Assembly: GCF_003051105.1 (NCBI RefSeq)
Contig: NZ_QAOO01000005.1
Location: 62,001 to 126,000, forward strand
From: Nitrosomonas nitrosa
Lineage (GTDB): Bacteria > Pseudomonadota > Gammaproteobacteria > Burkholderiales > Nitrosomonadaceae
Direction of reading: 5' to 3'
DNA: 64,000 nt
Shown one piece after another: positions 1-64,000 of this stretch. How positions within the stretch are numbered: the stretch's first letter is position 1; each line of letters opens with the position of its first letter. A model generated the notes under the pieces. It worked only from the letters and a program-made list of their open reading frames with translations, was not told the DNA's origin and made no database searches. Made by a program: the position numbers and the translations under genes.

Positions 1-653
1 TCGCTGATGAGCGGGATGAATAAATGTTTTTGATTTTCCGCAAACTGTGAAAAAGCACTTTCCAGGACGTCGCCTTCTTTCAGTTTTTCAATTTCTTCTG
101 CGCTGACCGATTCCCGGGACATTATACTCGCGAGCAGACCGCCGAATAATTCTATTCGTCTCCACCATGGAACATTGCGATAAATACGCTTGAGCGTGAT
201 GCCGATTTCTCTATCGATGAGTAAAATGGGAAGCTTGGCTTCTGCAGCATCTTTGATCGCAGTGCGCATTTCCAAGCCGGGCTCGATGCCCAGTCGTTCC
301 GCCATACGCTGCTGAAAAGCGCCTAAGGCTAGGCTCGCAGTGACCATACTTGCCTGACCTTTATGGATAACCTGAAAGAGATCCATTTTGCTTAACAAAT
401 CAGGATTGACGATTGCTTTATGGCGGCTTGGGCATAATTCGATTGCAACAGCATCAAACTCGCCAGTCGCAATCAATTCTTTTACCTTATCTGCGCTTGC
501 TTGCGAAATATGGGCTGTGCCAAGGAGGGTAATTTTATGACCATCAACTTCAAGTGTCCTGATGGGCTCTTGCTCAAATTCATTAGTTAGTGTGATAGGC
601 GACGAAATTGATGTAGCGATTGAGGTAGCGTTTGCTTGCTTTATTTCAGACAT
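1..653 (-). CDS. TraB/GumN-family protein, C-terminus cut by window edge
   Basis: The minus-strand frame opens with ATG at 653 and stays open to the left edge, giving 217 codons of an incomplete protein. After a low-complexity Ser/Thr-rich stretch of about 25 residues it reads LEVDGHKITLLGTAHISQAS and later AIELCPSRH. The LLGTAHIS and ELC-R blocks are hallmarks of the TraB/pheromone-shutdown family (TraB/GumN superfamily). Family members are putative membrane-associated metalloprotease-like proteins, and full-length ones carry C-terminal membrane helices that would lie outside this window. A GGAAAG sequence about 12 nt before the ATG is a weak ribosome site. The gene follows sdaA on the same strand after 422 bp that includes a hairpin, so it probably has its own promoter. 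The substrate is unknown; the family assignment is secure, the function is not. Confidence 0.8.
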   Translation of the reverse strand, partial: MSEIKQANATSIATSISSPITLTNEFEQEPIRTLEVDGHKITLLGTAHISQASADKVKELIATGEFDAVAIELCPSRHKAIVNPDLLSKMDLFQVIHKGQASMVTASLALGAFQQRMAERLGIEPGLEMRTAIKDAAEAKLPILLIDREIGITLKRIYRNVPWWRRIELFGGLLASIMSRESVSAEEIEKLKEGDVLESAFSQFAENQKHLFIPLIS

Positions 654-1075
654 AAATTGTTTTAGCTTTCCCGAATAACTTTAGGCAAAATCATTTTAAC
701 AGGCAAAAAATGCGCATCTGATTCTGATATATGCCGCGTTGAAAGTTTCAACCTAGATTCCCGCGCTGATCGCTGGTTTATGATGCTAGCATTATGAATC
801 TAGGATCAATTTGATCAAAAATATCGTTTGTTACACGATAATGAAATAAGCAGTATAGCCGATAAAACAGATAATGAGTGTTTTACAATCGATTCGCTTG
901 CTGTGTATACATGTTACCCGACGAGAGGATTGATGAGATAGGCGCTCTATGAAGGTAATCGACGCATTGCACATGGGGTGTGCCAAGTAAGCAAAGCCAG
1001 AAAACAATGACCGGCTTTTTGTTTGGCGAGAAAGCCGGTATGGCCTGTTTATTTATAGTTGCAGCGCCGTCATGA
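654..1075. other. Intergenic region between sdaA and traB-like gene
   Basis: There is no convincing gene in these 422 bp. The stretch is AT-rich near the TraB-family start and should contain that gene's promoter. It holds a 10-bp palindrome ATGCTAGCAT at 783-792 and a GATCAA/TTGATC dyad at 804-816, either of which could be an operator. It also holds the hairpin at 1010-1039 listed separately. Short reading frames here show no ribosome site and no recognisable product. Confidence 0.6.
1010..1039 (-). terminator. Hairpin downstream of sdaA, probable terminator
   Basis: ACCGGCTTT and AAAGCCGGT form a perfect 9-bp stem with a 12-nt loop, 37 bp past the sdaA stop codon. The following minus-strand sequence (CATTGTTTTCT) is only moderately T-rich, so termination may be incomplete. 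Confidence 0.55.
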
Positions 1076-2455
1076 TCAGCATTCTGTGATGCTGACGGCC
1101 AAGCCGCCCAGTGATGTTTCCTTGTATTTGTGGGACATTTCGAGACCCGTTTGCTTCATAGCGGCGATACAGTTATCGAGCGGCATGAAATGTTCTCCTG
1201 TGCCTCTGCGTGCGAGTGCCGCGGCGGTATGTGCTTTAATGGCACCAAAGCCATTACGTTCGATACAAGGAACCTGAACCAAGCCACCGACCGGATCGCA
1301 GGTCATGCCCAAATGATGCTCCAGAGCAATCTCTGCAGCGTTTTCTATCTGTTTTGCAGTGCCCCCTTGCGCCGCACATAATCCTGCGGCAGCCATCGCA
1401 GCAGCCGATCCGACTTCCCCTTGGCAACCTACTTCGGCTCCGGATATTGAGCTGCGATGTTTGATGATGCCCCCAATGGCTGCTGCCGTGAGCAAGAAAT
1501 TCCTGACGTCCTCGTTGCTGCCATTTTCATGCTTGACCATATAATAAAGAACGGCTGGGATCACGCCTGCAGCGCCATTGGTAGGCGCAGTGACGACCAT
1601 GTGGCCTGCCGCGTTTTCTTCATTGACGGCCATTGCATAGGCGCATAGCCAATCATTTAATGTTGCTTTTTCGGTATTCTGACTAAGCTGATTGAAGAGT
1701 TTCTTGGCCCGGCGTGATACCTTAAGACCACCCGGCAATACGCCTTCTGCCGTCAGGCCATTCTCGATACACCGTTGCATGGCGTGCCAAATTTTATCTA
1801 GCCCAAGATTAAGCTCATCGGCAGAGATTTTTGTAATCTCGTTAGCGCGTTTCATATCGGCAATCGAAAGATTGCTTTGCTGAGACATGTTCAGCATGCT
1901 TTGGGCCGAATCAAAAGGGTAAGGAAAAGTTCGGGCCGATTCCATTTTGATAGGGGCATTCAGTTGGCTGATTTCGGCAAGCGTATTGATAAATCCACCG
2001 CCAATCGAGAAATAGGTTTCAGTCAATAAGCATTCACCTGTTTCATTGGATAAGGTAAAAATCATGCCGTTTGGATGCTGGGGCAAGGTCTCTTGCTTGT
2101 CGAAGATAACGTCGCTAGCCGGATTGAAGCCGATTTCAATGCCGTTATCCAATGTGCAGGAGGGCCTATTCCATAGCTTTAAAATCAATGCGTTGACGTC
2201 CTGTGTCGAAAGCGCTTCTGGCGTATAGCCATGCAGGCCCAATACAACGGCACGATCGGTAGCATGTCCTTTTCCGGTAAAAGCCAGAGAACCCTTTAAT
2301 ACACAATTGACATGAGCCCCTTTATTACTTGGCGATAATTCGACAAGCCGATTAATACGATTGCGAAAATCGTTGGCAGCCATCATTGGCCCCATGGTAT
2401 GTGAGCTAGATGGGCCAATTCCGATTTTAAAGAGATCAAGGACGCTGATGAACAT
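1076..2455 (-). CDS. sdaA: L-serine ammonia-lyase (serine deaminase)
   Basis: This 459-residue protein matches the length and architecture of iron-sulfur L-serine dehydratases such as E. coli SdaA (454 aa). It deaminates serine to pyruvate and ammonia in the cytosol. The N-terminal block [15 protein letters not shown] is the family's beta-domain signature. The C-terminal half has [29 protein letters not shown] and [13 protein letters not shown], which carry cysteines expected to bind the [4Fe-4S] cluster. The ATG at 2455 is preceded by AAGGT at 8 nt spacing. It is transcribed divergently from the EAL-domain gene and followed by a hairpin, so it looks monocistronic. In a chemolithotroph it would serve amino-acid turnover rather than growth on serine. 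The assignment is very secure. Confidence 0.97.
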
Positions 2456-2668
2456 AAATTAAACCTTGTGAAAAATAAGCTGAGAATTGTGAAGTAGGTA
2501 TTAGGAATAAATTAAGGTAAAAATAAACACCGCAATTTGTCGTTATATTCTTAACGTTTAATTAGTGCAGAATTTGTCATTGTATTCCGACTTTCCGCTA
2601 GCTTAAAGTTTTAGCGTAGTTAGCCGATAAAAAAAAGATCAGACAATTAATAAAGTCGATTTTACTAG

Positions 2669-4390
2669 ATGGTACCTAGAAATCCTAAGCTTCTGATCAT
2701 TGATGACTGTGAGATTGATGATAAGAGTTTATATATAAATCTTACAGAATACTGGAAAAAGTTAATTTATAAACGTGTTAGCAGTATTTCCGAGTTTCTA
2801 GCAGCCCTATATGATTCAAGCTGGGATGCAATTATTGCTGAATATTCGCTTCCGCAATTTGACGCATTGAATGCGCTGGACCTGTTAAAAAGAAGTGGTA
2901 AAGAGATTCCTTTTTTCATCTATTCAAAAAATACCGACGAAAATAATGCTTTGGCAGCGATACGCCATGGTGCATGTGATTATCTATACAAGGGATGTTC
3001 ATTTCGTCTCGTATTTGCGCTAGAGCGGGAATTGAAACTTATCGACTTGAAACGCAAGCAGCGGCAGACTGAAAGTCAGTTCTTTCATCTGGCGTATTAT
3101 GATGAACTTACTGGGTTGCCTAAATATAAATTATTCTGTGAAAAGGCTTCTGAAGTCCTATCTAACCGGAGCGCACAAGGGAAGATTGCTGCCGTCTATT
3201 CGATCAAAATAGACCAATTGCCAACGGTTGGCAACAGTAGGGGCTATAACATCGCAGATGCCTTGATTAAGCAATTTGTCTATCGGCTTTCCGTTCATAC
3301 GGGAAGAAATTGTTTGCTTACACGTTTGGAGGGAGGGCGGTTCACCTTTCTCAATGGCGAAGTGAATACGCTTGATGAAGTGCAAATATTTGCAAGTCAA
3401 ATCCTGAAACTTGGCTCGATGCCCTTCATGATTGAAAACTTGGAATTTTATATTTCATTGAATATCGCAATTACGATCTACCCTGATGATGGCAGTGACA
3501 TCGAAGTTTTATTGACAAACTCAGAAAGCACGTTGGCGGTCAATAAGGGTTCATGGAAAAACAGTTATCAATTCTATACTAAAGAGGTTAGCGAAATCTC
3601 TCTGCGACGTACGCTTCTAAGCGCTTCATTGAGAAGGGCTTTGGAGAAGAATGAATTTGTTTTGTACTATCAACCCATCATTGATGTGAAAAGTGGACAA
3701 ATAACCGGTGTAGAAACATTAGTGCGCTGGGATCATCCGGAATTTGGATTGTTACAGCCGGATAAATTTATTCCGCTTGCAGATGAAACAAGTCTAATCG
3801 TTGAAATTGGTAAATGGGTATTGCAAGAAGCTTGTAAACAGGCCAGATCTTGGCAAGATGCGGGAGGAGAGCCTATTTCTATTGCTGTAAATACTTCGGC
3901 AATTGAATTGGGCCAATCCCCCTATCTCAATTACATCACTGAGGTATTAAAAAAGGAAAGATTCGATCCGGCTCTCCTGGAATTAGAAATTACCGAATCT
4001 GTTCTGATGCGAGATGCCGATACGAGCATCAAGGTATTGCGTGAATTAAAGCAAATGGGGATCAAAATTGCCATAGATAATTTTGGTATTGGTTTTACTT
4101 CCCTGAATTGCCTTAAAAAATATCCAATCGATATTTTAAAAATGGATAGGTCGCTAACCAACGATATGACGACGAGTGCAGACAGCTTATCTATTGTCAA
4201 TGCCATCGTTGGGCTTGCCAAAAACCTAGGCATACTCGTGCTCGCCAAAGGGATAGAGACTCAAGAGCAACTCGATTTGTTGACTAAGATGAATTGTAAT
4301 AAAGTTCAGGGGTTTATTTTTAGCGAACCCGTCACTGGTGAGAAATTACTATCCTTTATCAAACTGCGAAAAACCGGCACTTTTACGTAA
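2669..4390 (+). CDS. Degenerate receiver-GGDEF-EAL signalling protein
   Basis: The 573-residue protein has a receiver-like domain (about 7-125), a GGDEF domain (about 138-305) and an EAL domain (about 315-570), with no membrane segment. Each domain lacks key residues. In the receiver, acidic D12/D13 and K108 are kept, but the phospho-acceptor position is Glu58 (AEYSLPQF). The GGDEF signature is EGGRF (221-225), so cyclase activity is not expected. In the EAL domain the motif is ETL (349-351), the usual DDFG is D470-N471-F-G, and the AEGVET loop is AKGIET with Lys527 for Glu; N408, E440, E443, K491 and Q548 are kept. Loss of a metal-binding Asp and the loop Glu argues against c-di-GMP hydrolysis. 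The most likely role is as a binding or protein-interaction effector. It lies 342 bp upstream of flhD on the same strand. The start at 2669 has no clear Shine-Dalgarno sequence. Confidence 0.9.
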   Translation: MVPRNPKLLIIDDCEIDDKSLYINLTEYWKKLIYKRVSSISEFLAALYDSSWDAIIAEYSLPQFDALNALDLLKRSGKEIPFFIYSKNTDENNALAAIRHGACDYLYKGCSFRLVFALERELKLIDLKRKQRQTESQFFHLAYYDELTGLPKYKLFCEKASEVLSNRSAQGKIAAVYSIKIDQLPTVGNSRGYNIADALIKQFVYRLSVHTGRNCLLTRLEGGRFTFLNGEVNTLDEVQIFASQILKLGSMPFMIENLEFYISLNIAITIYPDDGSDIEVLLTNSESTLAVNKGSWKNSYQFYTKEVSEISLRRTLLSASLRRALEKNEFVLYYQPIIDVKSGQITGVETLVRWDHPEFGLLQPDKFIPLADETSLIVEIGKWVLQEACKQARSWQDAGGEPISIAVNTSAIELGQSPYLNYITEVLKKERFDPALLELEITESVLMRDADTSIKVLRELKQMGIKIAIDNFGIGFTSLNCLKKYPIDILKMDRSLTNDMTTSADSLSIVNAIVGLAKNLGILVLAKGIETQEQLDLLTKMNCNKVQGFIFSEPVTGEKLLSFIKLRKTGTFT

Positions 4391-4732
4391 AATTTATGTA
4401 AATTTTATCCAGCCAGTGTCGTTAAATAACCGATTCATCGCTTTTTGCTAATTAGTCTTAATCATGGAATTTAGGCGTTTTCTTGTCGTTTTGAATATTT
4501 ACCTATAGTGCTAGAATCAGCAGCAATGAGTAAGTCATCTGATAAATTGCCTATTTATCTTTCTGATATCACAGTCATTTTCCTCCTTGTAGGAAAAATT
4601 CCTACAAATTTGTTAGCAAAATCCTGACATTGCATTTGGCGGGTGCGCCATTTACTTGTCAAGCGCCAAGATTGAGAATGTACCCATACAGACTCGATCC
4701 CAACCTTTAATCGTTTGACAAGGAGCGCTGAA
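4391..4732 (+). other. flhDC upstream regulatory region
   Basis: There is no gene in these 342 bp. They separate the degenerate EAL gene from flhD and are AT-rich. A TATAGT hexamer at 4504-4509 is a plausible -10 element with a poor -35 about 17 bp upstream. A perfect dyad is present at 4587-4607 (listed separately). If the promoter is at about 4510, the flhD leader would be about 220 nt long and would include the dyad. Confidence 0.45.
4587..4607. promoter_or_regulatory. Perfect dyad upstream of flhD, candidate operator or leader hairpin
   Basis: TTGTAGGAA and TTCCTACAA form a perfect 9-bp inverted repeat around an AAA spacer, 125 bp before the flhD ATG. It could be a binding site for a dimeric regulator or, in RNA, a hairpin in the leader. 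The cognate regulator is unknown. Confidence 0.4.
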
Positions 4733-5050
4733 ATGGAAACAAACCAGATTCTAGATGAAATCAGAGAAATCAACCTTGGCTACATGTTGCTAGCGCAACA
4801 GTTGCTACGGGAAGATAAAGCGACTGCAATGTACCGCCTAGGCATTGGCGAAGATGTGGCCAATATTTTAGAAAACTTGACCTCCAGCCAGTTGCTGAAA
4901 ATGGCGGCTTCCAATATGCTGTTATGCCGTTTCCGCTTTGACGATCAACTGATTGCCGAGATACTGTCGAGTCATCACCGTGATCGCGCGTTGGCGCAAT
5001 CTCACGCCACGATATTGATGGCTGGATTACCCGCAGAAGCGGTAGCTTGA
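4733..5050 (+). CDS. flhD: Flagellar master transcription regulator subunit FlhD
   Basis: This 105-residue protein is close to the usual FlhD length (about 116 in E. coli). It partners with FlhC in a heterohexameric activator of early flagellar operons that works with sigma-70. The sequence ILDEIREINLGYMLLAQQLLREDKA-type N-terminus and the MAASNMLLCRFRFDD block, which contains the conserved Cys, are characteristic. The ATG at 4733 is chosen because AAGGAGCGCTGAA places a strong ribosome site at correct spacing; an in-frame start 18 nt upstream has none. flhC begins 27 bp after its stop, so the two form an operon. Their presence implies a motile organism. The neighbour upstream is a degenerate EAL protein that may modulate this system. 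Confidence 0.95.
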   Translation: METNQILDEIREINLGYMLLAQQLLREDKATAMYRLGIGEDVANILENLTSSQLLKMAASNMLLCRFRFDDQLIAEILSSHHRDRALAQSHATILMAGLPAEAVA

Positions 5051-5077
5051 TTTGAGATGGCGTAAAAGGAGAAGAAC

Positions 5078-5647
5078 ATGAAAGAGAAGAGCCTCTTGTC
5101 AGAAGCACGTCAAATTCAGCTTGCAACCGAATTGGTCAAGCTAGGTGCTAGATTGCAGGTTTTGGAAGCCAATACGAAATTGAGCCGTGAGCGGCTGGTA
5201 AGGCTATACAAAGAAATTAAAGGGGTTTCACCCCCCAAAGGCATGCTGCCGTATTCCGAGGACTGGTTTACCAGCTGGCAACCTAACGTGCATTCTTCGC
5301 TATTCATCAATATATACAACTATATGGTTAAGTATGCACATGTGCAGGGCATCGATGCCATCATAAGAAGCTACAAGCTCTACCTGGAGCATATTGAAAT
5401 CAATCAGCTTCCACGTGTTCTGAGCTTGACACGGGCTTGGACCTTGGTGCGTTTCCTGGAAAGCAAAGTGTTGTCCGTAGCGACTTGCGTCGAATGTAAT
5501 GGCAATTTCATCGTTCATAGCCTGGAAATCCATTCCCACCATGTTTGCGGATTATGTCACGTACCTTCCCGCGCAGGCAAAACCAAGAAAGTGGAGGCTG
5601 TGGAAACTGTAGATATGGGGCACGGCGATCATGAGCATGCGGCCTGA
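5078..5647 (+). CDS. flhC: Flagellar master transcription regulator subunit FlhC
   Basis: The 189-residue protein matches FlhC in length (E. coli 192). It has the four cysteines C137, C140, C157 and C160 in CVEC and CGLC, the zinc site, at the same numbers as in the E. coli protein. With FlhD it binds DNA and activates class-2 flagellar genes. AAAAGGAGAAGAAC precedes the ATG, a strong ribosome site. It ends with an acidic, His-rich tail (HGDHEHAA) that is not part of the core fold. No flagellar structural genes lie in the window. The assignment is very secure. Confidence 0.97.
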   Translation: MKEKSLLSEARQIQLATELVKLGARLQVLEANTKLSRERLVRLYKEIKGVSPPKGMLPYSEDWFTSWQPNVHSSLFINIYNYMVKYAHVQGIDAIIRSYKLYLEHIEINQLPRVLSLTRAWTLVRFLESKVLSVATCVECNGNFIVHSLEIHSHHVCGLCHVPSRAGKTKKVEAVETVDMGHGDHEHAA

Positions 5648-5785
5648 ATGCTATGAGGCCATAATAAATTAGCAAGCATAGTCTTTGAAGTAATCTACTA
5701 TTAAGCGAGTTTGATTGACTATCTTATGGATTTTGAATTTTTACGATGGATTTTTATCTCTTCCTCCTGTTAGAAGTAATCCACA

Positions 5786-5804
5786 ATAGACTGGTGTAGT
5801 CTAT
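5786..5804. terminator. Hairpin between convergent flhC and pyrF
   Basis: ATAGACT and AGTCTAT form a 7-bp perfect stem with a 5-nt loop in the gap between two converging genes. Neither side has a good T-tract, so it is a weak candidate for a bidirectional terminator. Confidence 0.3.
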
Positions 5805-5873
5805 ACTCATTGGTCTAATGTGTGATTATGCATAACGATTTTGTAGTAAGTAACGGAAGATTGACTTCAAAAA

Positions 5874-6578
5874 TTACGCGGTATATTCCATCCCTTGAAT
5901 TTCTTGGTTCAATTGTTGCAGCATTAGAAGCGGGTTCGGCGATTGGGTGATAGGCCGCCCAATAACTAAGTAGTCCGCACCATCCCGAATGGCTTGTTGT
6001 GGAGTGGCTATTCTTAACTGGTCATTAGCATCGCAGTTAGCAGGACGGATGCCAGGGGTGACTAGTATAAAGTCATTCTTGATAATTTTTCTTAGTGGTT
6101 TCGCTTCATTGGCTGAACAAACGACGCCGTCAAGTCCGCAGTCACGAGCGAGTAATGCTAAGCGACGAACAATTTCAAAGGGCTCATCATTCCAACCCAT
6201 ATCTTGAAGCGCATTCCTATCCAGGCTGGTTAATAGTGTTACAGCGATCAGTTTGGTTATTTTGGCAGAGAGCGCCTCTCGTGCGGCAAGAAGCATTTTT
6301 CTTCCGCCTAGTGCGTGGATATTGATCATCCATACGCCAAGATCCGATGCTACTTTGCATGCACTGGCCACAGTGTTCGGGATATCATGATATTTGAGAT
6401 CGAGAAAAATTTCATAACCCGAAGCCATCAGCTTTTCGACGAGTTGCGGACCGGCTGCGGTAAAAAGTTCTTTACCTATTTTGATTCTACATAGGTCCTT
6501 GTCTAATTTGGCCGCAAGCTCAAGCGCTTGCTTTTGATTAGGAAAATCAAAAGCGACGATAATACGAGGATCAACCAC
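5874..6578 (-). CDS. pyrF: Orotidine 5'-phosphate decarboxylase
   Basis: The 234-residue enzyme converts OMP to UMP, the last step of de novo pyrimidine synthesis. The catalytic block DLKYHDIPNTV gives D60, K62 and D65 of the Asp-Lys-Asp array, and the phosphate-binding end VTPGIRP is present. The length is normal for the short PyrF class. The start codon is GTG at 6578; no ATG is available near the conserved N-terminus (DPRIIVAFDF). It begins 18 bp after lapA stops, so it is probably co-transcribed with lapA. The other pyrimidine gene in the window, pyrE, is 50 kb away. Confidence 0.97.
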   Translation of the reverse strand: MVDPRIIVAFDFPNQKQALELAAKLDKDLCRIKIGKELFTAAGPQLVEKLMASGYEIFLDLKYHDIPNTVASACKVASDLGVWMINIHALGGRKMLLAAREALSAKITKLIAVTLLTSLDRNALQDMGWNDEPFEIVRRLALLARDCGLDGVVCSANEAKPLRKIIKNDFILVTPGIRPANCDANDQLRIATPQQAIRDGADYLVIGRPITQSPNPLLMLQQLNQEIQGMEYTA

Positions 6579-6596
6579 GTAATAGTACTTGTAATA

Positions 6597-6806
6597 TTAG
6601 GATTGCTTTTTAACTTTCTTAATAGCGCACGCAAGAAAGCCAAAAGCAGTTCCTAATACAAAACAGGCCAGCAAGACAATTATCATTGGTACTTGCCACT
6701 CGAAACCGAGATAGTAATTAACGGAGACTATTTCAGTATTTTTAGCAGCAAAGCTCACTAATAGTAAGAATATTACTATTCTAAGGATCCAGATAGAAAT
6801 ACGCAT
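6597..6806 (-). CDS. lapA: LapA-like (DUF1049) inner-membrane protein
   Basis: This 69-residue protein has two membrane helices (about 4-24 and 40-63) separated by AAKNTEIVSVNYYLGFEWQ, the typical LapA/DUF1049 pattern, and a basic C-terminus (KKVKKQS). LapA works with the TPR protein LapB in controlling LpxC turnover and lipopolysaccharide assembly. An in-frame TTG allows 11 more residues, but that extension is soluble and lacks a properly spaced ribosome site, so the ATG at 6806 is preferred. In many Proteobacteria lapB follows lapA directly; here pyrF takes that place. Confidence 0.8.
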   Translation of the reverse strand: MRISIWILRIVIFLLLVSFAAKNTEIVSVNYYLGFEWQVPMIIVLLACFVLGTAFGFLACAIKKVKKQS

Positions 6807-6848
6807 GATTTCAGTATGTTTGAAGTTAGAAAATTGCAATTCCTGTAA

Positions 6849-6992
6849 AGGGTACCTCTAAAAATCCCTATTTAGTCACAATACAGCGCTGTTCACAAAA
6901 AATGTTTCCTGACCTATTACCCATTGGTTGCGTCAACATATTTTTGTTCCCATCCCGTCTTGTTTTAAACGCTGAATTTTTAGAGGCACCCT
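6849..6992. mobile_element. Miniature inverted-repeat element (MITE), copy 1
   Basis: The 144-bp element is bounded by 17-bp terminal inverted repeats, AGGGTACCTCTAAAAAT at 6849-6865 and ATTTTTAGAGGCACCCT at 6976-6992, which match at 16 of 17 positions. AA flanks both ends and may be a 2-bp target duplication. There is no coding capacity. The interior (ATGTTTCCT, GCGTCA, TTTTTGTTC, CGTCTTGTTT) recurs in the copy at 11704-11844. This fits a non-autonomous transposon derivative mobilised by an insertion-sequence transposase not present here. Confidence 0.7.
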
Positions 6993-7030
6993 AAAGATGA
7001 GCAAGCTATCTATCGAACGATAATGAAAAA

Positions 7031-7333
7031 TTACTCATGCTTGCTATCATTATTCTTAAAATCAACACGTTCTCGCATCTTTTTTCCAGCTTTGAAATGT
7101 GGAACATATTTTTCAGGAACATGCACCTTTTCCCCTGATTTGGGATTACGGCCGACTCGCGCAGGCCGGTAATTCAAATCAAAGCTTCCAAATCCACGGA
7201 TTTCAATACGCTCTCCCCTAGATAGGCTTTCAGCCATTGCATCAAGAATCATCTTGACGGCCAGTTCAGTATCTTTTGCCAAGAGCTGGGGGTATCGGGC
7301 GGCAAGCTTGGAAATCAATTCAGATTTCGTCAT
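7031..7333 (-). CDS. ihfB: Integration host factor subunit beta
   Basis: The 100-residue protein is the beta subunit of IHF, a sequence-specific DNA-bending nucleoid protein. It begins [11 protein letters not shown] and has [26 protein letters not shown], the conserved beta-arm that inserts its Pro into the minor groove. AAAGGACATTG precedes the ATG at 7333. It starts 11 bp after rpsA ends, the usual rpsA-ihfB arrangement, so it is co-transcribed with S1. The C-terminal tail (FKNNDSKHE) is slightly longer than in E. coli. A MITE sits downstream, between ihfB and lapA. Confidence 0.97.
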
Positions 7334-7344
7334 CAATGTCCTTT

Positions 7345-9063
7345 TTATTGTTCTTCTGAGTTTTTACTATCCATTTTGGCTTTGAGCAACGCGCCTAGGT
7401 TGGTAGTGCCTGTGCTAGCAGGTGTTTTCGTCGCTACCATCTGTAATGCACTACTTTCTTCTTGTTGATCTTTTGCTTTGATGGAAAGATTAATACTACG
7501 GTTTTTTCGATCTATATTAATAATCATTGCTTCGATTTCATCACCTTCTTTGAGCAAGGTGCGAATATCTTCAATTTTATCGCGCGATATCTCTGAAGTG
7601 CGAAGGTAACCTTCTACTTCATCGGTCAACGCAATGACAGCGCCTTTAGCATCGAGTGATTTTACAGTTCCTTTGACAATACTGTTTTTATCATGCGACG
7701 CTACATATATGGTGAAAGGATCACCTTCCAGTTGTTTGATACCGAGAGAAATTCGCTCTTTCTCGACATCAATCGATAATACAACTGCTTCTACTTCATC
7801 GCCTTTTTTGTAATTACAAATTGCTTCTTCTCCGGGTTGCGTCCAAGAGAGATCGGAAAGATGAACCAATCCATCGATATTGCCTGGCAATCCGATAAAT
7901 ACGCCAAAGTCAGTAATAGATTTAATTTGGCCGGTAACTTTATCGCCTTTTTCATGGCTCATTGCGAATTCTTCCCATGGATTAGGCTTGCACTGCTTCA
8001 TTCCAAGCGAAATACGGCGTCGTTCTTCGTCTATTTCAATAATAATGACTTCTACTTCATCGCCCAGCTGGACAATTTTGGATGGATAGACGTTTTTGTT
8101 GGTCCAATCCATTTCGGAGACATGCACCAAACCTTCAATACCTTGTTCAATTTCTACAAAAGCGCCATAGTCCGTAAGATTCGTTACTTTGCCAAATAAG
8201 CGAGTGCCGGGAGGATAGCGTCGTGAAAGACCGACCCATGGGTCTTCGGTTAATTGTTTCATCCCGAGTGAAACGCGATTTTTTTCTTGATCGAACTTGA
8301 GGACTTTGGCGGTGACTTCATCGCCAACATTGATAATCTCGGAGGGGTGTTTTACACGCCGCCAAGCTAGGTCCGTGATATGCAATAAGCCATCGATTCC
8401 ACCCAGATCGACAAACGCACCGTAGTCGGTGATGTTTTTAACGATACCATGCACAACGGCGCCTTCTTGCAGGTTTGCCAATAAAGACTCGCGATCGGCA
8501 CCTTGCGTCTCTTCCAGGACAGCGCGCCGCGAGATGACAACATTGTTGCGTTTGCGGTCAAGCTTGATAACTTTGAATTCCATCTCCTTGTTTTCGTAAG
8601 GAGTCGTATCTTTTACAGGCCGGATGTCTACCAAAGAACCTGGCAAGAATGCGCGTATGCCGTTAACCATGGCAGTTAAGCCTCCCTTGACCTTGCCATT
8701 GACCATGCCGCTGACTATTGTGCCTTTTTCCATGGCTTCTTCTAGGTCATGCCAGGCATTCAATCTTCTCGCTTTATCTCTGGATAACCGTGTTTCACCA
8801 TAACCATCTTCAAGTGCATCAATGGCGACACTGACAAAATCGCCCACTTTAACCTCAATTTCGCCTCGATCATTTTTAAATTCCTCAATGGGAATATAGC
8901 TTTCAGATTTGAGCCCTGCATTGACAACCACAAAGTTATAGTCGATACGGACAATTTCTGCAGTAATTACCTCTCCTACACGCATTTCTTTACGTGTAAG
9001 GCTCTCTTCGAAAAGTTGAGCAAAATTTTCTGAGGAAGATGTTACGTTGGAAGCAATAGTCAT
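7345..9063 (-). CDS. rpsA: 30S ribosomal protein S1
   Basis: The 572-residue protein contains six S1 RNA-binding repeats, visible as recurring VGDxV...DYGAFVxxxxGIxGLxH...RxSLGxKQ units from about residue 30 to 530, plus a short disordered tail. It unwinds and docks mRNA leaders on the 30S subunit. Four central repeats are the best conserved ([50 protein letters not shown]). No classical Shine-Dalgarno sequence is seen before the ATG, as in the E. coli rpsA leader, which is autoregulated by S1; the same may apply here. It lies between cmk (95 bp upstream) and ihfB. Confidence 0.98.
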
Positions 9064-9158
9064 TATAAAAAAATACCCGATTTGTATTTCATCCCTGTAA
9101 GAGGATGGTTAGTTGATTAAAAATAAAAGTCCGAATAATAATTGGTTGTTACTCAATT

Positions 9159-9824
9159 CTAGCGACATGCATTGTACAGACGGAGCACTTCGTTGACGAC
9201 TTCTTCGATACTCAGCGATGTGGTATCTAAAAGCTTGGTATCTTCTCCCTGCTTCAAAGGGGAGATGTCACGAGTGCTGTCACGTGCATCACGCTCGTAA
9301 ATGTCTTGCAACAGGGTTTGGATGTTAGCATTTATTCCTTTCTCTATCAACTGCTTATAGCGTCGTTGTGCTCGTTCTTCAGCACTTGCTGTAAGAAAAA
9401 TTTTCAGGGTCGCGTCCGGAAATACGACTGTACCCATATCTCTTCCGTCTGTAACGAGACCAGGAGGCTGGCGAAAAGCTCGCTGGCGCTGCAATAATGC
9501 TGCTCTGACCTTGAGTTGACGGGCGATGATAGAGGCGAGTTTACCGCACTCTTCAGTACGAATACTGTTTGTGACATCTTCTCCATTGAGTTGAAGGGAA
9601 GAATCATGGAAGCGCACATTCAAGTTGAGCGCGATATCTGCCAAGGCTGACTCATTAGTGCTATCTACGTTTGATTGTATTACAGATAATGCAACGAGAC
9701 GGTAGAGCGCACCGCTGTCAAGGTAATGAAATGCCAACTTTTTAGCAACAAGCTGTGCGATGGTGCCTTTGCCCGAAGCAGAGGGACCATCGATAGTAAT
9801 GACCGGAATTGAATCCGAATCCAT
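9159..9824 (-). CDS. cmk: Cytidylate kinase
   Basis: The 221-residue kinase phosphorylates CMP and dCMP. The P-loop is at residues 13-21 (GPSASGKGT), followed by LDSGALYR and TDGRDMGTVVFPDA, both typical of Cmk. The reading frame extends 32 codons further upstream, but that extension overlaps the end of aroA and is not conserved in character. The ATG at 9824, preceded by AAGGGG at 6 nt, is therefore the start. It lies 35 bp after aroA in the familiar aroA-cmk-rpsA order. Confidence 0.97.
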   Translation of the reverse strand: MDSDSIPVITIDGPSASGKGTIAQLVAKKLAFHYLDSGALYRLVALSVIQSNVDSTNESALADIALNLNVRFHDSSLQLNGEDVTNSIRTEECGKLASIIARQLKVRAALLQRQRAFRQPPGLVTDGRDMGTVVFPDATLKIFLTASAEERAQRRYKQLIEKGINANIQTLLQDIYERDARDSTRDISPLKQGEDTKLLDTTSLSIEEVVNEVLRLYNACR

Positions 9825-9859
9825 AAAATACCCCTTGGTATAAATAGAAAAAATAGCTG

Positions 9860-11167
9860 TCAGGTACACACGATCGTCGCAAACTTCTCGAAGTAATCTG
9901 GAAAAGTTTTTGCAACACAATCTGGATCATTGATGCGTACAGGCACGCCTAGGGAAACGAGCGAAAAGCACATCGCCATGCGATGATCGTCATAGGTATC
10001 AATACTTGCATGGGGAGTCAAAGTGGTGGCAGGGGGGGTAATCCGAATAAAGTCTTCACCTTCTTCGACGTGTGCACCTAATTTCCGTAGTTCCTTCGCC
10101 ATTGCAGAGATGCGATCGGTTTCTTTAACTCGCCAGCTTGCAATATTTTTTAATGTCGTCGTTCCTTGTGCAAATAATGCGGTAGTGGCTAAAGTCATGG
10201 CTGCATCGGGAATATGGTTGCAATCGAGTTCGATCGCTTTCAATCGCCTATTGGAAGCGATCTTTTCATTTCCAGGTAAAGAGGATTCAATCCAATTTTT
10301 TCCCATTTTGATAGAAGCGCCCATCTGTTCTAATGCATCGGCAAAATGAACATCTCCTTGGAGACTTTCGGTACCCACGCCGACAACGCGTACCGGACCT
10401 CCACCAATGGCGCCCGCAGCTAAAAAATAAGAGGCAGAGGAGGCGTCTCCCTCAACAAAAATTTCGCCTGGGCTTTGATAGGCTTGTGCGCCTGGCAGAA
10501 TAAAGGATTGCCAATTTTCATTGATTGCATGCACACCAAAGCGCGCCATCAGCGCAAGCGTAAGTTCAACATAGGGTTTAGAAATCAGCGTTCCCACGAC
10601 ATTGATTGTTGAGGTCTGGCCTGTCAACGGCAGTGCCATTAACAAGCCACTGAGAAATTGGCTGGAAACATCACCCTTGATCGTAACGGGCGTATTCTGA
10701 ATTTTGGCGGGTTTGATCTCCAATGGCGGAAATCCTTCATTGCCCAGATAAGTAATCTCTGCGTTCAACTGTCGTAAAGCATTGACGAGATCGGCAATAG
10801 GGCGCTCATGCATACGTGGTATGCCCGAGAGCCGATAATGCCCGCCAAGTATCGAAAGAACTGCGACAAGGGGGCGGAACGCCGTGCCTGCATTACCTAA
10901 AAATAAATCAGCTTGTTTAATCGGAAATGATCCGTTACATCCTTTTACGTCGTAATCGCTTTGATCTATCGTATCGATGATCACGCCAAGAATACCGAGT
11001 GCATTGAGCATTCGGGCCGTATCGTCGGAAATCAGGAGGTTGCGTACTCGTGTGACGTCGTTTGCAAGTGCTGCGAGCAGCAAAATTCGATTGGAGATAC
11101 TTTTGGAGCCGGGAAGTTGCACGATGCCCTGGGAAGCCGTTGCTACTGGAAGGTCGAGCCAGTTCAT
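9860..11167 (-). CDS. aroA: 3-phosphoshikimate 1-carboxyvinyltransferase (EPSP synthase)
   Basis: The 435-residue enzyme joins shikimate-3-phosphate and phosphoenolpyruvate in aromatic amino-acid synthesis. [18 protein letters not shown] at the N-terminus and [13 protein letters not shown] near residue 90 are the two signature blocks, with the substrate-binding Lys and Ser in the first and the GNAGTA loop in the second. DHRMAMCF near the C-terminus is also conserved. The GNAGTA loop has the class I (glyphosate-sensitive) form. It appears to be the first gene of the aroA-cmk-rpsA-ihfB run in this window, with its promoter in the 226-bp divergent gap before 11394. Confidence 0.97.
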
Positions 11168-11393
11168 AGGTTTCTATATTTATTTAAGATAGCGTCTTTA
11201 TTCGTGGTGGATTAAATGATCGAGGTGCTGCTTATATATACCGGGCAAGCAATAAAGAGGTGGAACTGAAATGTGCTGCGCCTGCTATAATCACTAAATT
11301 TCTAGCGATTTTATACTAGATAAAATTTAATTCGTAGAATTCATTTTTTTTAACTTAAATATCACAACTGATAAATAATAACGAGGCTGATCA

Positions 11394-11642
11394 ATGGAAG
11401 ACGATTCTTTAAATACTCTGATTATTTCTGTGCTGGCTATTCCATTTGTCATTGCAATACAGCTCTGGGTAAAAGAGCGGAAAGACCGCCGGCGTAATAA
11501 AGAGGGAGAGGAAGAATTTAAGACGACGCGTGAAGCAATATTTTCCTTTTTTATCGAAGGGATTGCCGTGGTTGGAGGATTGGCCATTTTAATTGTGGCA
11601 ACATCCGGGATTGCCCGATATTTCATTCATACCTTTGGTTAG
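11394..11642 (+). CDS. Small two-helix membrane protein, function unknown
   Basis: The 82-residue protein has a helix at about 8-25, a strongly charged cytoplasmic loop (KERKDRRRNKEGEEEFKTTREA) and a second helix at about 47-70. GAGG lies 7 nt before the ATG. It is transcribed divergently from aroA. I do not recognise the family. A diverged MITE copy begins 62 bp after its stop. The clear ribosome site and clean helix-loop-helix layout support a real gene, but nothing indicates its task. Confidence 0.6.
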   Translation: MEDDSLNTLIISVLAIPFVIAIQLWVKERKDRRRNKEGEEEFKTTREAIFSFFIEGIAVVGGLAILIVATSGIARYFIHTFG

Positions 11643-11703
11643 CATTTTTTCAGGAAAAAAATCAGCTAGGGGGAAAAAGTGAATACTGTGCTAACAAATT
11701 AAT

Positions 11704-11844
11704 AGGGGCCACTAAAAAGCTTTGTTTTGTTACAATAAGCCGTTGTTTGAAAAAATGTTTCCTTGCATATTGATGCGCTATTGCGTCAGCAATTTTTGTT
11801 CTGGCTTCGTCTTGTTTAAAGCTTGCAATATTTGGAAGTATCCT
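11704..11844. mobile_element. MITE-like repeat, diverged copy 2
   Basis: This 141-bp stretch aligns along its length with the element at 6849-6992. Shared blocks in the same order are CTAAAAA, AAAAAATGTTTCCT, TTGCGTCA, TTTTTGTTC, CGTCTTGTTT and the AGTATCCTAA-type right end. Its terminal repeats are decayed (AGGGGCCACTAAAAAG on the left), so it is an old copy. It lies between the convergent small membrane gene and topB. Confidence 0.6.
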
Positions 11845-11921
11845 AATACCGTTTCAGTATTCACTTTTGTAAAATCATCCAGCATAGCATCTTCTTTGAA
11901 ACTGAATGCTCTTTCTGAAGT

Positions 11922-14411
11922 TTAGAGTATTTTGGGTTTGTCAGAGCTTGCCTCTTTTGCTTTGACCGCTTTTTGTTCAAATTCGAAACCAATTTTTCCA
12001 CCGGCTCCGATTACGAGATAAGCGGAGAATGGCCGTCCCTTTTTAGAGATAAATTTATTCAGCAGATCGGTTTTGCCGGTTTGTAGCAGTTTTACGATTT
12101 GCTCTTGTTCGATCGGCCTATTAAGGATAATTTTCCCTGTTTTGAAATCGCAAGAATGTTCAGTGCCAACCGCCTTTTCGCAAATATAGTATAGTCCGTG
12201 CTCATAAACGGAATGCCCGCATTTAGGGCATTTGCCCAGTGACTGTTGAGCCGAGAAATCGATTGATTCTGCGTCCTCTGTATCATTGGCGCCAAACTCG
12301 AATTTCATTTCAAATGTATCGGTCAGTTTTATGTTGGCATTGAATAGACGTCCCATTTTGCTGCGAAATCCCTGAAGCGGCCCTATTTCGCGCTGAGAAA
12401 TCAGCGTTTCGATTTCATCTACTTCAAATTGCCGTCCTGCCAAGATTTTCCATAGGAAAAAATCACATTGCTGGCACTGAAATTTCTTATAGGTTTCGTG
12501 TATCACACCACCGCATTTAGGACAAGGAACCTTCAGCGTGGCAAAGTCACCGCTAATGGTTTTTCCGCGATGGTTCTTTGCCTGCTCCACAATATGTTGT
12601 GTCATTTCGGCAATTTTGGCCATGAATGCCTCACGTTTCAGTTTGCCTTGTTCGATCTGACGTAATTTGAATTCCCAATCACCCGTCAATTCCGGAGAGA
12701 TCAATTCAGGGATTTTGAGGCCGCGCAATAGGGTAATAAGTGAAAATGCTTTGGCAGTGGGATGCAGCTCCCGCCCGACACGTTGTATATAATTTTCAGA
12801 AACGAGCCCTTCGATGATCGCTGCGCGCGTGGCGGGTGTGCCGAGACCTTTTGCGCTCATTGCAGCCCGTAACTCCTCATCTTCGACCAATTTTCCTGCA
12901 CCTTCCATTGCCGACAAAAGGGTCGATTCATTGAATCTTGCAGGCGGTTTGGTTTGATTGAATACGATGGAAATTTCCTCCGTAGCAACCGGCTCATTCA
13001 CGTTGATCGCTGCCAATACTGTGCTTTCAGTATTGGCATCTTGTGTGAGAGTCTTGCCGTAAACAGTTTGCCATCCGGGATTGACCATCACTTTTCCTTC
13101 CGTTTTAAACGGTTCGTCTTCGACTCGGGTTATCCGTGTCGTAATTAGAAATTCGGCGGCAGGATAAAAAATGGCAAGAAAGCGTTTTGTAACGAGATCG
13201 TAAAGCTTAGTTTCGGCTTCATTGAGTTTTTTGGGTTCGAGCGAAGTCGGAATAATGGCGAAGTGATCGGAAATTTTTGCGTTATTGAAAATTCGCTTGT
13301 TGGGTTTTACCCAGTCCGATTCCAGAACTTGCTTGGCAAATAAACCGTACTGAGTTTGCTCAAGGGTTTGGAGCGTGTCTTTGACAGTCGCAATATAATC
13401 TTCAGGAAGCGCCCGTGAATCAGTACGCGGATAAGTCAGTACTTTATGTTTTTCATAAAGCGCTTGCGCCAAACCCAACGTTGTCTTTGCAGAAAATCCG
13501 AAGCGGCTGTTGGCGTCGCGTTGCAAGCTGGTAAGATCGTATAGCAAGGGACAGGTTTCTTTTGCGGGCTTGCTTTCTTCGCTGACAATACCCGGTTTGC
13601 CCTGGCATTTGGATTTGATCGTTTCGGCCTTGCTCTGGTCCCATAGCCGATCTGCCCGGGTTTCATTATTTTCTTTGTCTTTTACGAATTTTTCGTCAAA
13701 CCACTTTCCTTTATAGCGGCCTTGCCCGGTAGAAAAGGTAGCATGGATTTCCCAATAATGCTTGGGAGTGAATTTCTTGATGGCTTCTTCCCGTTCGACC
13801 AATATGGCGAGCGTTGGCGTCTGAACGCGCCCAACAGTCGTTTTGTGGAAACCGCCTTCTTGTGAATTAAACGCGGTCATGGCACGCGTTCCATTAATGC
13901 CCACTAGCCAATCGGACTCGGATCGACTAACAGCAGCATCTGCGAGGGGCTGAACATCGCTATCGTCGAGTAATTTTGAAAAAGCTTCTCGGATGGCTCC
14001 CGGGGTCATTGATTGAAGCCATAGGCGTTTTATTGGTTTTTTTACTCCGGCATGTCGGACGATATAACGAAAAATCAGCTCTCCTTCCCGCCCGGCGTCA
14101 CATGCGTTGATCAACGCATCGATATCTTTACGCTTAATGAGCTTGGTCAATAGTTTTAACCGCGCTGCAGTTTTTTCGATAGGCGCAAGATCAAAAAAAG
14201 GCGGAATGACAGGTAAATGTTCAAAGCTCCATTTGCCCCGCTTAACTTCGTAATCTTCTGGTACAGTCAGCTCCAGTAGATGCCCAATCGCCGAGGATAA
14301 GACATACTCATCGTTTTCATAGTAATCGGCTTCTTTTTTAAAGTTACCCAAAGCACGGGCAATATCAGCTGCTACGGAAGGTTTCTCAGCGATGATCAAT
14401 TTCTTGGTCAT
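11922..14411 (-). CDS. topB: DNA topoisomerase III
   Basis: This 829-residue type IA topoisomerase relaxes or decatenates DNA through a 5'-phosphotyrosine intermediate. It starts MTKKLIIAEKPSVAADIARA (Toprim), has DACDAGREGELIFR-type acidic residues near 105 and the catalytic block LTYPRTDSRALP with Tyr327. The C-terminus adds a four-cysteine zinc element (CPKCGGVIHETYKKFQCQQC) and a second Cys-rich repeat (CPKCGHSVYEHGLYYICEK). The frame extends 39 codons upstream of the ATG at 14411, but the Toprim domain begins there and the extension looks non-coding. It is last in a dprA-smg-topB run with gaps of 73 and 179 bp. TopB with a long Cys-rich tail is usual in Betaproteobacteria. Confidence 0.93.
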   Translation of the reverse strand: MTKKLIIAEKPSVAADIARALGNFKKEADYYENDEYVLSSAIGHLLELTVPEDYEVKRGKWSFEHLPVIPPFFDLAPIEKTAARLKLLTKLIKRKDIDALINACDAGREGELIFRYIVRHAGVKKPIKRLWLQSMTPGAIREAFSKLLDDSDVQPLADAAVSRSESDWLVGINGTRAMTAFNSQEGGFHKTTVGRVQTPTLAILVEREEAIKKFTPKHYWEIHATFSTGQGRYKGKWFDEKFVKDKENNETRADRLWDQSKAETIKSKCQGKPGIVSEESKPAKETCPLLYDLTSLQRDANSRFGFSAKTTLGLAQALYEKHKVLTYPRTDSRALPEDYIATVKDTLQTLEQTQYGLFAKQVLESDWVKPNKRIFNNAKISDHFAIIPTSLEPKKLNEAETKLYDLVTKRFLAIFYPAAEFLITTRITRVEDEPFKTEGKVMVNPGWQTVYGKTLTQDANTESTVLAAINVNEPVATEEISIVFNQTKPPARFNESTLLSAMEGAGKLVEDEELRAAMSAKGLGTPATRAAIIEGLVSENYIQRVGRELHPTAKAFSLITLLRGLKIPELISPELTGDWEFKLRQIEQGKLKREAFMAKIAEMTQHIVEQAKNHRGKTISGDFATLKVPCPKCGGVIHETYKKFQCQQCDFFLWKILAGRQFEVDEIETLISQREIGPLQGFRSKMGRLFNANIKLTDTFEMKFEFGANDTEDAESIDFSAQQSLGKCPKCGHSVYEHGLYYICEKAVGTEHSCDFKTGKIILNRPIEQEQIVKLLQTGKTDLLNKFISKKGRPFSAYLVIGAGGKIGFEFEQKAVKAKEASSDKPKIL

Positions 14412-14590
14412 GAATTTTGATGAGGTGACGATATTAGTTGGTTGCCAATGACGATAGTAGGGCGTTCGGATTGCTGGGTACAGTAAGTAGCTGGCTATGC
14501 TTTTAATGCGACTTGCTGCTAAGCGCAACTACAGATAATGCGCACTTTGTCCATTTGCCGAACCGAAAGAGATTTGAATAATTTCAAGTT

Positions 14591-15052
14591 CTAGTGCCGG
14601 AGATGTGTGTTGCTTGCTATGAACAATGTTTCCAGTATATCAGGGTCTGTTAGCTGATTTTGTGTCCAAAGATCAAGCAGAACGACGAGTTTAATTTTCT
14701 CCAGACTAGCATTGCTCCCATCCATTTTGAGCACACGATCGATTAATAACTCTCGCTGTAGCGGATTGAGAATGCCCGCTTGTTCAAGGAAAAGTATGAA
14801 ACCCCGTCCTTCAATATCTATCGCTTCCATTTCGGAAGGCGCATACCATCGAAGCGAAGTGCTATCCGCAAGCGCCGCTGAGTAGTGCTCGCTATCTTTT
14901 TGAGATGTGAAGTCCGATAGCCAGGTCAGCGCCTGACAAATTTCATTCTCTCCAAAGCCAGCCATGGTCAGTTTATGTGTGAGTGTGGCAGAATCTGGAC
15001 AATCTCCTTTGTCAAAGTAGTTTTCAAATAAATAGATTAGGATTTCATACAT
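14591..15052 (-). CDS. smg: Smg family protein (DUF494)
   Basis: The 153-residue protein begins MYEILIYLFENYFDKGDCPD and has FGENEICQALTWLSDF and GRGFILFLEQAGILNPLQREL, the signature regions of the Smg/DUF494 family. Its usual place is next to dprA, as here (73 bp downstream of dprA). The molecular role is not established; the DNA-uptake and topoisomerase neighbours suggest a link with nucleic acids. It is acidic and soluble with no membrane segment. Confidence 0.93.
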   Translation of the reverse strand: MYEILIYLFENYFDKGDCPDSATLTHKLTMAGFGENEICQALTWLSDFTSQKDSEHYSAALADSTSLRWYAPSEMEAIDIEGRGFILFLEQAGILNPLQRELLIDRVLKMDGSNASLEKIKLVVLLDLWTQNQLTDPDILETLFIASNTHLRH

Positions 15053-15125
15053 ATGAGATATTCTCGTTTGCCGGCTGCACGGTAACGGTAAAGGATTATT
15101 TGTCTATAAATTGTATATAATTTGG

Positions 15126-16223
15126 TTAGCGAATTCGCTGGTAACGCCCACCGGGTAAACTAGCAATCATTCCATCAAGCTCTAGCGCCAATAGCATGGC
15201 GGATACCGCTTCAACCGTCAAGCCGCTTCGCATACAAATGGTATCTATATCTGTCACATCGTAGCCTAAATGGCTGAGCAATACGGCGTTTTCTCGAGTG
15301 GTGTCAATATCATTATTTGTTTTATGGGGAGCTGCTTGAGCCGAGGTTGAACGGTAATTGAGCTCATCCAAAATATCTTGGAAATTCTCAACCAGTTTAG
15401 CGCCTTGCTTGATTAACGCATGGCAGCCTTTTGATAAGGGTGAATGAATGGAGCCCGGGATAGCCATTACATCTCGGCCTTGTTCAAGCGCCTGTTTGGC
15501 AGTAATTAAGGAGCCACTTTGCAAAGTGGCTTCAATTACTAAGCATCCCAGACTCAGGCCACTGATAATTCGGTTGCGCCGGGGGAAATTTCTCCCCAAG
15601 GCCGGCATGCCAAGCGGAAATTCGGAGATGAGTGCGCCATCCTTGGCGAGTAGGTGCGCAAGCTCGCGGTTTCTCGCTGGATAAACGATATCGAGCCCCG
15701 TTCCAACAATAGCGATACTGGCTGAAGGACCCCTTAAGCCTCCGTGGTGAGCAGCCGTATCTATACCTAGTGCCATACCGCTCGCGATACAAAACCCTGC
15801 ATTACTGGCAGCTTCTGCAAAAGCGCTGGCATTTGCAATGCCTTGGGGAGTTGCATTGCGGCTGCCGACGATGGCGAGGGTAGGTACATTTAGAAGTTTG
15901 CGTTGTCCTTTTAAATAGAGTAGCGGGGGAGGATCAGAAATATTTAACAATAGTGCGGGGTAATCGTGATCCGCTAGGGTAACGACACTATTGATAGGAT
16001 CTTCTAGCCATTTGAGTGTTGCTTCGATTTTGCTTCTGTCGGCTCCTCGACTAATGTTGTGGGCAGTCTGTTTTTTTACAAAGCGCTCCAGGAGGTTGGT
16101 GTTCGCAGAGAGAATTTCGGTTGGGTTGCCAAAAGCAACTAGCAATTTGCGAATAGACTCGTCACCTAAACCCTCGATGAGGGTGAGATTTAACCAGGAC
16201 TCGATGTCTGGCGAAGCTTTCAT
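15126..16223 (-). CDS. dprA: DNA-processing protein DprA
   Basis: The 365-residue protein loads RecA on incoming single-stranded DNA during natural transformation. The Rossmann-like core has LAIVGSRNATPQG, SGMALGIDTAAHHGG, GTGLDIVYPARN and SEFPLG, all diagnostic. An N-terminal helix-hairpin-helix-like segment (LTLIEGLGDESIRKLL) precedes it, and a C-terminal winged-helix (about 300-365, GYDVTDIDTICMRSGLTVEAVSAMLLALELDG) follows. It is in the conserved dprA-smg-topB order. No competence pilus genes are in the window, so competence is possible but not shown. Confidence 0.96.
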   Translation of the reverse strand: MKASPDIESWLNLTLIEGLGDESIRKLLVAFGNPTEILSANTNLLERFVKKQTAHNISRGADRSKIEATLKWLEDPINSVVTLADHDYPALLLNISDPPPLLYLKGQRKLLNVPTLAIVGSRNATPQGIANASAFAEAASNAGFCIASGMALGIDTAAHHGGLRGPSASIAIVGTGLDIVYPARNRELAHLLAKDGALISEFPLGMPALGRNFPRRNRIISGLSLGCLVIEATLQSGSLITAKQALEQGRDVMAIPGSIHSPLSKGCHALIKQGAKLVENFQDILDELNYRSTSAQAAPHKTNNDIDTTRENAVLLSHLGYDVTDIDTICMRSGLTVEAVSAMLLALELDGMIASLPGGRYQRIR

Positions 16224-16361
16224 GACTTAAAAAAGTACTTAGCGAAATTGTACAAAACAGCTTAAGCGTGGCTAATGATAGAAAAGATTTTTTATGTGAA
16301 TAAAACCTGAAACAGTGCTCATCATCATTTTGACCTGAATCATTCCAGGTTTTTTATAAAT

Positions 16362-17393
16362 TTAATCGGGTGTCTGTATCGCATCTAACACTTTGATCGC
16401 TTTCATGCTCTGGGTGACTAACGCATAAGATACTTTATCGAATACACGAAAGACCAATACTAGGCCGATGCGTTCCTCGGGTAATGCGACAACTTTTCCT
16501 GTAGGCGATTTTACTTCACTTTTGCGGAAAACAGCGAGTACATGGCCTTCTTTCAGACCATGTTCAATACCTTTATTCAGTGTAACGATCGCATTTTCAC
16601 CGATTTCGGTCACACCGCCATATACCGAAATAATACGCCCTTTAATATCAAATTCCGGTGCATGCGGAACATAATCTCCAAATTTATCCATGACTGCGGG
16701 AACCAAACGATCGCCAACCAATATTTCATGAACGGAATGGGTTATTTTTACTGCACTGATTTCGGCAAAATTCAGTACTTGCGCATCTCCCAAATAAACT
16801 GCCTCGTACCCTAAAATCCGGTTGTTGTCATCAGGATCCATCAACGCCTTGCCTGTGCGGAAAATTTGCCAGGCATTGCCTTGGTCACTGGGTAAATCAC
16901 GAATATAAATCGTATCGCCAGTGCTGAGTATTACCCGATTATCGCTCGAACCCAGTATAAGTGGCGCTTTATTGAGTGCGTTTTTCTCGACAACCATGGG
17001 TTGACTCAAGAAGGGTCTGATTTTGTTGATAGGGATGTTGGGGATGGGGCGCGTATCCAGTTTTTCGATACGCATCTTGGGAGATAGCTTCACCGTTGCT
17101 TTTTCATGAGCAAGTGTTAATTGGCTGCCGTGGATCGTTTTTTCAAGCACAATGATGTCGCCGGGGTAAATCGCATGCGGATTGTTAATTTTGCCGCGAT
17201 TCTTGTCCCAGATTTCTGGCCATCGCCAGGGATCTTTTAAGAAACGTGAAGCGATACTCCAGAGCGTATCACCTTGAACAACGACGTAGCGGGCGGGTGC
17301 ATGGGGGTGTAGCTCAATTTCTGCTGCTTGGATAGTACCATGAGAAAATGAGTTGATAAGTAAAATCGAGGCTATAATAATTAGAATACGCAT
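16362..17393 (-). CDS. Exported LysM-domain protein
   Basis: The 343-residue protein begins [19 protein letters not shown], a signal peptide ending near AQAAEIE-like residues (TIQAAE), followed by a LysM repeat (YVVVQGDTLWSIASRFLKDPWRWPEIWDKN...NPHAIYPGDIIVL). LysM domains bind peptidoglycan, so it should act in the periplasm. The remaining 250 residues are a conserved domain of unknown role common beside dprA in Betaproteobacteria. The reading frame allows 17 more codons upstream, but the signal peptide fixes the start at 17393. It is divergent from def, with 132 bp between the start codons, and is the probable first gene ahead of dprA-smg-topB. Confidence 0.9.
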   Translation of the reverse strand: MRILIIIASILLINSFSHGTIQAAEIELHPHAPARYVVVQGDTLWSIASRFLKDPWRWPEIWDKNRGKINNPHAIYPGDIIVLEKTIHGSQLTLAHEKATVKLSPKMRIEKLDTRPIPNIPINKIRPFLSQPMVVEKNALNKAPLILGSSDNRVILSTGDTIYIRDLPSDQGNAWQIFRTGKALMDPDDNNRILGYEAVYLGDAQVLNFAEISAVKITHSVHEILVGDRLVPAVMDKFGDYVPHAPEFDIKGRIISVYGGVTEIGENAIVTLNKGIEHGLKEGHVLAVFRKSEVKSPTGKVVALPEERIGLVLVFRVFDKVSYALVTQSMKAIKVLDAIQTPD

Positions 17394-17525
17394 AATTTGA
17401 TTGCCAATATATATGGTATATGGCAGGACCTTTGTTGAATACATTATTTTAAACTTGGATTAATCGATTTTTTAATCTTAAGGTCTAACGATAGAATTTG
17501 TTGAATGGAATTACGTTAGTTTGTC

Positions 17526-18026
17526 ATGGCAATTCTGAAAATACTGCAGTACCCTGATGAAAGATTGCATACGATAGCGGCCCCTGTGCCAAAGATTACA
17601 AATGAAATCCATGGCCTGGTTCAGGATATGGCGGAGACCATGTACGCCGCATCTGGGATTGGTTTGGCTGCAACTCAAGTTGATGTTCATCAACGCGTAT
17701 TGGTGATCGATATTACAAGTGCACGTGATCAACTCCATGTATTCATCAACCCGGAAATCATAGCAAGTCGCGGGGGGTTTGATTACGAGGAGGGCTGTTT
17801 ATCGTTGCCTGGTATCTATGAGAAAGTAAAACGATCCGAATGGATAGCGGTGAGAGCGATGGGGCTTGACGGCCGTCCGTTTGAGTTAGAGGCTGAGGGA
17901 TTGTTTGCTGTGTGCATACAGCATGAGATGGATCATTTGATGGGGAAAGTTTTTGTAGAGTATTTATCGCAGTTCAAACAATCACGTATTCGAGCAAAAT
18001 TAAAAAAACGACAGAGAAATGCTTGA
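17526..18026 (+). CDS. def: Peptide deformylase
   Basis: The 166-residue metallo-enzyme removes the N-formyl group from nascent proteins. All three motifs are present: GIGLAATQ (44-51), EGCLS with metal ligand C91, and HEMDH with ligands H133 and H137 and catalytic E134. It is followed by fmt, which adds the formyl group to initiator tRNA, in the usual def-fmt-rsmB order. The ATG at 17526 has no strong ribosome site. Confidence 0.98.
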   Translation: MAILKILQYPDERLHTIAAPVPKITNEIHGLVQDMAETMYAASGIGLAATQVDVHQRVLVIDITSARDQLHVFINPEIIASRGGFDYEEGCLSLPGIYEKVKRSEWIAVRAMGLDGRPFELEAEGLFAVCIQHEMDHLMGKVFVEYLSQFKQSRIRAKLKKRQRNA

Positions 18027-18091
18027 TCCTCATAGTAGTCATTTTGGATTTTGTTTTTTTGTCCTGAGAATGTATTGACCTGAAATTATTC

Positions 18092-19048
18092 ATGAGAATC
18101 ATTTTTGCGGGCACGCCTAGTTTCGCAGCTAAATCTCTGATCGCATTGTTGGAGGCTGGGCACCATATCGTATTGGTGTTGACTCAACCGGATCGACCGG
18201 CAGGGCGCGGGATGAAACTCCAAGTAAGCGATGTCAAAAAAGCTGCGGACGCATACGGGTTTCCTTTGTTGCAACCAGCTTCATTGAAATCGGAGACTAT
18301 TCAATCACAGCTTGCATCAATTGACGCTGATGTGATGGTAGTTGCTGCGTATGGGCTTATTTTGCCGCAGGGGGTACTGAGGATTACTCGCTATGGCTGC
18401 TTGAACATTCATGCTTCGCTATTGCCCCGCTGGCGAGGCGCTGCACCGATACAGCGCGCTCTGTTGGCAGGTGATCAGCAAACAGGCATTACGATTATGC
18501 AAATGGATGAGGGACTCGATACTGGCGCGATTTTGCTGCAGCACAGCCTTGCTATTGATTGTCACGATACCGCCCAAACGCTCCACGATAAGCTTGCAGA
18601 TCTGGGGGCACTAAGCATAGTTGAAGCATTAGAGTCGTTGCAGCGCGGTAATTTGACTGCGATGCCGCAAGATGAAACATTGGCATGTTATGCCTCTAAG
18701 ATTCAGAAAAAAGAATCGGAAGTCAATTGGCAGTTGGATGCCATGCAGATCGATCGAAGTATTCGTGCTTTTAATCCCTATCCTGGCGCCTATACTTACT
18801 TTCAAGGTGATTTGCTGAAAATATGGCAAGCACGCGTTGTAAAAAATGTATCGGGCAAAGTGGGGGAAGTTATCGCGGTGGGAAGTGAGGGTGTCGTCGT
18901 GGGCTGCGGAAAAGATGCGTTGATTCTGGAGCTTGTGCAACAAGCAGGAGGGAAGAAAATGCCGATCACAGAATTTTTGGCTGGACATAGATTGCAACCT
19001 GGACATGTGTTTTCGACAGCGAAGACGATGAATTTGACGAATGGTTAA
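18092..19048 (+). CDS. fmt: Methionyl-tRNA formyltransferase
   Basis: The 318-residue enzyme formylates Met-tRNA(fMet) from 10-formyl-tetrahydrofolate. MRIIFAGTPSFAAKSL opens the protein, and NIHASLLPRWRGAAPIQRAL with downstream MDEGLDTG forms the folate and catalytic site (Asn-His-Asp triad). The C-terminal OB-like domain binds tRNA. It lies 65 bp after def and overlaps rsmB by 8 bp, which implies translational coupling with the latter. Confidence 0.98.
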   Translation: MRIIFAGTPSFAAKSLIALLEAGHHIVLVLTQPDRPAGRGMKLQVSDVKKAADAYGFPLLQPASLKSETIQSQLASIDADVMVVAAYGLILPQGVLRITRYGCLNIHASLLPRWRGAAPIQRALLAGDQQTGITIMQMDEGLDTGAILLQHSLAIDCHDTAQTLHDKLADLGALSIVEALESLQRGNLTAMPQDETLACYASKIQKKESEVNWQLDAMQIDRSIRAFNPYPGAYTYFQGDLLKIWQARVVKNVSGKVGEVIAVGSEGVVVGCGKDALILELVQQAGGKKMPITEFLAGHRLQPGHVFSTAKTMNLTNG

Positions 19049-20318
19049 AGTCCAGTCCCTTGCCGTGACTGTATTGGGGCGTGTATTCTCAGGTGCGAGT
19101 CTTACCGAGGTCTTACAAGAAACATGGCGGTCGAATCCACTGTTAACGCCCCAGCAGCGCGGCGCAATTCAAGATTTAACATATGGTGCATTGCGTTACT
19201 ATGGACAACTCGACGCTATACTCAATCTATTACTCGCAAAGGCATTACATGATTTAAATTTGCGCTATCTACTCCTGATAAATTTATATCAGCTACACTA
19301 CAGTAAAGCACCCCCCTATGCCATTGTAGATCATGCCGTAACCACCGCTCGGCTGCTGAGCGAAAAACGAGGTGCCCCTGGATTGGTTAATGCCATCTTG
19401 CGGAATTTTTTACGTCGAAGTACGGCATTATGGGGGGAGGCAGAAAGAGACGATGTCGGAAAATATTCCCATCCACAATGGTGGATCGACAAACTGCGCA
19501 AGCAATACCCGGAACATTATGAAGCCATTCTAAACGCTGACAACCAACACCCTTGTATGACCTTGCGGGTGAATACTCGGAAAATCGAGGTTGCAGCTTA
19601 TCAAAAAATGCTCGATGAGCATGGCATTGGAGCAGGCTGGGTGTGGGGTAGCGCGTTGAAGCTTGTTCAACCGTTGCCAATAGAGCGACTGCCTGGATTT
19701 AGTGAAGGACTGGTATCGGTACAAGACGCCGGCGCGCAATTGGCTGCGCCATTTCTGGATATACAGGATGGCATGCATGTGCTGGATGCTTGTGCGGCGC
19801 CAGGGGGAAAAAGTGCTCACTTAATGGAATTGGCAAAAATAAGATTGACAGCATTGGATAGCGATGTACAGCGACTGACAAGGGTCATAGACAATTTTGA
19901 ACGGTTGGGTAACAAACCTGATCGTGTGATATGCGGTAATGCGTTACATCCAGCAGAGTGGTGGGATGGGGAGTTATTTGATCGAATTTTGGCGGATGTC
20001 CCTTGCAGCGCATCCGGGGTGGTAAGCCGTCATCCTGACATTAAATGGTTGCGTCGTCTGACGGATGTGACTGCTTTTGCAGATAATCAAGAAAAAATTC
20101 TCGAAACATTATGGCAACTCCTGAAGAGAGGCGGAAAATTACTTTATATAACCTGTTCTGTGTTTAAAGAGGAAAATGGACAGTTGATCAAACGTTTTTT
20201 ACAGAAGCAAAGCGATGCCTATGTGCTTCCTCTTTCACATCCGGCCATGGATCAGGGGCAGCTGCTACCGAACGCGTCCTACAATGGTTTTTTTTATGCC
20301 TTGTTTGGTAAACGTTGA
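19041..20318 (+). CDS. rsmB: 16S rRNA (cytosine-967-C5)-methyltransferase
   Basis: The 425-residue protein has an N-terminal NusB-like RNA-binding domain (about 1-140) and a C-terminal SAM-methyltransferase. VLDACAAPGGKSAHL binds SAM; ADVPCSASGVVSRHPD and YITCSVFKEEN hold the two catalytic cysteines of m5C methyltransferases. Its start codon lies inside the end of fmt. The length fits RsmB/Sun (429 in E. coli). Confidence 0.97.
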   Translation: MVKVQSLAVTVLGRVFSGASLTEVLQETWRSNPLLTPQQRGAIQDLTYGALRYYGQLDAILNLLLAKALHDLNLRYLLLINLYQLHYSKAPPYAIVDHAVTTARLLSEKRGAPGLVNAILRNFLRRSTALWGEAERDDVGKYSHPQWWIDKLRKQYPEHYEAILNADNQHPCMTLRVNTRKIEVAAYQKMLDEHGIGAGWVWGSALKLVQPLPIERLPGFSEGLVSVQDAGAQLAAPFLDIQDGMHVLDACAAPGGKSAHLMELAKIRLTALDSDVQRLTRVIDNFERLGNKPDRVICGNALHPAEWWDGELFDRILADVPCSASGVVSRHPDIKWLRRLTDVTAFADNQEKILETLWQLLKRGGKLLYITCSVFKEENGQLIKRFLQKQSDAYVLPLSHPAMDQGQLLPNASYNGFFYALFGKR

Positions 20319-20322
20319 TTTA

Positions 20323-20925
20323 ATGGCAAGGTTTATAAAACTGATCTCTTTTATGATTGCTGCGACATTGGCGGTGTTGATGCTGTCTGTGTCTCAAGCA
20401 CGTAGCGAAGGCAGTATTGAGATCAAATCTTTTTCGCTTGATGCAGTCGATGAAGGCTATCAAACAAGCCTCGATGCTGAGATCGTACTGAATAGCACTT
20501 TAGAGCAAGCGCTAGAAAAAGGGATTGTGCTTTATTTCGTTACAAAATTTGCAATTATCGATTCCCGTTGGTTCTGGCTGGATGAAGAGGTGGCACGCAG
20601 TAAACTGCGCATAGGGCTGAGCTATCACGCGCTGACGCGTCAATATCGCTTAAGTGGCAGGATAATAACGTCGCAGAGTTTTGACACACTGCAAGATGCG
20701 TTACATGCTTTAGGCAAGCAGCATAACATACCACTTGAAGTGAGGCCTTCTCTCAAGCAGGACGCGGAATATACGGCAACTTTGCAAATATGGCTGGATA
20801 TTTCCCGATTGGCCAAGCCTTTTCAGTTGGAGTGGTTTAGCTCAAAAGATTGGAATTTGAGTTCAGAAAAGCAAGAATGGCGCATTAGATTGCCTGTGGT
20901 CCCTTCTCAAAGCCTAATTAAATAG
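20323..20925 (+). CDS. DUF4390 exported protein
   Basis: The 200-residue protein starts MARFIKLISFMIAATLAVLM, a signal peptide probably cleaved near SQARSEG, then a beta-rich domain with ALEKGIVLYFVTKFAIIDSRWFWLDEEV and YHALTRQYRLS, characteristic of DUF4390. The ATG at 20323, 4 bp after rsmB stops, is chosen because the longer frame overlaps rsmB. It sits directly before the NtrY-like kinase (7 bp gap), an arrangement conserved in Betaproteobacteria. This suggests, but does not prove, a periplasmic input role for that sensor. Confidence 0.88.
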   Translation: MARFIKLISFMIAATLAVLMLSVSQARSEGSIEIKSFSLDAVDEGYQTSLDAEIVLNSTLEQALEKGIVLYFVTKFAIIDSRWFWLDEEVARSKLRIGLSYHALTRQYRLSGRIITSQSFDTLQDALHALGKQHNIPLEVRPSLKQDAEYTATLQIWLDISRLAKPFQLEWFSSKDWNLSSEKQEWRIRLPVVPSQSLIK

Positions 20926-20932
20926 ATCCCTG

Positions 20933-23101
20933 ATGAAGTACGTTATCGCCATCGTTACGACACTCAGTGTTGCTATGTTGTTTCTACTCGCAACGGCAGG
21001 TGCCAATACTGAGTTCCTTGAACGCCTTTACCGGTGGTTGATCGTTTCCAATGTGGTTTTTGTTTTGTTCCTGCTGGGCGTGGTCGGGTATTTATTATGG
21101 CGATTAAGCAGGCGGCTAAAAGCACGTGTATTTGGTTCCCGGTTAGCGCTGCGACTATTGATGGTGTTTTCGTTGATGGCCATTCTTCCTGGTGTGCTGG
21201 TATATGGTATTTCAGTTCAATTTTTAGGGAAGAGCATTGAATCATGGTTTGATGTGAAGGTTGATCAAGCGTTAGAGGGGGGGTTAAATTTAGGGCAAAC
21301 CATGCTCGATAATTTGCTCGAGGAACTCGAAAAAAAAGCTAAAGCCACTGCTTTGACGTTATCTGATTCTTCTGCATCACCCTTATCGGCATTGAATCAA
21401 CTGCTGGTGCAGTCACAAATCCAAGAAGTGACGTTGTTCAACCAGGAAGGCAAGGCAATTGCCTTTTCCAGTATTGACGATATCGCGCTATTTCCAGAAA
21501 TCCCCAACGCCGCCGCGATGCGGCATATACGGATGCAGAAAAGCTATAGCGCTGTCGAGTCGATTCCAGACAAGGGGTTATATTTACGGGTGCTCGTCCC
21601 CGTGAATGTGTTGAATCTGGATGAGGATATTAGGGTGCTGCAAGTTTTGCAGCAAGTGCCCAAATTGCTCGCACAGAATGCCGAGATAGTACAGACAGGT
21701 TATCGTAATTACCAAGAATTGACTTTATCCCGGCAAGGATTGACCCGGCTTTACAGCATTACGCTGACATTGGCGCTATTTTTAGCACTTTTTTCTGCAC
21801 TCGCGGCAGCTTTTCTCATTAGCGAGAAATTAAGCGCGCCCTTAGGCATGCTGGCTGAGGGAACCCGGGCAGTAGCGCAGGGAGATTTCAGTAGACGTCA
21901 TCAGGTACAAAGCAATGATGAGCTTGGCATACTCACCGAGTCGTTCAATCTCATGACGGAGCAGCTTGAAGTGGCGCGTGCTATGGCGCAGCGCAATCAA
22001 CAAGAAATAGAAAATGCACGTGCTTACCTCGAAAGTATTTTGGCCAATCTTTCTTCGGGTGTCATGGTGTTTGACGAAAAATTACGCATGAGTACGGTTA
22101 ATCGTAGCGCAGAGCAAATTTTGCAAATTCCGATGGCTAACCTTGTTGGTCTTACCATTGAAGAATGTGCGGAAACAGAGCCGAAGTTACGTATGCTCGC
22201 AACCGAAATACGGAGAGGATTTAATTCAGCGGAAATGGGGGAATGGCAGCGTCAGGTCCTGCATTTTACCGAGAGCAAAGATCAGGTGTTGCTTCTTCGT
22301 GGATCGCGGCTTCCACAAGTCTCAGGAGGCGGCGTGGTTGTATTTGATGATATCACCGGCTTACTGCAAGTTCAGCGAACGGTAGCATGGGGTGAAGTTG
22401 CGCGTCGTTTGGCGCATGAAATCAAGAATCCTTTGACGCCTATTCAGCTTTCTGCTGAACGTATGCAGCATAAGTTGCTAGAAAAACTGAACGGGCAAGA
22501 TGCAAAAATTTTGCAACGTTCTACAGAGACGATTGTCAACCAGGTTGAAGCGCTTAAAAAAATGGTCAACGAATTCAGTGAATACGCTCGCATACCTGAA
22601 CTCGAACTCTATCAACTGGATTTTAATCGATTAATTCGTGAAGTTTTGGCCCTTTACGAAACTGCAGGCACTCAAGAACGAGGCTGCATCCCAAGAATTA
22701 ATATCAAGCTTTCGAAAGAACCTTCTTTGATACGCGGCGACCCGGCAAGATTGCGGCAAGTTATCCATAACTTGTTGCAAAATGCCCAGGATGCCCTGGT
22801 TGATGTACCCAATCCTATCATTACGGTTTGTACCGAAATACTTCCCAATGGTGTGCAATTTAGTGTAAGTGATAACGGAAAAGGATTCGCTGAACAAATC
22901 AAAGCGCAGGTATTCGAGCCCTATGTCACGACGAAAGCAAAAGGAACAGGCCTTGGCTTACCTATTGTCAAGAAAATTGTGGATGAACATAATGGTACAA
23001 TCCAAATCGAAAATATTCAGCCACAGGGAGCCAAGGTAACGATTGTATTACCGAGATTATTATCAGATCACACAATATCCAGTCCTTATCAAGTAACATA
23101 G
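20933..23101 (+). CDS. NtrY-like membrane sensor histidine kinase
   Basis: The 722-residue kinase has two N-terminal helices (about 5-22 and 38-58), a third near 78-96, an extracytoplasmic sensor region, and a fourth at about 280-303. HAMP (about 304-355), PAS (about 370-475), HisKA and HATPase domains follow. H495 lies in RLAHEIKNPLTPIQLSAERM, the NtrY-type H box; NLLQNAQDAL is the N box and GTGLGLPIV the G box. NtrY/NtrX pairs respond to nitrogen or redox conditions in other Proteobacteria; the signal here is unknown. It is co-transcribed with the DUF4390 gene and followed after 72 bp by its probable response regulator. Confidence 0.92.
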   Translation: MKYVIAIVTTLSVAMLFLLATAGANTEFLERLYRWLIVSNVVFVLFLLGVVGYLLWRLSRRLKARVFGSRLALRLLMVFSLMAILPGVLVYGISVQFLGKSIESWFDVKVDQALEGGLNLGQTMLDNLLEELEKKAKATALTLSDSSASPLSALNQLLVQSQIQEVTLFNQEGKAIAFSSIDDIALFPEIPNAAAMRHIRMQKSYSAVESIPDKGLYLRVLVPVNVLNLDEDIRVLQVLQQVPKLLAQNAEIVQTGYRNYQELTLSRQGLTRLYSITLTLALFLALFSALAAAFLISEKLSAPLGMLAEGTRAVAQGDFSRRHQVQSNDELGILTESFNLMTEQLEVARAMAQRNQQEIENARAYLESILANLSSGVMVFDEKLRMSTVNRSAEQILQIPMANLVGLTIEECAETEPKLRMLATEIRRGFNSAEMGEWQRQVLHFTESKDQVLLLRGSRLPQVSGGGVVVFDDITGLLQVQRTVAWGEVARRLAHEIKNPLTPIQLSAERMQHKLLEKLNGQDAKILQRSTETIVNQVEALKKMVNEFSEYARIPELELYQLDFNRLIREVLALYETAGTQERGCIPRINIKLSKEPSLIRGDPARLRQVIHNLLQNAQDALVDVPNPIITVCTEILPNGVQFSVSDNGKGFAEQIKAQVFEPYVTTKAKGTGLGLPIVKKIVDEHNGTIQIENIQPQGAKVTIVLPRLLSDHTISSPYQVT

Positions 23102-23173
23102 CGATTGTTGACTTGATGATATTGCCGTAAAGCACTTAGTTGCATTCCAGTTTTGGAGGTTAATCACACTATA

Positions 23174-24436
23174 ATGGCCAACAATACGGTTCTTGTTGTT
23201 GATGATGAGGTTGGCATCCGCGAGCTCTTATCTGAAATCTTGAGTGACGAAGGATACCGAGTCGTGTTAGCTGAGAACGCAGAGCAGGCGCGTAATTGGC
23301 GTAATCAGACTCGCCCTGATTTAGTGTTGCTGGATATCTGGATGCCAGATACGGATGGCATAACACTGCTGAAGGATTGGGCTAATAGCGGGTTACTGAC
23401 GATGCCAGTAGTCATGATGTCAGGTCATGGCACCATCGATACCGCGGTTGAAGCGACGCGCATCGGGGCTGTCGGTTATTTGGAAAAACCCATACCCTTA
23501 CAAAAATTACTGAGTACTGTAGGACAAGCTTTGCGTGGCGGGCAAAGTAAGCCGGTTCAGACCTTTTCCTTGGTCAGTCTGGGAAGAGGGGCATTGGTCA
23601 TGGAGCTAAAAAAGAAACTTGAACAAATCGCTGGTTTGAAGACGCCTGTGTTGTTGATGGGTGAACCGGGGGTTGGTATGGAGCACTGCGCTCATTTCTT
23701 ACATCGTGTCAATACACCTTGGATTGAGCCGGAATCCTTTTCTTTTCTTGCAGAGAATCCACTTAATTTACTGGAGCAAGCAAAAGATGGCATGCTATTT
23801 CTAAGGGAAATAGGTGAACTCAATAAATTGGAACAAAAAGGGTTGTTATTGCTTCTGAGTAAGCTGGAAAAATACAATGTTCGTCTCGTGTGCGCAACGA
23901 CCCATCCATTAGCAGAGTTAACGGCACAAGGCAGCTATAATCCTAGGTTATATGAGATTTTGAGTAGTCTTTGTATCAGTGTGCCATCTTTGAGAATGCA
24001 CCGTGAAGATATTCCTGAATTAGCCAACCAGATACTCTCGAATTGTATTGAATCGGGTGAAGCCCCTTTTATTCATTTTAGTACTGCAGCATTAAATACG
24101 CTTAGAAATTATGATTGGCCTGGAAACTTGTCGCAACTGACGAGTGTCGTGCGTTCCTTGGCGCTTACTTGTACGGGTAATGAGATTTCAGCGGAGGTTG
24201 TCCAGCAGGCGCTGGCTTCTCCGTTACCGTCATCAATCTCTATCGCTCCTGATATTCCTTTGAATATATCGTTGCGTGAAGCACGCGATCTATTCGAAAA
24301 AAATTATTTTGAGAAACTTATCGACCAAGAAGGCGGAAATATGACAAGGGTAGCAGAGCGTGCCGGATTGGAGCGTACGCACCTTTATCGCAAGATTAAA
24401 ACCTTAGGGATTAAGCTTCGTAATCAGAATGGCTAA
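23174..24436 (+). CDS. NtrX-like response regulator with degenerate AAA+ domain
   Basis: The 420-residue regulator has a receiver domain with phospho-acceptor D54 (LLDIWMPDTDG), a central domain resembling sigma-54 activators (about 137-345) and a Fis-type helix-turn-helix (about 372-418, GGNMTRVAERAGLERTHLYRKI). The central domain is broken. The Walker A segment is GEPGVGME, without the Lys and Thr; the Walker B Asp is Arg (FLREIGEL); and the GAFTGA loop that contacts sigma-54 is absent. Classical ATP-driven activation of sigma-54 is therefore unlikely, and the protein may instead repress or recruit sigma-70 polymerase. The ATG at 23174 follows GGAGG by 14 nt; an in-frame TTG at 23153 is the alternative. 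Its partner kinase is immediately upstream. Confidence 0.9.
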   Translation: MANNTVLVVDDEVGIRELLSEILSDEGYRVVLAENAEQARNWRNQTRPDLVLLDIWMPDTDGITLLKDWANSGLLTMPVVMMSGHGTIDTAVEATRIGAVGYLEKPIPLQKLLSTVGQALRGGQSKPVQTFSLVSLGRGALVMELKKKLEQIAGLKTPVLLMGEPGVGMEHCAHFLHRVNTPWIEPESFSFLAENPLNLLEQAKDGMLFLREIGELNKLEQKGLLLLLSKLEKYNVRLVCATTHPLAELTAQGSYNPRLYEILSSLCISVPSLRMHREDIPELANQILSNCIESGEAPFIHFSTAALNTLRNYDWPGNLSQLTSVVRSLALTCTGNEISAEVVQQALASPLPSSISIAPDIPLNISLREARDLFEKNYFEKLIDQEGGNMTRVAERAGLERTHLYRKIKTLGIKLRNQNG

Positions 24437-24448
24437 GTGAATACAGAA

Positions 24449-24489
24449 TGCTCTTCTCGATTGTTGTAATGAATCGATATTGTAGAGCA
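24449..24489. promoter_or_regulatory. Nested inverted repeats before tkt
   Basis: TGCTCT (24449-24454) pairs with AGAGCA (24484-24489), enclosing TCGATT and AATCGA (24457-24462, 24472-24477). It lies just after the NtrX-like gene and 100 bp before tkt. It may be a weak terminator for the former or an operator for the sugar-phosphate cluster. Confidence 0.3.
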
Positions 24490-24589
24490 CTTCGTCTTAG
24501 GAGATAATAGCCGTTTTTGCCCACTTTTGATGTCATGAGGCGCGGAAGATGGATATTCTGTTTTTTGATTTTTTTGGGGAGTAGTGTAG

Positions 24590-26605
24590 ATGGGAGCATT
24601 TGAGGATTTTAACGCGCCAGTATTCAAGAATTTGACGAGTGCCATTCGCGCCTTGGCTATGGACGCAGTGCAAAAAGCGAATTCTGGTCACCCTGGCATG
24701 CCCATGGGTATGGCAGAAATTGCTGAGGTACTTTGGATTCATCATTTACGCCATAATCCAAGTAATCCTAAATGGGTTGATCGAGACCGCTTCGTTTTAT
24801 CCAATGGACATGGTTCCATGCTGATTTATGCGTTATTGCATCTGACTGGCTACGATCTGTCCATTGAAGATATCAAAAATTTTCGGCAATTACATTCTAA
24901 AACCCCAGGACACCCTGAATACGGTTATACCCCAGGGGTAGAGACAACAACCGGCCCTTTGGGGCAGGGCATCACCAACGCAGTCGGCATGGCATTGGCT
25001 GAGAAAATCCTTGCGGATGAATTTAACCGCCCGGGTTTTGATATTGTCAATCACTATACTTATGTATTCCTCGGCGATGGTTGCTTGATGGAAGGTATTT
25101 CGCATGAAGCGTGCTCGCTGGCAGGAACGTTAGGACTGGGTAAGCTCATCTGTTTTTATGATGATAATGGAATTTCGATCGATGGGCATGTAGAAGGTTG
25201 GTTTACCGACGATACGCCTAAACGTTTCGAAGCTTACGGGTGGCATGTCGTCCCAAATGTAAACGGTCATGATCCTGATGCAATTGAAGCTGCAATCGAA
25301 GCCGCTAAAAAAGTACCCAACAAACCTACAATGATTTGCTGTAAAACAGTGATCGGTATGGGTTCGCCTAATAAAGCCAATACTCATGCGGTTCATGGCG
25401 CAGCATTGGGCGATGAAGAAATTGCTGCGACACGTCCTCATATTGGATGGAATTATCTTCCTTTTGAGATCCCACAAGACGTTTACGAGGCATGGGATGC
25501 ACGCCCCAAAGGCCAGAAGCTTGAAAGCGAATGGAATCAAAAATTTGCAGAATATGAGAATAAATATCCTACAGAGGCTGCTGAATTTAAGCGTCGTATG
25601 GCGGGTGAATTGCCAGCAAGCTGGTCAGAGCATGTAGAAGGTGTTATTAACCGGGTGAATGCGAAGGGAGAAACCATTGCTACGCGTAAAGCTTCTCAAA
25701 ACGCAATAGAGGGACTCGCGCCAATCTTACCCGAGCTAGTTGGGGGATCTGCGGATTTGGCGGGATCGAATCTGACGATGTGGTCGGGTTCAAAAGGGGT
25801 CAGTTCTGAATCGGGTGGGAATTACATTTATTACGGCGTGCGCGAATTTGGTATGAGCGCGATTATGAATGGATTGTCGCTGCATGGTGGTATCATTCCT
25901 TATGGTGGCACTTTCCTGATGTTTTCGGAATATGCGCGCAATGCTTTACGCATGGCAGCGTTGATGAAAATTCGTAATATCTTTGTATTTACACATGATT
26001 CAATTGGTTTGGGTGAAGATGGGCCGACACATCAACCCGTTGAACAAACAGCGACATTGAGGTTGATACCCAATATGGATGTGTGGCGTCCCTGCGATAC
26101 GGTTGAATCAACAATTGCCTGGGCCCGCGCGATCGAGCGTAAGAACGGACCCTCATCACTTATTTTTAGCCGTCAAAATTTACCATTCCAAAAAAGGGAT
26201 GCGGCAACGATTAAGCTGATTGATAAGGGAGGTTATGTCCTATCAGAAGCGGCCGATGGAAAGCCACAAGCGGTCATTATCGCAACAGGATCAGAAGTTG
26301 GTTTAGCGATGGCTGCGCAGAAAGCGTTATCCGATGAGGGTATTCATATTCGTGTGGTATCCATGCCTTGCACAAGCTTGTTCGATCGCCAAGATCAGGC
26401 TTATCAGGAAAGTGTATTACCGAAAGGCGTTCGACGTGTTGCAGTAGAAGCGGGTGTCACAGACTACTGGTACAAATATGTCGGACTCGAAGGCGAGATC
26501 ATCGGTATTGATACATTTGGTGAATCAGCACCCGCCGAAGAATTGTTTAAATACTTCGGGTTTACGGTTGAAAATGTTGTGAATGCAGTTAAAAGAATAA
26601 TATAA
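24590..26605 (+). CDS. tkt: Transketolase
   Basis: The 671-residue thiamine-diphosphate enzyme moves two-carbon units between sugar phosphates, serving the Calvin cycle and the pentose-phosphate pathway. The N-terminal domain has [20 protein letters not shown] and the ThDP motif GDGCLMEG through about DDN; the central domain has [16 protein letters not shown]; the C-terminus has the [10 protein letters not shown]-type domain ([11 protein letters not shown]). GGGGAGTAGTGTAG precedes the ATG. It heads a plus-strand run with gap, pgk, pyk and fba, each separated by short gaps (68-220 bp). Confidence 0.97.
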
Positions 26606-26661
26606 ATCGTGCTGCCCATTCATGCAGAATGGAAATGCTTAATTAAGATTTTTTTGTTTAA

Positions 26662-27675
<1,014 letters not shown>

Positions 27676-27895
27676 TCTGCAAACTTAAAGTAAGAGCAGG
27701 AATTTTTGGAGTAAAGTCTCTTTTTAGGGTATCAAGAAACGGATACCGAGTGCGGTGATGATTTTGTTCTGGAAATTAACGAGCTCTTACTTTATGCCTT
27801 GTGGGTAATATTTTTTCCTTTGAGATAGCATGCAATCGACCGAGACGAGATTGTCAAGCTATTCCCGTTAAATTAGCGTCTGTATTGGAGTGACT

Positions 27896-29074
27896 GTGTC
27901 TGTTATCAAACTCATCGACCTGGATTTGAAAGATAAACGCGTTTTTATTCGCGCTGATCTCAATGTACCTATCAAAGAGGGCAAGGTTACATCGGATGCG
28001 CGTATTACTGCATCAATGGCTACTATAAAATATTGTTTGGACCGGGGCGCAAGAGTCATGGTGACTTCTCATTTGGGGCGCCCTGAGGAAGGGGTGTGGA
28101 GTGAGGAAAATTCGCTTAAGCCCGTTGCCGACAATATTGCCGATCGCTTGGGCAAGCCAGTGCGGTTGATCAAAGATTGGGTCGATGGTGGGTTTGAAGT
28201 CGCGCAAGGTGAACTGGTCATCTTGGAAAATTGCCGTATCAATAAAGGCGAGAAGAAAAATGAGGATACTACGGCCCAACGCTATGCCAAATTGTGTGAC
28301 ATATTTGTAATGGACGCTTTTGGGACAGCACATCGAGCCGAAGCATCGACCCATGGAATCGCGAAATATGCTCCAGTCGCCTGCGCAGGCATACTGCTGA
28401 CAGAAGAATTGGATGCCTTGACTAAAGCGCTGCTGAGTCCCGCGCGACCTATGGTTGCGATTGTGGGAGGATCAAAAGTATCCACTAAATTGACTGTGTT
28501 GGAGTCATTGTCAGAGAAAGTAGATCAGCTTGTGGTGGGAGGCGGAATAGCCAACACTTTTCTAAAGGCATCCGGCAAAAACGTAGGTAAGTCTTTGTGT
28601 GAAGATGATTTGGTTCCTACCGCGCAGCAACTGATGGAAAAAATGAAACAGCGTAATGCAACTATTCCGATTGCTGTTGATGTTGTAGTCGGTAAGAAAT
28701 TCGATGCAAATGAGCCTGCCGTATTAAAAGATGCTGATGCAGTTTCGGATGACGACATGATTTTCGATATTGGACCAAAAAGTGCTCAGGAACTGGCTGA
28801 TATTATTATGAAGGCAGGTACGGTCGTTTGGAACGGGCCTGTTGGCGTGTTTGAGTTTGATCAGTTTGGCGAGGGTACTCGTACCATAGCAAAAGCCATT
28901 GCTGATACGAAAGCGTTTACTTTGGCCGGGGGAGGCGATACGATCGCCGCTATTCAAAAATATGATATTTATGACAAAGTATCCTATATTTCGACTGCAG
29001 GGGGAGCCTTTCTTGAATTTTTAGAAGGAAAAAAACTGCCAGCCGTTGAAATTTTGGAAATGCGCGCACGCTAG
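27896..29074 (+). CDS. pgk: Phosphoglycerate kinase
   Basis: The 392-residue kinase transfers phosphate between ATP/ADP and (bis)phosphoglycerate. [18 protein letters not shown] at the N-terminus, [10 protein letters not shown], and GGGDTIAAI near the C-terminus are signatures. The start is GTG: either 27896, which TTGGAG precedes at ideal spacing, or 27890, which would overlap that site; 27896 is preferred. The gap from gap is 220 bp and contains a small GGTATC/GATACC hairpin, so pgk may have its own promoter. Confidence 0.97.
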
Positions 29075-29101
29075 CAGCTAGGCTGAAAGTTTATTTCAGG
29101 A

Positions 29102-30583
29102 ATGATTAGAAGAACGAAAATCGTCGCAACACTGGGACCCGCTTGCAGTGACCCATCTGTTTTGCGAAATATGATTCTTGCCGGAGTGAACGTGGTAAGA
29201 ATCAATTTTTCTCATGGTACCCGAGAAGAACATATCGCTTACGCAGATCTTACTCGTAACCTTGCCCGAGCGACAGGGTGTACGATAGGGGTGTTGGCTG
29301 ACTTGCAAGGGCCCAAAATCCGTATTGGTAAATTTGATCATGGTAAGATCTGGTTAAAAGTGGGCGACGAATTTATACTTGATGCCGAGTGTGAATTGGG
29401 TAACGAGGAGCGGGTAGGGCTTGATTACAAAGAATTGCCCAACGATGTCGAAGAAGGCGCAACTTTGCTGCTCGATGACGGACGGATTGTACTCAATGTC
29501 ACCAAAGTGGTTGGGAGCGAAATATTTTGTCAAGTCAAACAAGGTGGGGTGTTATCAAATAACAAGGGCATTAATCGCAAAGGGGGAGGGTTGAGCGCAC
29601 CCGCCCTGACAAATAAAGACTTGCAAGACATCAAAACTGCAGCTGCTTTGAAAGCGGACTATTTGGCAGTTTCTTTTCCCCGCTCTGGAGAGGATATACG
29701 ACAAGCCAGGACCCTCATGCAAGAGGCGGGAGGGAATAGTCTTATCATGGCAAAAATCGAGCGCTCAGAAGCTATTTTGGCTTTGGACGATATCTTGGAT
29801 GCGTCCGATGCCATTATGGTTGCGCGGGGTGATTTAGCGGTTGAAGTGGGGGATGCGGCAGTCCCGGCATTACAGAAGCGGATGATACGTTCAGCACGTA
29901 CCAAGAATAAGCTCGTCGTGACTGCAACGCAAATGATGGAATCGATGATTATTAATCCGATTCCTACACGTGCCGAGGTGTCTGATGTCGCCAACGCCGT
30001 ATTAGACGGAACCGATGCTGTGATGCTATCTGCTGAGTCTGCTGCTGGGCAATACCCGGTTGAGTCAGTTGAGGCGATGGCAAGAGTATGTCTTGAAGCA
30101 GAAAAAGAGTACACGGTCAACCAGATGCTGAGACGTTCACCCGAAACCCAGCCGGTTAGTATCGAAGAGGCAATTGCCCGGGCTACCATGTATACGGCGG
30201 GGGGACTTAAAATTCGTGCAATAGCAGCACTTACTCAAAGCGGGGTAACGGCATTATTGATGTCACGAAGAAGCTCGAAAGTACCTATATTCGCTTTAAG
30301 CCCACAAGAGGACACACTTGGTAAAATGACTTTGTTTCGGGGTGTATATCCCATAGAGTTTGGTCAGGATGTATTTGAGCCAGAGATTATCCTCAATATG
30401 GCGGAAGACGAATTATTTAAACGCGGTGCCGTGCGTGATGGTGATTTGATCGTTATGACAATAGGCGAGCCCGTTGGCATTGCGGGTGGCACTAACACGA
30501 TGAAAATTGTTAGGGTAGGGAATCACAAAAAACCAGATGAACCTGAAAATGTTGAAGTGGGTTCGGTACCGGCGAGTGTTTAG
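29102..30583 (+). CDS. pyk: Pyruvate kinase
   Basis: The 493-residue enzyme makes pyruvate and ATP from phosphoenolpyruvate. RRTKIVATLGPAC opens the barrel, MAKIERSEAI carries the catalytic Lys region, VARGDLAVEVG and ATQMMESMI follow, and the C-terminal regulatory domain ends the chain. CAGGA lies close before the ATG. It is 27 bp after pgk and is transcribed with it. A pyruvate kinase inside a Calvin-type cluster links carbon fixation output to central metabolism. Confidence 0.97.
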   Translation: MIRRTKIVATLGPACSDPSVLRNMILAGVNVVRINFSHGTREEHIAYADLTRNLARATGCTIGVLADLQGPKIRIGKFDHGKIWLKVGDEFILDAECELGNEERVGLDYKELPNDVEEGATLLLDDGRIVLNVTKVVGSEIFCQVKQGGVLSNNKGINRKGGGLSAPALTNKDLQDIKTAAALKADYLAVSFPRSGEDIRQARTLMQEAGGNSLIMAKIERSEAILALDDILDASDAIMVARGDLAVEVGDAAVPALQKRMIRSARTKNKLVVTATQMMESMIINPIPTRAEVSDVANAVLDGTDAVMLSAESAAGQYPVESVEAMARVCLEAEKEYTVNQMLRRSPETQPVSIEEAIARATMYTAGGLKIRAIAALTQSGVTALLMSRRSSKVPIFALSPQEDTLGKMTLFRGVYPIEFGQDVFEPEIILNMAEDELFKRGAVRDGDLIVMTIGEPVGIAGGTNTMKIVRVGNHKKPDEPENVEVGSVPASV

Positions 30584-30606
30584 TTTTGATTGTGCATTGT
30601 TTTTCC

Positions 30607-30612
30607 TATAAT
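30607..30612 (+). promoter_or_regulatory. Candidate -10 element before fba
   Basis: TATAAT lies 90 bp before the fba ATG, within the 118-bp gap after pyk. A -35-like TTTTGA sits 17 bp upstream at 30584-30589, directly after the pyk stop. This would give fba an internal promoter in addition to read-through. Confidence 0.4.
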
Positions 30613-30701
30613 TCATGGGTTTTCTACTGAAAGAAAAGCTATTATTAATATGTGCATTTTTGATAAATCAGATACAAAAAATAAAATTTAAGGAGACCTA
30701 A

Positions 30702-31766
30702 ATGGCACTTGTATCAATGCGACAGCTGTTAGATCATGCAGCAGAAAATGGTTATGGACTACCCGCATTTAATGTCAATAATCTTGAACAAATCCATGCA
30801 ATTATGCAAGCCGCTGCTGAATGCGACAGCCCGGTAATCATGCAAGGCTCGGCTGGTGCACGGAAATACGCAGGCGAACCTTTCTTGCGTCATTTAATTG
30901 CGGCCGCGGTAGAAGCCTATCCTCATATTCCCATTGTAATGCACCAAGATCATGGTGCTTCGCCCGCAGTTTGCGTTAATGCGATTCGGAGTGGTTTCTC
31001 GAGTGTCATGATGGATGGCTCTCTCGAAGAGGATGCAAAAACACCCTCATCTTACGAATATAACGTCGATGTCACGGCTAAGGTAGTGGCAATTGCGCAT
31101 GCTGTCGGTGTTTCTGTTGAAGGTGAATTAGGGTGTCTTGGCTCGCTCGAATCAGGAATGGGCGAAGCAGAAGATGGCCATGGTGCTGAAGGTGTGCTAT
31201 CACACGATCAATTACTGACCGATCCTGAGCAAGCCGCTGATTTTGTGAAAAAAACGCGTGTAGATGCGCTTGCCATTGCAATTGGCACCTCGCATGGCGC
31301 CTATAAATTTACGCGGAAGCCAACAGGAGATATTCTTGCGATCGAGCGTATCAAAGAAATTCATAAACGTATTCCCAATACACACCTAGTGATGCATGGT
31401 TCAAGCTCAGTTCCGCAAGAGTGGCTTGAAATTATCCGTGAATACGGCGGCGAAATGAAAGAAACCTACGGAGTGCCTGTGGAAGAAATCCAGCAAGGTA
31501 TCAAGTATGGTGTGCGAAAAGTGAATATCGACACGGATATACGACTTGCGATGACAGGCGCAATTCGCCGCCATCTGGCAAAAAATAAGAGTGAATTTGA
31601 TCCAAGAAAATTCTTGAAGGATGCAACAGCTGCGGCTAAGGAAATTTGTAAAGCACGATTCGAAGCCTTTGGTAGTGCAGGACAAGCGAGCAAAATTAAG
31701 CCGATAATGTTGGATGAAATGGCCAATCGTTATGCAAAAGGTGAATTGGACCCCATCATTACCTGA
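30702..31766 (+). CDS. fba: Fructose-bisphosphate aldolase, class II (Calvin-type)
   Basis: The 354-residue zinc aldolase condenses triose phosphates to fructose-1,6-bisphosphate. It probably also makes sedoheptulose bisphosphate. [27 protein letters not shown] opens it, the zinc-ligand region is VMHQDHGAS, and [20 protein letters not shown] is typical of the CbbA-like subgroup. AAGGAGACCTAA before the ATG is a strong ribosome site. It ends the tkt-gap-pgk-pyk-fba run and converges on the CYTH-CHAD gene. Confidence 0.97.
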
Positions 31767-31788
31767 TTACTGTCAAAAATAAGCAACT

Positions 31789-31839
31789 AGGCTGCTGGCC
31801 AATAACTGAACATTTCAGTGTCATCTAGCACAGCAGCCT
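31789..31839. terminator. Nested hairpin between convergent fba and CYTH-CHAD gene
   Basis: AGGCTGCTG (31789-31797) pairs perfectly with CAGCAGCCT (31831-31839). The loop contains a second perfect hairpin, ACTGAA-CAT-TTCAGT (31805-31819). There is no T-tract on either strand. Its place 23 bp after fba and 36 bp past the opposing stop suggests it separates the converging transcripts. Confidence 0.45.
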
Positions 31840-31874
31840 TACCTGCTATAAGGATATCTGCATTTATCATTTTG

Positions 31875-33437
31875 TTAGATGCAGATATATTTTTTGTGGG
31901 TTCTCCAGAAAGGTAAGCTATTACAGAAAGCAGGCAGTGCATGCTTCAATTCTGTTTTCTTTTGCCGTATCTGCTGTTTATTCCAACCTAGAATAATCCC
32001 TATCGCTTCACGAATTGTTAGTGTATTTGCTTTTGATTTAGGGATTTCTCCCAGGAGCTTGTTGATAGTTGTGCTGTCATTAAGTGCGCCTAAAATATCT
32101 TGTAATGTAGACAATGTCTTTATATATTGTTTAGCTGCTTTCGGTGAGTAAAGTGTCTGTAAAAAATCAACGGCATAACGTTGTTTTTTTATACTGATAC
32201 GTAATGCATGGAGCGAAGATGCGTCTAGTTCCTCAATTTTCTGGCAGACACCAAGGATGTGTTCATGGCGTTCGGTCAGCAATGAAGTGGTAAATTTTTT
32301 CAACGTGGTTTTGGCACGCTGCTGCGCGCTCAATTGGATCGAGTAGGGGAGTAATTCGGCAAGCCATAGATTGAGTTGTAATATTAATTCTAAATAACGC
32401 TTTGAGCGAATGCTGTAACATGCGGTTTTATTGTGCGATTGCCGCAGCTTTTCGCAAACTTTCCTGATCGATAATATACCGGAATGTTTTGCGAAATTTT
32501 TCTGTATTAACGAGAGATGTTCCATAACGAATACATCCCAATCGCGAGCCGGATTAAACTGGCGGGTTAGCCATTTCAGCTCGTGTACAAGAGGCTCTGG
32601 ATCGTGGAGTACCGAGGAGAAAATATCAAAAGCTGAGCGGAGCCGACGTAGCGCAACGCGCATTTGATGAAGGTATTCGATATCGTCACCGGCTAACGTA
32701 CCCTGCTCATTTTTGGTCAAATGCGCTAGGCAGTTCCGAGCAATTAAGACAAAAGCTTCTGTTGGATCCATATCTGCCGTGAGGACAATGGGTTGCGCCT
32801 TTACCGGTGGTGTCTGATGTCCGGTATAGAGACTGTAGCCTCGTTCGGCCTTGCTCCTATTTTCCAGTCTAATTGGGAATGTAAACGATTGAGCAAGTAG
32901 CAGCGCAAATTTGAACAATGCGACAGGGTTACCCGTTTTCAGCTCAAGCTCAATCTCAGCAAAAGGCTCTTTTAAATGATCGGTGATAATTTTACCGCGA
33001 TCGATGCATAATTCGATTTGATCGGATTTATTGGGCTGAAGTATGCGTATCTGACGAGTAAACTCGGTCCTGAATATTGGACGGAGCTGTTCACGTAAGG
33101 CTGGATCACTGAAAAACTTCGGTATAACAGGGTCGCTTAATTGCGAGAAATCGAGTTGATTGCCGGCTAAGGGTACCTCCCATTCGTCACGCTCATGCAA
33201 TCCTGATGCAGCACTGCCCTCGGTCTTAATAGTTTGTATCCATACATTGCCAGATTGGCGTAGACGAAGTGCGCAACGCTGATTCTTTAAGGTTAACTCA
33301 GGTGTGTCATAGTAAACTGTATGTAACTTTTGTCGGGGCGGTGCAGAAATACTCAAGTTATCGAGCAACGGTATATGCAACAAGTGCTTTACGCAGTGAG
33401 CGGGTAAGGATAGTTTGAGCTCGATCTCTTTAGGCAT
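31875..33437 (-). CDS. CYTH-CHAD domain protein, probable inorganic triphosphatase
   Basis: The 520-residue protein has an N-terminal CYTH domain (about 1-200) beginning MPKEIELKLSLP with the ExExK metal-binding motif at E4, E6 and K8. A C-terminal CHAD domain (about 225-510) follows, with conserved histidines (IEYLHQMRVALRRLRSAF, LHALRISIKKQRYAVDFL). The E. coli relative YgiF hydrolyses inorganic triphosphate, and CHAD domains bind polyphosphate. It follows ppk1 by 19 bp on the same strand. The pair therefore likely handles polyphosphate synthesis and turnover. GAGG lies 9 nt before the ATG. Confidence 0.9.
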   Translation of the reverse strand: MPKEIELKLSLPAHCVKHLLHIPLLDNLSISAPPRQKLHTVYYDTPELTLKNQRCALRLRQSGNVWIQTIKTEGSAASGLHERDEWEVPLAGNQLDFSQLSDPVIPKFFSDPALREQLRPIFRTEFTRQIRILQPNKSDQIELCIDRGKIITDHLKEPFAEIELELKTGNPVALFKFALLLAQSFTFPIRLENRSKAERGYSLYTGHQTPPVKAQPIVLTADMDPTEAFVLIARNCLAHLTKNEQGTLAGDDIEYLHQMRVALRRLRSAFDIFSSVLHDPEPLVHELKWLTRQFNPARDWDVFVMEHLSLIQKNFAKHSGILSIRKVCEKLRQSHNKTACYSIRSKRYLELILQLNLWLAELLPYSIQLSAQQRAKTTLKKFTTSLLTERHEHILGVCQKIEELDASSLHALRISIKKQRYAVDFLQTLYSPKAAKQYIKTLSTLQDILGALNDSTTINKLLGEIPKSKANTLTIREAIGIILGWNKQQIRQKKTELKHALPAFCNSLPFWRTHKKYICI

Positions 33438-33456
33438 TCATTCTGGCCTCAGTAGT

Positions 33457-35556
33457 CTAGTATTGTTTTGCAGCAGCAAGCTTTGTGAGTAACGTTTCCT
33501 GAGCGCTGAAACGTCTGCTGGGGCGCACGGATTTACGCTTGTAATGGCCCTCCGCATTCATTTCCCACGCTTGTGTGTTATCTCTAAGGTAGGGTTTCAG
33601 TCCTTCGGTGATGACACGTTTCTTTAGCCGTGGATCTAAAACAGGAAAGCAAATTTCAATTCGACGGAAGAAATTTCGATCCATCCAGTCAGCGCTGGAT
33701 AAATACACATTATGGTTATTATTGCTGCAAAAATAGAAAATTCGTGTGTGTTCTAGGAAGCGGCCAATGATGGAACGCACTTTTATATTATCCGACAAAC
33801 CGTGAACACCTGGACGTAAAGCACACGCGCCACGGATGATCAATTGAATTTTGACCCCTGCTTGCGAAGCTGAGTACAATGCCTGAATAATGTTGGGTTC
33901 CAGCAGTGCATTCATTTTGGCAATAATAGCGGCCGGTTTACCTGCTTTGGCATTTGCCGCTTCAATTCCGATTGCAGTTAAGATCTGACTATGAAGACTA
34001 AAAGGGGATTGCCACAGATGCTTTAATTTGCTGGCTTTGCCTAGGCTAGTCAGTTGCAAGAAAACTTCATTGACGTCCGCACAGATTTCTTCATGACAGG
34101 TGAGCAATCCAAAATCAGTATAGAGCCGGGCTGTTCCTGGGTGATAATTACCTGTGCTTAGGTGTGCATAGCGACGAAGTTTGCCTTCCTCCCGTCGAAC
34201 CACCATTGCCATTTTAGAGTGTGTTTTGTGCCCTACAATGCCATAGACGACATGTGCGCCAACTTCTTCAAGGCGACCGGCCCAATTGATATTCGCTTCT
34301 TCGTCAAAGCGTGCCAACAATTCAACGACGACGGTCACTTCTTTTCCTCTGCTGGCGGCTGCAATCAATGCTTCCATTACGGTCGAGTCCGAGCCTGTTC
34401 GGTAGACAGTTTGCTTGACGGCGACAACATCGGGGTCAATGGAAGCCTGCTGGATAAATTGTATGACCGGTTGAAAAGACTGAAACGGATGATGCAATAA
34501 AATATCGTTCTTCCGAATCATGTGGAAAATATCGGAGATTTTCTTTTTCTGCGTAGAAAAGGGCAGCCCAGGAATAAACAATGGGAATTTAAGCTCGGGG
34601 CGATCAATTTGCCCTGGGACTTGCATAAGACGGACTAAGTTGACCGGTCCGTTGACTTGATATAAATCCTCTTGCGTAAGCCCAAATTGTCCGAGAAGGA
34701 ATTCAGACATATGCGGTGGGCAATTATCCGCTACTTCAAGGCGGACAGCGTTACCAAGATGGCGCTGAGGTAATTCGCCCTGTAAGGCAATTCTTAAATC
34801 TTTGATTTCTTCCTCATCTACAAACAAATCGCTGTTGCGGGTTACCCTAAATTGGAAACAGCCAATTGCCTGCATGCCAACAAACAATTCCCCTACATGC
34901 GCATGCAGGATCGAGGATAAGAAAATGAAATCATATTCTTCGGTACTGACTTCTTGTGGGAGCCGGATGATGCGCGGCAGTATGCGGGGTGCCTGGACTA
35001 TGGCCATTCTGGAATTGCGGCCAAACGCATCCTTTCCCTCCAGCTCAACTGCAAAATTAAGGCTCTTATTCAGAACGCGCGGGAAAGGATGGGACGGATC
35101 CAATCCGATGGGCGTGAGCATAGGCATCAGCTCTCGAAAGAAAAAAGCTTTAATCCATTCACGCTGGGCATCATTCCAGTCGCTTCTGCGTAGGAAGCGG
35201 ATACCATGGAGTGCTAATTCAGGCAGGATACTTTCATTCAGTAATTGATATTGGCGTGAAATGATTTGATGCGTTTTTTCGGCAACCAATTTGAAAGTCT
35301 GACGTGGGAGCATACCGTCCGGCCCAAAACCTGGCGTATCCAGTTTTATTTGCTCTTTTAGTCCCGCAACACGCACTTCAAAAAATTCATCGAAATTGCT
35401 GCTGACGATGCAGAGAAAGCGAAGCCTTTCTAACAATGGCGTATCTTTGTTTTCAGCTTGAGCAAGCACACGCCGGTTGAATTCGATCTGACTCAATTCT
35501 CGGTTAAGAAAATGAGTTGAGCGCGTCAAGTCTGTCACATTGGCTGAGTCAGGCAT
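33457..35556 (-). CDS. ppk1: Polyphosphate kinase 1
   Basis: The 699-residue enzyme polymerises the ATP gamma-phosphate into polyphosphate. It begins with the four-domain architecture (FLNRELSQIEFNRRVLAQA) and holds the autophosphorylation segment GHKTHSKMAMVVRREEGKLRRYAHLSTGNYHPGT-type in two stretches, with the catalytic His in THSKMAM near residue 446. The second phospholipase D-like His lies in RIFYFCSNNNHNVYLSSADWMDRNF-type sequence. It is transcribed with the CYTH-CHAD gene downstream. The length is normal. Confidence 0.97.
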   Translation of the reverse strand: MPDSANVTDLTRSTHFLNRELSQIEFNRRVLAQAENKDTPLLERLRFLCIVSSNFDEFFEVRVAGLKEQIKLDTPGFGPDGMLPRQTFKLVAEKTHQIISRQYQLLNESILPELALHGIRFLRRSDWNDAQREWIKAFFFRELMPMLTPIGLDPSHPFPRVLNKSLNFAVELEGKDAFGRNSRMAIVQAPRILPRIIRLPQEVSTEEYDFIFLSSILHAHVGELFVGMQAIGCFQFRVTRNSDLFVDEEEIKDLRIALQGELPQRHLGNAVRLEVADNCPPHMSEFLLGQFGLTQEDLYQVNGPVNLVRLMQVPGQIDRPELKFPLFIPGLPFSTQKKKISDIFHMIRKNDILLHHPFQSFQPVIQFIQQASIDPDVVAVKQTVYRTGSDSTVMEALIAAASRGKEVTVVVELLARFDEEANINWAGRLEEVGAHVVYGIVGHKTHSKMAMVVRREEGKLRRYAHLSTGNYHPGTARLYTDFGLLTCHEEICADVNEVFLQLTSLGKASKLKHLWQSPFSLHSQILTAIGIEAANAKAGKPAAIIAKMNALLEPNIIQALYSASQAGVKIQLIIRGACALRPGVHGLSDNIKVRSIIGRFLEHTRIFYFCSNNNHNVYLSSADWMDRNFFRRIEICFPVLDPRLKKRVITEGLKPYLRDNTQAWEMNAEGHYKRKSVRPSRRFSAQETLLTKLAAAKQY

Positions 35557-35629
35557 ATTCGATTGTCTTCGTGTGTCTCACTAACTAAGTGTTAGGGCGA
35601 TTGATCAAGGGTGCATATCTGATGTTGGT

Positions 35630-35914
35630 TTACTCATCCTCTTTTTTATCGGGCGGAACATATCCCGCGGGCTGAGCTACGCCTTCTCCAAAAAAATAAG
35701 CTTCCATTTGAGCTGTTAGATATTTGCGCGCTTTAATATCGGCAAGGTTGAGCCGATATTCATTAACCAACATTGTTTGATGCTGAATCCACTGATTCCA
35801 AGCTTCTTTGGATACATTCTCATAAATTCGTTTTCCTAGCGCTCCTGGAAAGGTCGGGAAATCCAAGCCTTCGGCTTCTCGTCCTAACTTGATACATTTT
35901 ACAATTCTGGTCAT
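35630..35914 (-). CDS. yggX: Probable Fe(2+)-trafficking protein (YggX family)
   Basis: The 94-residue protein begins [20 protein letters not shown] with the family's single Cys near position 7. It continues [20 protein letters not shown] and [21 protein letters not shown]. YggX proteins help protect and repair iron-sulfur clusters from oxidative damage. The length is normal (91 in E. coli) with a charged C-terminal tail. It lies 73 bp upstream of ppk1 on the same strand. Confidence 0.95.
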
Positions 35915-36059
35915 TTAATTACCTGTACACGTCAACTGTATAAACATTCATGCATGCTATTGCTATAAAAATGGATGGCAAGAGCTTAAATGTAATTGTA
36001 TCGCAACCCGTTGGGTCGCATACGATTTCATGCGCATGGAAGCGGATGGGTATAGAGAA

Positions 36060-36989
36060 TTATTCGTACGCATGGATGAGCCATAGCATATAGCCCATTA
36101 CCGTTAAACATGCAGTTGAAGCTGCGTAGGTATAATAGCGATATTTTTTGATAAGACGTGCTTGTGAATGGATCGAGATAATAAAAGGGCGTGTGTTGTC
36201 CGTGGGCTTCATCATGAGATGGGTATCCGGTTCCATGGCCTGCTCATGATAGATTGTTTGCGCTTGTTCAAAAGCTTGTTGGCGCGCGGCTTCCCATTCC
36301 AGTTGATCAATTTGGCCGTCTTTGTTGCTATCGAAGCGCTTCAGTAGTTGCGCTGGATCTTGTTTCCAATCGGTGATCAGTTGGTACATGGCATCACGAA
36401 CTGACTGGCGAGTGACCGCAGAGAGCGTCGTGAATTGACCGATAATGTAAAGCGATTGTCCGGGTAGGATGAGTTTTTCACTGTATCGATAGCGGTTAAA
36501 ACTGCTCAGTAGGATAGATTGGCTTGCCAGTATTTTGGTCAATGTGGGCCATTCGTTGTCGCCATACCATACCAATTGTTCATTGCTATGTATTTCTGCG
36601 CCAGTAGGATCAACAAAGCAACTACTGGTTCCATCTGTTAATTTAAACTGATGCGGGCTGGTATTTTGATAGATGAGATTCCAGCGAGACTGTGTACGGC
36701 CCTTATGAACAAAGGTTTCTTTGCGCTCGATTTTACTGTGATACCAAATACAGAGGTGGTTGGATAAGGGCGCATAAATAAGCTGACCATCGATACATTG
36801 TCCCTTGCCCTCCACTTCGATATAGCCCTGGTGCGCTGAACGCAGTTTTGCAGTGGGCGTATTTTCAATGAAGCGTAATCGCTTCCAACTGCGGTAGAAA
36901 AAATAGAAGCTGATCAAAGCAGCTAGGACAGATGCTACGAGCGCTAGCTCAAATTCTTCAACAGCGAGTTGGGTAGAAAAATTGTACAC
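36060..36989 (-). CDS. Two-helix membrane protein with GIDE-like domain and EF-hand
   Basis: The 309-residue protein has a helix at about 13-32, a large domain facing one side, and a second helix at about 287-305. Residues about 50-190 resemble the GIDE domain that bacteria often encode beside LemA (CIDGQLIYAPLSNHLCIWYHSKIERKE region, then VDPTGAEI). Residues 220-231 form a textbook EF-hand loop with D220, N222, D224, Q226, D228 and E231, predicted to bind calcium. It is 14 bp downstream of lemA, so the two are co-transcribed. Function is unknown; the calcium loop within a GIDE-like membrane protein is the notable feature. There is no RING finger, so ubiquitin-ligase activity is not implied. 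Confidence 0.75.
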   Translation of the reverse strand: MYNFSTQLAVEEFELALVASVLAALISFYFFYRSWKRLRFIENTPTAKLRSAHQGYIEVEGKGQCIDGQLIYAPLSNHLCIWYHSKIERKETFVHKGRTQSRWNLIYQNTSPHQFKLTDGTSSCFVDPTGAEIHSNEQLVWYGDNEWPTLTKILASQSILLSSFNRYRYSEKLILPGQSLYIIGQFTTLSAVTRQSVRDAMYQLITDWKQDPAQLLKRFDSNKDGQIDQLEWEAARQQAFEQAQTIYHEQAMEPDTHLMMKPTDNTRPFIISIHSQARLIKKYRYYTYAASTACLTVMGYMLWLIHAYE

Positions 36990-37003
36990 AGCTTGACAGA
37001 ACG

Positions 37004-37576
37004 CTAGCTGAATAATTTTCTCATATCGACATCCTGCTTATCGGCATCGCTGAATTCGAGTAATGTTCGTGGCTTGAACCTGAACCAGTTGGCAATAATG
37101 ACGTCTGGAAATTGCTCAATACGTACATTATTGATTTTCGCCGCCTCGTTGTAATATTCACGGCGATCAGCGATGCTATTTTCCAATTGGGTGATGCGCG
37201 CTTGTAAGTGCTGGAATTTTTCGCTGGCTTTGAGTTCAGGATAATCCTCCACTACCGCGAAAAGATTACCTAAGCCTGTTCTTAGCATGTTTTCGGCGAG
37301 GCCAAGTGCGCCGATATCACCTGCTTCCCTTGCCTGCGCAACGCGTGCCCGCGCTGAGATGATCTGCTTGAGTGCTTCCTGTTCAAAGCCCATATATTGC
37401 TTGCAGGTTTCAACCAGCTTAGGAAGTTCATCATGGCGCTGTTTGAGCAAAATATCGATATTGGACCAGGCCTGCGAGACACTGTGCTTTAGATCTACTA
37501 GGCTGTTATAAATCAATATGCTATAGACCGACACAATGATGGTAGCTATAAGAAAAATATAGATAACGATATCCAT
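37004..37576 (-). CDS. lemA: LemA family protein
   Basis: The 190-residue protein has an N-terminal membrane anchor (about 3-22), then a long helical bundle with YNSLVDLKHSVSQAWSNIDILLKQRHDELPKLVETCK, the LemA signature region, and YYNEAAKINNVRIEQFPDVIIA at the end. LemA proteins are membrane-anchored helical proteins of uncertain role, frequently paired with a GIDE-like membrane protein as here. It is 87 bp downstream of trmB. Confidence 0.93.
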   Translation of the reverse strand: MDIVIYIFLIATIIVSVYSILIYNSLVDLKHSVSQAWSNIDILLKQRHDELPKLVETCKQYMGFEQEALKQIISARARVAQAREAGDIGALGLAENMLRTGLGNLFAVVEDYPELKASEKFQHLQARITQLENSIADRREYYNEAAKINNVRIEQFPDVIIANWFRFKPRTLLEFSDADKQDVDMRKLFS

Positions 37577-37663
37577 GACTGTTTTCCTTTTAATTTTCTT
37601 GATTAACTTACCTTAACGGCAATGTTACAAAGAATTTAAAAAAGAAGAATAGATTAAAAAAGA

Positions 37664-38347
37664 CTATCTTTTGACGAAAATTAAATCCCAGACAGGGTGT
37701 CCGAGCCGTAAACCACGTTGCTCAAATTTTGTGAGGGGACGATAATCTGGGCGGGCCGCGTAATCATTTGTCGTATTGACTAGGCATGTTTCGTTTGTTA
37801 GCGCGGATAGGATTTGTTCAGCATAGTCTTGCCAATCAGTCGCGATATGGAGATACCCCCCTGTTTTCAGATGCTGACTTAAAAGCGCAATAAAAGCGGG
37901 TTGAATTAAGCGACGCTTATGATGGCGTGCCTTAGGCCAGGGATCTGGGAAAAAGATATGTGCACCATCTAACGATTCATTGGGCAACATGGATTGCAAA
38001 ACTTCGACGGCATCATGCTGAATAATGCGTAAATTGGTTAAACCGAGCTGATTGATTTGGTTTAAAAGGCTGCCGATACCAGGTGTATGGACTTCTATAG
38101 CGAGATAATCATTTTGTGGGTGCTGTCTAGCAATGACTGCGGTGGCTTCCCCCATGCCAGAGCCGATCTCCAATATCTTGGGGGCATTACGCCCAAAAAT
38201 CTGCATGAGATCAATTGGTTCCTCAGAATAGGGGATACCATATTGAGGAAACCATGTTTCGTAAGCATGCTGTTGTGCTTTTGTGAATCGACCCTGACGA
38301 ATCACAAAACTGCGAATAGAACGTGATGATGTCAAAGTAACGTGCAA
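37664..38347 (-). CDS. trmB: tRNA (guanine-46-N7)-methyltransferase
   Basis: The 227-residue SAM enzyme methylates G46 of t[46 protein letters not shown] and [18 protein letters not shown] are diagnostic. No ATG is available near the conserved N-terminus: the frame opens with TTG at 38347, with another TTG at 38335, and neither has a clear ribosome site. The start is therefore uncertain by a few codons. It follows thiG by 34 bp in the common thiS-thiG-trmB order. Confidence 0.95.
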
Positions 38348-38381
38348 CTAGAATGAGTTTTTAATGGGTGCAAATAATCAA

Positions 38382-39173
38382 TTACTTGGCTTGTGCAGGT
38401 AGTATGCCTTCAGCTGGTGAGCTGGGGCTTGCGCTATAAAGTTTTTTTGCCATTCTACCGGCAAGATAGGCTTCGCGCCCTGCTTCAACTGCTTTTCGCA
38501 TCGCTTGGGCCATCAAAATCGGATTTTGCGCGCAAGCGATAGCCGTATTTGTCAGAATGCCGTCACAACCTAATTCCATCGCGATTGCTGCGTCTGAGGC
38601 AGTGCCGACACCAGCATCGACTAATACAGGAACTTGCGTATTGTCGATAATGATTTGCAAATTCCATGGATTGAGAATGCCCATACCTGAGCCGATCAAT
38701 GATGCCAGCGGCATGATCGCAACGCAACCAATTTCTTCTAATTGCTTGGCAACGATCGGATCGTCCGAGGTATAGACCATCACTTGAAAATTTTCTTTGA
38801 CAAGGATTTCTGCTGCTCTAATGGTTTCTACCACATTCGGAAATAGCGTTTTGGCGTCTCCCAGAACTTCGAGTTTTACCAAAGAGTGTCCATCAAGCAA
38901 TTCTCGCGCAAGCCTTAAGGTGCGAATGGCTTCATCAGCGGTGTAGCAACCGGCAGTATTGGGTAATAGGGTATATTGGGTAGGAGGTAAAATATCGAGC
39001 AAGTTGGGTTCACTGGGACTTTGACCGATATTGGTACGGCGAATAGCCACAGTGATGATTTGTGCGCCACTGGCCTCAATAGCGGTTCGTGTTTCATTGA
39101 AATCTTTATATTTACCAGTGCCGACTAAAAGACGGGAACTGTAACGTTTGCCAGCTATAATGAAATCATCCAT
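38382..39173 (-). CDS. thiG: Thiazole synthase
   Basis: The 263-residue TIM-barrel enzyme forms the thiazole phosphate of thiamine from deoxyxylulose phosphate, dehydroglycine and ThiS thiocarboxylate. [26 protein letters not shown], the Schiff-base Lys in LVKLEVLGD, and [19 protein letters not shown] are signatures. It is 80 bp downstream of thiS. No TPP riboswitch is recognisable upstream of thiS. Confidence 0.97.
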
Positions 39174-39253
39174 GGAAAGAGTTTTTACCGAGTATCGTAA
39201 GCCGTAGAGAAAGCTAAAATAAGGTTGATAGTGTTTGAGGTAAGCGAGAACGC

Positions 39254-39457
39254 TTATCCTCCGCCTACTGCAACTACAATTTCAAGTCGATCACCGTCAA
39301 ACAAGGGCTGTTCTGTGAATTGACTGCGTGGCACGATTTCGCCATTCCGTTCCACAGCAAGACGCTTATTCTGTAATGACATTTGTTCAAGAAGCTGCTG
39401 GAGATTAAGCAGGTTGTCGAAATGTCGGGGCTGACCATTAATGATGAGCTGTATCAT
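39254..39457 (-). CDS. thiS: Thiamine biosynthesis sulfur carrier protein ThiS
   Basis: The 67-residue beta-grasp protein ends VVAVGGG. The terminal Gly-Gly is the site of adenylation and thiocarboxylate formation for thiazole synthesis. It starts [15 protein letters not shown]. It is transcribed divergently from the tRNA-Gly gene, 63 bp away, and precedes thiG. The extra third Gly in the tail is common in this family. Confidence 0.94.
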
Positions 39458-39520
39458 TTAAAAAAGACTTGGCGTAAGGTAAACTTTATAGCGATATTTT
39501 TTATCGGCCTATTTTAGCAT

Positions 39521-39594
39521 GCGGGTGTAGCTCAATGGTAGAGCAGAAGCTTCCCAAGCTTAAGACGAGGGTTCGATTCCCTTCACCCGCTCCA
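39521..39594 (+). tRNA. tRNA-Gly (anticodon CCC)
   Basis: The 74-nt cloverleaf includes an encoded CCA. The acceptor stem GCGGGTG pairs with CACCCGC, the D arm is GCTC/GAGC and the T arm is AGGG/CCCT around TTCGATT. The anticodon loop TTCCCAA reads CCC for GGG codons. The top pair of the anticodon stem is a G-A mismatch. The body closely resembles E. coli tRNA-Gly(CCC). Confidence 0.97.
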
Positions 39595-39687
39595 TTAATC
39601 GCGCTCTGACAAAAATAAAACATGGTGGGCCATAGCTTATTGATACTATAATATTGATGTTTTGATCAAATAATCCCGGATCGTCTG

Positions 39688-40281
39688 ATGATAAAAATCA
39701 ATAGGGGACAGTTTTGCTTTTTTTTATTGGTTACTTTGTTGATTGTGAGTGACACCGTATCGAGTAGTGAGAAAACTGATCTTCCTAAGCCTCAACATAT
39801 TCTTGGATGGGTTGAGCCCATGCGATTAGAGCCATGGGGTTTGAAAATGCGTGCCCGCTTGGATACAGGGGCGAATACATCATCGATGAGTGCGCGCGAT
39901 ACGCAATTCTTCAAGAAAGGGAATAAAGATTGGGTCCGGTTCATTCTCGATTTCAGAACCGATAAGGATAAACCCCATCGTACTATCGAAATTGAACGTC
40001 CCGTACTCCGTACACTTAAAATCAAACGACATAACGGAATCTCACAAGAGCGACCAGTCATAACCATGGATATCTGTATTGCGAATGAGGTGCGTAATGT
40101 CGAGTTTAATCTTATCGACCGCCGGGCGCTTAATTACCCGATCCTACTAGGCCGTAAAGCACTTGCGGGCTTTGCGCTAGTCGATTCAGGGCAGGCTTAT
40201 CTAGGTAAAGCAGATTGCGGGCATGTAAAGAAAAAGAAGAAAAAAAGTGATCCGCTGGGTGAACCGGTAATATCTGAATGA
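39688..40281 (+). CDS. Exported retropepsin-like (RimK-type zinc protease family) protein
   Basis: The 197-residue protein has a signal peptide (about 1-25, CFFLLVTLLIVSDTVSSS). A domain of the PF05618 type follows, with GWVEPMRLEPWGLKMRARLDTGANTSSM; D59-T-G-A is the single aspartic-protease motif of retropepsin-like enzymes. The C-terminus is lysine-rich. Despite the family's 'ATP-dependent zinc protease' label, sequence motifs point to an aspartic protease fold. It overlaps the next gene by 4 bp (ATGA), so the three-gene set with the 7TM and ATP-grasp proteins is one operon. The biological role here is unknown. Confidence 0.87.
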   Translation: MIKINRGQFCFFLLVTLLIVSDTVSSSEKTDLPKPQHILGWVEPMRLEPWGLKMRARLDTGANTSSMSARDTQFFKKGNKDWVRFILDFRTDKDKPHRTIEIERPVLRTLKIKRHNGISQERPVITMDICIANEVRNVEFNLIDRRALNYPILLGRKALAGFALVDSGQAYLGKADCGHVKKKKKKSDPLGEPVISE

Positions 40282-41801
40282 GACAACTCCATTTATTTGT
40301 TTTGGTGATAGCACTTTGCGCGGCTGGGCTGGGCTTATTTTATTATAAAGTAACAACATTAGGGTTGCCGCTTACCTCATCTGAACAGGCAGAGGTTTGG
40401 AATGTCGAAGCGCGAATCAGTTTTCGAGCAAAACCTGACACGGGTATCAAAGTAAGCCTACCACTTCCACTCAATCCTCCTGGCTATTCGATTATCGCAG
40501 AGGATTTTGTCGGTGCTAATTATGGGCTCGCGATCGAGCAAGATGAAAATGGGCGAGTCGCCCTATGGGCAAAGCGGCGTGCGCAAGAAAAACAGCTATT
40601 ATTTTATCGTGCCGTAATTTACGATGAAGGGAACAAAGTAACCGAATCTGACAAGCCACCTGCTTATCCCTCAGCTCCCAATTATCCTGAAAATTTTGTT
40701 CTGGTGATTAAAGGTTTACTCGATAAAGCGCGCCAGCATTCAGCCGATACCGTAACTTTCGCTCAACAAGTCATTCAACAATTAAATGCTTCTCCTCCCG
40801 CCCCTGAGCTAAGTTTGTTACTTGAACATATTGGTAGTCCGCGTAATCTTGCTAAAAATATCAGTTGGATACTGGCAGGTGCGCGTATTCCTTCAAGAAT
40901 TATTCAAGGACTTCGTCTGGAGGATGGTAAACGCTATACAGAACTGGAATCTTGGCTGCAGGTTTATGATGGCAGTCAATGGCGTACACTTAATATTAAA
41001 GATGGCCAGGAAGGTTTACCAGCAAATTTTGTTGTCTGGCAATATGGTGACCAAAAGACTTTTTCTATTGAGGGTGGAAGCGAAATGAGCCTTCAATTCT
41101 CTGTTGCGAAAACACTGCGTGAGCTGGTGGATATCGCGGAGTCGCGTGCAGCGTTAAAAGGGTCGCGCATCATGGAGTTTTCTTTGTACTCATTGCCAGT
41201 GCAGACTCAAAATGTATACAAAGTGCTGCTCGTGGTGCCATTGGGTGCCTTTGTCGTGGTGTTGATGCGCAATTTGATTGGCGTAAAAACTTTTGGGACA
41301 TTCATGCCTGTATTGATCGCTCTGGCTTTTCGGGAAACCGAATTAGCTTGGGGAATCATCTTGTTTTGCTTGATTGTTGGGCTAGGTCTGTTGTTGCGCG
41401 CTTACGTCGATCGATTGAAATTATTACTTATCCCAAGATTGGCATCGGTGTTGACCTTGGTGGTGTTGATCATGGCAGGCACCAGCGTCATCATGCATAA
41501 ACTAGGCTTGGAAATGGGCTTGTCGGTTGCGCTGTTTCCAATGGTTATCATGACAATGACAATTGAAAGAATGTCTTTGACGTGGGAAGAAGCTGGGCCA
41601 GCAGAAGCATTTAAGCAAGGAATAGGCAGTTTACTGGTGGCAACGATTGGTTATCTTGTCATGAATATAGATGCTATGCAGCATTTATTGTTCGTTTTCC
41701 CGGAATTACTGCTTCTTGTTTTGGCGGCTACGTTACTATTTGGTCGCTACTCAGGATATCGATTGATGGAGCTTTGGCGATTTAGAGCGCTTGCCAAGTG
41801 A
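40278..41801 (+). CDS. Inactive transglutaminase fused to 7TM domain
   Basis: The 507-residue membrane protein has an N-terminal helix (about 4-25), a long extracytoplasmic region (about 30-300) resembling a transglutaminase fold without an evident catalytic Cys, and then a block of about seven helices (320-490) including MRNLIGVKTFGTFMPVLIALAFRE. This matches the '7TM_transglut_inact' architecture. It overlaps the protease gene and is followed after 6 bp by the ATP-grasp gene, so the three are co-translated or nearly so. The set may form a membrane system for modifying or sensing a peptide ligand, but that is inference. Confidence 0.87.
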   Translation: MRQLHLFVLVIALCAAGLGLFYYKVTTLGLPLTSSEQAEVWNVEARISFRAKPDTGIKVSLPLPLNPPGYSIIAEDFVGANYGLAIEQDENGRVALWAKRRAQEKQLLFYRAVIYDEGNKVTESDKPPAYPSAPNYPENFVLVIKGLLDKARQHSADTVTFAQQVIQQLNASPPAPELSLLLEHIGSPRNLAKNISWILAGARIPSRIIQGLRLEDGKRYTELESWLQVYDGSQWRTLNIKDGQEGLPANFVVWQYGDQKTFSIEGGSEMSLQFSVAKTLRELVDIAESRAALKGSRIMEFSLYSLPVQTQNVYKVLLVVPLGAFVVVLMRNLIGVKTFGTFMPVLIALAFRETELAWGIILFCLIVGLGLLLRAYVDRLKLLLIPRLASVLTLVVLIMAGTSVIMHKLGLEMGLSVALFPMVIMTMTIERMSLTWEEAGPAEAFKQGIGSLLVATIGYLVMNIDAMQHLLFVFPELLLLVLAATLLFGRYSGYRLMELWRFRALAK

Positions 41802-41807
41802 TGATAT

Positions 41808-42752
41808 ATGTTTAAAACTCTGCTGAAGCTAAAGCGAGCGGGTATCGTTGGGATCAATCGCCGAAATGCTGATTATATTTTACGTTATAACCAACGTGCG
41901 TTATATCCTTTAGTCGACGATAAATTACATACCAAGCGATTAGCCATTGCTGCCGGTATTGCAGTGCCCGATTTGTATGGCGTCATCGAGATCGAACATG
42001 ATATTGCCAGCCTTCCTGAGATCGTACGTGGGCATCAGGATTTTGTAATCAAGCCAGCGCATGGATCAGGAGGGAACGGTATTGCTGTGATCGTAGGGCG
42101 CATCAATGACCGGTACCAATATAACAATGGAAACTTGTTGACTGAAGAGGAGCTTGAGTACCATATCTCCAATATTCTGAGCGGGATGTACAGTTTAGGT
42201 GGGCAACCTGATCAAGCGCTCATCGAGTATCGAGTCAAATTTGATCCCATATTTGAACCCATCAGTTATCGAGGCGTTCCTGACATTCGTACGATCGTTT
42301 TCCGAGGCATTCCTGTTGCTTCGATGGTTCGCTTGCCTACGCGAATGTCAGATGGCAAAGCTAATTTGCACCAAGGTGCAGTGGGTGCGGGCATTGATTT
42401 GACAACGGGCTGCACGACGCGGGCTGTTTGGCAAAATCGTCCTGTCGAACATCATCCAGATACCGGTGCGAGTATCAGTGGTTTTCAGATTCCTCATTGG
42501 AATAAGCTGCTCACCCTGGCGGCGCAATGCTATGAATTGGTCGGATTAGGTTACCTCGGTGTCGATGTTGTATTGGATCAGAAATTGGGACCATTGGTAT
42601 TAGAACTCAATGCAAGACCGGGATTATCGATTCAAATTGCGAATGGGCAGGGTATACAAAAACGCCTCGAATATATTGACCGATTAGCTGAAATCCCTTC
42701 GTCCGCCGAATCGCGTGCGAGCCTTGCACAGCAACTTTTTGTACAAATCTAA
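41808..42752 (+). CDS. ATP-grasp, alpha-L-glutamate-ligase-like protein
   Basis: The 314-residue cytosolic protein is related to RimK-type ligases. It has the nucleotide-binding loop FVIKPAHGSGGNGIAVI near 77-93, RTIVFRGIPVASMVRLP, and the metal-binding end VLELNARPGLSIQIANGQG. ATP-grasp ligases join an amino acid to a carboxyl group. Partner and product are unknown. It is the last gene of the protease-7TM-ligase operon and converges on mltB. Confidence 0.87.
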   Translation: MFKTLLKLKRAGIVGINRRNADYILRYNQRALYPLVDDKLHTKRLAIAAGIAVPDLYGVIEIEHDIASLPEIVRGHQDFVIKPAHGSGGNGIAVIVGRINDRYQYNNGNLLTEEELEYHISNILSGMYSLGGQPDQALIEYRVKFDPIFEPISYRGVPDIRTIVFRGIPVASMVRLPTRMSDGKANLHQGAVGAGIDLTTGCTTRAVWQNRPVEHHPDTGASISGFQIPHWNKLLTLAAQCYELVGLGYLGVDVVLDQKLGPLVLELNARPGLSIQIANGQGIQKRLEYIDRLAEIPSSAESRASLAQQLFVQI

Positions 42753-42815
42753 CCAGCTAAGGTAGGCTGCTTGGTTAAATCGTGGTAAGTAATAGCGCAT
42801 ATAAAAGTTTCGAAA

Positions 42816-43832
42816 TTACTTTTTTGCATTTCGTGCCGAACGGATTGCGTCCGCTAGTTGCAAAACCGACATGGCGTAGAAAGTGCTGCGATTATAGCGC
42901 GTAACAACATAGAAATTGTTGAATCCAAGCCAGTACTGCATGTTATCATCATCTTTTAATTCTATAAGCGTTGCTAAACGCTCTTCATCTATTTTTTTCA
43001 GCGGTATGATATTCGCTTGTCGAAGCTTTTTGATTGGATGAATGGGCTCAATACCCGCTTGTAAAATTTCTTGATAAAATTCGCTCATTACGCCAACATG
43101 TGCGCGAGTAATAATGGGTCCGCCAGCTTCCCATCCATATTCTTTAAGGTAGTTAGCCACGCTTCCAATCGCATCTGCGGTATTGGTCGTGAGATCAATT
43201 TTTCCGTCGCCATCGAAATCGATTGCATAGCGCCGGTAACTTCCAGGCATAAATTGGGGGATGCCGATTGCGCCCGCATAGGAACCTTTGAGACTAAATA
43301 AATCAAAGTTTTGCTCCCGAACAAGGAGTAAATATTGCGCTAGCTCACTTCTAAAAAATTCTGCGCGTCTTGGATAATCAAATGCCAACGTGGTAAGTGC
43401 ATCAATTACACGGTGATTGCCGGTCGTGGCGCCGTAAGCTGTTTCGACACCGATAATCGCCACGATAATTTCTTCAGGGACGCCAAATGTCTGGCTTGCT
43501 TGTTGAAGCTTTTGCGCATGCGCATTCCAAAAACTGACACCATTTTTGATACGCTGAGCATTGACAAAACGTGCGCGATATTGATTCCAGGAAATAGATG
43601 AAGGGGGCGTAGAAATTAATTTAATGATAGCAGGCTGGAATTGAACCTGGCCAAAGATAGCTTCAAGTTGCGATTGAATAAAACCATGCTCTGTAACCAT
43701 TTCATCAATAAAATGCTTGATTTCTGGACGGAGTGTAGCCGAAGCAAATGCCGTACTCCAGGATACCGATATGATACCGATGAATGTGGCAAGAATAAAA
43801 CGTAGAAGTTTATTACGCTGTATAAATTGCAT
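42816..43832 (-). CDS. mltB: Lytic murein transglycosylase B
   Basis: The 338-residue protein has an N-terminal signal segment (about 8-30). Its catalytic domain includes GVPEEIIVAIIGVETAYGATTG, with the catalytic Glu in VETAYG, and GAIGIPQFMPGSYRRYAIDFDGDGKIDL, the MltB calcium-loop region. It cleaves peptidoglycan glycan strands with formation of 1,6-anhydro-muramyl ends. An AmpG-like importer of such products lies elsewhere in the window (58328). There is no lipobox Cys near the N-terminus, so it appears to be a soluble periplasmic form. Confidence 0.94.
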   Translation of the reverse strand: MQFIQRNKLLRFILATFIGIISVSWSTAFASATLRPEIKHFIDEMVTEHGFIQSQLEAIFGQVQFQPAIIKLISTPPSSISWNQYRARFVNAQRIKNGVSFWNAHAQKLQQASQTFGVPEEIIVAIIGVETAYGATTGNHRVIDALTTLAFDYPRRAEFFRSELAQYLLLVREQNFDLFSLKGSYAGAIGIPQFMPGSYRRYAIDFDGDGKIDLTTNTADAIGSVANYLKEYGWEAGGPIITRAHVGVMSEFYQEILQAGIEPIHPIKKLRQANIIPLKKIDEERLATLIELKDDDNMQYWLGFNNFYVVTRYNRSTFYAMSVLQLADAIRSARNAKK

Positions 43833-44210
43833 GATGACTTGCCTCGCCTCGCATGGAAAGAGTTATTCAGTTAATGGATATTGCGGCATGATCTCATTTA
43901 ACTAAGCATGGATTCTATTGATAAGTTGATTATTAAGCTAGTCTTGGAAATAAGGTAAGGTTAAGGCGATAAGAAATTCGGGTGGGTTCTGAAAATCTGA
44001 GCTGATCGTTAATAGATTTATATGATTGGGTATCTAGTGTACGACAATACTTCCCATTTGCAGGAATTTTCTATAGTATAACAATCGCGAGTTACACATT
44101 TCAATTTCAGCTTTTGTTTGATCAGCTGTCGATTCTGACCGAATCATAATTTCATTGGCGAATTGCGCCAATGACCAATTTATTAAATATTAAATTTGAA
44201 TGGGGATTTC
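43833..44210. other. Intergenic region between mltB and trxA
   Basis: There are no genes in these 378 bp between divergent mltB and trxA. The region should contain both promoters. TATAGT at 44072-44077 is a plausible -10 for trxA, although no good -35 is at standard spacing. A perfect 8-bp dyad lies at 44153-44173, listed separately. Confidence 0.5.
44153..44173. promoter_or_regulatory. Perfect dyad in the trxA leader
   Basis: CATTGGCG and CGCCAATG form an 8-bp perfect inverted repeat around AATTG, 37 bp before the trxA ATG. It may be an operator or a leader hairpin; it is too early and lacks a T-tract for a terminator. Confidence 0.4.
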
Positions 44211-44537
44211 ATGAGTCAGCACGTTCACTATATTACAGATGCAACTTTTGAAGCGGAAGTATTACAATCACAATTACCTGTTTTAGTTGATTATTGGGCG
44301 GAATGGTGTGGGCCGTGTAAGATGATTGCACCGATTTTAGATGAGGTGGCAAATGAATATAATGGCCGACTGAAAGTTGCGAAACTTAATATTGATGAGA
44401 ATCAAATCACACCCCCAAAATATGGCATTCGAGGAATACCCACTTTGATGCTATTCAAAAATGGTAATATCGAAGCGACTAAGGTGGGGGCGCTTTCAAA
44501 GTCGCAATTGACAGCATTTATTGATAGTCATCTGTAA
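44211..44537 (+). CDS. trxA: Thioredoxin
   Basis: The 108-residue protein has the redox site W32-C33-G34-P35-C36 and the cis-Pro loop RGIPTLMLF. It is the main cytosolic disulfide reductant carrier. The ATG at 44211, with GGGGA at 8 nt, is preferred over an in-frame ATG 15 nt upstream. It is followed by rho after 155 bp, a common trxA-rho order. Confidence 0.98.
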
Positions 44538-44639
44538 AATTATTTGGTTTGCCCATAAACTGGCTCGAGTAAGTTTATACTTATAAGAGCTATCTACCGT
44601 ATCGATATTTCCCTTTTTCCCATTTGGCAATACTCTTCA

Positions 44640-44692
44640 TTCTGAGTGTTTAGCATCTTTATTCTTTTCTCTATCTTTTTACGAGTTTCCTC
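44640..44692 (+). promoter_or_regulatory. Pyrimidine-rich rho leader
   Basis: The 50 nt before the rho start are mostly C and T, with very few G residues, and contain no Shine-Dalgarno sequence. Rho genes in other bacteria are autoregulated by Rho-dependent attenuation in the leader, which uses C-rich, G-poor sites. This stretch is consistent with that but is not proof. Confidence 0.35.
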
Positions 44693-45952
44693 ATGCGTTT
44701 ATCCGATCTTAAAAGCCTTCACGTCTCTGAATTAATAAAAATGGCAGTTGCTAATGAAATTGAAGGCGCAAATCGTTTGCGAAAGCAAGACCTGATTTTT
44801 GCCTTGCTAAAAAATCAAGCGCGTAAGAATGAAAGTATTTTTGGTGAAGGAACCCTAGAGATTTTGCAAGATGGTTTTGGTTTTTTACGATCTCCAGATA
44901 CGTCTTATCTGGCTGGACCCGATGATATTTATATTTCACCGAGCCAGATAAGGCGTTTTAATCTCCATACCGGTGATTCAGTTGATGGAGAGATTCGTCC
45001 ACCTAAAGATGGTGAGCGTTATTTTGCATTAGTCAAGGTTGACAAAGTCAATAATGAGCCTCCCGAAAATTCCAAACGGAAAATTTTATTCGAGAATCTG
45101 ACACCTTTATTTCCAACCGAACGCCTTGTACTCGAGAGAGATATCAAGTCTGAAGAGAATATCACAGGAAGAATAATTGATCTGATTGCGCCTATCGGAA
45201 AAGGGCAGCGCGGCCTGCTGGTGGCAAGTCCGAAATCGGGTAAAACTGTCATGCTGCAGCATATTGCACATTCCATTGCTGCGAATCATCCTGACGTCAT
45301 CTTGATGGTATTGCTGATAGATGAACGACCGGAGGAAGTTACAGAAATGATCCGCTCGGTTCGGGGTGAAGTTATTTCATCAACATTTGACGAATCCGCC
45401 ATGCGGCACGTTCAAGTAGCCGATATGGTAATCGAAAAGGCTAAACGCCTCGTTGAGCATAAAAAAGATGTCGTGATACTGCTTGATTCGATTACCCGAC
45501 TCGCGCGTGCGTATAATACGGTGGCACCGGCCTCTGGTAAGGTATTGACAGGGGGGGTGGATGCGAACGCATTGCAACGGCCTAAACGGTTTTTTGGTGC
45601 CGCACGGAATATAGAGGAGGGCGGCTCTCTCACCATTATTGCAACTGCCTTAGTCGACACAGGCTCGAGAATGGATGACGTGATTTACGAAGAATTCAAA
45701 GGAACGGGCAATATGGAAATCCATCTTGATCGGCGTATGGCAGAAAAACGTATTTATCCAGCAATCAATGTGAATCGTTCTGGCACTCGTCGAGAAGAAT
45801 TGCTGCTTCCGCAAGAAATCCTCCAGAAAATATGGATATTGCGAAAACTGCTCTATCCCATGGACGAAATGGATGCGATGTCTTTTTTGCTGGATAAAAT
45901 TAAAGCTACAAAAAACAATGCTGATTTCTTTGATTCGATGCGGCGTGTATAA
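44693..45952 (+). CDS. rho: Transcription termination factor Rho
   Basis: The 419-residue hexameric RNA helicase matches the E. coli length exactly. It has an N-terminal RNA-binding domain ([39 protein letters not shown]), Walker A SPKSGKT (PPKAGKT in E. coli), Walker [17 protein letters not shown] and the Q/R-loop region [20 protein letters not shown]. It terminates untranslated transcripts. rpmE follows after 159 bp. Confidence 0.98.
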
Positions 45953-46111
45953 AAGGCTTGCTAGCTTCTTACTCACATTGAAACTCGAAAGATGAACAGG
46001 GTTGTTATCAGTATCCGTAAAGTTGCTTCATATTTTATATTGAAGCATAATAAGCGGCTTTGTGGGAATCCACCCTTAAATTAGTATGGAGATTAGGGAC
46101 GTTAGTTTATT

Positions 46112-46324
46112 ATGAAAGCAGACATTCATCCAGATTATCAAGAAATAACAGTAACATGTAGTTGCGGGAACGTTTTTAATACCAAATCAACCTTAAACAA
46201 ACCTTTACATGTTGAGGTATGCTCAGCCTGCCACCCATTTTATACAGGTAAGCAAAAAATTGTCGACACGGCTGGTAGGGTTGAGAAGTTCAATCGTAAG
46301 TATGGTAAACAGCTTCAAAAATAA
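46112..46324 (+). CDS. rpmE: 50S ribosomal protein L31, zinc form
   Basis: The 70-residue protein has cysteines C16, C18, C37 and C40, the complete zinc site of the C+ L31 type, and [24 protein letters not shown]. The presence of the zinc form implies a possible zinc-free paralogue elsewhere, but none is in the window. The ribosome site is weak (AGGGA well upstream). Confidence 0.97.
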
Positions 46325-46612
46325 AGTGAATTTCAATTTAGAATAACCGATTGATAATCGCTTGGTTTCAGGCTAAAAAGCACAATAAATGAATAGCTTG
46401 GTATGTTCTGACGTACGTACCCCTATAAATGGTTTTTTATCGTTCAAGGGTATCTAAACGCTATCTCTGTAATTAAGATCTGGCTGAGGCAACATTCAAT
46501 TATTTTTCAGCGTTCTGTGCGGGGACGCGTTTCATACAGATCGCTCTTTTGTAATTTTTCGCCTGGCTTCAAATGCGTAGCAGTAGGGTGCCGAAACAAT
46601 CAGCATGCCATG

Positions 46613-47479
46613 CTACTCGATATTCTGTACCTGCTCGCGCATTTGCTCAATTAATACTTTTAGTTCTACGGAAATTTTTGAGACTTCCACGTCTACCGAT
46701 TTAGAGCCCAGTGTGTTGGCTTCACGGTTCAACTCTTGCATCAAAAAATCGAGGCGTTTGCCCGCACATCCGCCCTTGAGTAAAGTATGTTCAACCTCGT
46801 CTAGATGCGTCTGGAGACGCGACAGTTCCTCATCCACATCGATTTTACTAGCAAACAAGATGAGTTCTTGTCGAATACGTTCGTCGTTAGCATCTATTCT
46901 TGCTTCTTGTAATCGTGCGATGAGTTTCTCCTGGAAATTGGCCAGTAAGACGGGAATACGGGGCGATAATTCCGTGGTTAATTGCCGTAACTTTTGCAAG
47001 CGATTAAGCAGCATGTTTTTAAGTTTATCACCTTCCCGAATGCGTGCAGCGGTAAGCTCCTGCAAAGTATTTTTGAGTAATTCCATGCAAGGTTCGTGCA
47101 ATTCATTAGTAGATAGAATCTCACTTCTCACTACCCCGGGCCATCGAAGAATATCTGCCACAGTTAAATTCTTTGCCTCTGGAAGAGCCGATTTGACCAT
47201 ATCATTTAGTTTCATTAATTTAGCTAATAGCTGCTCATTAAGTTGCTGAGGCAGGGTTAGGTTTACATAGGGCGTGAAAGTTAATCGGCAATCGATTTTT
47301 CCTCGTGTCAGCTGCGTGCCTAACATTTCACGCATGGCCGATTCCAATGAGCGGAATTCATCCGGCAAGCGAAATTGAATATCAAGATAGCGATTGTTGA
47401 CTGAGCGGAGCTCGAGTGTTAGTGAGCCTTCCGAAATTTCTTTGGAAGTAATGGCATAACCTGTCATGCTGGCTATCAT
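46613..47479 (-). CDS. yicC: YicC family endoribonuclease-like protein
   Basis: The 288-residue protein begins MIASMTGYA and ends with the conserved TLGSKSVDVEVSKISVELKVLIEQMREQVQNIE-type YicC/DUF1732 helices; QELNREANTLGSK is characteristic. E. coli YicC has been reported to act as an RNase. AAGGAA before the ATG supports the start. The frequent neighbour gmk is absent here. It lies alone between the rpmE and allophanate hydrolase genes. Confidence 0.95.
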   Translation of the reverse strand: MIASMTGYAITSKEISEGSLTLELRSVNNRYLDIQFRLPDEFRSLESAMREMLGTQLTRGKIDCRLTFTPYVNLTLPQQLNEQLLAKLMKLNDMVKSALPEAKNLTVADILRWPGVVRSEILSTNELHEPCMELLKNTLQELTAARIREGDKLKNMLLNRLQKLRQLTTELSPRIPVLLANFQEKLIARLQEARIDANDERIRQELILFASKIDVDEELSRLQTHLDEVEHTLLKGGCAGKRLDFLMQELNREANTLGSKSVDVEVSKISVELKVLIEQMREQVQNIE

Positions 47480-47588
47480 GCGTATTTCCTTGTCTTGAGA
47501 ATAAATTTGAAAGGGAATTATCGATGAGTATAGTAGGTTAGCTTTTCGAAAGCCATGTATTTACAGGGTGCTGATTAACTTTCAGTGA

Positions 47589-47609
47589 GCGTTTCGCGTA
47601 GCGAAGCGC
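47589..47609. terminator. Hairpin downstream of allophanate hydrolase gene
   Basis: GCGTTTCGC and GCGAAGCGC pair over 9 bp (one G-T) around a GTA loop, about 95 bp past the allophanate hydrolase stop on the minus strand. There is no strong T-tract, so it may be only part of the operon's end. Confidence 0.35.
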
Positions 47610-47702
47610 ACGGCATCATATATCGAACATGAATCGGCCAAATCTTTTAGCTGATCAGCCTACAATGACGACTCGGCAACGAAAGGGGTTGATTACGTGC
47701 TT

Positions 47703-49520
47703 TTAGTGTGCCGGTATTTGTTGGAGATATTCACGCCATCCGCCAAAATGACTGATATCCAATGCATTGCCGATAGCATAGCGCTCACAGAGAAAGCCTT
47801 TAACCATTTCGCCGTCCGCCAGCGTGAGCGTGCCGATACTCAATGGTGCCGGGATACCCGTGACAAAACTGCCGAGTTCACGCGTTGGCAATTCCCAAAC
47901 TTCCACTTTGATTGCAACACCTTGTTCATGATGATCGACTCGAATTAATCCAGGACGTTGCGGCGGATTACCGGGCAGTGCATAAAGGCGATAGTTTGCC
48001 GATGTTGTTGTGCTTTTTACCAGCCGGCCTTGACGGCAGGTCAATTGCTCATTCAAAGGTAAGCCTGATAAATGTGCACCGCAAACAGCAATACGTACGT
48101 GATTCGGGTCAGGTAATTCAGGAAAATCATTATTTATAGGGAAAGCAATACCGGTTGCACCTAAAGGGAGGCAATAGGCCTGTTGCAAAGCGTGTGCAAG
48201 GCGCAAGAGCGGCTCGTCCTGATGAGCCGGGGCAGCCAGCGTGATGCCAAAAGGTAATCCGTCATTCTGAAAACCCACTGGTATAGCGATGGCAGCATAG
48301 TCAAGTAGATTCATGAAATTGGTGTAATAACCCAGATGCGTGTTAAGACGAATGGGTTCTTTTAGCATTGCCGGGATGGGATAAATTGTTCCCGCGGTGG
48401 GCGTGACGAGGCAATCAGCATCCCTCCAGATTTCATCTGCGTGCTGCTTGATACTGCGTAATTGATAGAGCCCTTTATAGGCATCCGCTGCTGAATAGCA
48501 TTTCGCTTTAGCAATAATTTCACGAACCGGGGCAACGATTTGATCGCTTTGCGATTCATAAAACGACTGAATGGCCGCATAGCGTTCGGCGACCCAGGGG
48601 CCTTCGTATAATAAGCGGGCTGCTTCGAGAAAAGGCTCAAAATCGATTTCAATGGCTTTTCCACCCAGTGTTTCAAGTTGCCTAACCGCTTCGGTAAATA
48701 ATCGCTCACTTTCTTGGTTACCAAAAAACTGCAGATGTTGCTTGCGCGGAATAGCAAAGCGAAAATGGGAGGCTGCAGCAAAGTCAAAACCGTAGGCTTC
48801 TTTTTGCCTGGAATAGATATCTTCAGTATCGTAGCCTGCAGAAATCATCAGGACGCGTGCGGCGTCGGCGGCAGTAAAAGCAAAAATCGACACAGTATCA
48901 AGGGAACGGCAAGCAGGTACCACGCCTCGAGTCGAAATCCACCCCTTGGTGGGTTTGTAGCCGATCAAATTATTGAATGCAGCGGGCACTCTACCGGAGC
49001 CTGCCGTATCGGTGCCGAGGCTGAAGCATACCCAGCCTTTGGCAACCGCAACAGCTGAGCCTGAGCTCGAGCCACCGGAAATGTAATCAGGGTTGAAAGC
49101 GTTGCGGCAAACACCATAAGGTGATCGTGTGCCATTCAAACCAGTGGCAAACTGATCGAGATTGGTTTTACCGATAGGAATGGCACCTGCCTTTATCAGT
49201 TTTTGCACAACCATGGCACTGTGAGTTGGCGTGTAGGTATAGGCCGGGCAAGCTGCTGTGGTTGGTAATTCGGCAAGATCGATATTGTCTTTGATGGCAA
49301 AAGGAATGCCATATAGCGGGAGCGATGACATGTCCTTTACTTCTACCTGGCGAGCATAATAGCGCAGTGATTCAAGCGGGAGTACGGAAATCCAGACATG
49401 GTTCGGATCGTTCTGAATTTCCGCATGAATCATCTCAACCAATCTTGTGGGGGCTATTTCTCCGCTGGCGTAGCGCTGCAACAAAGAAGAAATATCTCCA
49501 AGCGGGATAAATTTTGCCAT
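47703..49520 (-). CDS. atzF: Allophanate hydrolase
   Basis: The 605-residue enzyme hydrolyses allophanate to two ammonia and two CO2. The N-terminal amidase-signature domain has the Lys-Ser-Ser triad at K77 (AIKDNIDL), S151 (GGSSSGSA) and S175 (DTAGSGRVPA). The C-terminal domain of about 130 residues (IAVCGAHLSGLPLNEQL onward) is the AtzF-type domain that follows the amidase domain. It is 9 bp downstream of the carboxylase gene and is the last gene of the guanidine operon. The same enzyme also serves true urea carboxylases, so it does not by itself identify the substrate. Confidence 0.95.
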   Translation of the reverse strand: MAKFIPLGDISSLLQRYASGEIAPTRLVEMIHAEIQNDPNHVWISVLPLESLRYYARQVEVKDMSSLPLYGIPFAIKDNIDLAELPTTAACPAYTYTPTHSAMVVQKLIKAGAIPIGKTNLDQFATGLNGTRSPYGVCRNAFNPDYISGGSSSGSAVAVAKGWVCFSLGTDTAGSGRVPAAFNNLIGYKPTKGWISTRGVVPACRSLDTVSIFAFTAADAARVLMISAGYDTEDIYSRQKEAYGFDFAAASHFRFAIPRKQHLQFFGNQESERLFTEAVRQLETLGGKAIEIDFEPFLEAARLLYEGPWVAERYAAIQSFYESQSDQIVAPVREIIAKAKCYSAADAYKGLYQLRSIKQHADEIWRDADCLVTPTAGTIYPIPAMLKEPIRLNTHLGYYTNFMNLLDYAAIAIPVGFQNDGLPFGITLAAPAHQDEPLLRLAHALQQAYCLPLGATGIAFPINNDFPELPDPNHVRIAVCGAHLSGLPLNEQLTCRQGRLVKSTTTSANYRLYALPGNPPQRPGLIRVDHHEQGVAIKVEVWELPTRELGSFVTGIPAPLSIGTLTLADGEMVKGFLCERYAIGNALDISHFGGWREYLQQIPAH

Positions 49521-49529
49521 AGTGTCACC

Positions 49530-52500
49530 TCATTCCTGAACGATGACTAATACTTGTCCAGCGGATACGTAGCTACCTTGTTTGCAGAGCAGTTGGCGCA
49601 CTGTCCCCGTCACAGGCGAATCAACCGGAAATTCCATTTTCATGGATTCGATCAGAATGAGCGGTTTTCCGGCTTCAACCCGATCGCCTTCCTTGACGAA
49701 TAACTTCCAGACCGTGCCCGTTACCTGACAACTGACAGCTTGTGCACCTGTCGGCAAATCAAGCTCGCTTTGTGTATCGGCTTCTTCCAATATGTCTTCA
49801 TCAATGTATTGGGCTAGATTGTTTTCCGCCCAACGTTGGCGTTCAGCTTCAAAGGCAGCTTGCTGTCTTGCTTTGAATGCATTGATACTGGACGCGTGCT
49901 GTTGCAGAAAGGTATTGTATTGCCGCAGATTGAGAACCGTTTCTTCCGTACGTAGCTTGAAGTGCCCAGAAATGAAATCCTTACGCAGTTCGAGCAGTTC
50001 GCTTTCGCTTACGGGATAAAAACGGATCTGATCAAAGAAGCGCAATAACCAGGGTTTACCCTCCTTAAAATCAGCCGTTTGGCGATAACGATTCCACATT
50101 TGTACGGTACGGCCGACAAACTGATAGCCGCCAGGGCCTTCCATTCCATAGATGCAGAGATAAGCGCCACCGATACCCACCGCATTCTCCGGTGTCCAGG
50201 TACGTGCTGGATTGTACTTGGTCGTAACAAGACGGTGACGGGGATCGAGCGGTGTTGCAACCGGTGCACCTAGATAAACATCACCCAGTCCCATGACCAG
50301 ATAGCGAGCTTCAAACACAATGCGCTGAACATCTTCGATAGATTCCAAGCCGTTGATGCGGCGTATGAACTCAATATTGCTTGGGCACCAGGGTGCATCA
50401 CTGCGAACGGATTGTATGTATTTCTCGATGGCGAGACGTGTGGCGGCATCATCCCACGATAGCGGGAGATGGATGATACGGGTGGGTACCTCCATGTCAT
50501 CGATCAGAGGAAGTAGGCGTTCCCCCTCAATCAAGATATCCATTAATCGCGTGCGTGCTAATCGGCACGAATCAAAATGAATTTGCAGTGAGCGAATGCC
50601 AGGAGTCAGATCCAGAATGCCATCCAATTCGCCATCGTCGATGCGTTGTTGGAGCCAAGTCATTAAAGCATGGACACGAAAGCGCAAATTGAGATCGAGT
50701 ACAGGCGGCCCGTACTCGATCAAGAGATATTTATCGCCCGATTGACGATAAACCACTTGCACTTGGCCTGCTTGCTCAGGAATACGATGCAGAATGGGAT
50801 CAATTTCTTTTCTTGAAGGCGGGTGAATTGAGCCGCTGCTATCAATATGAAGATGCTGGATGAGTGAATCTTGTTGCTTTTCTAATGCAAGTGCGTCTTC
50901 TATCGATATTGGATAAAACCGGACACTATCTCCTGGCTTAAGTTGGCCAATTTTCCATAATTCAGCCTGAACGATGGTCGCTGGACACACAAAGCCTCCC
51001 AGGCTGGGGCCGTCCGGTCCCAGGATGATGGGCATATCCCCAGTAAAATCGACTGCACCAATCGCATACGCATTGTCATGAATATTGGAGGGGTGTAAAC
51101 CCGCTTCGCCGCCATCGCTTCTCGCCCATTTAGGTTTAGGGCCAATCAGGCGCACGCCTGTGCGACTGGAGTTATGATGGACTCTCCATTCCGCAGTAAA
51201 AAATTGCTCGATATCCGTTTTAGTAAAAAAATCAGGTGCACCATGAGGGCCATACAATACAGCGATATTCCAACGGTCGGTATAATGAGGAATCCACTCC
51301 TGGGGTAAGTGCTGTGAAAGAGGGGGCTTGGTGGGTTGCACGGGCTGCACATGTAAAACATCGCCAGCACGTAGAACACGGCCTGCATGTCCGCCGAACT
51401 GACCGAGCGTGAAAGTAGCTTTACTTCCAAGATAATCAGGCACTAGAAAGCCGCCTTGTATCGCCAAATAGACTCGGCTACCTACTTGTTTGATTTTGCC
51501 AAATTGGAGTAACGCACCCGCTCTGACGAAGTGGGATTGCCACTGGGATAAAGGTTCGCTGTCCAATGAAACCTCGATAGGCGCGCCACAGATAGCGATA
51601 ATACTGTCGCAATTGAAACGAAGTGTCGGTCCTGCCAAAGTGATTTCGAGCCCTGCGCTACCTTCGGCATTGCCTACCAACCGGTTAGCGAAGCGGAACG
51701 CCAAATGATCCATCGGCCCAGATGGCGGAACACCTACATTCCAGTAGCCAATCCGCCCCGGATAATCCTGTATCGTCGTTTGGACGCCCGCATTCAGCAC
51801 ATCGATGCTGTACGCTTGATAATGGAATCCATTGAGGAATTGCGTGCTTGGTTGGCCACTGCGGAAAGCGGTACTGGCTAAAATCTGTTTCAGATAAGCC
51901 AAGTTGGTTTCGATGCCATGAAGCGAGGTGTGATCGAGCGCTGTCAGCAGATCGGCAATCGCTTTTTCTCGGGTGGGCGCATGCACGATGATTTTTGCCA
52001 GCATGGGATCATAAAATGCTGAGACCTCAACGCCTTGGACGATCCAGGTTTCTACGCGGGCTGTCGCAGGAAAATCGACCGCAGTTAATGTGCCGCTGGA
52101 AGGTTGAAAGTCTTTTGCCGGATTTTCAGCATAAACCCTTGCTTGAATGGAGACACCTCTTGGCTGGATCGTGAAAGTGTCGAGCGGTGGGAGATCGCCT
52201 GCCGCCTGCCGCACCATCCATTCTACCAAATCGATGCCCGTGACTTCTTCGGTTACGCCATGTTCGACCTGCAGACGGGTATTAACTTCGAGAAAATAAA
52301 ACTGACCATTAGCCGCATCATAAATATACTCGACAGTACCTGCAGATTGGTAGCTGATCGCTTGTCCCAGGCGTACGGCAGTTTCCAGAAGGGATTCACG
52401 CAGTACTGCAGGAAGATTGGGGGCAGGGGTTTCTTCGATCACTTTCTGATTACGCCGTTGCATCGAGCAATCGCGTTCACCTAATGCGACGACCTGACCT

Positions 52501-53150
52501 TTTCCGTCGCCAAAAATCTGCACTTCGATATGCCGTGCGCGGTCGACATATTTTTCCAGGAACAAACCTGCATCTTTGAAATTATTTTGTGCAAGCGTTT
52601 TAACCGATTCATAGGCGCTGATTAGTTCGTCTTGATTCCAGCAAAGACGCATACCGATACCCCCGCCACCGGCAGTGCTTTTCAGCATCACGGGATAGCC
52701 AATATGCTTAGCTTGATGGCAGGCAACGTCGAGGCTTTCCAGCAAATCAGTGCCGGGTAGCAGCGGTACCCGGTTTTCCAATGCTAAAGCGCGGGCCGTA
52801 TGTTTCAGACCAAAAGCGCGCATTTGTTGCGGGGTAGGGCCGATAAAACATATTCCATGAGCAGCACATTGTTCTGCAAAATCGGCTTTCTCACTGAGGA
52901 AACCATAACCTGGATGAATAGCTTGCGCACCAGCGCGTTGTGCGATTTCCAATATTTTATCCGTGCGCAAATAACTCTCCGCTGCAAGACCACTGCCAAT
53001 ACAATAAGCCTCATCTGCCTCGGTTACATGCCGCGATAAGGCATCAGCCTCGGTATAAACAGCTACGCTTGTTACCTTCATTCGGCGCAGAGTACGGATA
53101 ATGCGACTGGCAATTGCGCCACGATTGGCTATCAGCACTTTTTTAAACAT
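49530..53150 (-). CDS. Guanidine (urea-carboxylase-like) biotin carboxylase
   Basis: The 1206-residue protein has a biotin carboxylase domain (about 1-450; KVLIANRGAIASRIIRTLR, MLKSTAGGGGIGMR), KipI/KipA-like AHS2 and AHS1 carboxyltransferase domains (about 460-1010) and a C-terminal biotinyl domain with K1171 in ESMKME. It uses ATP and bicarbonate. Family members are usually annotated urea carboxylase, but those under guanidine-I riboswitches and beside two DUF1989 genes have been shown to carboxylate guanidine in preference to urea. All these context features are present here. One Asp/Asn position in the carboxyltransferase site is reported to separate the two specificities; I could not place it without an alignment. 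It lies 26 bp after the DUF1989 pair and 9 bp before atzF. Confidence 0.9.
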   Translation of the reverse strand: MFKKVLIANRGAIASRIIRTLRRMKVTSVAVYTEADALSRHVTEADEAYCIGSGLAAESYLRTDKILEIAQRAGAQAIHPGYGFLSEKADFAEQCAAHGICFIGPTPQQMRAFGLKHTARALALENRVPLLPGTDLLESLDVACHQAKHIGYPVMLKSTAGGGGIGMRLCWNQDELISAYESVKTLAQNNFKDAGLFLEKYVDRARHIEVQIFGDGKGQVVALGERDCSMQRRNQKVIEETPAPNLPAVLRESLLETAVRLGQAISYQSAGTVEYIYDAANGQFYFLEVNTRLQVEHGVTEEVTGIDLVEWMVRQAAGDLPPLDTFTIQPRGVSIQARVYAENPAKDFQPSSGTLTAVDFPATARVETWIVQGVEVSAFYDPMLAKIIVHAPTREKAIADLLTALDHTSLHGIETNLAYLKQILASTAFRSGQPSTQFLNGFHYQAYSIDVLNAGVQTTIQDYPGRIGYWNVGVPPSGPMDHLAFRFANRLVGNAEGSAGLEITLAGPTLRFNCDSIIAICGAPIEVSLDSEPLSQWQSHFVRAGALLQFGKIKQVGSRVYLAIQGGFLVPDYLGSKATFTLGQFGGHAGRVLRAGDVLHVQPVQPTKPPLSQHLPQEWIPHYTDRWNIAVLYGPHGAPDFFTKTDIEQFFTAEWRVHHNSSRTGVRLIGPKPKWARSDGGEAGLHPSNIHDNAYAIGAVDFTGDMPIILGPDGPSLGGFVCPATIVQAELWKIGQLKPGDSVRFYPISIEDALALEKQQDSLIQHLHIDSSGSIHPPSRKEIDPILHRIPEQAGQVQVVYRQSGDKYLLIEYGPPVLDLNLRFRVHALMTWLQQRIDDGELDGILDLTPGIRSLQIHFDSCRLARTRLMDILIEGERLLPLIDDMEVPTRIIHLPLSWDDAATRLAIEKYIQSVRSDAPWCPSNIEFIRRINGLESIEDVQRIVFEARYLVMGLGDVYLGAPVATPLDPRHRLVTTKYNPARTWTPENAVGIGGAYLCIYGMEGPGGYQFVGRTVQMWNRYRQTADFKEGKPWLLRFFDQIRFYPVSESELLELRKDFISGHFKLRTEETVLNLRQYNTFLQQHASSINAFKARQQAAFEAERQRWAENNLAQYIDEDILEEADTQSELDLPTGAQAVSCQVTGTVWKLFVKEGDRVEAGKPLILIESMKMEFPVDSPVTGTVRQLLCKQGSYVSAGQVLVIVQE

Positions 53151-53176
53151 CGTTTACTCCTTTACGAGATAAGCCA

Positions 53177-53848
53177 TCAAGTGGTTTGTGTATCCCAAAC
53201 CAATAAGCGGATCGGAGTTGGATTGTAGGCATTGCAGGGATTGTTCAGTTGCGGGCAATTCGAGATCAAAACCAATACATCCATCTCTGCACGCATTTCG
53301 ACATATTTGCCGGGTGCCGAAATTCCATCCACAAATTCTAGCCCCCCCTCTTCGGTGACAGGCACGTTCATAAAGAAATTGATGTTACTCGGTATATCGC
53401 GCTTGCTCATGTCAAGTAGTTCGCACGCAGCATCATGCGCTAAGGCATGCAAGAAATTATCTCGGCAACTGTGCATGGGGTATTTTTCCAATGCGTAGCG
53501 TACCGTGTTACTTTCTGCGGCGCAGGCTCCTCCTAGCGTGTCATGACGTCCGCAGGTATCAGCAACAATGGTAAGCATCCTATTGCCCAAGTTCGAGTAA
53601 AGGACACTGCCTGTTGTCAGGTAAAGGTTGTTCTGAGCGCGTATGGTATCCGTTACACTATAGCGTTCGAGTGCATGATGCGCATTGAAAAAAAGTGTGT
53701 CGACCGCTTGATTGCCTTCCAGATCAACGATACGGAATGTCTGCCCGCGTTTGACGAATTTGGTCCAGGGTTCACCTGCTGCACAAATCTCATCGATGAT
53801 GGCTGTATCAGGGGTGAGTTTGCTTTCGATGAGTTGAGATGTGTTCAT
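53177..53848 (-). CDS. Carboxyguanidine deiminase subunit (DUF1989, UAAP2 type)
   Basis: The 223-residue protein belongs to DUF1989, long labelled urea carboxylase-associated protein 2. It contains [42 protein letters not shown] and [14 protein letters not shown], with Cys and His residues suitable for metal or catalysis. Together with the adjacent paralogue it forms the deiminase that converts carboxyguanidine to allophanate and ammonia. The start is the ATG at 53848, overlapping the upstream stop in ATGA and preceded by GGAGG; a longer frame by five codons exists. This subunit corresponds to CgdA or CgdB; which name applies was not decided. Confidence 0.88.
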
Positions 53849-54576
53849 AGCGCGCCTCCGCAAGGATGATAAAGTCGGTGGGTGTTATGTAATCCGCGTG
53901 CATTCTCTGCGATCTGCTTGCATTCTGAAACAGCATGTATTGGTGTGACAAACGCTGCCAGATGAATATCGCCCGGTTGATAGGTGGGACGCGTATCGAG
54001 AGGATGGGGCGCTGCAGTCAGAACAACCAATGTATCCATCTCAAAACTGAGATCGACGTAATCGCCTACTTTGCTATGATCGCAGTGAAATGTGAGTTCA
54101 CCCGCAGCACTAGCTATGACTTTACTGAAAAAATTGATATTGGCCACGATATCACGCATACCCAGCCCCCACTTGCCAAGTTCAATCAGCATACCATCCA
54201 AGCCACTGCGATACATCTGATTGCGATGCTCTTGATAGCGGGCAACGCCATATTTTTGCTGTATCAGTTTGCTGTCGCTCAGTCCGCACGCCGTATCATG
54301 CCAGCCCACCGTATCATCAGTAATACAACAAAATATCCGCCCCATATCGGAAAAACAGGCATGCCCCTTGGTCAGGCGGAAGGTATGCTGCGCTTTGAGG
54401 GTGTCTGCCATATTGTAGCGCTCCAGTTTTTCTTCCTGGTTATAGAACAATACGGCGGCATTGGCACCGCCACTGGTGTCCGTTAACCGCAGGGTTAGGC
54501 CGCGTCGCAGGATACCGGACCAGTGGCATCCACCGGGAATAGATTCTTCCCATAGAAATACGTTGTTGTGATTCAT
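53845..54576 (-). CDS. Carboxyguanidine deiminase subunit (DUF1989, UAAP1 type)
   Basis: The 243-residue protein is a paralogue of its downstream neighbour. It shares the DUF1989 layout: [45 protein letters not shown] and [15 protein letters not shown]. It was formerly called urea carboxylase-associated protein 1. It overlaps the permease stop by 4 bp (ATGA) and its own stop overlaps the next start by 4 bp, so the three genes are translationally coupled. The C-terminal tail of about 40 residues is longer than in the paralogue. Confidence 0.88.
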
Positions 54577-56003
54577 TTATTTCTCCTTATCAGAATACTC
54601 AATGTCGTCGCAGTTAAGATAACACTCAATACAAGGGGAACTGCCCAGATTTGCCACCAAGGTGCATCGGGTGAGGTTAAATAGGTACGTGGCCAAGCAA
54701 TGTTGATGAGTTCGAAGAGTGACCAAGCAAAAGCGATAATATTGATGATCAATCCCCATATTCCCAACTTCAGTTCACCCAAAGCAGGGTCCCAGCGACC
54801 GGTAAGCCGCGTGTATAAGCCAACCCCCGTAGTCATGGAAAACATGGCATAGAGACCGCCAGTTCCAAAGGCAATGATGGTTGCAACTGCTTGATCATTG
54901 AGCCCGAACAATAACCCCATACCAGCTAGAAATACCGTGAATAGAATCGCATTGTGGGGTGCTTTTGAAGCCGTTACATGACTGAGTATCGACGGCATGT
55001 TCCCTTCACGCGCCATGGAGAATACGATGCGGGAGGTATATTTGACTACGGATGCGCCGCAAGCCAAAAAAGCCACGACAACGATTATCAGAAACGGCTT
55101 CTCGATCCAGCTGCCGAAATGCGTTGTTACCAGTGGTGTAATAGGATCAAATGTTGCGCTGGTTTTCGCCAGGGTATCATGGTCGAACGATAATATCAGT
55201 GCTGAGGAATTGAAAACGACGACGGTGCCGACCGCACCGAGTGCAAAAAAAATGGCCCGCGGTACCATACGCTTGGGTTGATGCGTTTCTTCCGATGTTG
55301 TGGAACAAGCATCAAATCCAATAAAGGCCCACCCGGCAATCGCTAGTGCCGCTAGAAAAGCTGAAAGTTTGTCGGGTGCCGTACCACTACCCAGATGCTG
55401 GAATAACTCGGAGAAGGGGTGTTCCCTGAAGAAAAAGAAAAGCAGCAAGGCGATGCCGAATGATCCGATGATTTCGGCGTAAACACCAAGTGCAATAATC
55501 GACTTAAAGACATTAACATGGGCGAGATTGAGCAGCATGCAAATCAAGAGGAAAATGGCGCCCCAGAACACCATCATAATGCCTGTCTCACTTGGGGAGT
55601 CGAACAAAATGGCGAGCCAGATCCCCCCTGTGTAAGCAGTGGTGGTTAACATGGCGATGGTTGAACAAACATAAATTGCGCCTGCATACTGGCCAGTGAT
55701 CGTTCCGCCAAGTTGACGTGCCCATTTGTAAGCGCCTCCTGCAATCGGAAATTGGGAGGATAATTCGGCATAAACGGTTGCAACCAGTAACTGCATGATC
55801 AAGCAGATTACCAAGGCGGCGAACCAGCCACCCCCGGTTACATTGGTTTGCACGCCGACGATAGCATAAAGCCCGACGACGGGAGAAACCACCGCGAACC
55901 CGAGTGTAAAGCTATTCCAAACCCCCATACTGCGATTAAGTATATCGGGATCGGCCGATTTCATTTCAGTTGTAAAACTCTTGGGATTATGAGTGGAAGA
56001 CAT
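54573..56003 (-). CDS. APC-family permease, probable guanidine importer
   Basis: The 476-residue protein has about 12 membrane helices typical of the amino acid-polyamine-cation superfamily (N-terminal SFTLGFAVVSPVVGLYAIVG, then GGAYKWARQLGG). It is placed first among the enzymes of a guanidine-riboswitch operon and is translationally coupled to the deiminase genes, which points to uptake of guanidine or a related cation. Transport substrate is inferred from context only. GAGG lies 7 nt before the ATG. A CTGGCC/GGCCAG hairpin (56051-56072 region) precedes it in the leader. Confidence 0.87.
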   Translation of the reverse strand: MSSTHNPKSFTTEMKSADPDILNRSMGVWNSFTLGFAVVSPVVGLYAIVGVQTNVTGGGWFAALVICLIMQLLVATVYAELSSQFPIAGGAYKWARQLGGTITGQYAGAIYVCSTIAMLTTTAYTGGIWLAILFDSPSETGIMMVFWGAIFLLICMLLNLAHVNVFKSIIALGVYAEIIGSFGIALLLFFFFREHPFSELFQHLGSGTAPDKLSAFLAALAIAGWAFIGFDACSTTSEETHQPKRMVPRAIFFALGAVGTVVVFNSSALILSFDHDTLAKTSATFDPITPLVTTHFGSWIEKPFLIIVVVAFLACGASVVKYTSRIVFSMAREGNMPSILSHVTASKAPHNAILFTVFLAGMGLLFGLNDQAVATIIAFGTGGLYAMFSMTTGVGLYTRLTGRWDPALGELKLGIWGLIINIIAFAWSLFELINIAWPRTYLTSPDAPWWQIWAVPLVLSVILTATTLSILIRRNK

Positions 56004-56098
56004 AACTTGCCTCGAAAATAGTGTGAAAAATGATTCAACCTAAGTCGAAACTGGCCGCAAATTGAGGGCCAGTAGACGATCGATCAAGCCAAATCCAG

Positions 56099-56296
56099 CT
56101 ATATAAAGCCAGCCATATATTGGCTATCGGGATAGCAATCTTGCGAGGGATGAGGGTGAATCAAGAAACGGGAATTTTTGCCCGATAGCTTGATGAAGCC
56201 ATTGGATTCAAAAGCTAACTGTGGTGATGCCGCTGAATTTACCTGAACAAGACCGGAACGGCAGCGAAGCAATAAGGGCAAGATAGATGAAAACAT
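56099..56296 (-). CDS. Possible 65-aa leader protein in guanidine operon
   Basis: An ATG at 56296 is preceded by AAAAGGAG at 8 nt, the best ribosome site in the leader, and opens a 65-codon frame ending at 56099, 95 bp before the permease. The predicted peptide is mildly hydrophobic at the N-terminus (MFSSILPLLLRC), contains two Cys, and ends near HPHPSQDCYPDSQY. I recognise no family. It lies between the riboswitch and the permease, so it would be the first translated product controlled by guanidine. It could be a real small protein, a leader peptide, or chance; the strong ribosome site favours translation. Confidence 0.45.
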   Translation of the reverse strand: MFSSILPLLLRCRSGLVQVNSAASPQLAFESNGFIKLSGKNSRFLIHPHPSQDCYPDSQYMAGFI

Positions 56297-56360
56297 AACG
56301 AAATCTCCTTTTATCATCAGGAAAAGCAACGAGAGTCGTAATGTGTTTAAACATTACGTA

Positions 56361-56475
56361 ATCTCCCGGGCTTTTATCCCTCCGTGGAGCTTCGTCATGG
56401 TCGAAGCCAGAAACTCTCGGACCAGTCACTTTTCTTGTAATTCTTATAAGAAAAGCCGGAACCCTAGTTTGCTAT
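56361..56475 (-). promoter_or_regulatory. Guanidine-I (ykkC) riboswitch
   Basis: On the minus strand the conserved ykkC blocks occur in order: CTAGGGTTCCG, then a CTTTTCTT/AAGAAAAG stem, GACTGGTCCGAGAG, ACGGAGGGATAAAAGCCC, and GGGAGA. These are the consensus elements of the guanidine-I aptamer class. It precedes the permease operon. Downstream, a CGTAATG/CATTACG hairpin and an AAAAGGAG ribosome site could form the expression platform; there is no terminator-like T-tract before the first ATG, so translational control is more likely than transcription termination. Confidence 0.95.
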
Positions 56476-56481
56476 TACATT

Positions 56482-56503
56482 GGTTATATCGACTGATATA
56501 ACC
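56482..56503. promoter_or_regulatory. Perfect dyad at the riboswitch promoter
   Basis: GGTTATATC and GATATAACC form a perfect 9-bp inverted repeat with a 4-nt spacer, immediately upstream of the aptamer. The aptamer-proximal half contains TATAAC on the minus strand, a plausible -10 whose start site would fall at about 56475, at the aptamer's 5' edge. A regulator bound here could control the operon in addition to the riboswitch. Confidence 0.5.
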
Positions 56504-56835
56504 CAGTGACGCCTCTCAATAGCTAATTAAACAATCTAACTACTCATACTTATCTAAGAAACGATTTTGGAGACAAGCTAACATAACTTTTATAGAAAGA
56601 CAAATATATTTCTTAGTGCAAAGTCGAAAAAAGTCGATCGAACATGGCGCATCCCAGTGCTCAATCCTAGAAGCTAAACGATGAAGATGGCTAGAAAATA
56701 GGGTGTTATTCCCACTTTGATGCTGGTTGATTTACCTTATAGTGTTAGCTATTGATAAGCCTAATTTAGTCTAGAAGTGGAAGTGCAAAATTGCTGAACT
56801 TGGTGAGTTGATATTAAATGTGACGAGGCCCTTAG

Positions 56836-56864
56836 CCCCTACCATCTGTGGTAGGGGTTTTTTT
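56836..56864 (+). terminator. Strong plus-strand terminator with no gene in front
   Basis: CCCCTACCA and TGGTAGGGG form a perfect 9-bp stem with a TCTG loop, followed by seven T residues. This is the clearest intrinsic terminator in the window. On the minus strand no T-tract follows, so it does not serve pyrE. There is no plus-strand gene upstream, which suggests an unannotated RNA. Confidence 0.85.
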
Positions 56865-56898
56865 CGATGCCTAGCCATTCACTGAGAAAATGCCGAAT

Positions 56899-57540
56899 CT
56901 AAGCGACACCATATTGAGCGCGGTAGCGCTCTATCGCTGCTAAGTTCTGTGCCATACTTTTTTGAGCGGCGAGATAATCGATTATATTGTCTAGATTGAT
57001 AATACTGATAACGGGAATTTCGTATGTTTGCTCGACTTCTTGTATGGCAGATAACTGACCCAGGCCTTTTTCCATTCGGTCTAGCGCAACTACAACAGCA
57101 CAGGGAATCGCTTTAGCGGCTTGAATCAGTGCCACAGACTCTTTTACCGAGGTGCCTGCAGTAATGACATCATCGATGATCAATACACGGCCTGCCAGTG
57201 GTGATCCGACGGTGTTACCACCTTCCCCATGATCCTTGATTTCCTTGCGGTTGAAGCAAAAAGGGTAATTATGACCCGATTCGGCAAGTGCAATCGCAGT
57301 CGCGCTGACCAGTGGAATACCCTTGTAAGCAGGGCCAAACAACATACTAAACGGAATCTGCGCAGCCAGTATGGCTTTCGCGTAGAATTGCCCCAATTTG
57401 CGTAATGAGCCGCCATCATTGAATAGCCCAGCGTTAAAAAAATAAGGCGAACGGCGTCCGGCTTTAGTGATGAATTCACCAAAACGCAGTACATTACATT
57501 CAATGGCAAACTCAATAAAAGCTTGTTTAAAATCTGACAT
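56899..57540 (-). CDS. pyrE: Orotate phosphoribosyltransferase
   Basis: The 213-residue enzyme makes OMP from orotate and [33 protein letters not shown] and the PRPP motif [14 protein letters not shown] are all present. The ATG at 57540 is chosen; an in-frame TTG two codons upstream is the alternative. It is divergent from xthA with only 17 bp between the start codons. The next pathway enzyme, pyrF, is also in the window but unlinked. Confidence 0.97.
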
Positions 57541-57557
57541 AGCCAAAACCCAACAAA

Positions 57558-58331
57558 ATGAAAATTATAACGTTAAACGTCAACGGCATTCGTTCTGCAG
57601 CTAATAAAGGTTTTTTTCAATGGATGCCTGCACAGCAGGCTGATGTGATATGCGTGCAGGAATTGAAGGCACAGCCTGACGATATGACCCCTGAAATGAA
57701 AGCCCCTGATGGCTACCATGGCTATTTTCATTGCGCCGATAAGAAAGGCTACAGTGGTGTTGGAATTTACTCCCGTCACGAGCCGGATAATGTGATAGAA
57801 GGCGTCGGTATTCCAGAAATCGATGCAGAAGGTCGTTATCTGCGTGCTGATTTTGGTAATTTGAGTATCATATCGATTTATCTGCCTTCGGGGTCGAGTG
57901 GTGAGCATCGGCAAGCGATCAAGTTTTTCTTTATGGCGCAATTTTTCCCGATTCTGAAAGGACTGGCCCAATGCAATCGGGAGGTTATTTTGTGCGGGGA
58001 TTGGAATATTGCCCACAAGGAAATCGATCTAAAGAATTGGCGCGCTAATCAAAAAAATTCCGGTTTTTTACCAGAAGAACGCGCCTGGCTGACAGCGGTT
58101 TTTGATGAGCTGAAGCTGATTGATGTTTTTCGAAAAATAGAGCCTTCCCCAGAACAATACACCTGGTGGTCCAATCGAGGGCAGGCGTGGGCAAAGAACG
58201 TGGGATGGCGAATCGACTATCAGATTGCCACACCTACGATTGCTGATAAAGCGACCCATGCGGCCATTTATAAGCAAGAACGGTTTTCAGATCATGCGCC
58301 GTTAATAATTGATTACGATCACCGTTTATGA
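57558..58331 (+). CDS. xthA: Exodeoxyribonuclease III
   Basis: The 257-residue endonuclease/exonuclease repairs abasic sites. [13 protein letters not shown] opens the fold, the metal-binding Glu lies in VQELKAQ, and GDWNIAH and [10 protein letters not shown] complete the active site. The stop overlaps the AmpG-like start by 4 bp (ATGA). The very short divergent gap to pyrE means at least one promoter lies inside the other gene or the transcripts are nearly leaderless. Confidence 0.97.
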
Positions 58332-59716
58332 GCAATACTACGGTCGCAAACTGGCTGAGTGTTTGCCGTATTTATGCGCATCCTCGCGTAGTTGGCATGC
58401 TGGCATTGGGTTTTTCGGCTGGATTGCCGCTATTGCTCATATTGGGGACGCTTTCGTTCTGGTTAAGAGAAGCTGGGATCGATCGCGCGACCATAGGGCA
58501 CTTAAGTTGGATTGGTTTAGCCTACGGTTTTAAATGGATGTGGTCACCGTTGGTTGACCGCTTGCCATTGCCGCTACTGACGAGATGGCTTGGACGGCGC
58601 CGAGCATGGCTGTTACTTTCGCAAATTACGATAACGATTGCGTTGATCGGCATGGCGAATACCGATCCACTCTTGAATTTGTCTCACATGGTGTTTTTTG
58701 CGCTGGCAGTCGCGTTTGCCTCGGCTACTCAAGATATCGCACTGGATGCCTATCGTATTGAAGCGGTCGAATTGAGATTGCAAGGCGCTATGGCAGCAAC
58801 TTATCAAGCTGGTTATCGCTTGGCAATGATATTGGCATCTGCTGGCGTGCTATGGATCGCCGCGTCATTGGATGCTTCTCCCTCTGAATACGATTATCAG
58901 TCATGGCGCATGGCCTATTTGGTGATGGCTGCTTCCATGGCCGTGGGAATAGCGACAACGCTGATCATTCGCGAACCCGATGTTTCCATCAATCACCTTG
59001 CTCTAGAGAATGAAAAACAAGTCGGTCGTGTCATTGCGGGCTGGAACTTAAATATTCACGTGATACGGCTGTTGACTTGGCTATATGGGGCTATGGTTGC
59101 ACCATTTCAGAATTTTATCGTACGGCACGGCTACCATGCCATCTTGATCTTGACGCTGATCGCTGTTTATCGTATCTCAGATGTCGTGATGGGCGTGATG
59201 AGCAATCCTTTCTATGTTGACATGGGGTATACCAAAGATGAAGTGGCGACCGTTTCCAAAGTGTATGGCGTCATTATGACCATCATGGGTGCGGCAATAG
59301 GAGGGGTACTGATCGCACGGCTCGGCGTGTTCAAGATATTATTCCTGGGTGCGGTGTTATCGGCTGCAACCAATTTATTATTTGTTTGGCTCTCAATGAG
59401 AGGGCACGATGTCGTAGGGCTGATATTCACTATTTCTGCAGATAATCTTTCGGCAGGTATTGCATCGGCCGCTTTTATTACCTATCTTTCGGGATTGACC
59501 AATTCGGCTTATTCTGCAACGCAATACGCGCTATTCAGTTCAATCATGCTGCTGTTGCCTAAATTCATCGCTGGTTTCAGTGGACAATTTGTAGATGCCT
59601 ACGGGTACGCATTATTTTTCAGTGGCACTGCGCTACTGGGTGTACCCGTGCTTGTTTTAGTATGGCTGGTTGGCCGAATCGAATTTAAAGCACCCCCACC
59701 CGCGGATCATTCTTAG
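58328..59716 (+). CDS. ampG: AmpG-like muropeptide MFS permease
   Basis: The 462-residue major-facilitator protein has about 12-14 helices. LALGFSAGLPLLLILGTLSFWLREAGI, GLAYGFKWMWSPLVDRLPLP and FASATQDIALDAYRIE are the AmpG signatures. AmpG imports anhydromuropeptides released by lytic transglycosylases such as the MltB encoded at 42816 for recycling. It is translationally coupled to xthA (4-bp overlap), an accidental-looking partner. It converges on metW with a 16-bp gap. Confidence 0.92.
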   Translation: MSNTTVANWLSVCRIYAHPRVVGMLALGFSAGLPLLLILGTLSFWLREAGIDRATIGHLSWIGLAYGFKWMWSPLVDRLPLPLLTRWLGRRRAWLLLSQITITIALIGMANTDPLLNLSHMVFFALAVAFASATQDIALDAYRIEAVELRLQGAMAATYQAGYRLAMILASAGVLWIAASLDASPSEYDYQSWRMAYLVMAASMAVGIATTLIIREPDVSINHLALENEKQVGRVIAGWNLNIHVIRLLTWLYGAMVAPFQNFIVRHGYHAILILTLIAVYRISDVVMGVMSNPFYVDMGYTKDEVATVSKVYGVIMTIMGAAIGGVLIARLGVFKILFLGAVLSAATNLLFVWLSMRGHDVVGLIFTISADNLSAGIASAAFITYLSGLTNSAYSATQYALFSSIMLLLPKFIAGFSGQFVDAYGYALFFSGTALLGVPVLVLVWLVGRIEFKAPPPADHS

Positions 59717-59732
59717 CGCCATTCTGACATGT

Positions 59733-60344
59733 TTATTTTCCACAAGTAAAACGGTAAAACGCCAGCATGCCAAATAAGTTAGGTGCAATAGTAATATGCT
59801 GACTTCCATTCATCACACGGCGTTCAATGATGTGGATACCATGCCGATGGCAAAGCTGCTCGAAATCATTCAAAGTACAGAGGTGGATATTAGGCGTATC
59901 AAACCACTCATAAGGCAGCGTTTGAGATACGGGCATATGGCCGAATAAGACTTGTAGCCTATTTTTCCAATGACCAAAATTAGGAAAAGTGACGATTCCT
60001 TCTTTACCAACGCGAAGTATTTCCTTGATGATGTCTTCTGTATGCCTCATTGCTTGCAGCGTTTGAGACAAGATGACGTAATCAAAAGAATTCGATTCAA
60101 AACCCGATAGGCCAGATTCAAGATCACTTTGAATGACATTCACGCCATTATTGAGACATGCCAATATATTGGCATCATCGATTTCAACGCCATATCCATG
60201 CACGCCCAGCGTGTCTTGCAAATACCCAAGCAGTGTCCCGTCACCACAACCCAGGTCGAGCACTTTCGACCCTGGTTGGATCCAAGAAGCGATAATTGCG
60301 AAATCAGGTCTTAACAAAGTAAGAGAGGAGGGTTGTTTAGCCAT
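59733..60344 (-). CDS. metW: Methionine biosynthesis protein MetW
   Basis: The 203-residue SAM-methyltransferase-like protein begins near LRPDFAIIASWIQPGSKVLDLGCGDGTLL and has VILSQTLQAM and RVGKEGIVTFPNFGHW, the MetW signatures. It accompanies MetX in the first step of methionine synthesis, where some bacterial MetX enzymes need MetW for activity. It begins 17 bp after metX ends, so the two are co-transcribed. Confidence 0.96.
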   Translation of the reverse strand: MAKQPSSLTLLRPDFAIIASWIQPGSKVLDLGCGDGTLLGYLQDTLGVHGYGVEIDDANILACLNNGVNVIQSDLESGLSGFESNSFDYVILSQTLQAMRHTEDIIKEILRVGKEGIVTFPNFGHWKNRLQVLFGHMPVSQTLPYEWFDTPNIHLCTLNDFEQLCHRHGIHIIERRVMNGSQHITIAPNLFGMLAFYRFTCGK

Positions 60345-60361
60345 TAAAACACCGTTGAATG

Positions 60362-61489
60362 TTATGTCTCAATCTTATTCATGTAAGCTCTCACCAGTTG
60401 GTGATAGTGCTCATCCTTCATGAGAAAGGAATCGTGGCCGTGCCTGGAAGGAATTTCCGCATAGCTAACATTGAGTTTGTTGTCCAATAAGGCTTTGACG
60501 ATGCTGCGTGAACGTTCTGGAGAAAAGCGCCAATCCGAGCTGAATGACAGCACTAAAAAATTCGCTTTGGCACGATGGAAAGCAGCACTCAGGTCATCAT
60601 CGTAATCACGTGCGGGATCGAAATAATCCAGCGCCTTCGTCATGAGCAGATAGCTATTGGCATCAAACTGATCCGCGAACTTATCCCCCTGATAGCGCAG
60701 ATAGGATTCGATCTGAAACTCAATATCGAAATTGAAGCTTAACGAGCCTGATCGTAGTTCACGGCCAAATTTTTCTGCCATGGAGTCATTGGACAAATAG
60801 GTAATATGACCCAGCATCCGAGCAAGGCGCAAGCCCCTGCGCGGGATGGTGCCATGCGAATAGAAATCGCCTCCGTGAAAATCCGGATCGGTAATGATCG
60901 CCTGGCGCGCTACGTCATTGAACGCGATATTTTGTGCGGTTAATTTTGCTGCAGCCGCGATTACGATTGCATGCCTGACCTTTTCAGGCGCATCGAGTGC
61001 AAGCTGCATGGCTGACATACCGCCAAGGCTTCCCCCCACGACGGCGGCAAATTCATCAATGCCAAATTTATCCGCCAGCCTGACATACGTTTGCGCCCAG
61101 TCAATCGTCGTCACTACTGGAAAATCAGCACCATAGTGCTTACCTGTTTTTTTATTGATACTTGCAGGACCGGTAGAGCCATGACAACCACCAATATTGT
61201 TGACGCCAATTACAAAAAATTTGCGTGTGTCAATTGGTTTGCCCGGTCCAATCATGTTGTTCCACCAACCTACGTTTTTGGGGTTGTCGGCATAAACGCC
61301 AGCGACATGGTGATTGCCGGAAAGCGCATGGCAAATCAAGACCGCATTGGATTTTGCTGCATTCAATTCACCATAGGTTTCATAAACCTGTTCATAGCTA
61401 TCTAATATTGCGCCACTTTCCAAACTGAGTGGCGTATCAAAATAAAACCTTTGGGGCGTAACGATGCCAATAGATTCTGAATCATGCAT
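60362..61489 (-). CDS. metX: Homoserine O-acyltransferase
   Basis: The 375-residue alpha/beta-hydrolase transfers an acyl group to homoserine. The nucleophile Ser lies in [10 protein letters not shown], with a later Asp (SSDWRFSPE) and the final His in [25 protein letters not shown]-type sequence ([13 protein letters not shown]) and [11 protein letters not shown] are conserved. Whether acetyl- or succinyl-CoA is the donor cannot be read directly; MetX enzymes paired with MetW are often succinyltransferases in Proteobacteria. The ATG at 61489 starts the metXW operon. Confidence 0.95.
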
Positions 61490-62276
61490 GAATATATCTA
61501 AAAATCTAGGAAATTATTTTTATAAGGAAGATGACCGAACGCTTATTGCCGAGAAGCATTATATCGCCAAAAACAGGGAGGAGGCCTGTACCTACTCAAA
61601 ACCTGATTATTTGGCAGCGCACTAAAAGTCAATTGTTGCAAATTTTGAACTAACCCATTGATTTAGCATCGATTGGCCAGCGCCGATTGATGGAATGATA
61701 AAGAATTTCTGCCGCTCTCATGGGAAATACTAGCATAGAATAAACAAATTGGCTGTGCAGGTTACAGTTGATCCAAACTCCCCTATTCGTGTGCAAACTC
61801 AGCCGATAAAGATGATACTAGACTGTCTGAGACGGATCTACTGCGGACGAGCCTGCCAGGTCGGATTTCCCGATCCTTATCGTTAAATAGAACGACTATT
61901 CGCCGCAAATGATCAAAAAATCCAGCTCAACCAGACTCACCCTCGCTACGATCGCTATTCTCGGACAATCTCCTAGTCATGAGTACATCGTATCGTTCTT
62001 GAGTTATTAACCCGGATCGAATTTATGCCCGATTGACAAAGAAATGCGCTTGTAATGAAAAGGAAAAGGCCGAGATGGTTTAGAGCGCATGACTTTCAAT
62101 CTTATTCGCTATTATCTTGCAGTTCGTGTCAGAGAGTCATGTTTTAATCCGAAACCGTTGTAACAGCAGTGGGTAACTTTTTATTTTGCATTATCCTGTG
62201 GCATTCTCTGTAATGCTGTGCAGTTTTTCGATATATCGATAATTTTTGTTTCTATAGTGTAAGGATGTTTGACACC
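61490..62276. other. 787-bp gene-free region upstream of putA and metX
   Basis: No frame here has both a ribosome site and a recognisable product. 61800-62010 is richer in GC than its surroundings and contains an AATAG/CTATT inverted repeat and, on the minus strand, an interrupted frame (with SGLITQERYDVLMTRRLSE and, past a stop, AGFFDHLRRIVVLFND). This looks like a decayed gene or a dispersed repeat rather than an active one. The region must also contain the divergent metX and putA promoters. Confidence 0.45.
62228..62239. promoter_or_regulatory. 12-bp palindrome before putA
   Basis: TCGATATATCGA is a perfect palindrome, 37 bp before the putA ATG. A TATAGT -10-like sequence follows shortly after. 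It may bind a repressor; PutA itself represses put genes only in forms with a ribbon-helix-helix domain, which this protein lacks at its start. Confidence 0.35.
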
Positions 62277-64000
62277 ATGCCACACGATATGCCTTTTCCT
62301 TCTTTATTTCATGCCAGAACAGCAATTAATCAAGCCTATCTTTGCGATGAAGCTGCACATCTCGACAGTTTGCTTGCTTCCATCCGATTCGCTGGGCATG
62401 AACAAGCGCAAATAGAAGCGTTAGCGAGACATTTGGTAACCAAGGTTCGTGACCAGGAAGGGGCGCGGGCTGGAATGAATGCGTTGCTTCATGAATATGA
62501 TTTGAGTACTCAAGAAGGTGTACTGCTCATGTGTTTGGCTGAAGCGTTATTGCGTATACCCGATAATGTTACTGCAGACCGCCTGATTCAGGATAAGCTG
62601 GCAAGCGCAGAGTGGAGTCGCCATCTTGGACATAGTGCTTCATGGTGGGTCAATGCTTCAACCTGGGGGTTATTGCTGACTGGTAAATTTGTCAAATTGG
62701 AAGCTTCTACCTCACTTTTTAATCGTTTGATCAGCAGGAGCGGGGAGCCAGTGATCCGCATGGCGATTAAACAAGCAATGCGTTTGATCGGACATCAGTT
62801 TGTTATGGGCAGTACCCTTGAGGAAGCTTTGAGGCGCAGCAAGGAGAGTGAGAATAGGCGCTACCGTTATTCTTTCGATATGCTTGGTGAAGCGGCACTG
62901 ACCGCTGCTGACGCTGTGCGCTATTGGGAAGCCTATCATGAGGCCATCACAACCCTCGGCCAGCAAGATTATCAGAGCAAATTACAAGATCGTTCCGGTA
63001 TTTCTGTAAAACTTTCTGCACTTCATCCTCGTTATGAATACACTAAGCGGCAACAGGTAATGGATGTGCTATTACCCCGCTTGCTGGCTTTGGTGCTTGC
63101 TGCCAAAGCGGCCCATATCAGCATCACTATTGACGCGGAGGAAACTGATAGACTCGATCTCGCGCTTGATTTATTTGAAGCTGTATACCGTGATGATCGG
63201 TTGAATGGGTGGAATGGATTGGGTATGGCAGTACAAGCTTACCAAAAACGGGCAATTCATGTGATCGATTGGTTGGCGCAGCTGGCGCGTGAATATACAC
63301 GTTCGATTCCCGTTCGCCTCGTGAAAGGCGCCTACTGGGATGGTGAAATCAAACTAGCGCAAGAACGAGGCTTGGAAGGTTATCCAGTTTTTACCCGAAA
63401 AGCAGCGACAGATATTTCCTATCTTGCTTGCGCTCGACGCCTTTTTGATCATGATAATCTTTTGTACCCGCAATTTGCTACTCACAATGCCCGTACTGTA
63501 GCTTCTCTCATTGTTATGGCAGAGGGGCGCTCAATCGAGTTTCAACGTTTGCATGGCATGGGAGAAGCCCTCTATACGACCGTACTCAATGAAAGGCCGC
63601 AGTTATCTTGCCGTGTCTATGCGCCGGTTGGGGATTATCAAGAATTACTTCCTTATCTTGTACGCCGCTTGCTGGAAAATGGCGCTAATAGTTCCTTTGT
63701 CAACCAGATCGCCAATGATCAGGTTACTGTAGATGACATGATTGCAGATCCAGTAGCCGTACTTGAGCACCAGACGCACGCTATACCTCTGCCGCGTCAT
63801 CTTTATGGAGATGAGCGACTCAATTCGAGTGGTATCAATCTTGCTGACAGAGAAATACAAAACCGCTTGATACACGCTCTGGGACAGGCGTGTCAGCAGT
63901 CGTGGCAAGCGGCGCCAATCGTCAATGGGGATATTCTTACCGGTAAGCAACAAACTAGATTGAATCCTGCCAACCATCGCGATGCAATCGGAGAAGTACT
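62277..64000 (+). CDS. putA: Bifunctional proline utilisation protein PutA, C-terminus cut
   Basis: 574 codons are visible before the right edge. The N-terminal part has the PutA helical arm (about 20-180) and the proline dehydrogenase barrel with RDRSGISVKLSALHPRYE-like sequence (LQDRSGISVKLSALHPRY), TIDAEETDRLD, MAVQAYQKRA and VRLVKGAYWDGEI, and ends entering the P5C dehydrogenase half (HLYGDERLNSSG). The full protein oxidises proline to glutamate at the membrane. No ribbon-helix-helix DNA-binding domain precedes the arm, so it is probably not a self-repressor. AAGGA lies 12 nt before the ATG. Confidence 0.93.
   Translation, partial: MPHDMPFPSLFHARTAINQAYLCDEAAHLDSLLASIRFAGHEQAQIEALARHLVTKVRDQEGARAGMNALLHEYDLSTQEGVLLMCLAEALLRIPDNVTADRLIQDKLASAEWSRHLGHSASWWVNASTWGLLLTGKFVKLEASTSLFNRLISRSGEPVIRMAIKQAMRLIGHQFVMGSTLEEALRRSKESENRRYRYSFDMLGEAALTAADAVRYWEAYHEAITTLGQQDYQSKLQDRSGISVKLSALHPRYEYTKRQQVMDVLLPRLLALVLAAKAAHISITIDAEETDRLDLALDLFEAVYRDDRLNGWNGLGMAVQAYQKRAIHVIDWLAQLAREYTRSIPVRLVKGAYWDGEIKLAQERGLEGYPVFTRKAATDISYLACARRLFDHDNLLYPQFATHNARTVASLIVMAEGRSIEFQRLHGMGEALYTTVLNERPQLSCRVYAPVGDYQELLPYLVRRLLENGANSSFVNQIANDQVTVDDMIADPVAVLEHQTHAIPLPRHLYGDERLNSSGINLADREIQNRLIHALGQACQQSWQAAPIVNGDILTGKQQTRLNPANHRDAIGEV

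Follow-up and report, generated by a model that had tools for sequence, protein, structure and literature searches.

A probable guanidine-utilisation operon in Nitrosomonas nitrosa with a predicted translational guanidine-I riboswitch and a leader open reading frame

The window analyzed here, a 64,000-nucleotide stretch of the Nitrosomonas nitrosa contig NZ_QAOO01000005.1, carries five operon genes on the minus strand in the order permease, two DUF1989 genes, carboxylase and allophanate hydrolase. The first encodes an APC-superfamily permease, a predicted guanidine importer (54573..56003; AA_permease_2, PF13520, 5e-39), whose best NCBIfam match, TIGR03428, is far below the cut-off of that model. 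The DUF1989 proteins (PF09347) are UAAP1 (53845..54576; TIGR03425, 327 bits) and UAAP2 (53177..53848; TIGR03424, 349 bits). Both exceed their model cut-offs and thereby provide the two different DUF1989 subunits predicted to form a carboxyguanidine deiminase, as CgdA and CgdB in either order. The predicted guanidine carboxylase (49530..53150; TIGR02712, 1965.7 bits) comprises biotin carboxylase, carboxyltransferase and biotin carrier regions, and the last gene encodes an allophanate hydrolase with its C-terminal domain (47703..49520; TIGR02713, 808.6 bits, above cut-off; PF21986). Upstream of the permease lies a guanidine-I riboswitch aptamer (RF00442; 56361..56478, minus strand), which cmscan detects at full length (model positions 1-107 of 107) with 84.2 bits against a gathering score of 63 (E 1.5e-13). 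The genome gave no second guanidine-I match. These family matches confirm the gene set of the original prediction, and the biotinyl lysine of the carboxylase is K1171. The 4-bp overlaps it described are also present at the permease/DUF1989 and DUF1989/DUF1989 junctions when the UAAP2 gene is read from the ATG at 53848, while the open reading frame (ORF) list places its start at TTG 53863.

The original prediction further pointed to the guanidine preference of such riboswitch-linked enzymes in other bacteria and expected automated annotation to mislabel the operon as urea use. The name of the NCBIfam model is indeed "urea carboxylase," and genome papers on ammonia-oxidizing bacteria (AOB) contain descriptions of such genes under urea use (PMC4714114; PMC11135946). 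An alignment at the specificity position, proposed as a check on this claim, pairs D701 with N1330 of the Kluyveromyces lactis urea carboxylase (5i8i), so that the window enzyme has Asp and not Asn, the residue of a urea carboxylase. Additionally, D957, within a GLGD motif, occupies the position of K. lactis D1584. Asp at K. lactis positions 1330 and 1584 are the two criteria by which guanidine carboxylases are recognized in PMC11410670, and the window carboxylase carries both. Of the 98 loci that matched the carboxylase, some of which share a genome, 97 likewise have Asp at both positions, and the remaining locus has it at the single position covered. At the level of sequence, a preference for guanidine over urea is thus supported. 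The library names would fit a true urea carboxylase operon of the urea amidolyase type that stands behind a guanidine riboswitch by happenstance, but the replaced Asn, the retained D957 and the guanidine-I aptamer upstream make this highly improbable. Moreover, the genome has a urease in any case (its alpha subunit was found), and strain Is79, which lacks urease but has genes annotated as urea carboxylase and allophanate hydrolase, formed no nitrite from urea according to unpublished work cited in PMC3764937.

Based on homology and signature residues, it is very likely that the locus encodes a guanidine-utilization operon and pathway. The permease would bring guanidine into the cell, where it would be carboxylated at the expense of ATP. 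The DUF1989 pair would then deiminate the carboxylated guanidine to allophanate, which the hydrolase would split, for a net yield of three NH3 and CO2 per guanidine. The operon and its occurrence in ammonia oxidizers are already in print, and as an operon the present locus is one more member. Palatinszky et al. (2024; PMC11410670) surveyed 145 genomes of betaproteobacterial AOB, reported guanidine genes in 135 of them and drew the riboswitch-linked locus of Nitrosospira multiformis. The AOB guanidine carboxylase loci described there share with the window the riboswitch class, the APC permease, the carboxyguanidine deiminase, the guanidine carboxylase, the allophanate hydrolase and the signature residues. 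The Nitrosomonas locus clusters with those of N. communis and its relatives. N. communis Nm2 is described as lacking urease (PMC11410670; PMC4714114), whereas the genome of the window possesses it. Of 104 relatives that have the carboxylase, 56 yielded no allophanate hydrolase, and with so patchy a distribution the carboxylase alone is no proof of a route to three ammonia. A guanidinase route was also considered for this genome and dropped on the basis of family matches, the ORF at the single PF00491 place best matching arginase, below cut-off.

The genome encodes an ammonia monooxygenase (AMO; PF02461, 1.1e-116) and an HAO-type multihaem protein (PF13447, 1.4e-155). Together these genes identify the host as a chemolithotrophic ammonia oxidizer, in agreement with what had been proposed from gene order, and NH3 from guanidine could then be oxidized by AMO and HAO. 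The further proposal that guanidine would feed energy metabolism is supported only in part. Among five AOB with the gene set tested in PMC11410670, including N. communis Nm2, three turned a fraction of the guanidine into nitrite, for which ammonium was required, but none used guanidine as the sole substrate. These results, together with the ATP consumed by the route, favor an operon that serves detoxification or nitrogen supply while energy metabolism runs on ammonia. Such a role is compatible with the explanation preferred here and has nearly an even chance of being correct, although the first gene of the operon is a predicted import permease and the three strains did make nitrite from part of the guanidine when ammonium was present.

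The aptamer and the leader that follows it on the minus strand contain several elements of possible regulatory function. Within the aptamer, AUGACGAAGCUCC (56386..56398) forms the 3' side of helix P2; the minimum-energy fold and duplex energies predict that it pairs with its partner strand in P2 or, alternatively, with the Shine-Dalgarno/AUG region. A hairpin, CGGGAG...CUCUCG (56330..56368), identified from the fold and the alignment, would compete with aptamer helix P3 and is called anti-P3 here. Downstream of it, the Shine-Dalgarno AAGGAG and the riboswitch-proximal start codon (56294..56310) are predicted by fold, duplex and accessibility calculations to be sequestered in the absence of guanidine. 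This start opens an ORF of 65 codons with its own Shine-Dalgarno (56099..56296), which lies within the 357 nt that separate the aptamer from the permease start. Two overlapping, weak terminator-like hairpins were found by pattern matching around the stop of the leader ORF (56095..56126; stems of 6 pairs, 3 of them G-C). A pattern scan of 55900-56900 found no sigma-70-like promoter.

Leaders of relatives were compared with permease starts set by script, which required a start in frame and near the alignment start and favored a Shine-Dalgarno. Among 110 leaders with a gene hit, the riboswitch-proximal start is used directly in 52 and differs from the gene start in 51 (43 before the permease, seven before the carboxylase and one before the hydrolase). 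The remaining seven had no start by the rule and were excluded from the pairing test, and four further leaders had no gene hit. In L105 and L015 the position assigned is no start codon, and an artefact of the rule is the sole reason that L041 is scored as differing.

In relatives of the family, the P2 strand is complementary to the Shine-Dalgarno/AUG region, with compensatory changes, and a translational ON switch is therefore predicted. Without ligand, AUGACGAAGCUCC would pair with GGAGAUUUCGUUAU and hide the first Shine-Dalgarno and AUG. Guanidine would stabilize P2 and release them, and in this way its presence would turn the operon on. In the window, the calculated duplex has an energy of -18.9 kcal/mol. 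In the pairing test, which comprised 51 distinct family leaders out of the 103 with a start by the rule, the P2 strand paired with its own Shine-Dalgarno/AUG region at a mean of -16.3 kcal/mol, compared with -14.05 for permuted partners (0 of 5000 permutations as good) and -4.7 for a control segment just downstream. With the Shine-Dalgarno core left out, the values were -7.6 for the own partner, -6.0 for permuted partners (again 0 of 5000 as good) and -2.7 for the control. The gain from the own partner is thus about 2 kcal/mol, the bulk of the pairing being common to the family, and the permutation ignores shared ancestry. Compensatory double changes that preserve the pairing occur, for instance, in L017 and L021. 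Including the aptamer in the fold made the stretch from the Shine-Dalgarno to the AUG less open in 43 of the 51 leaders (0.27 vs. 0.48), but not in the other eight; the control segment became less open in 27. On computation alone, it seems rather probable that the riboswitch acts on translation. We found no published description of the leader or of the P2/Shine-Dalgarno complementarity of this family, and the words leader, terminator and Shine-Dalgarno do not occur in the main text of PMC11410670. The pairing was not retained as a feature beyond the family. There, 12 of 23 loci among the matches listed were readable, and five of them showed pairing with the control segment as good as that with the own partner, or better.

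The full-length aptamer, above the gathering score, is typical of the guanidine-I (ykkC) class, while the expression platform of the window differs in that it looks translational. According to a 2025 review (PMC12186494), guanidine-I "usually" switches transcription, and PMC11410670 presents the class as one in which transcription proceeds only with guanidine. The window could likewise contain an ordinary transcriptional ON switch, in which the CGGGAG...CUCUCG hairpin or a weak downstream terminator halts transcription without guanidine and in which the leader ORF and the P2/Shine-Dalgarno complementarity are by-products. In addition to this precedent, the anti-P3 hairpin, which would break P3, is also conserved, the two weak hairpins near the end of the leader ORF (56126-56095) are on the operon strand, and longer T-runs follow the hairpin, as judged by eye, in some Burkholderiales outside the family. 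A scan of the 1-kb stretch found four terminator-like patterns on both strands against 0.9 expected, but it did not flag the anti-P3 hairpin, and an intrinsic terminator at that hairpin was dropped as a candidate. Furthermore, the P2/Shine-Dalgarno pairing is better than every permutation, including with the spacer alone, and a terminator would not need such pairing. A purely transcriptional switch is consequently considered unlikely, though the two mechanisms could both be at work together. If the translational reading is correct, guanidine use in AOB would be set at translation, partly via the leader ORF, and not by the stop of transcription assumed for the class. This would bear on why guanidine use by the AOB tested in PMC11410670 was partial and required ammonium.

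Under the translational reading, the freed start would open the leader ORF and not the permease. Translation of this ORF may keep ribosomes on the leader and so aid expression of the downstream permease, a proposal we make tentatively. With similar reserve, we suggest for the AOB betaproteobacteria that the guanidine-I riboswitch has come to act at translation, as an ON switch. Among lineages with long leaders (N. communis and its relatives with the window, the Nitrosospira-like and the N. europaea-like), the start under its control would open a leader ORF of nearly free sequence, the openness of which is kept as a landing pad for reinitiation at the permease or as a shield from early termination. 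Stop counts, which omit two of the 51 differing leaders as too short, agree with a maintained frame. In 14 of 16 clusters (42 leaders, the seven before the carboxylase also being omitted), stops are rarer in the leader frame than in the other two frames on average (two-sided sign test, 0.004; some dependence between clusters persists). As raw counts, 25 of the 42 leaders have the stop no more than 12 nt from the next start, and in 14 of the 42 the ORF ends on the tenth base of the next gene. In the window, the stop neither overlaps nor abuts the permease start, from which it is separated by 95 nt, and there is no stop deficit in the seven leaders that precede a divergent carboxylase gene (17 in frame vs. 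9 and 13).

The sequence of the leader ORF itself appears little constrained. Substitutions fall evenly on codon positions 1, 2 and 3 (153, 155 and 152 at 931, 929 and 924 sites in 14 partly overlapping pairs), and among the 11 indels five would shift the reading frame. Neither the window ORF nor that of L034 matched Pfam, and L036, the third ORF scanned, gave a chance-level match (E 0.085). With even substitutions and no real family match, a conserved peptide was dropped as a candidate; weak constraint on the peptide may still exist, given dN/dS values of 0.28-1.32 (0.28-0.89 in the cluster of the window) that lack a frame control. Also dropped was the idea of a conserved gene in the interval that separates the riboswitch from the permease, since tblastn with the window ORF (E 1e-3) matched only its own locus among the loci compared. 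The even substitutions, the frame-shifting indels and the lack of a protein family also speak for a chance open frame left where the permease start sits further down than in the short-leader relatives, in which a Shine-Dalgarno of this kind serves the permease itself, and the length of the window ORF is unremarkable (P 0.09). This explanation has an appreciable chance, although on balance we doubt it: the frame is poor in stops in most clusters, its stop is frequently near the next start and the Shine-Dalgarno before it is conserved. In 49 leaders, pyrimidines predominate over the 80 nt that follow the start (C 0.30, G 0.17, T 0.34). C exceeds G in 98% of these, yet the same holds for 87% of 52 short leaders, and a Rho-utilization site was left as an idea.

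A role of the leader ORF in expression of the permease would have partial parallels elsewhere. In the ppe2 B12 riboswitch of Mycobacterium tuberculosis, the riboswitch likewise precedes a short ORF, which is translated and overlaps the next gene, feeding it mainly by termination-reinitiation (PMC11260477). That system is an OFF switch with another ligand in another phylum, and the window ORF does not overlap the permease, whereas those of some relatives do. In the SAM-II metA riboswitch of Sinorhizobium meliloti, a Shine-Dalgarno within the riboswitch is required for translation that starts further downstream, but there, unlike in the window, the ligand turns expression off and the second AUG lies 74 nt down and in frame (PMC9373788).

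The operon in the window lies on the minus strand and is headed by a full-length guanidine-I aptamer (56361-56478, 84.2 bits), the only match to this riboswitch in a search of the genome, whose assembly comprises 85 contigs and 3.42 Mb. The aptamer is followed by an APC permease (54573-56003), two DUF1989 proteins (53845-54576 and 53177-53848), a biotin carboxylase of 1206 residues (49530-53150) and, last in order, an allophanate hydrolase (47703-49520). The original prediction of a riboswitch-led operon was confirmed as a whole, with the 4-bp overlaps present and K1171 as the biotinyl lysine. Upstream of the operon's leader, a terminator-like hairpin of 11 pairs has its T-tail on the plus strand (56834-56859). 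According to excerpts of PMC11410670, guanidine and urea carboxylases are told apart by an aspartate at position 1330 in K. lactis numbering, and an aspartate at 1584 is also required. When aligned to the solved K. lactis urea carboxylase structure (5i8i), D701 of the window carboxylase falls on N1330 of the yeast enzyme, and D957, within a GLGD motif, occupies position 1584. Because both aspartates are present, the urea-type specificity residue, named beforehand as contrary evidence, is absent from the window carboxylase in this alignment. Judged by sequence, guanidine rather than urea was the right substrate to propose, and the signature residues predict an enzyme that prefers it. Across the 98 loci with a match there (some share a genome), 97 have aspartate at both positions, and the remaining locus has it at the single position covered. 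The warning that annotation would mislabel such an operon as urea use was fair, since a 2024 paper, in the portion available, still presents them as the way in which ammonia-oxidizing bacteria (AOB) use urea (PMC11135946).

The presence of AMO and an HAO-type multihaem protein in the genome bears out the suggestion that the host is an ammonia oxidizer. Sequence comparisons place the locus with N. communis and its kin. By best carboxylase segment, the nearest named relatives are Nitrosomonas sp. Nm33 and Nm132 (86%), then isolate NEU_AOB_2, a MAG named N. ureae and strain Nm84 (85%), and N. communis Nm44 and strain Nm34 (84%). A tree of 33 carboxyltransferase domains groups the window with genomes G010 and G080 (support 100/98); the leaders of G010, G011, G012, G041, G076, G077 and G080 fall into the same cluster as the window's. 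N. communis Nm2 is described as lacking urease in the parts available of PMC11410670 and PMC4714114, whereas urease alpha was found in the window's genome. The combination of riboswitch and carboxylase operon in AOB is, in substance, already in print: according to excerpts of PMC11410670, 135 of the 145 betaproteobacterial genomes of AOB carry guanidine genes, all of the carboxylase type only, most ammonia oxidizers with guanidine genes have an APC permease in that region too, and Figure 1c shows a guanidine-I riboswitch controlling the N. multiformis locus. The possibly new part, reached by computation alone, may be the mode of the switch and its leader open reading frame (ORF). The proposal that guanidine feeds energy metabolism is plausible for AOB and partly supported, but the published test argues against its use as sole substrate: in the same excerpts none of five tested AOB carrying the gene set used 50 uM guanidine alone. 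Three of the five, including N. communis Nm2, degraded it partially with ammonium present.

A "complete" operon is not the rule in the family Nitrosomonadaceae. Allophanate hydrolase exceeds the cut-off in 48 of 104 genomes with a carboxylase over the cut-off, a set that includes incomplete genomes and omits two of 106 with a partial hydrolase (G012 and G123). Thirteen genomes, seven N. europaea-like and six Nitrosospira-like, encode a carboxylase relative that has no biotin carboxylase domain (loci L235-L247, e.g. L235:7794-10112; open frames of 761-811 codons). This short relative keeps the biotin lysine and both aspartates, follows the DUF1989 pair in all 11 loci reaching that far, and forms one clade (support 100/100). 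None of the 13 genomes has allophanate hydrolase as well. Within the Nitrosospira-like genus, six genomes have the short protein, 16 the hydrolase, none both and none neither (Fisher 1.3e-5, in a test that ignores ancestry). One guess is that the short relative retrieves the carboxyl group of allophanate, leaving urea. A guanidine carboxylase with neither protein occurs in 43 genomes (e.g. G019, G023, G033, G074), 26 of which have urease. When the window hydrolase was searched against 11 genomes, only G078 gave a true match; the other 10 yielded just ~30% matches to its amidase portion, along with a separate C-terminal-domain match in four. In G012, a relative from the window's cluster, the hydrolase gene of L036 (1671-2959) is probably broken, as residues 263-423 are unmatched.

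The riboswitch is present in 101 of 125 genomes of the family, and its leaders are of two kinds. Downstream of the aptamer, the first strong Shine-Dalgarno (SD) belongs to the permease itself in 52 of the 110 leaders, 60-117 nt down. It opens something else in 51, one of them (L041) an artefact of the start-choice rule, and the next gene (permease in 43, carboxylase in seven, hydrolase in one) starts later. The start context is similar in both kinds (consensus AAAGGAGACUUCGUUAUG, 40 sequences). The window leader belongs to the second kind and to a cluster of eight: on the minus strand, AAGGAG (56310-56305) is followed by an ATG at 56296 opening 65 codons, with the stop ending at 56099 and the permease ATG at 56003.

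In the minimum-energy fold of the window leader, the 3' strand of aptamer helix P2 (56386..56398, minus) pairs with the SD/start region. Across 51 distinct family leaders of both kinds, the mean duplex with the leader's own SD-AUG partner was -16.3 kcal/mol, compared with -14.05 for permuted partners (0/5000 as good) and -4.7 for a control segment just downstream; for the spacer without the SD core the values were -7.6, -6.0 (0/5000) and -2.7. Pairing-preserving double changes from the common UAACGA/UCGUUA occur in L017 (UAGUGA with UCACUA) and L021 (UGAUGAG with CUUAUCA, one G-U). With the aptamer added to the fold, mean openness of SD-to-AUG fell from 0.48 to 0.27, with a decrease in 43 of the 51 leaders; for the control segment the mean went from 0.51 to 0.48, with a decrease in 27. 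Together, these computed features fit a translational ON switch. Standing against it is transcriptional control, as the class is described in the available parts of PMC12186494 and PMC11410670. Also against it are a conserved hairpin (CGGGAG...CUCUCG, 56330..56368, minus) that would break P3 and that the terminator scan does not flag, and two weak terminator-like hairpins around the leader ORF end (56126-56095). Outside the family the P2/SD pairing was not specific, the control segment doing as well or better in five of 12 readable loci. Among the papers listed by literature searches, no title or abstract opening dealt with translational action of a guanidine-I riboswitch or with its leader ORF.

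In 14 of 16 clusters (sign test 0.004), formed at 60% identity from 42 leaders before permease or hydrolase, the frame that the riboswitch-proximal start opens contained fewer stops than the other two did on average. It held 34 stops in 41 permease leaders, vs 107 and 95, and 17 in the seven carboxylase leaders, vs 9 and 13. By raw count, the stop lies <=12 nt from the next start in 25 of the 42; in 14 leaders, from Nitrosospira-like and N. europaea-like genomes, its last base is the 10th of the permease gene. Substitutions are even over codon positions (153/155/152), five of 11 indels have lengths not divisible by three, and dN/dS estimates range from 0.28 to 1.32. The frame thus seems to be kept open while its sequence is nearly free. 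The ppe2 riboswitch of M. tuberculosis controls such an ORF, and the gene after that ORF is fed from it mainly by termination-reinitiation (PMC11260477). The window itself offers weaker evidence than its relatives do: its ORF ends 95 nt upstream of the permease and, by length alone, is unremarkable (P 0.09).

Back-to-back pairs of guanidine-I riboswitches, a few hundred bases apart, occur in N. europaea-like genomes (L053, L055, L058, L085, L092), with permease on one side and carboxylase on the other; one of the two in G017 (L055) scores below the gathering score. At L021 (G051), a guanidine-I riboswitch precedes allophanate hydrolase, and the stop of a 69-codon leader ORF overlaps the hydrolase start (TAATG).
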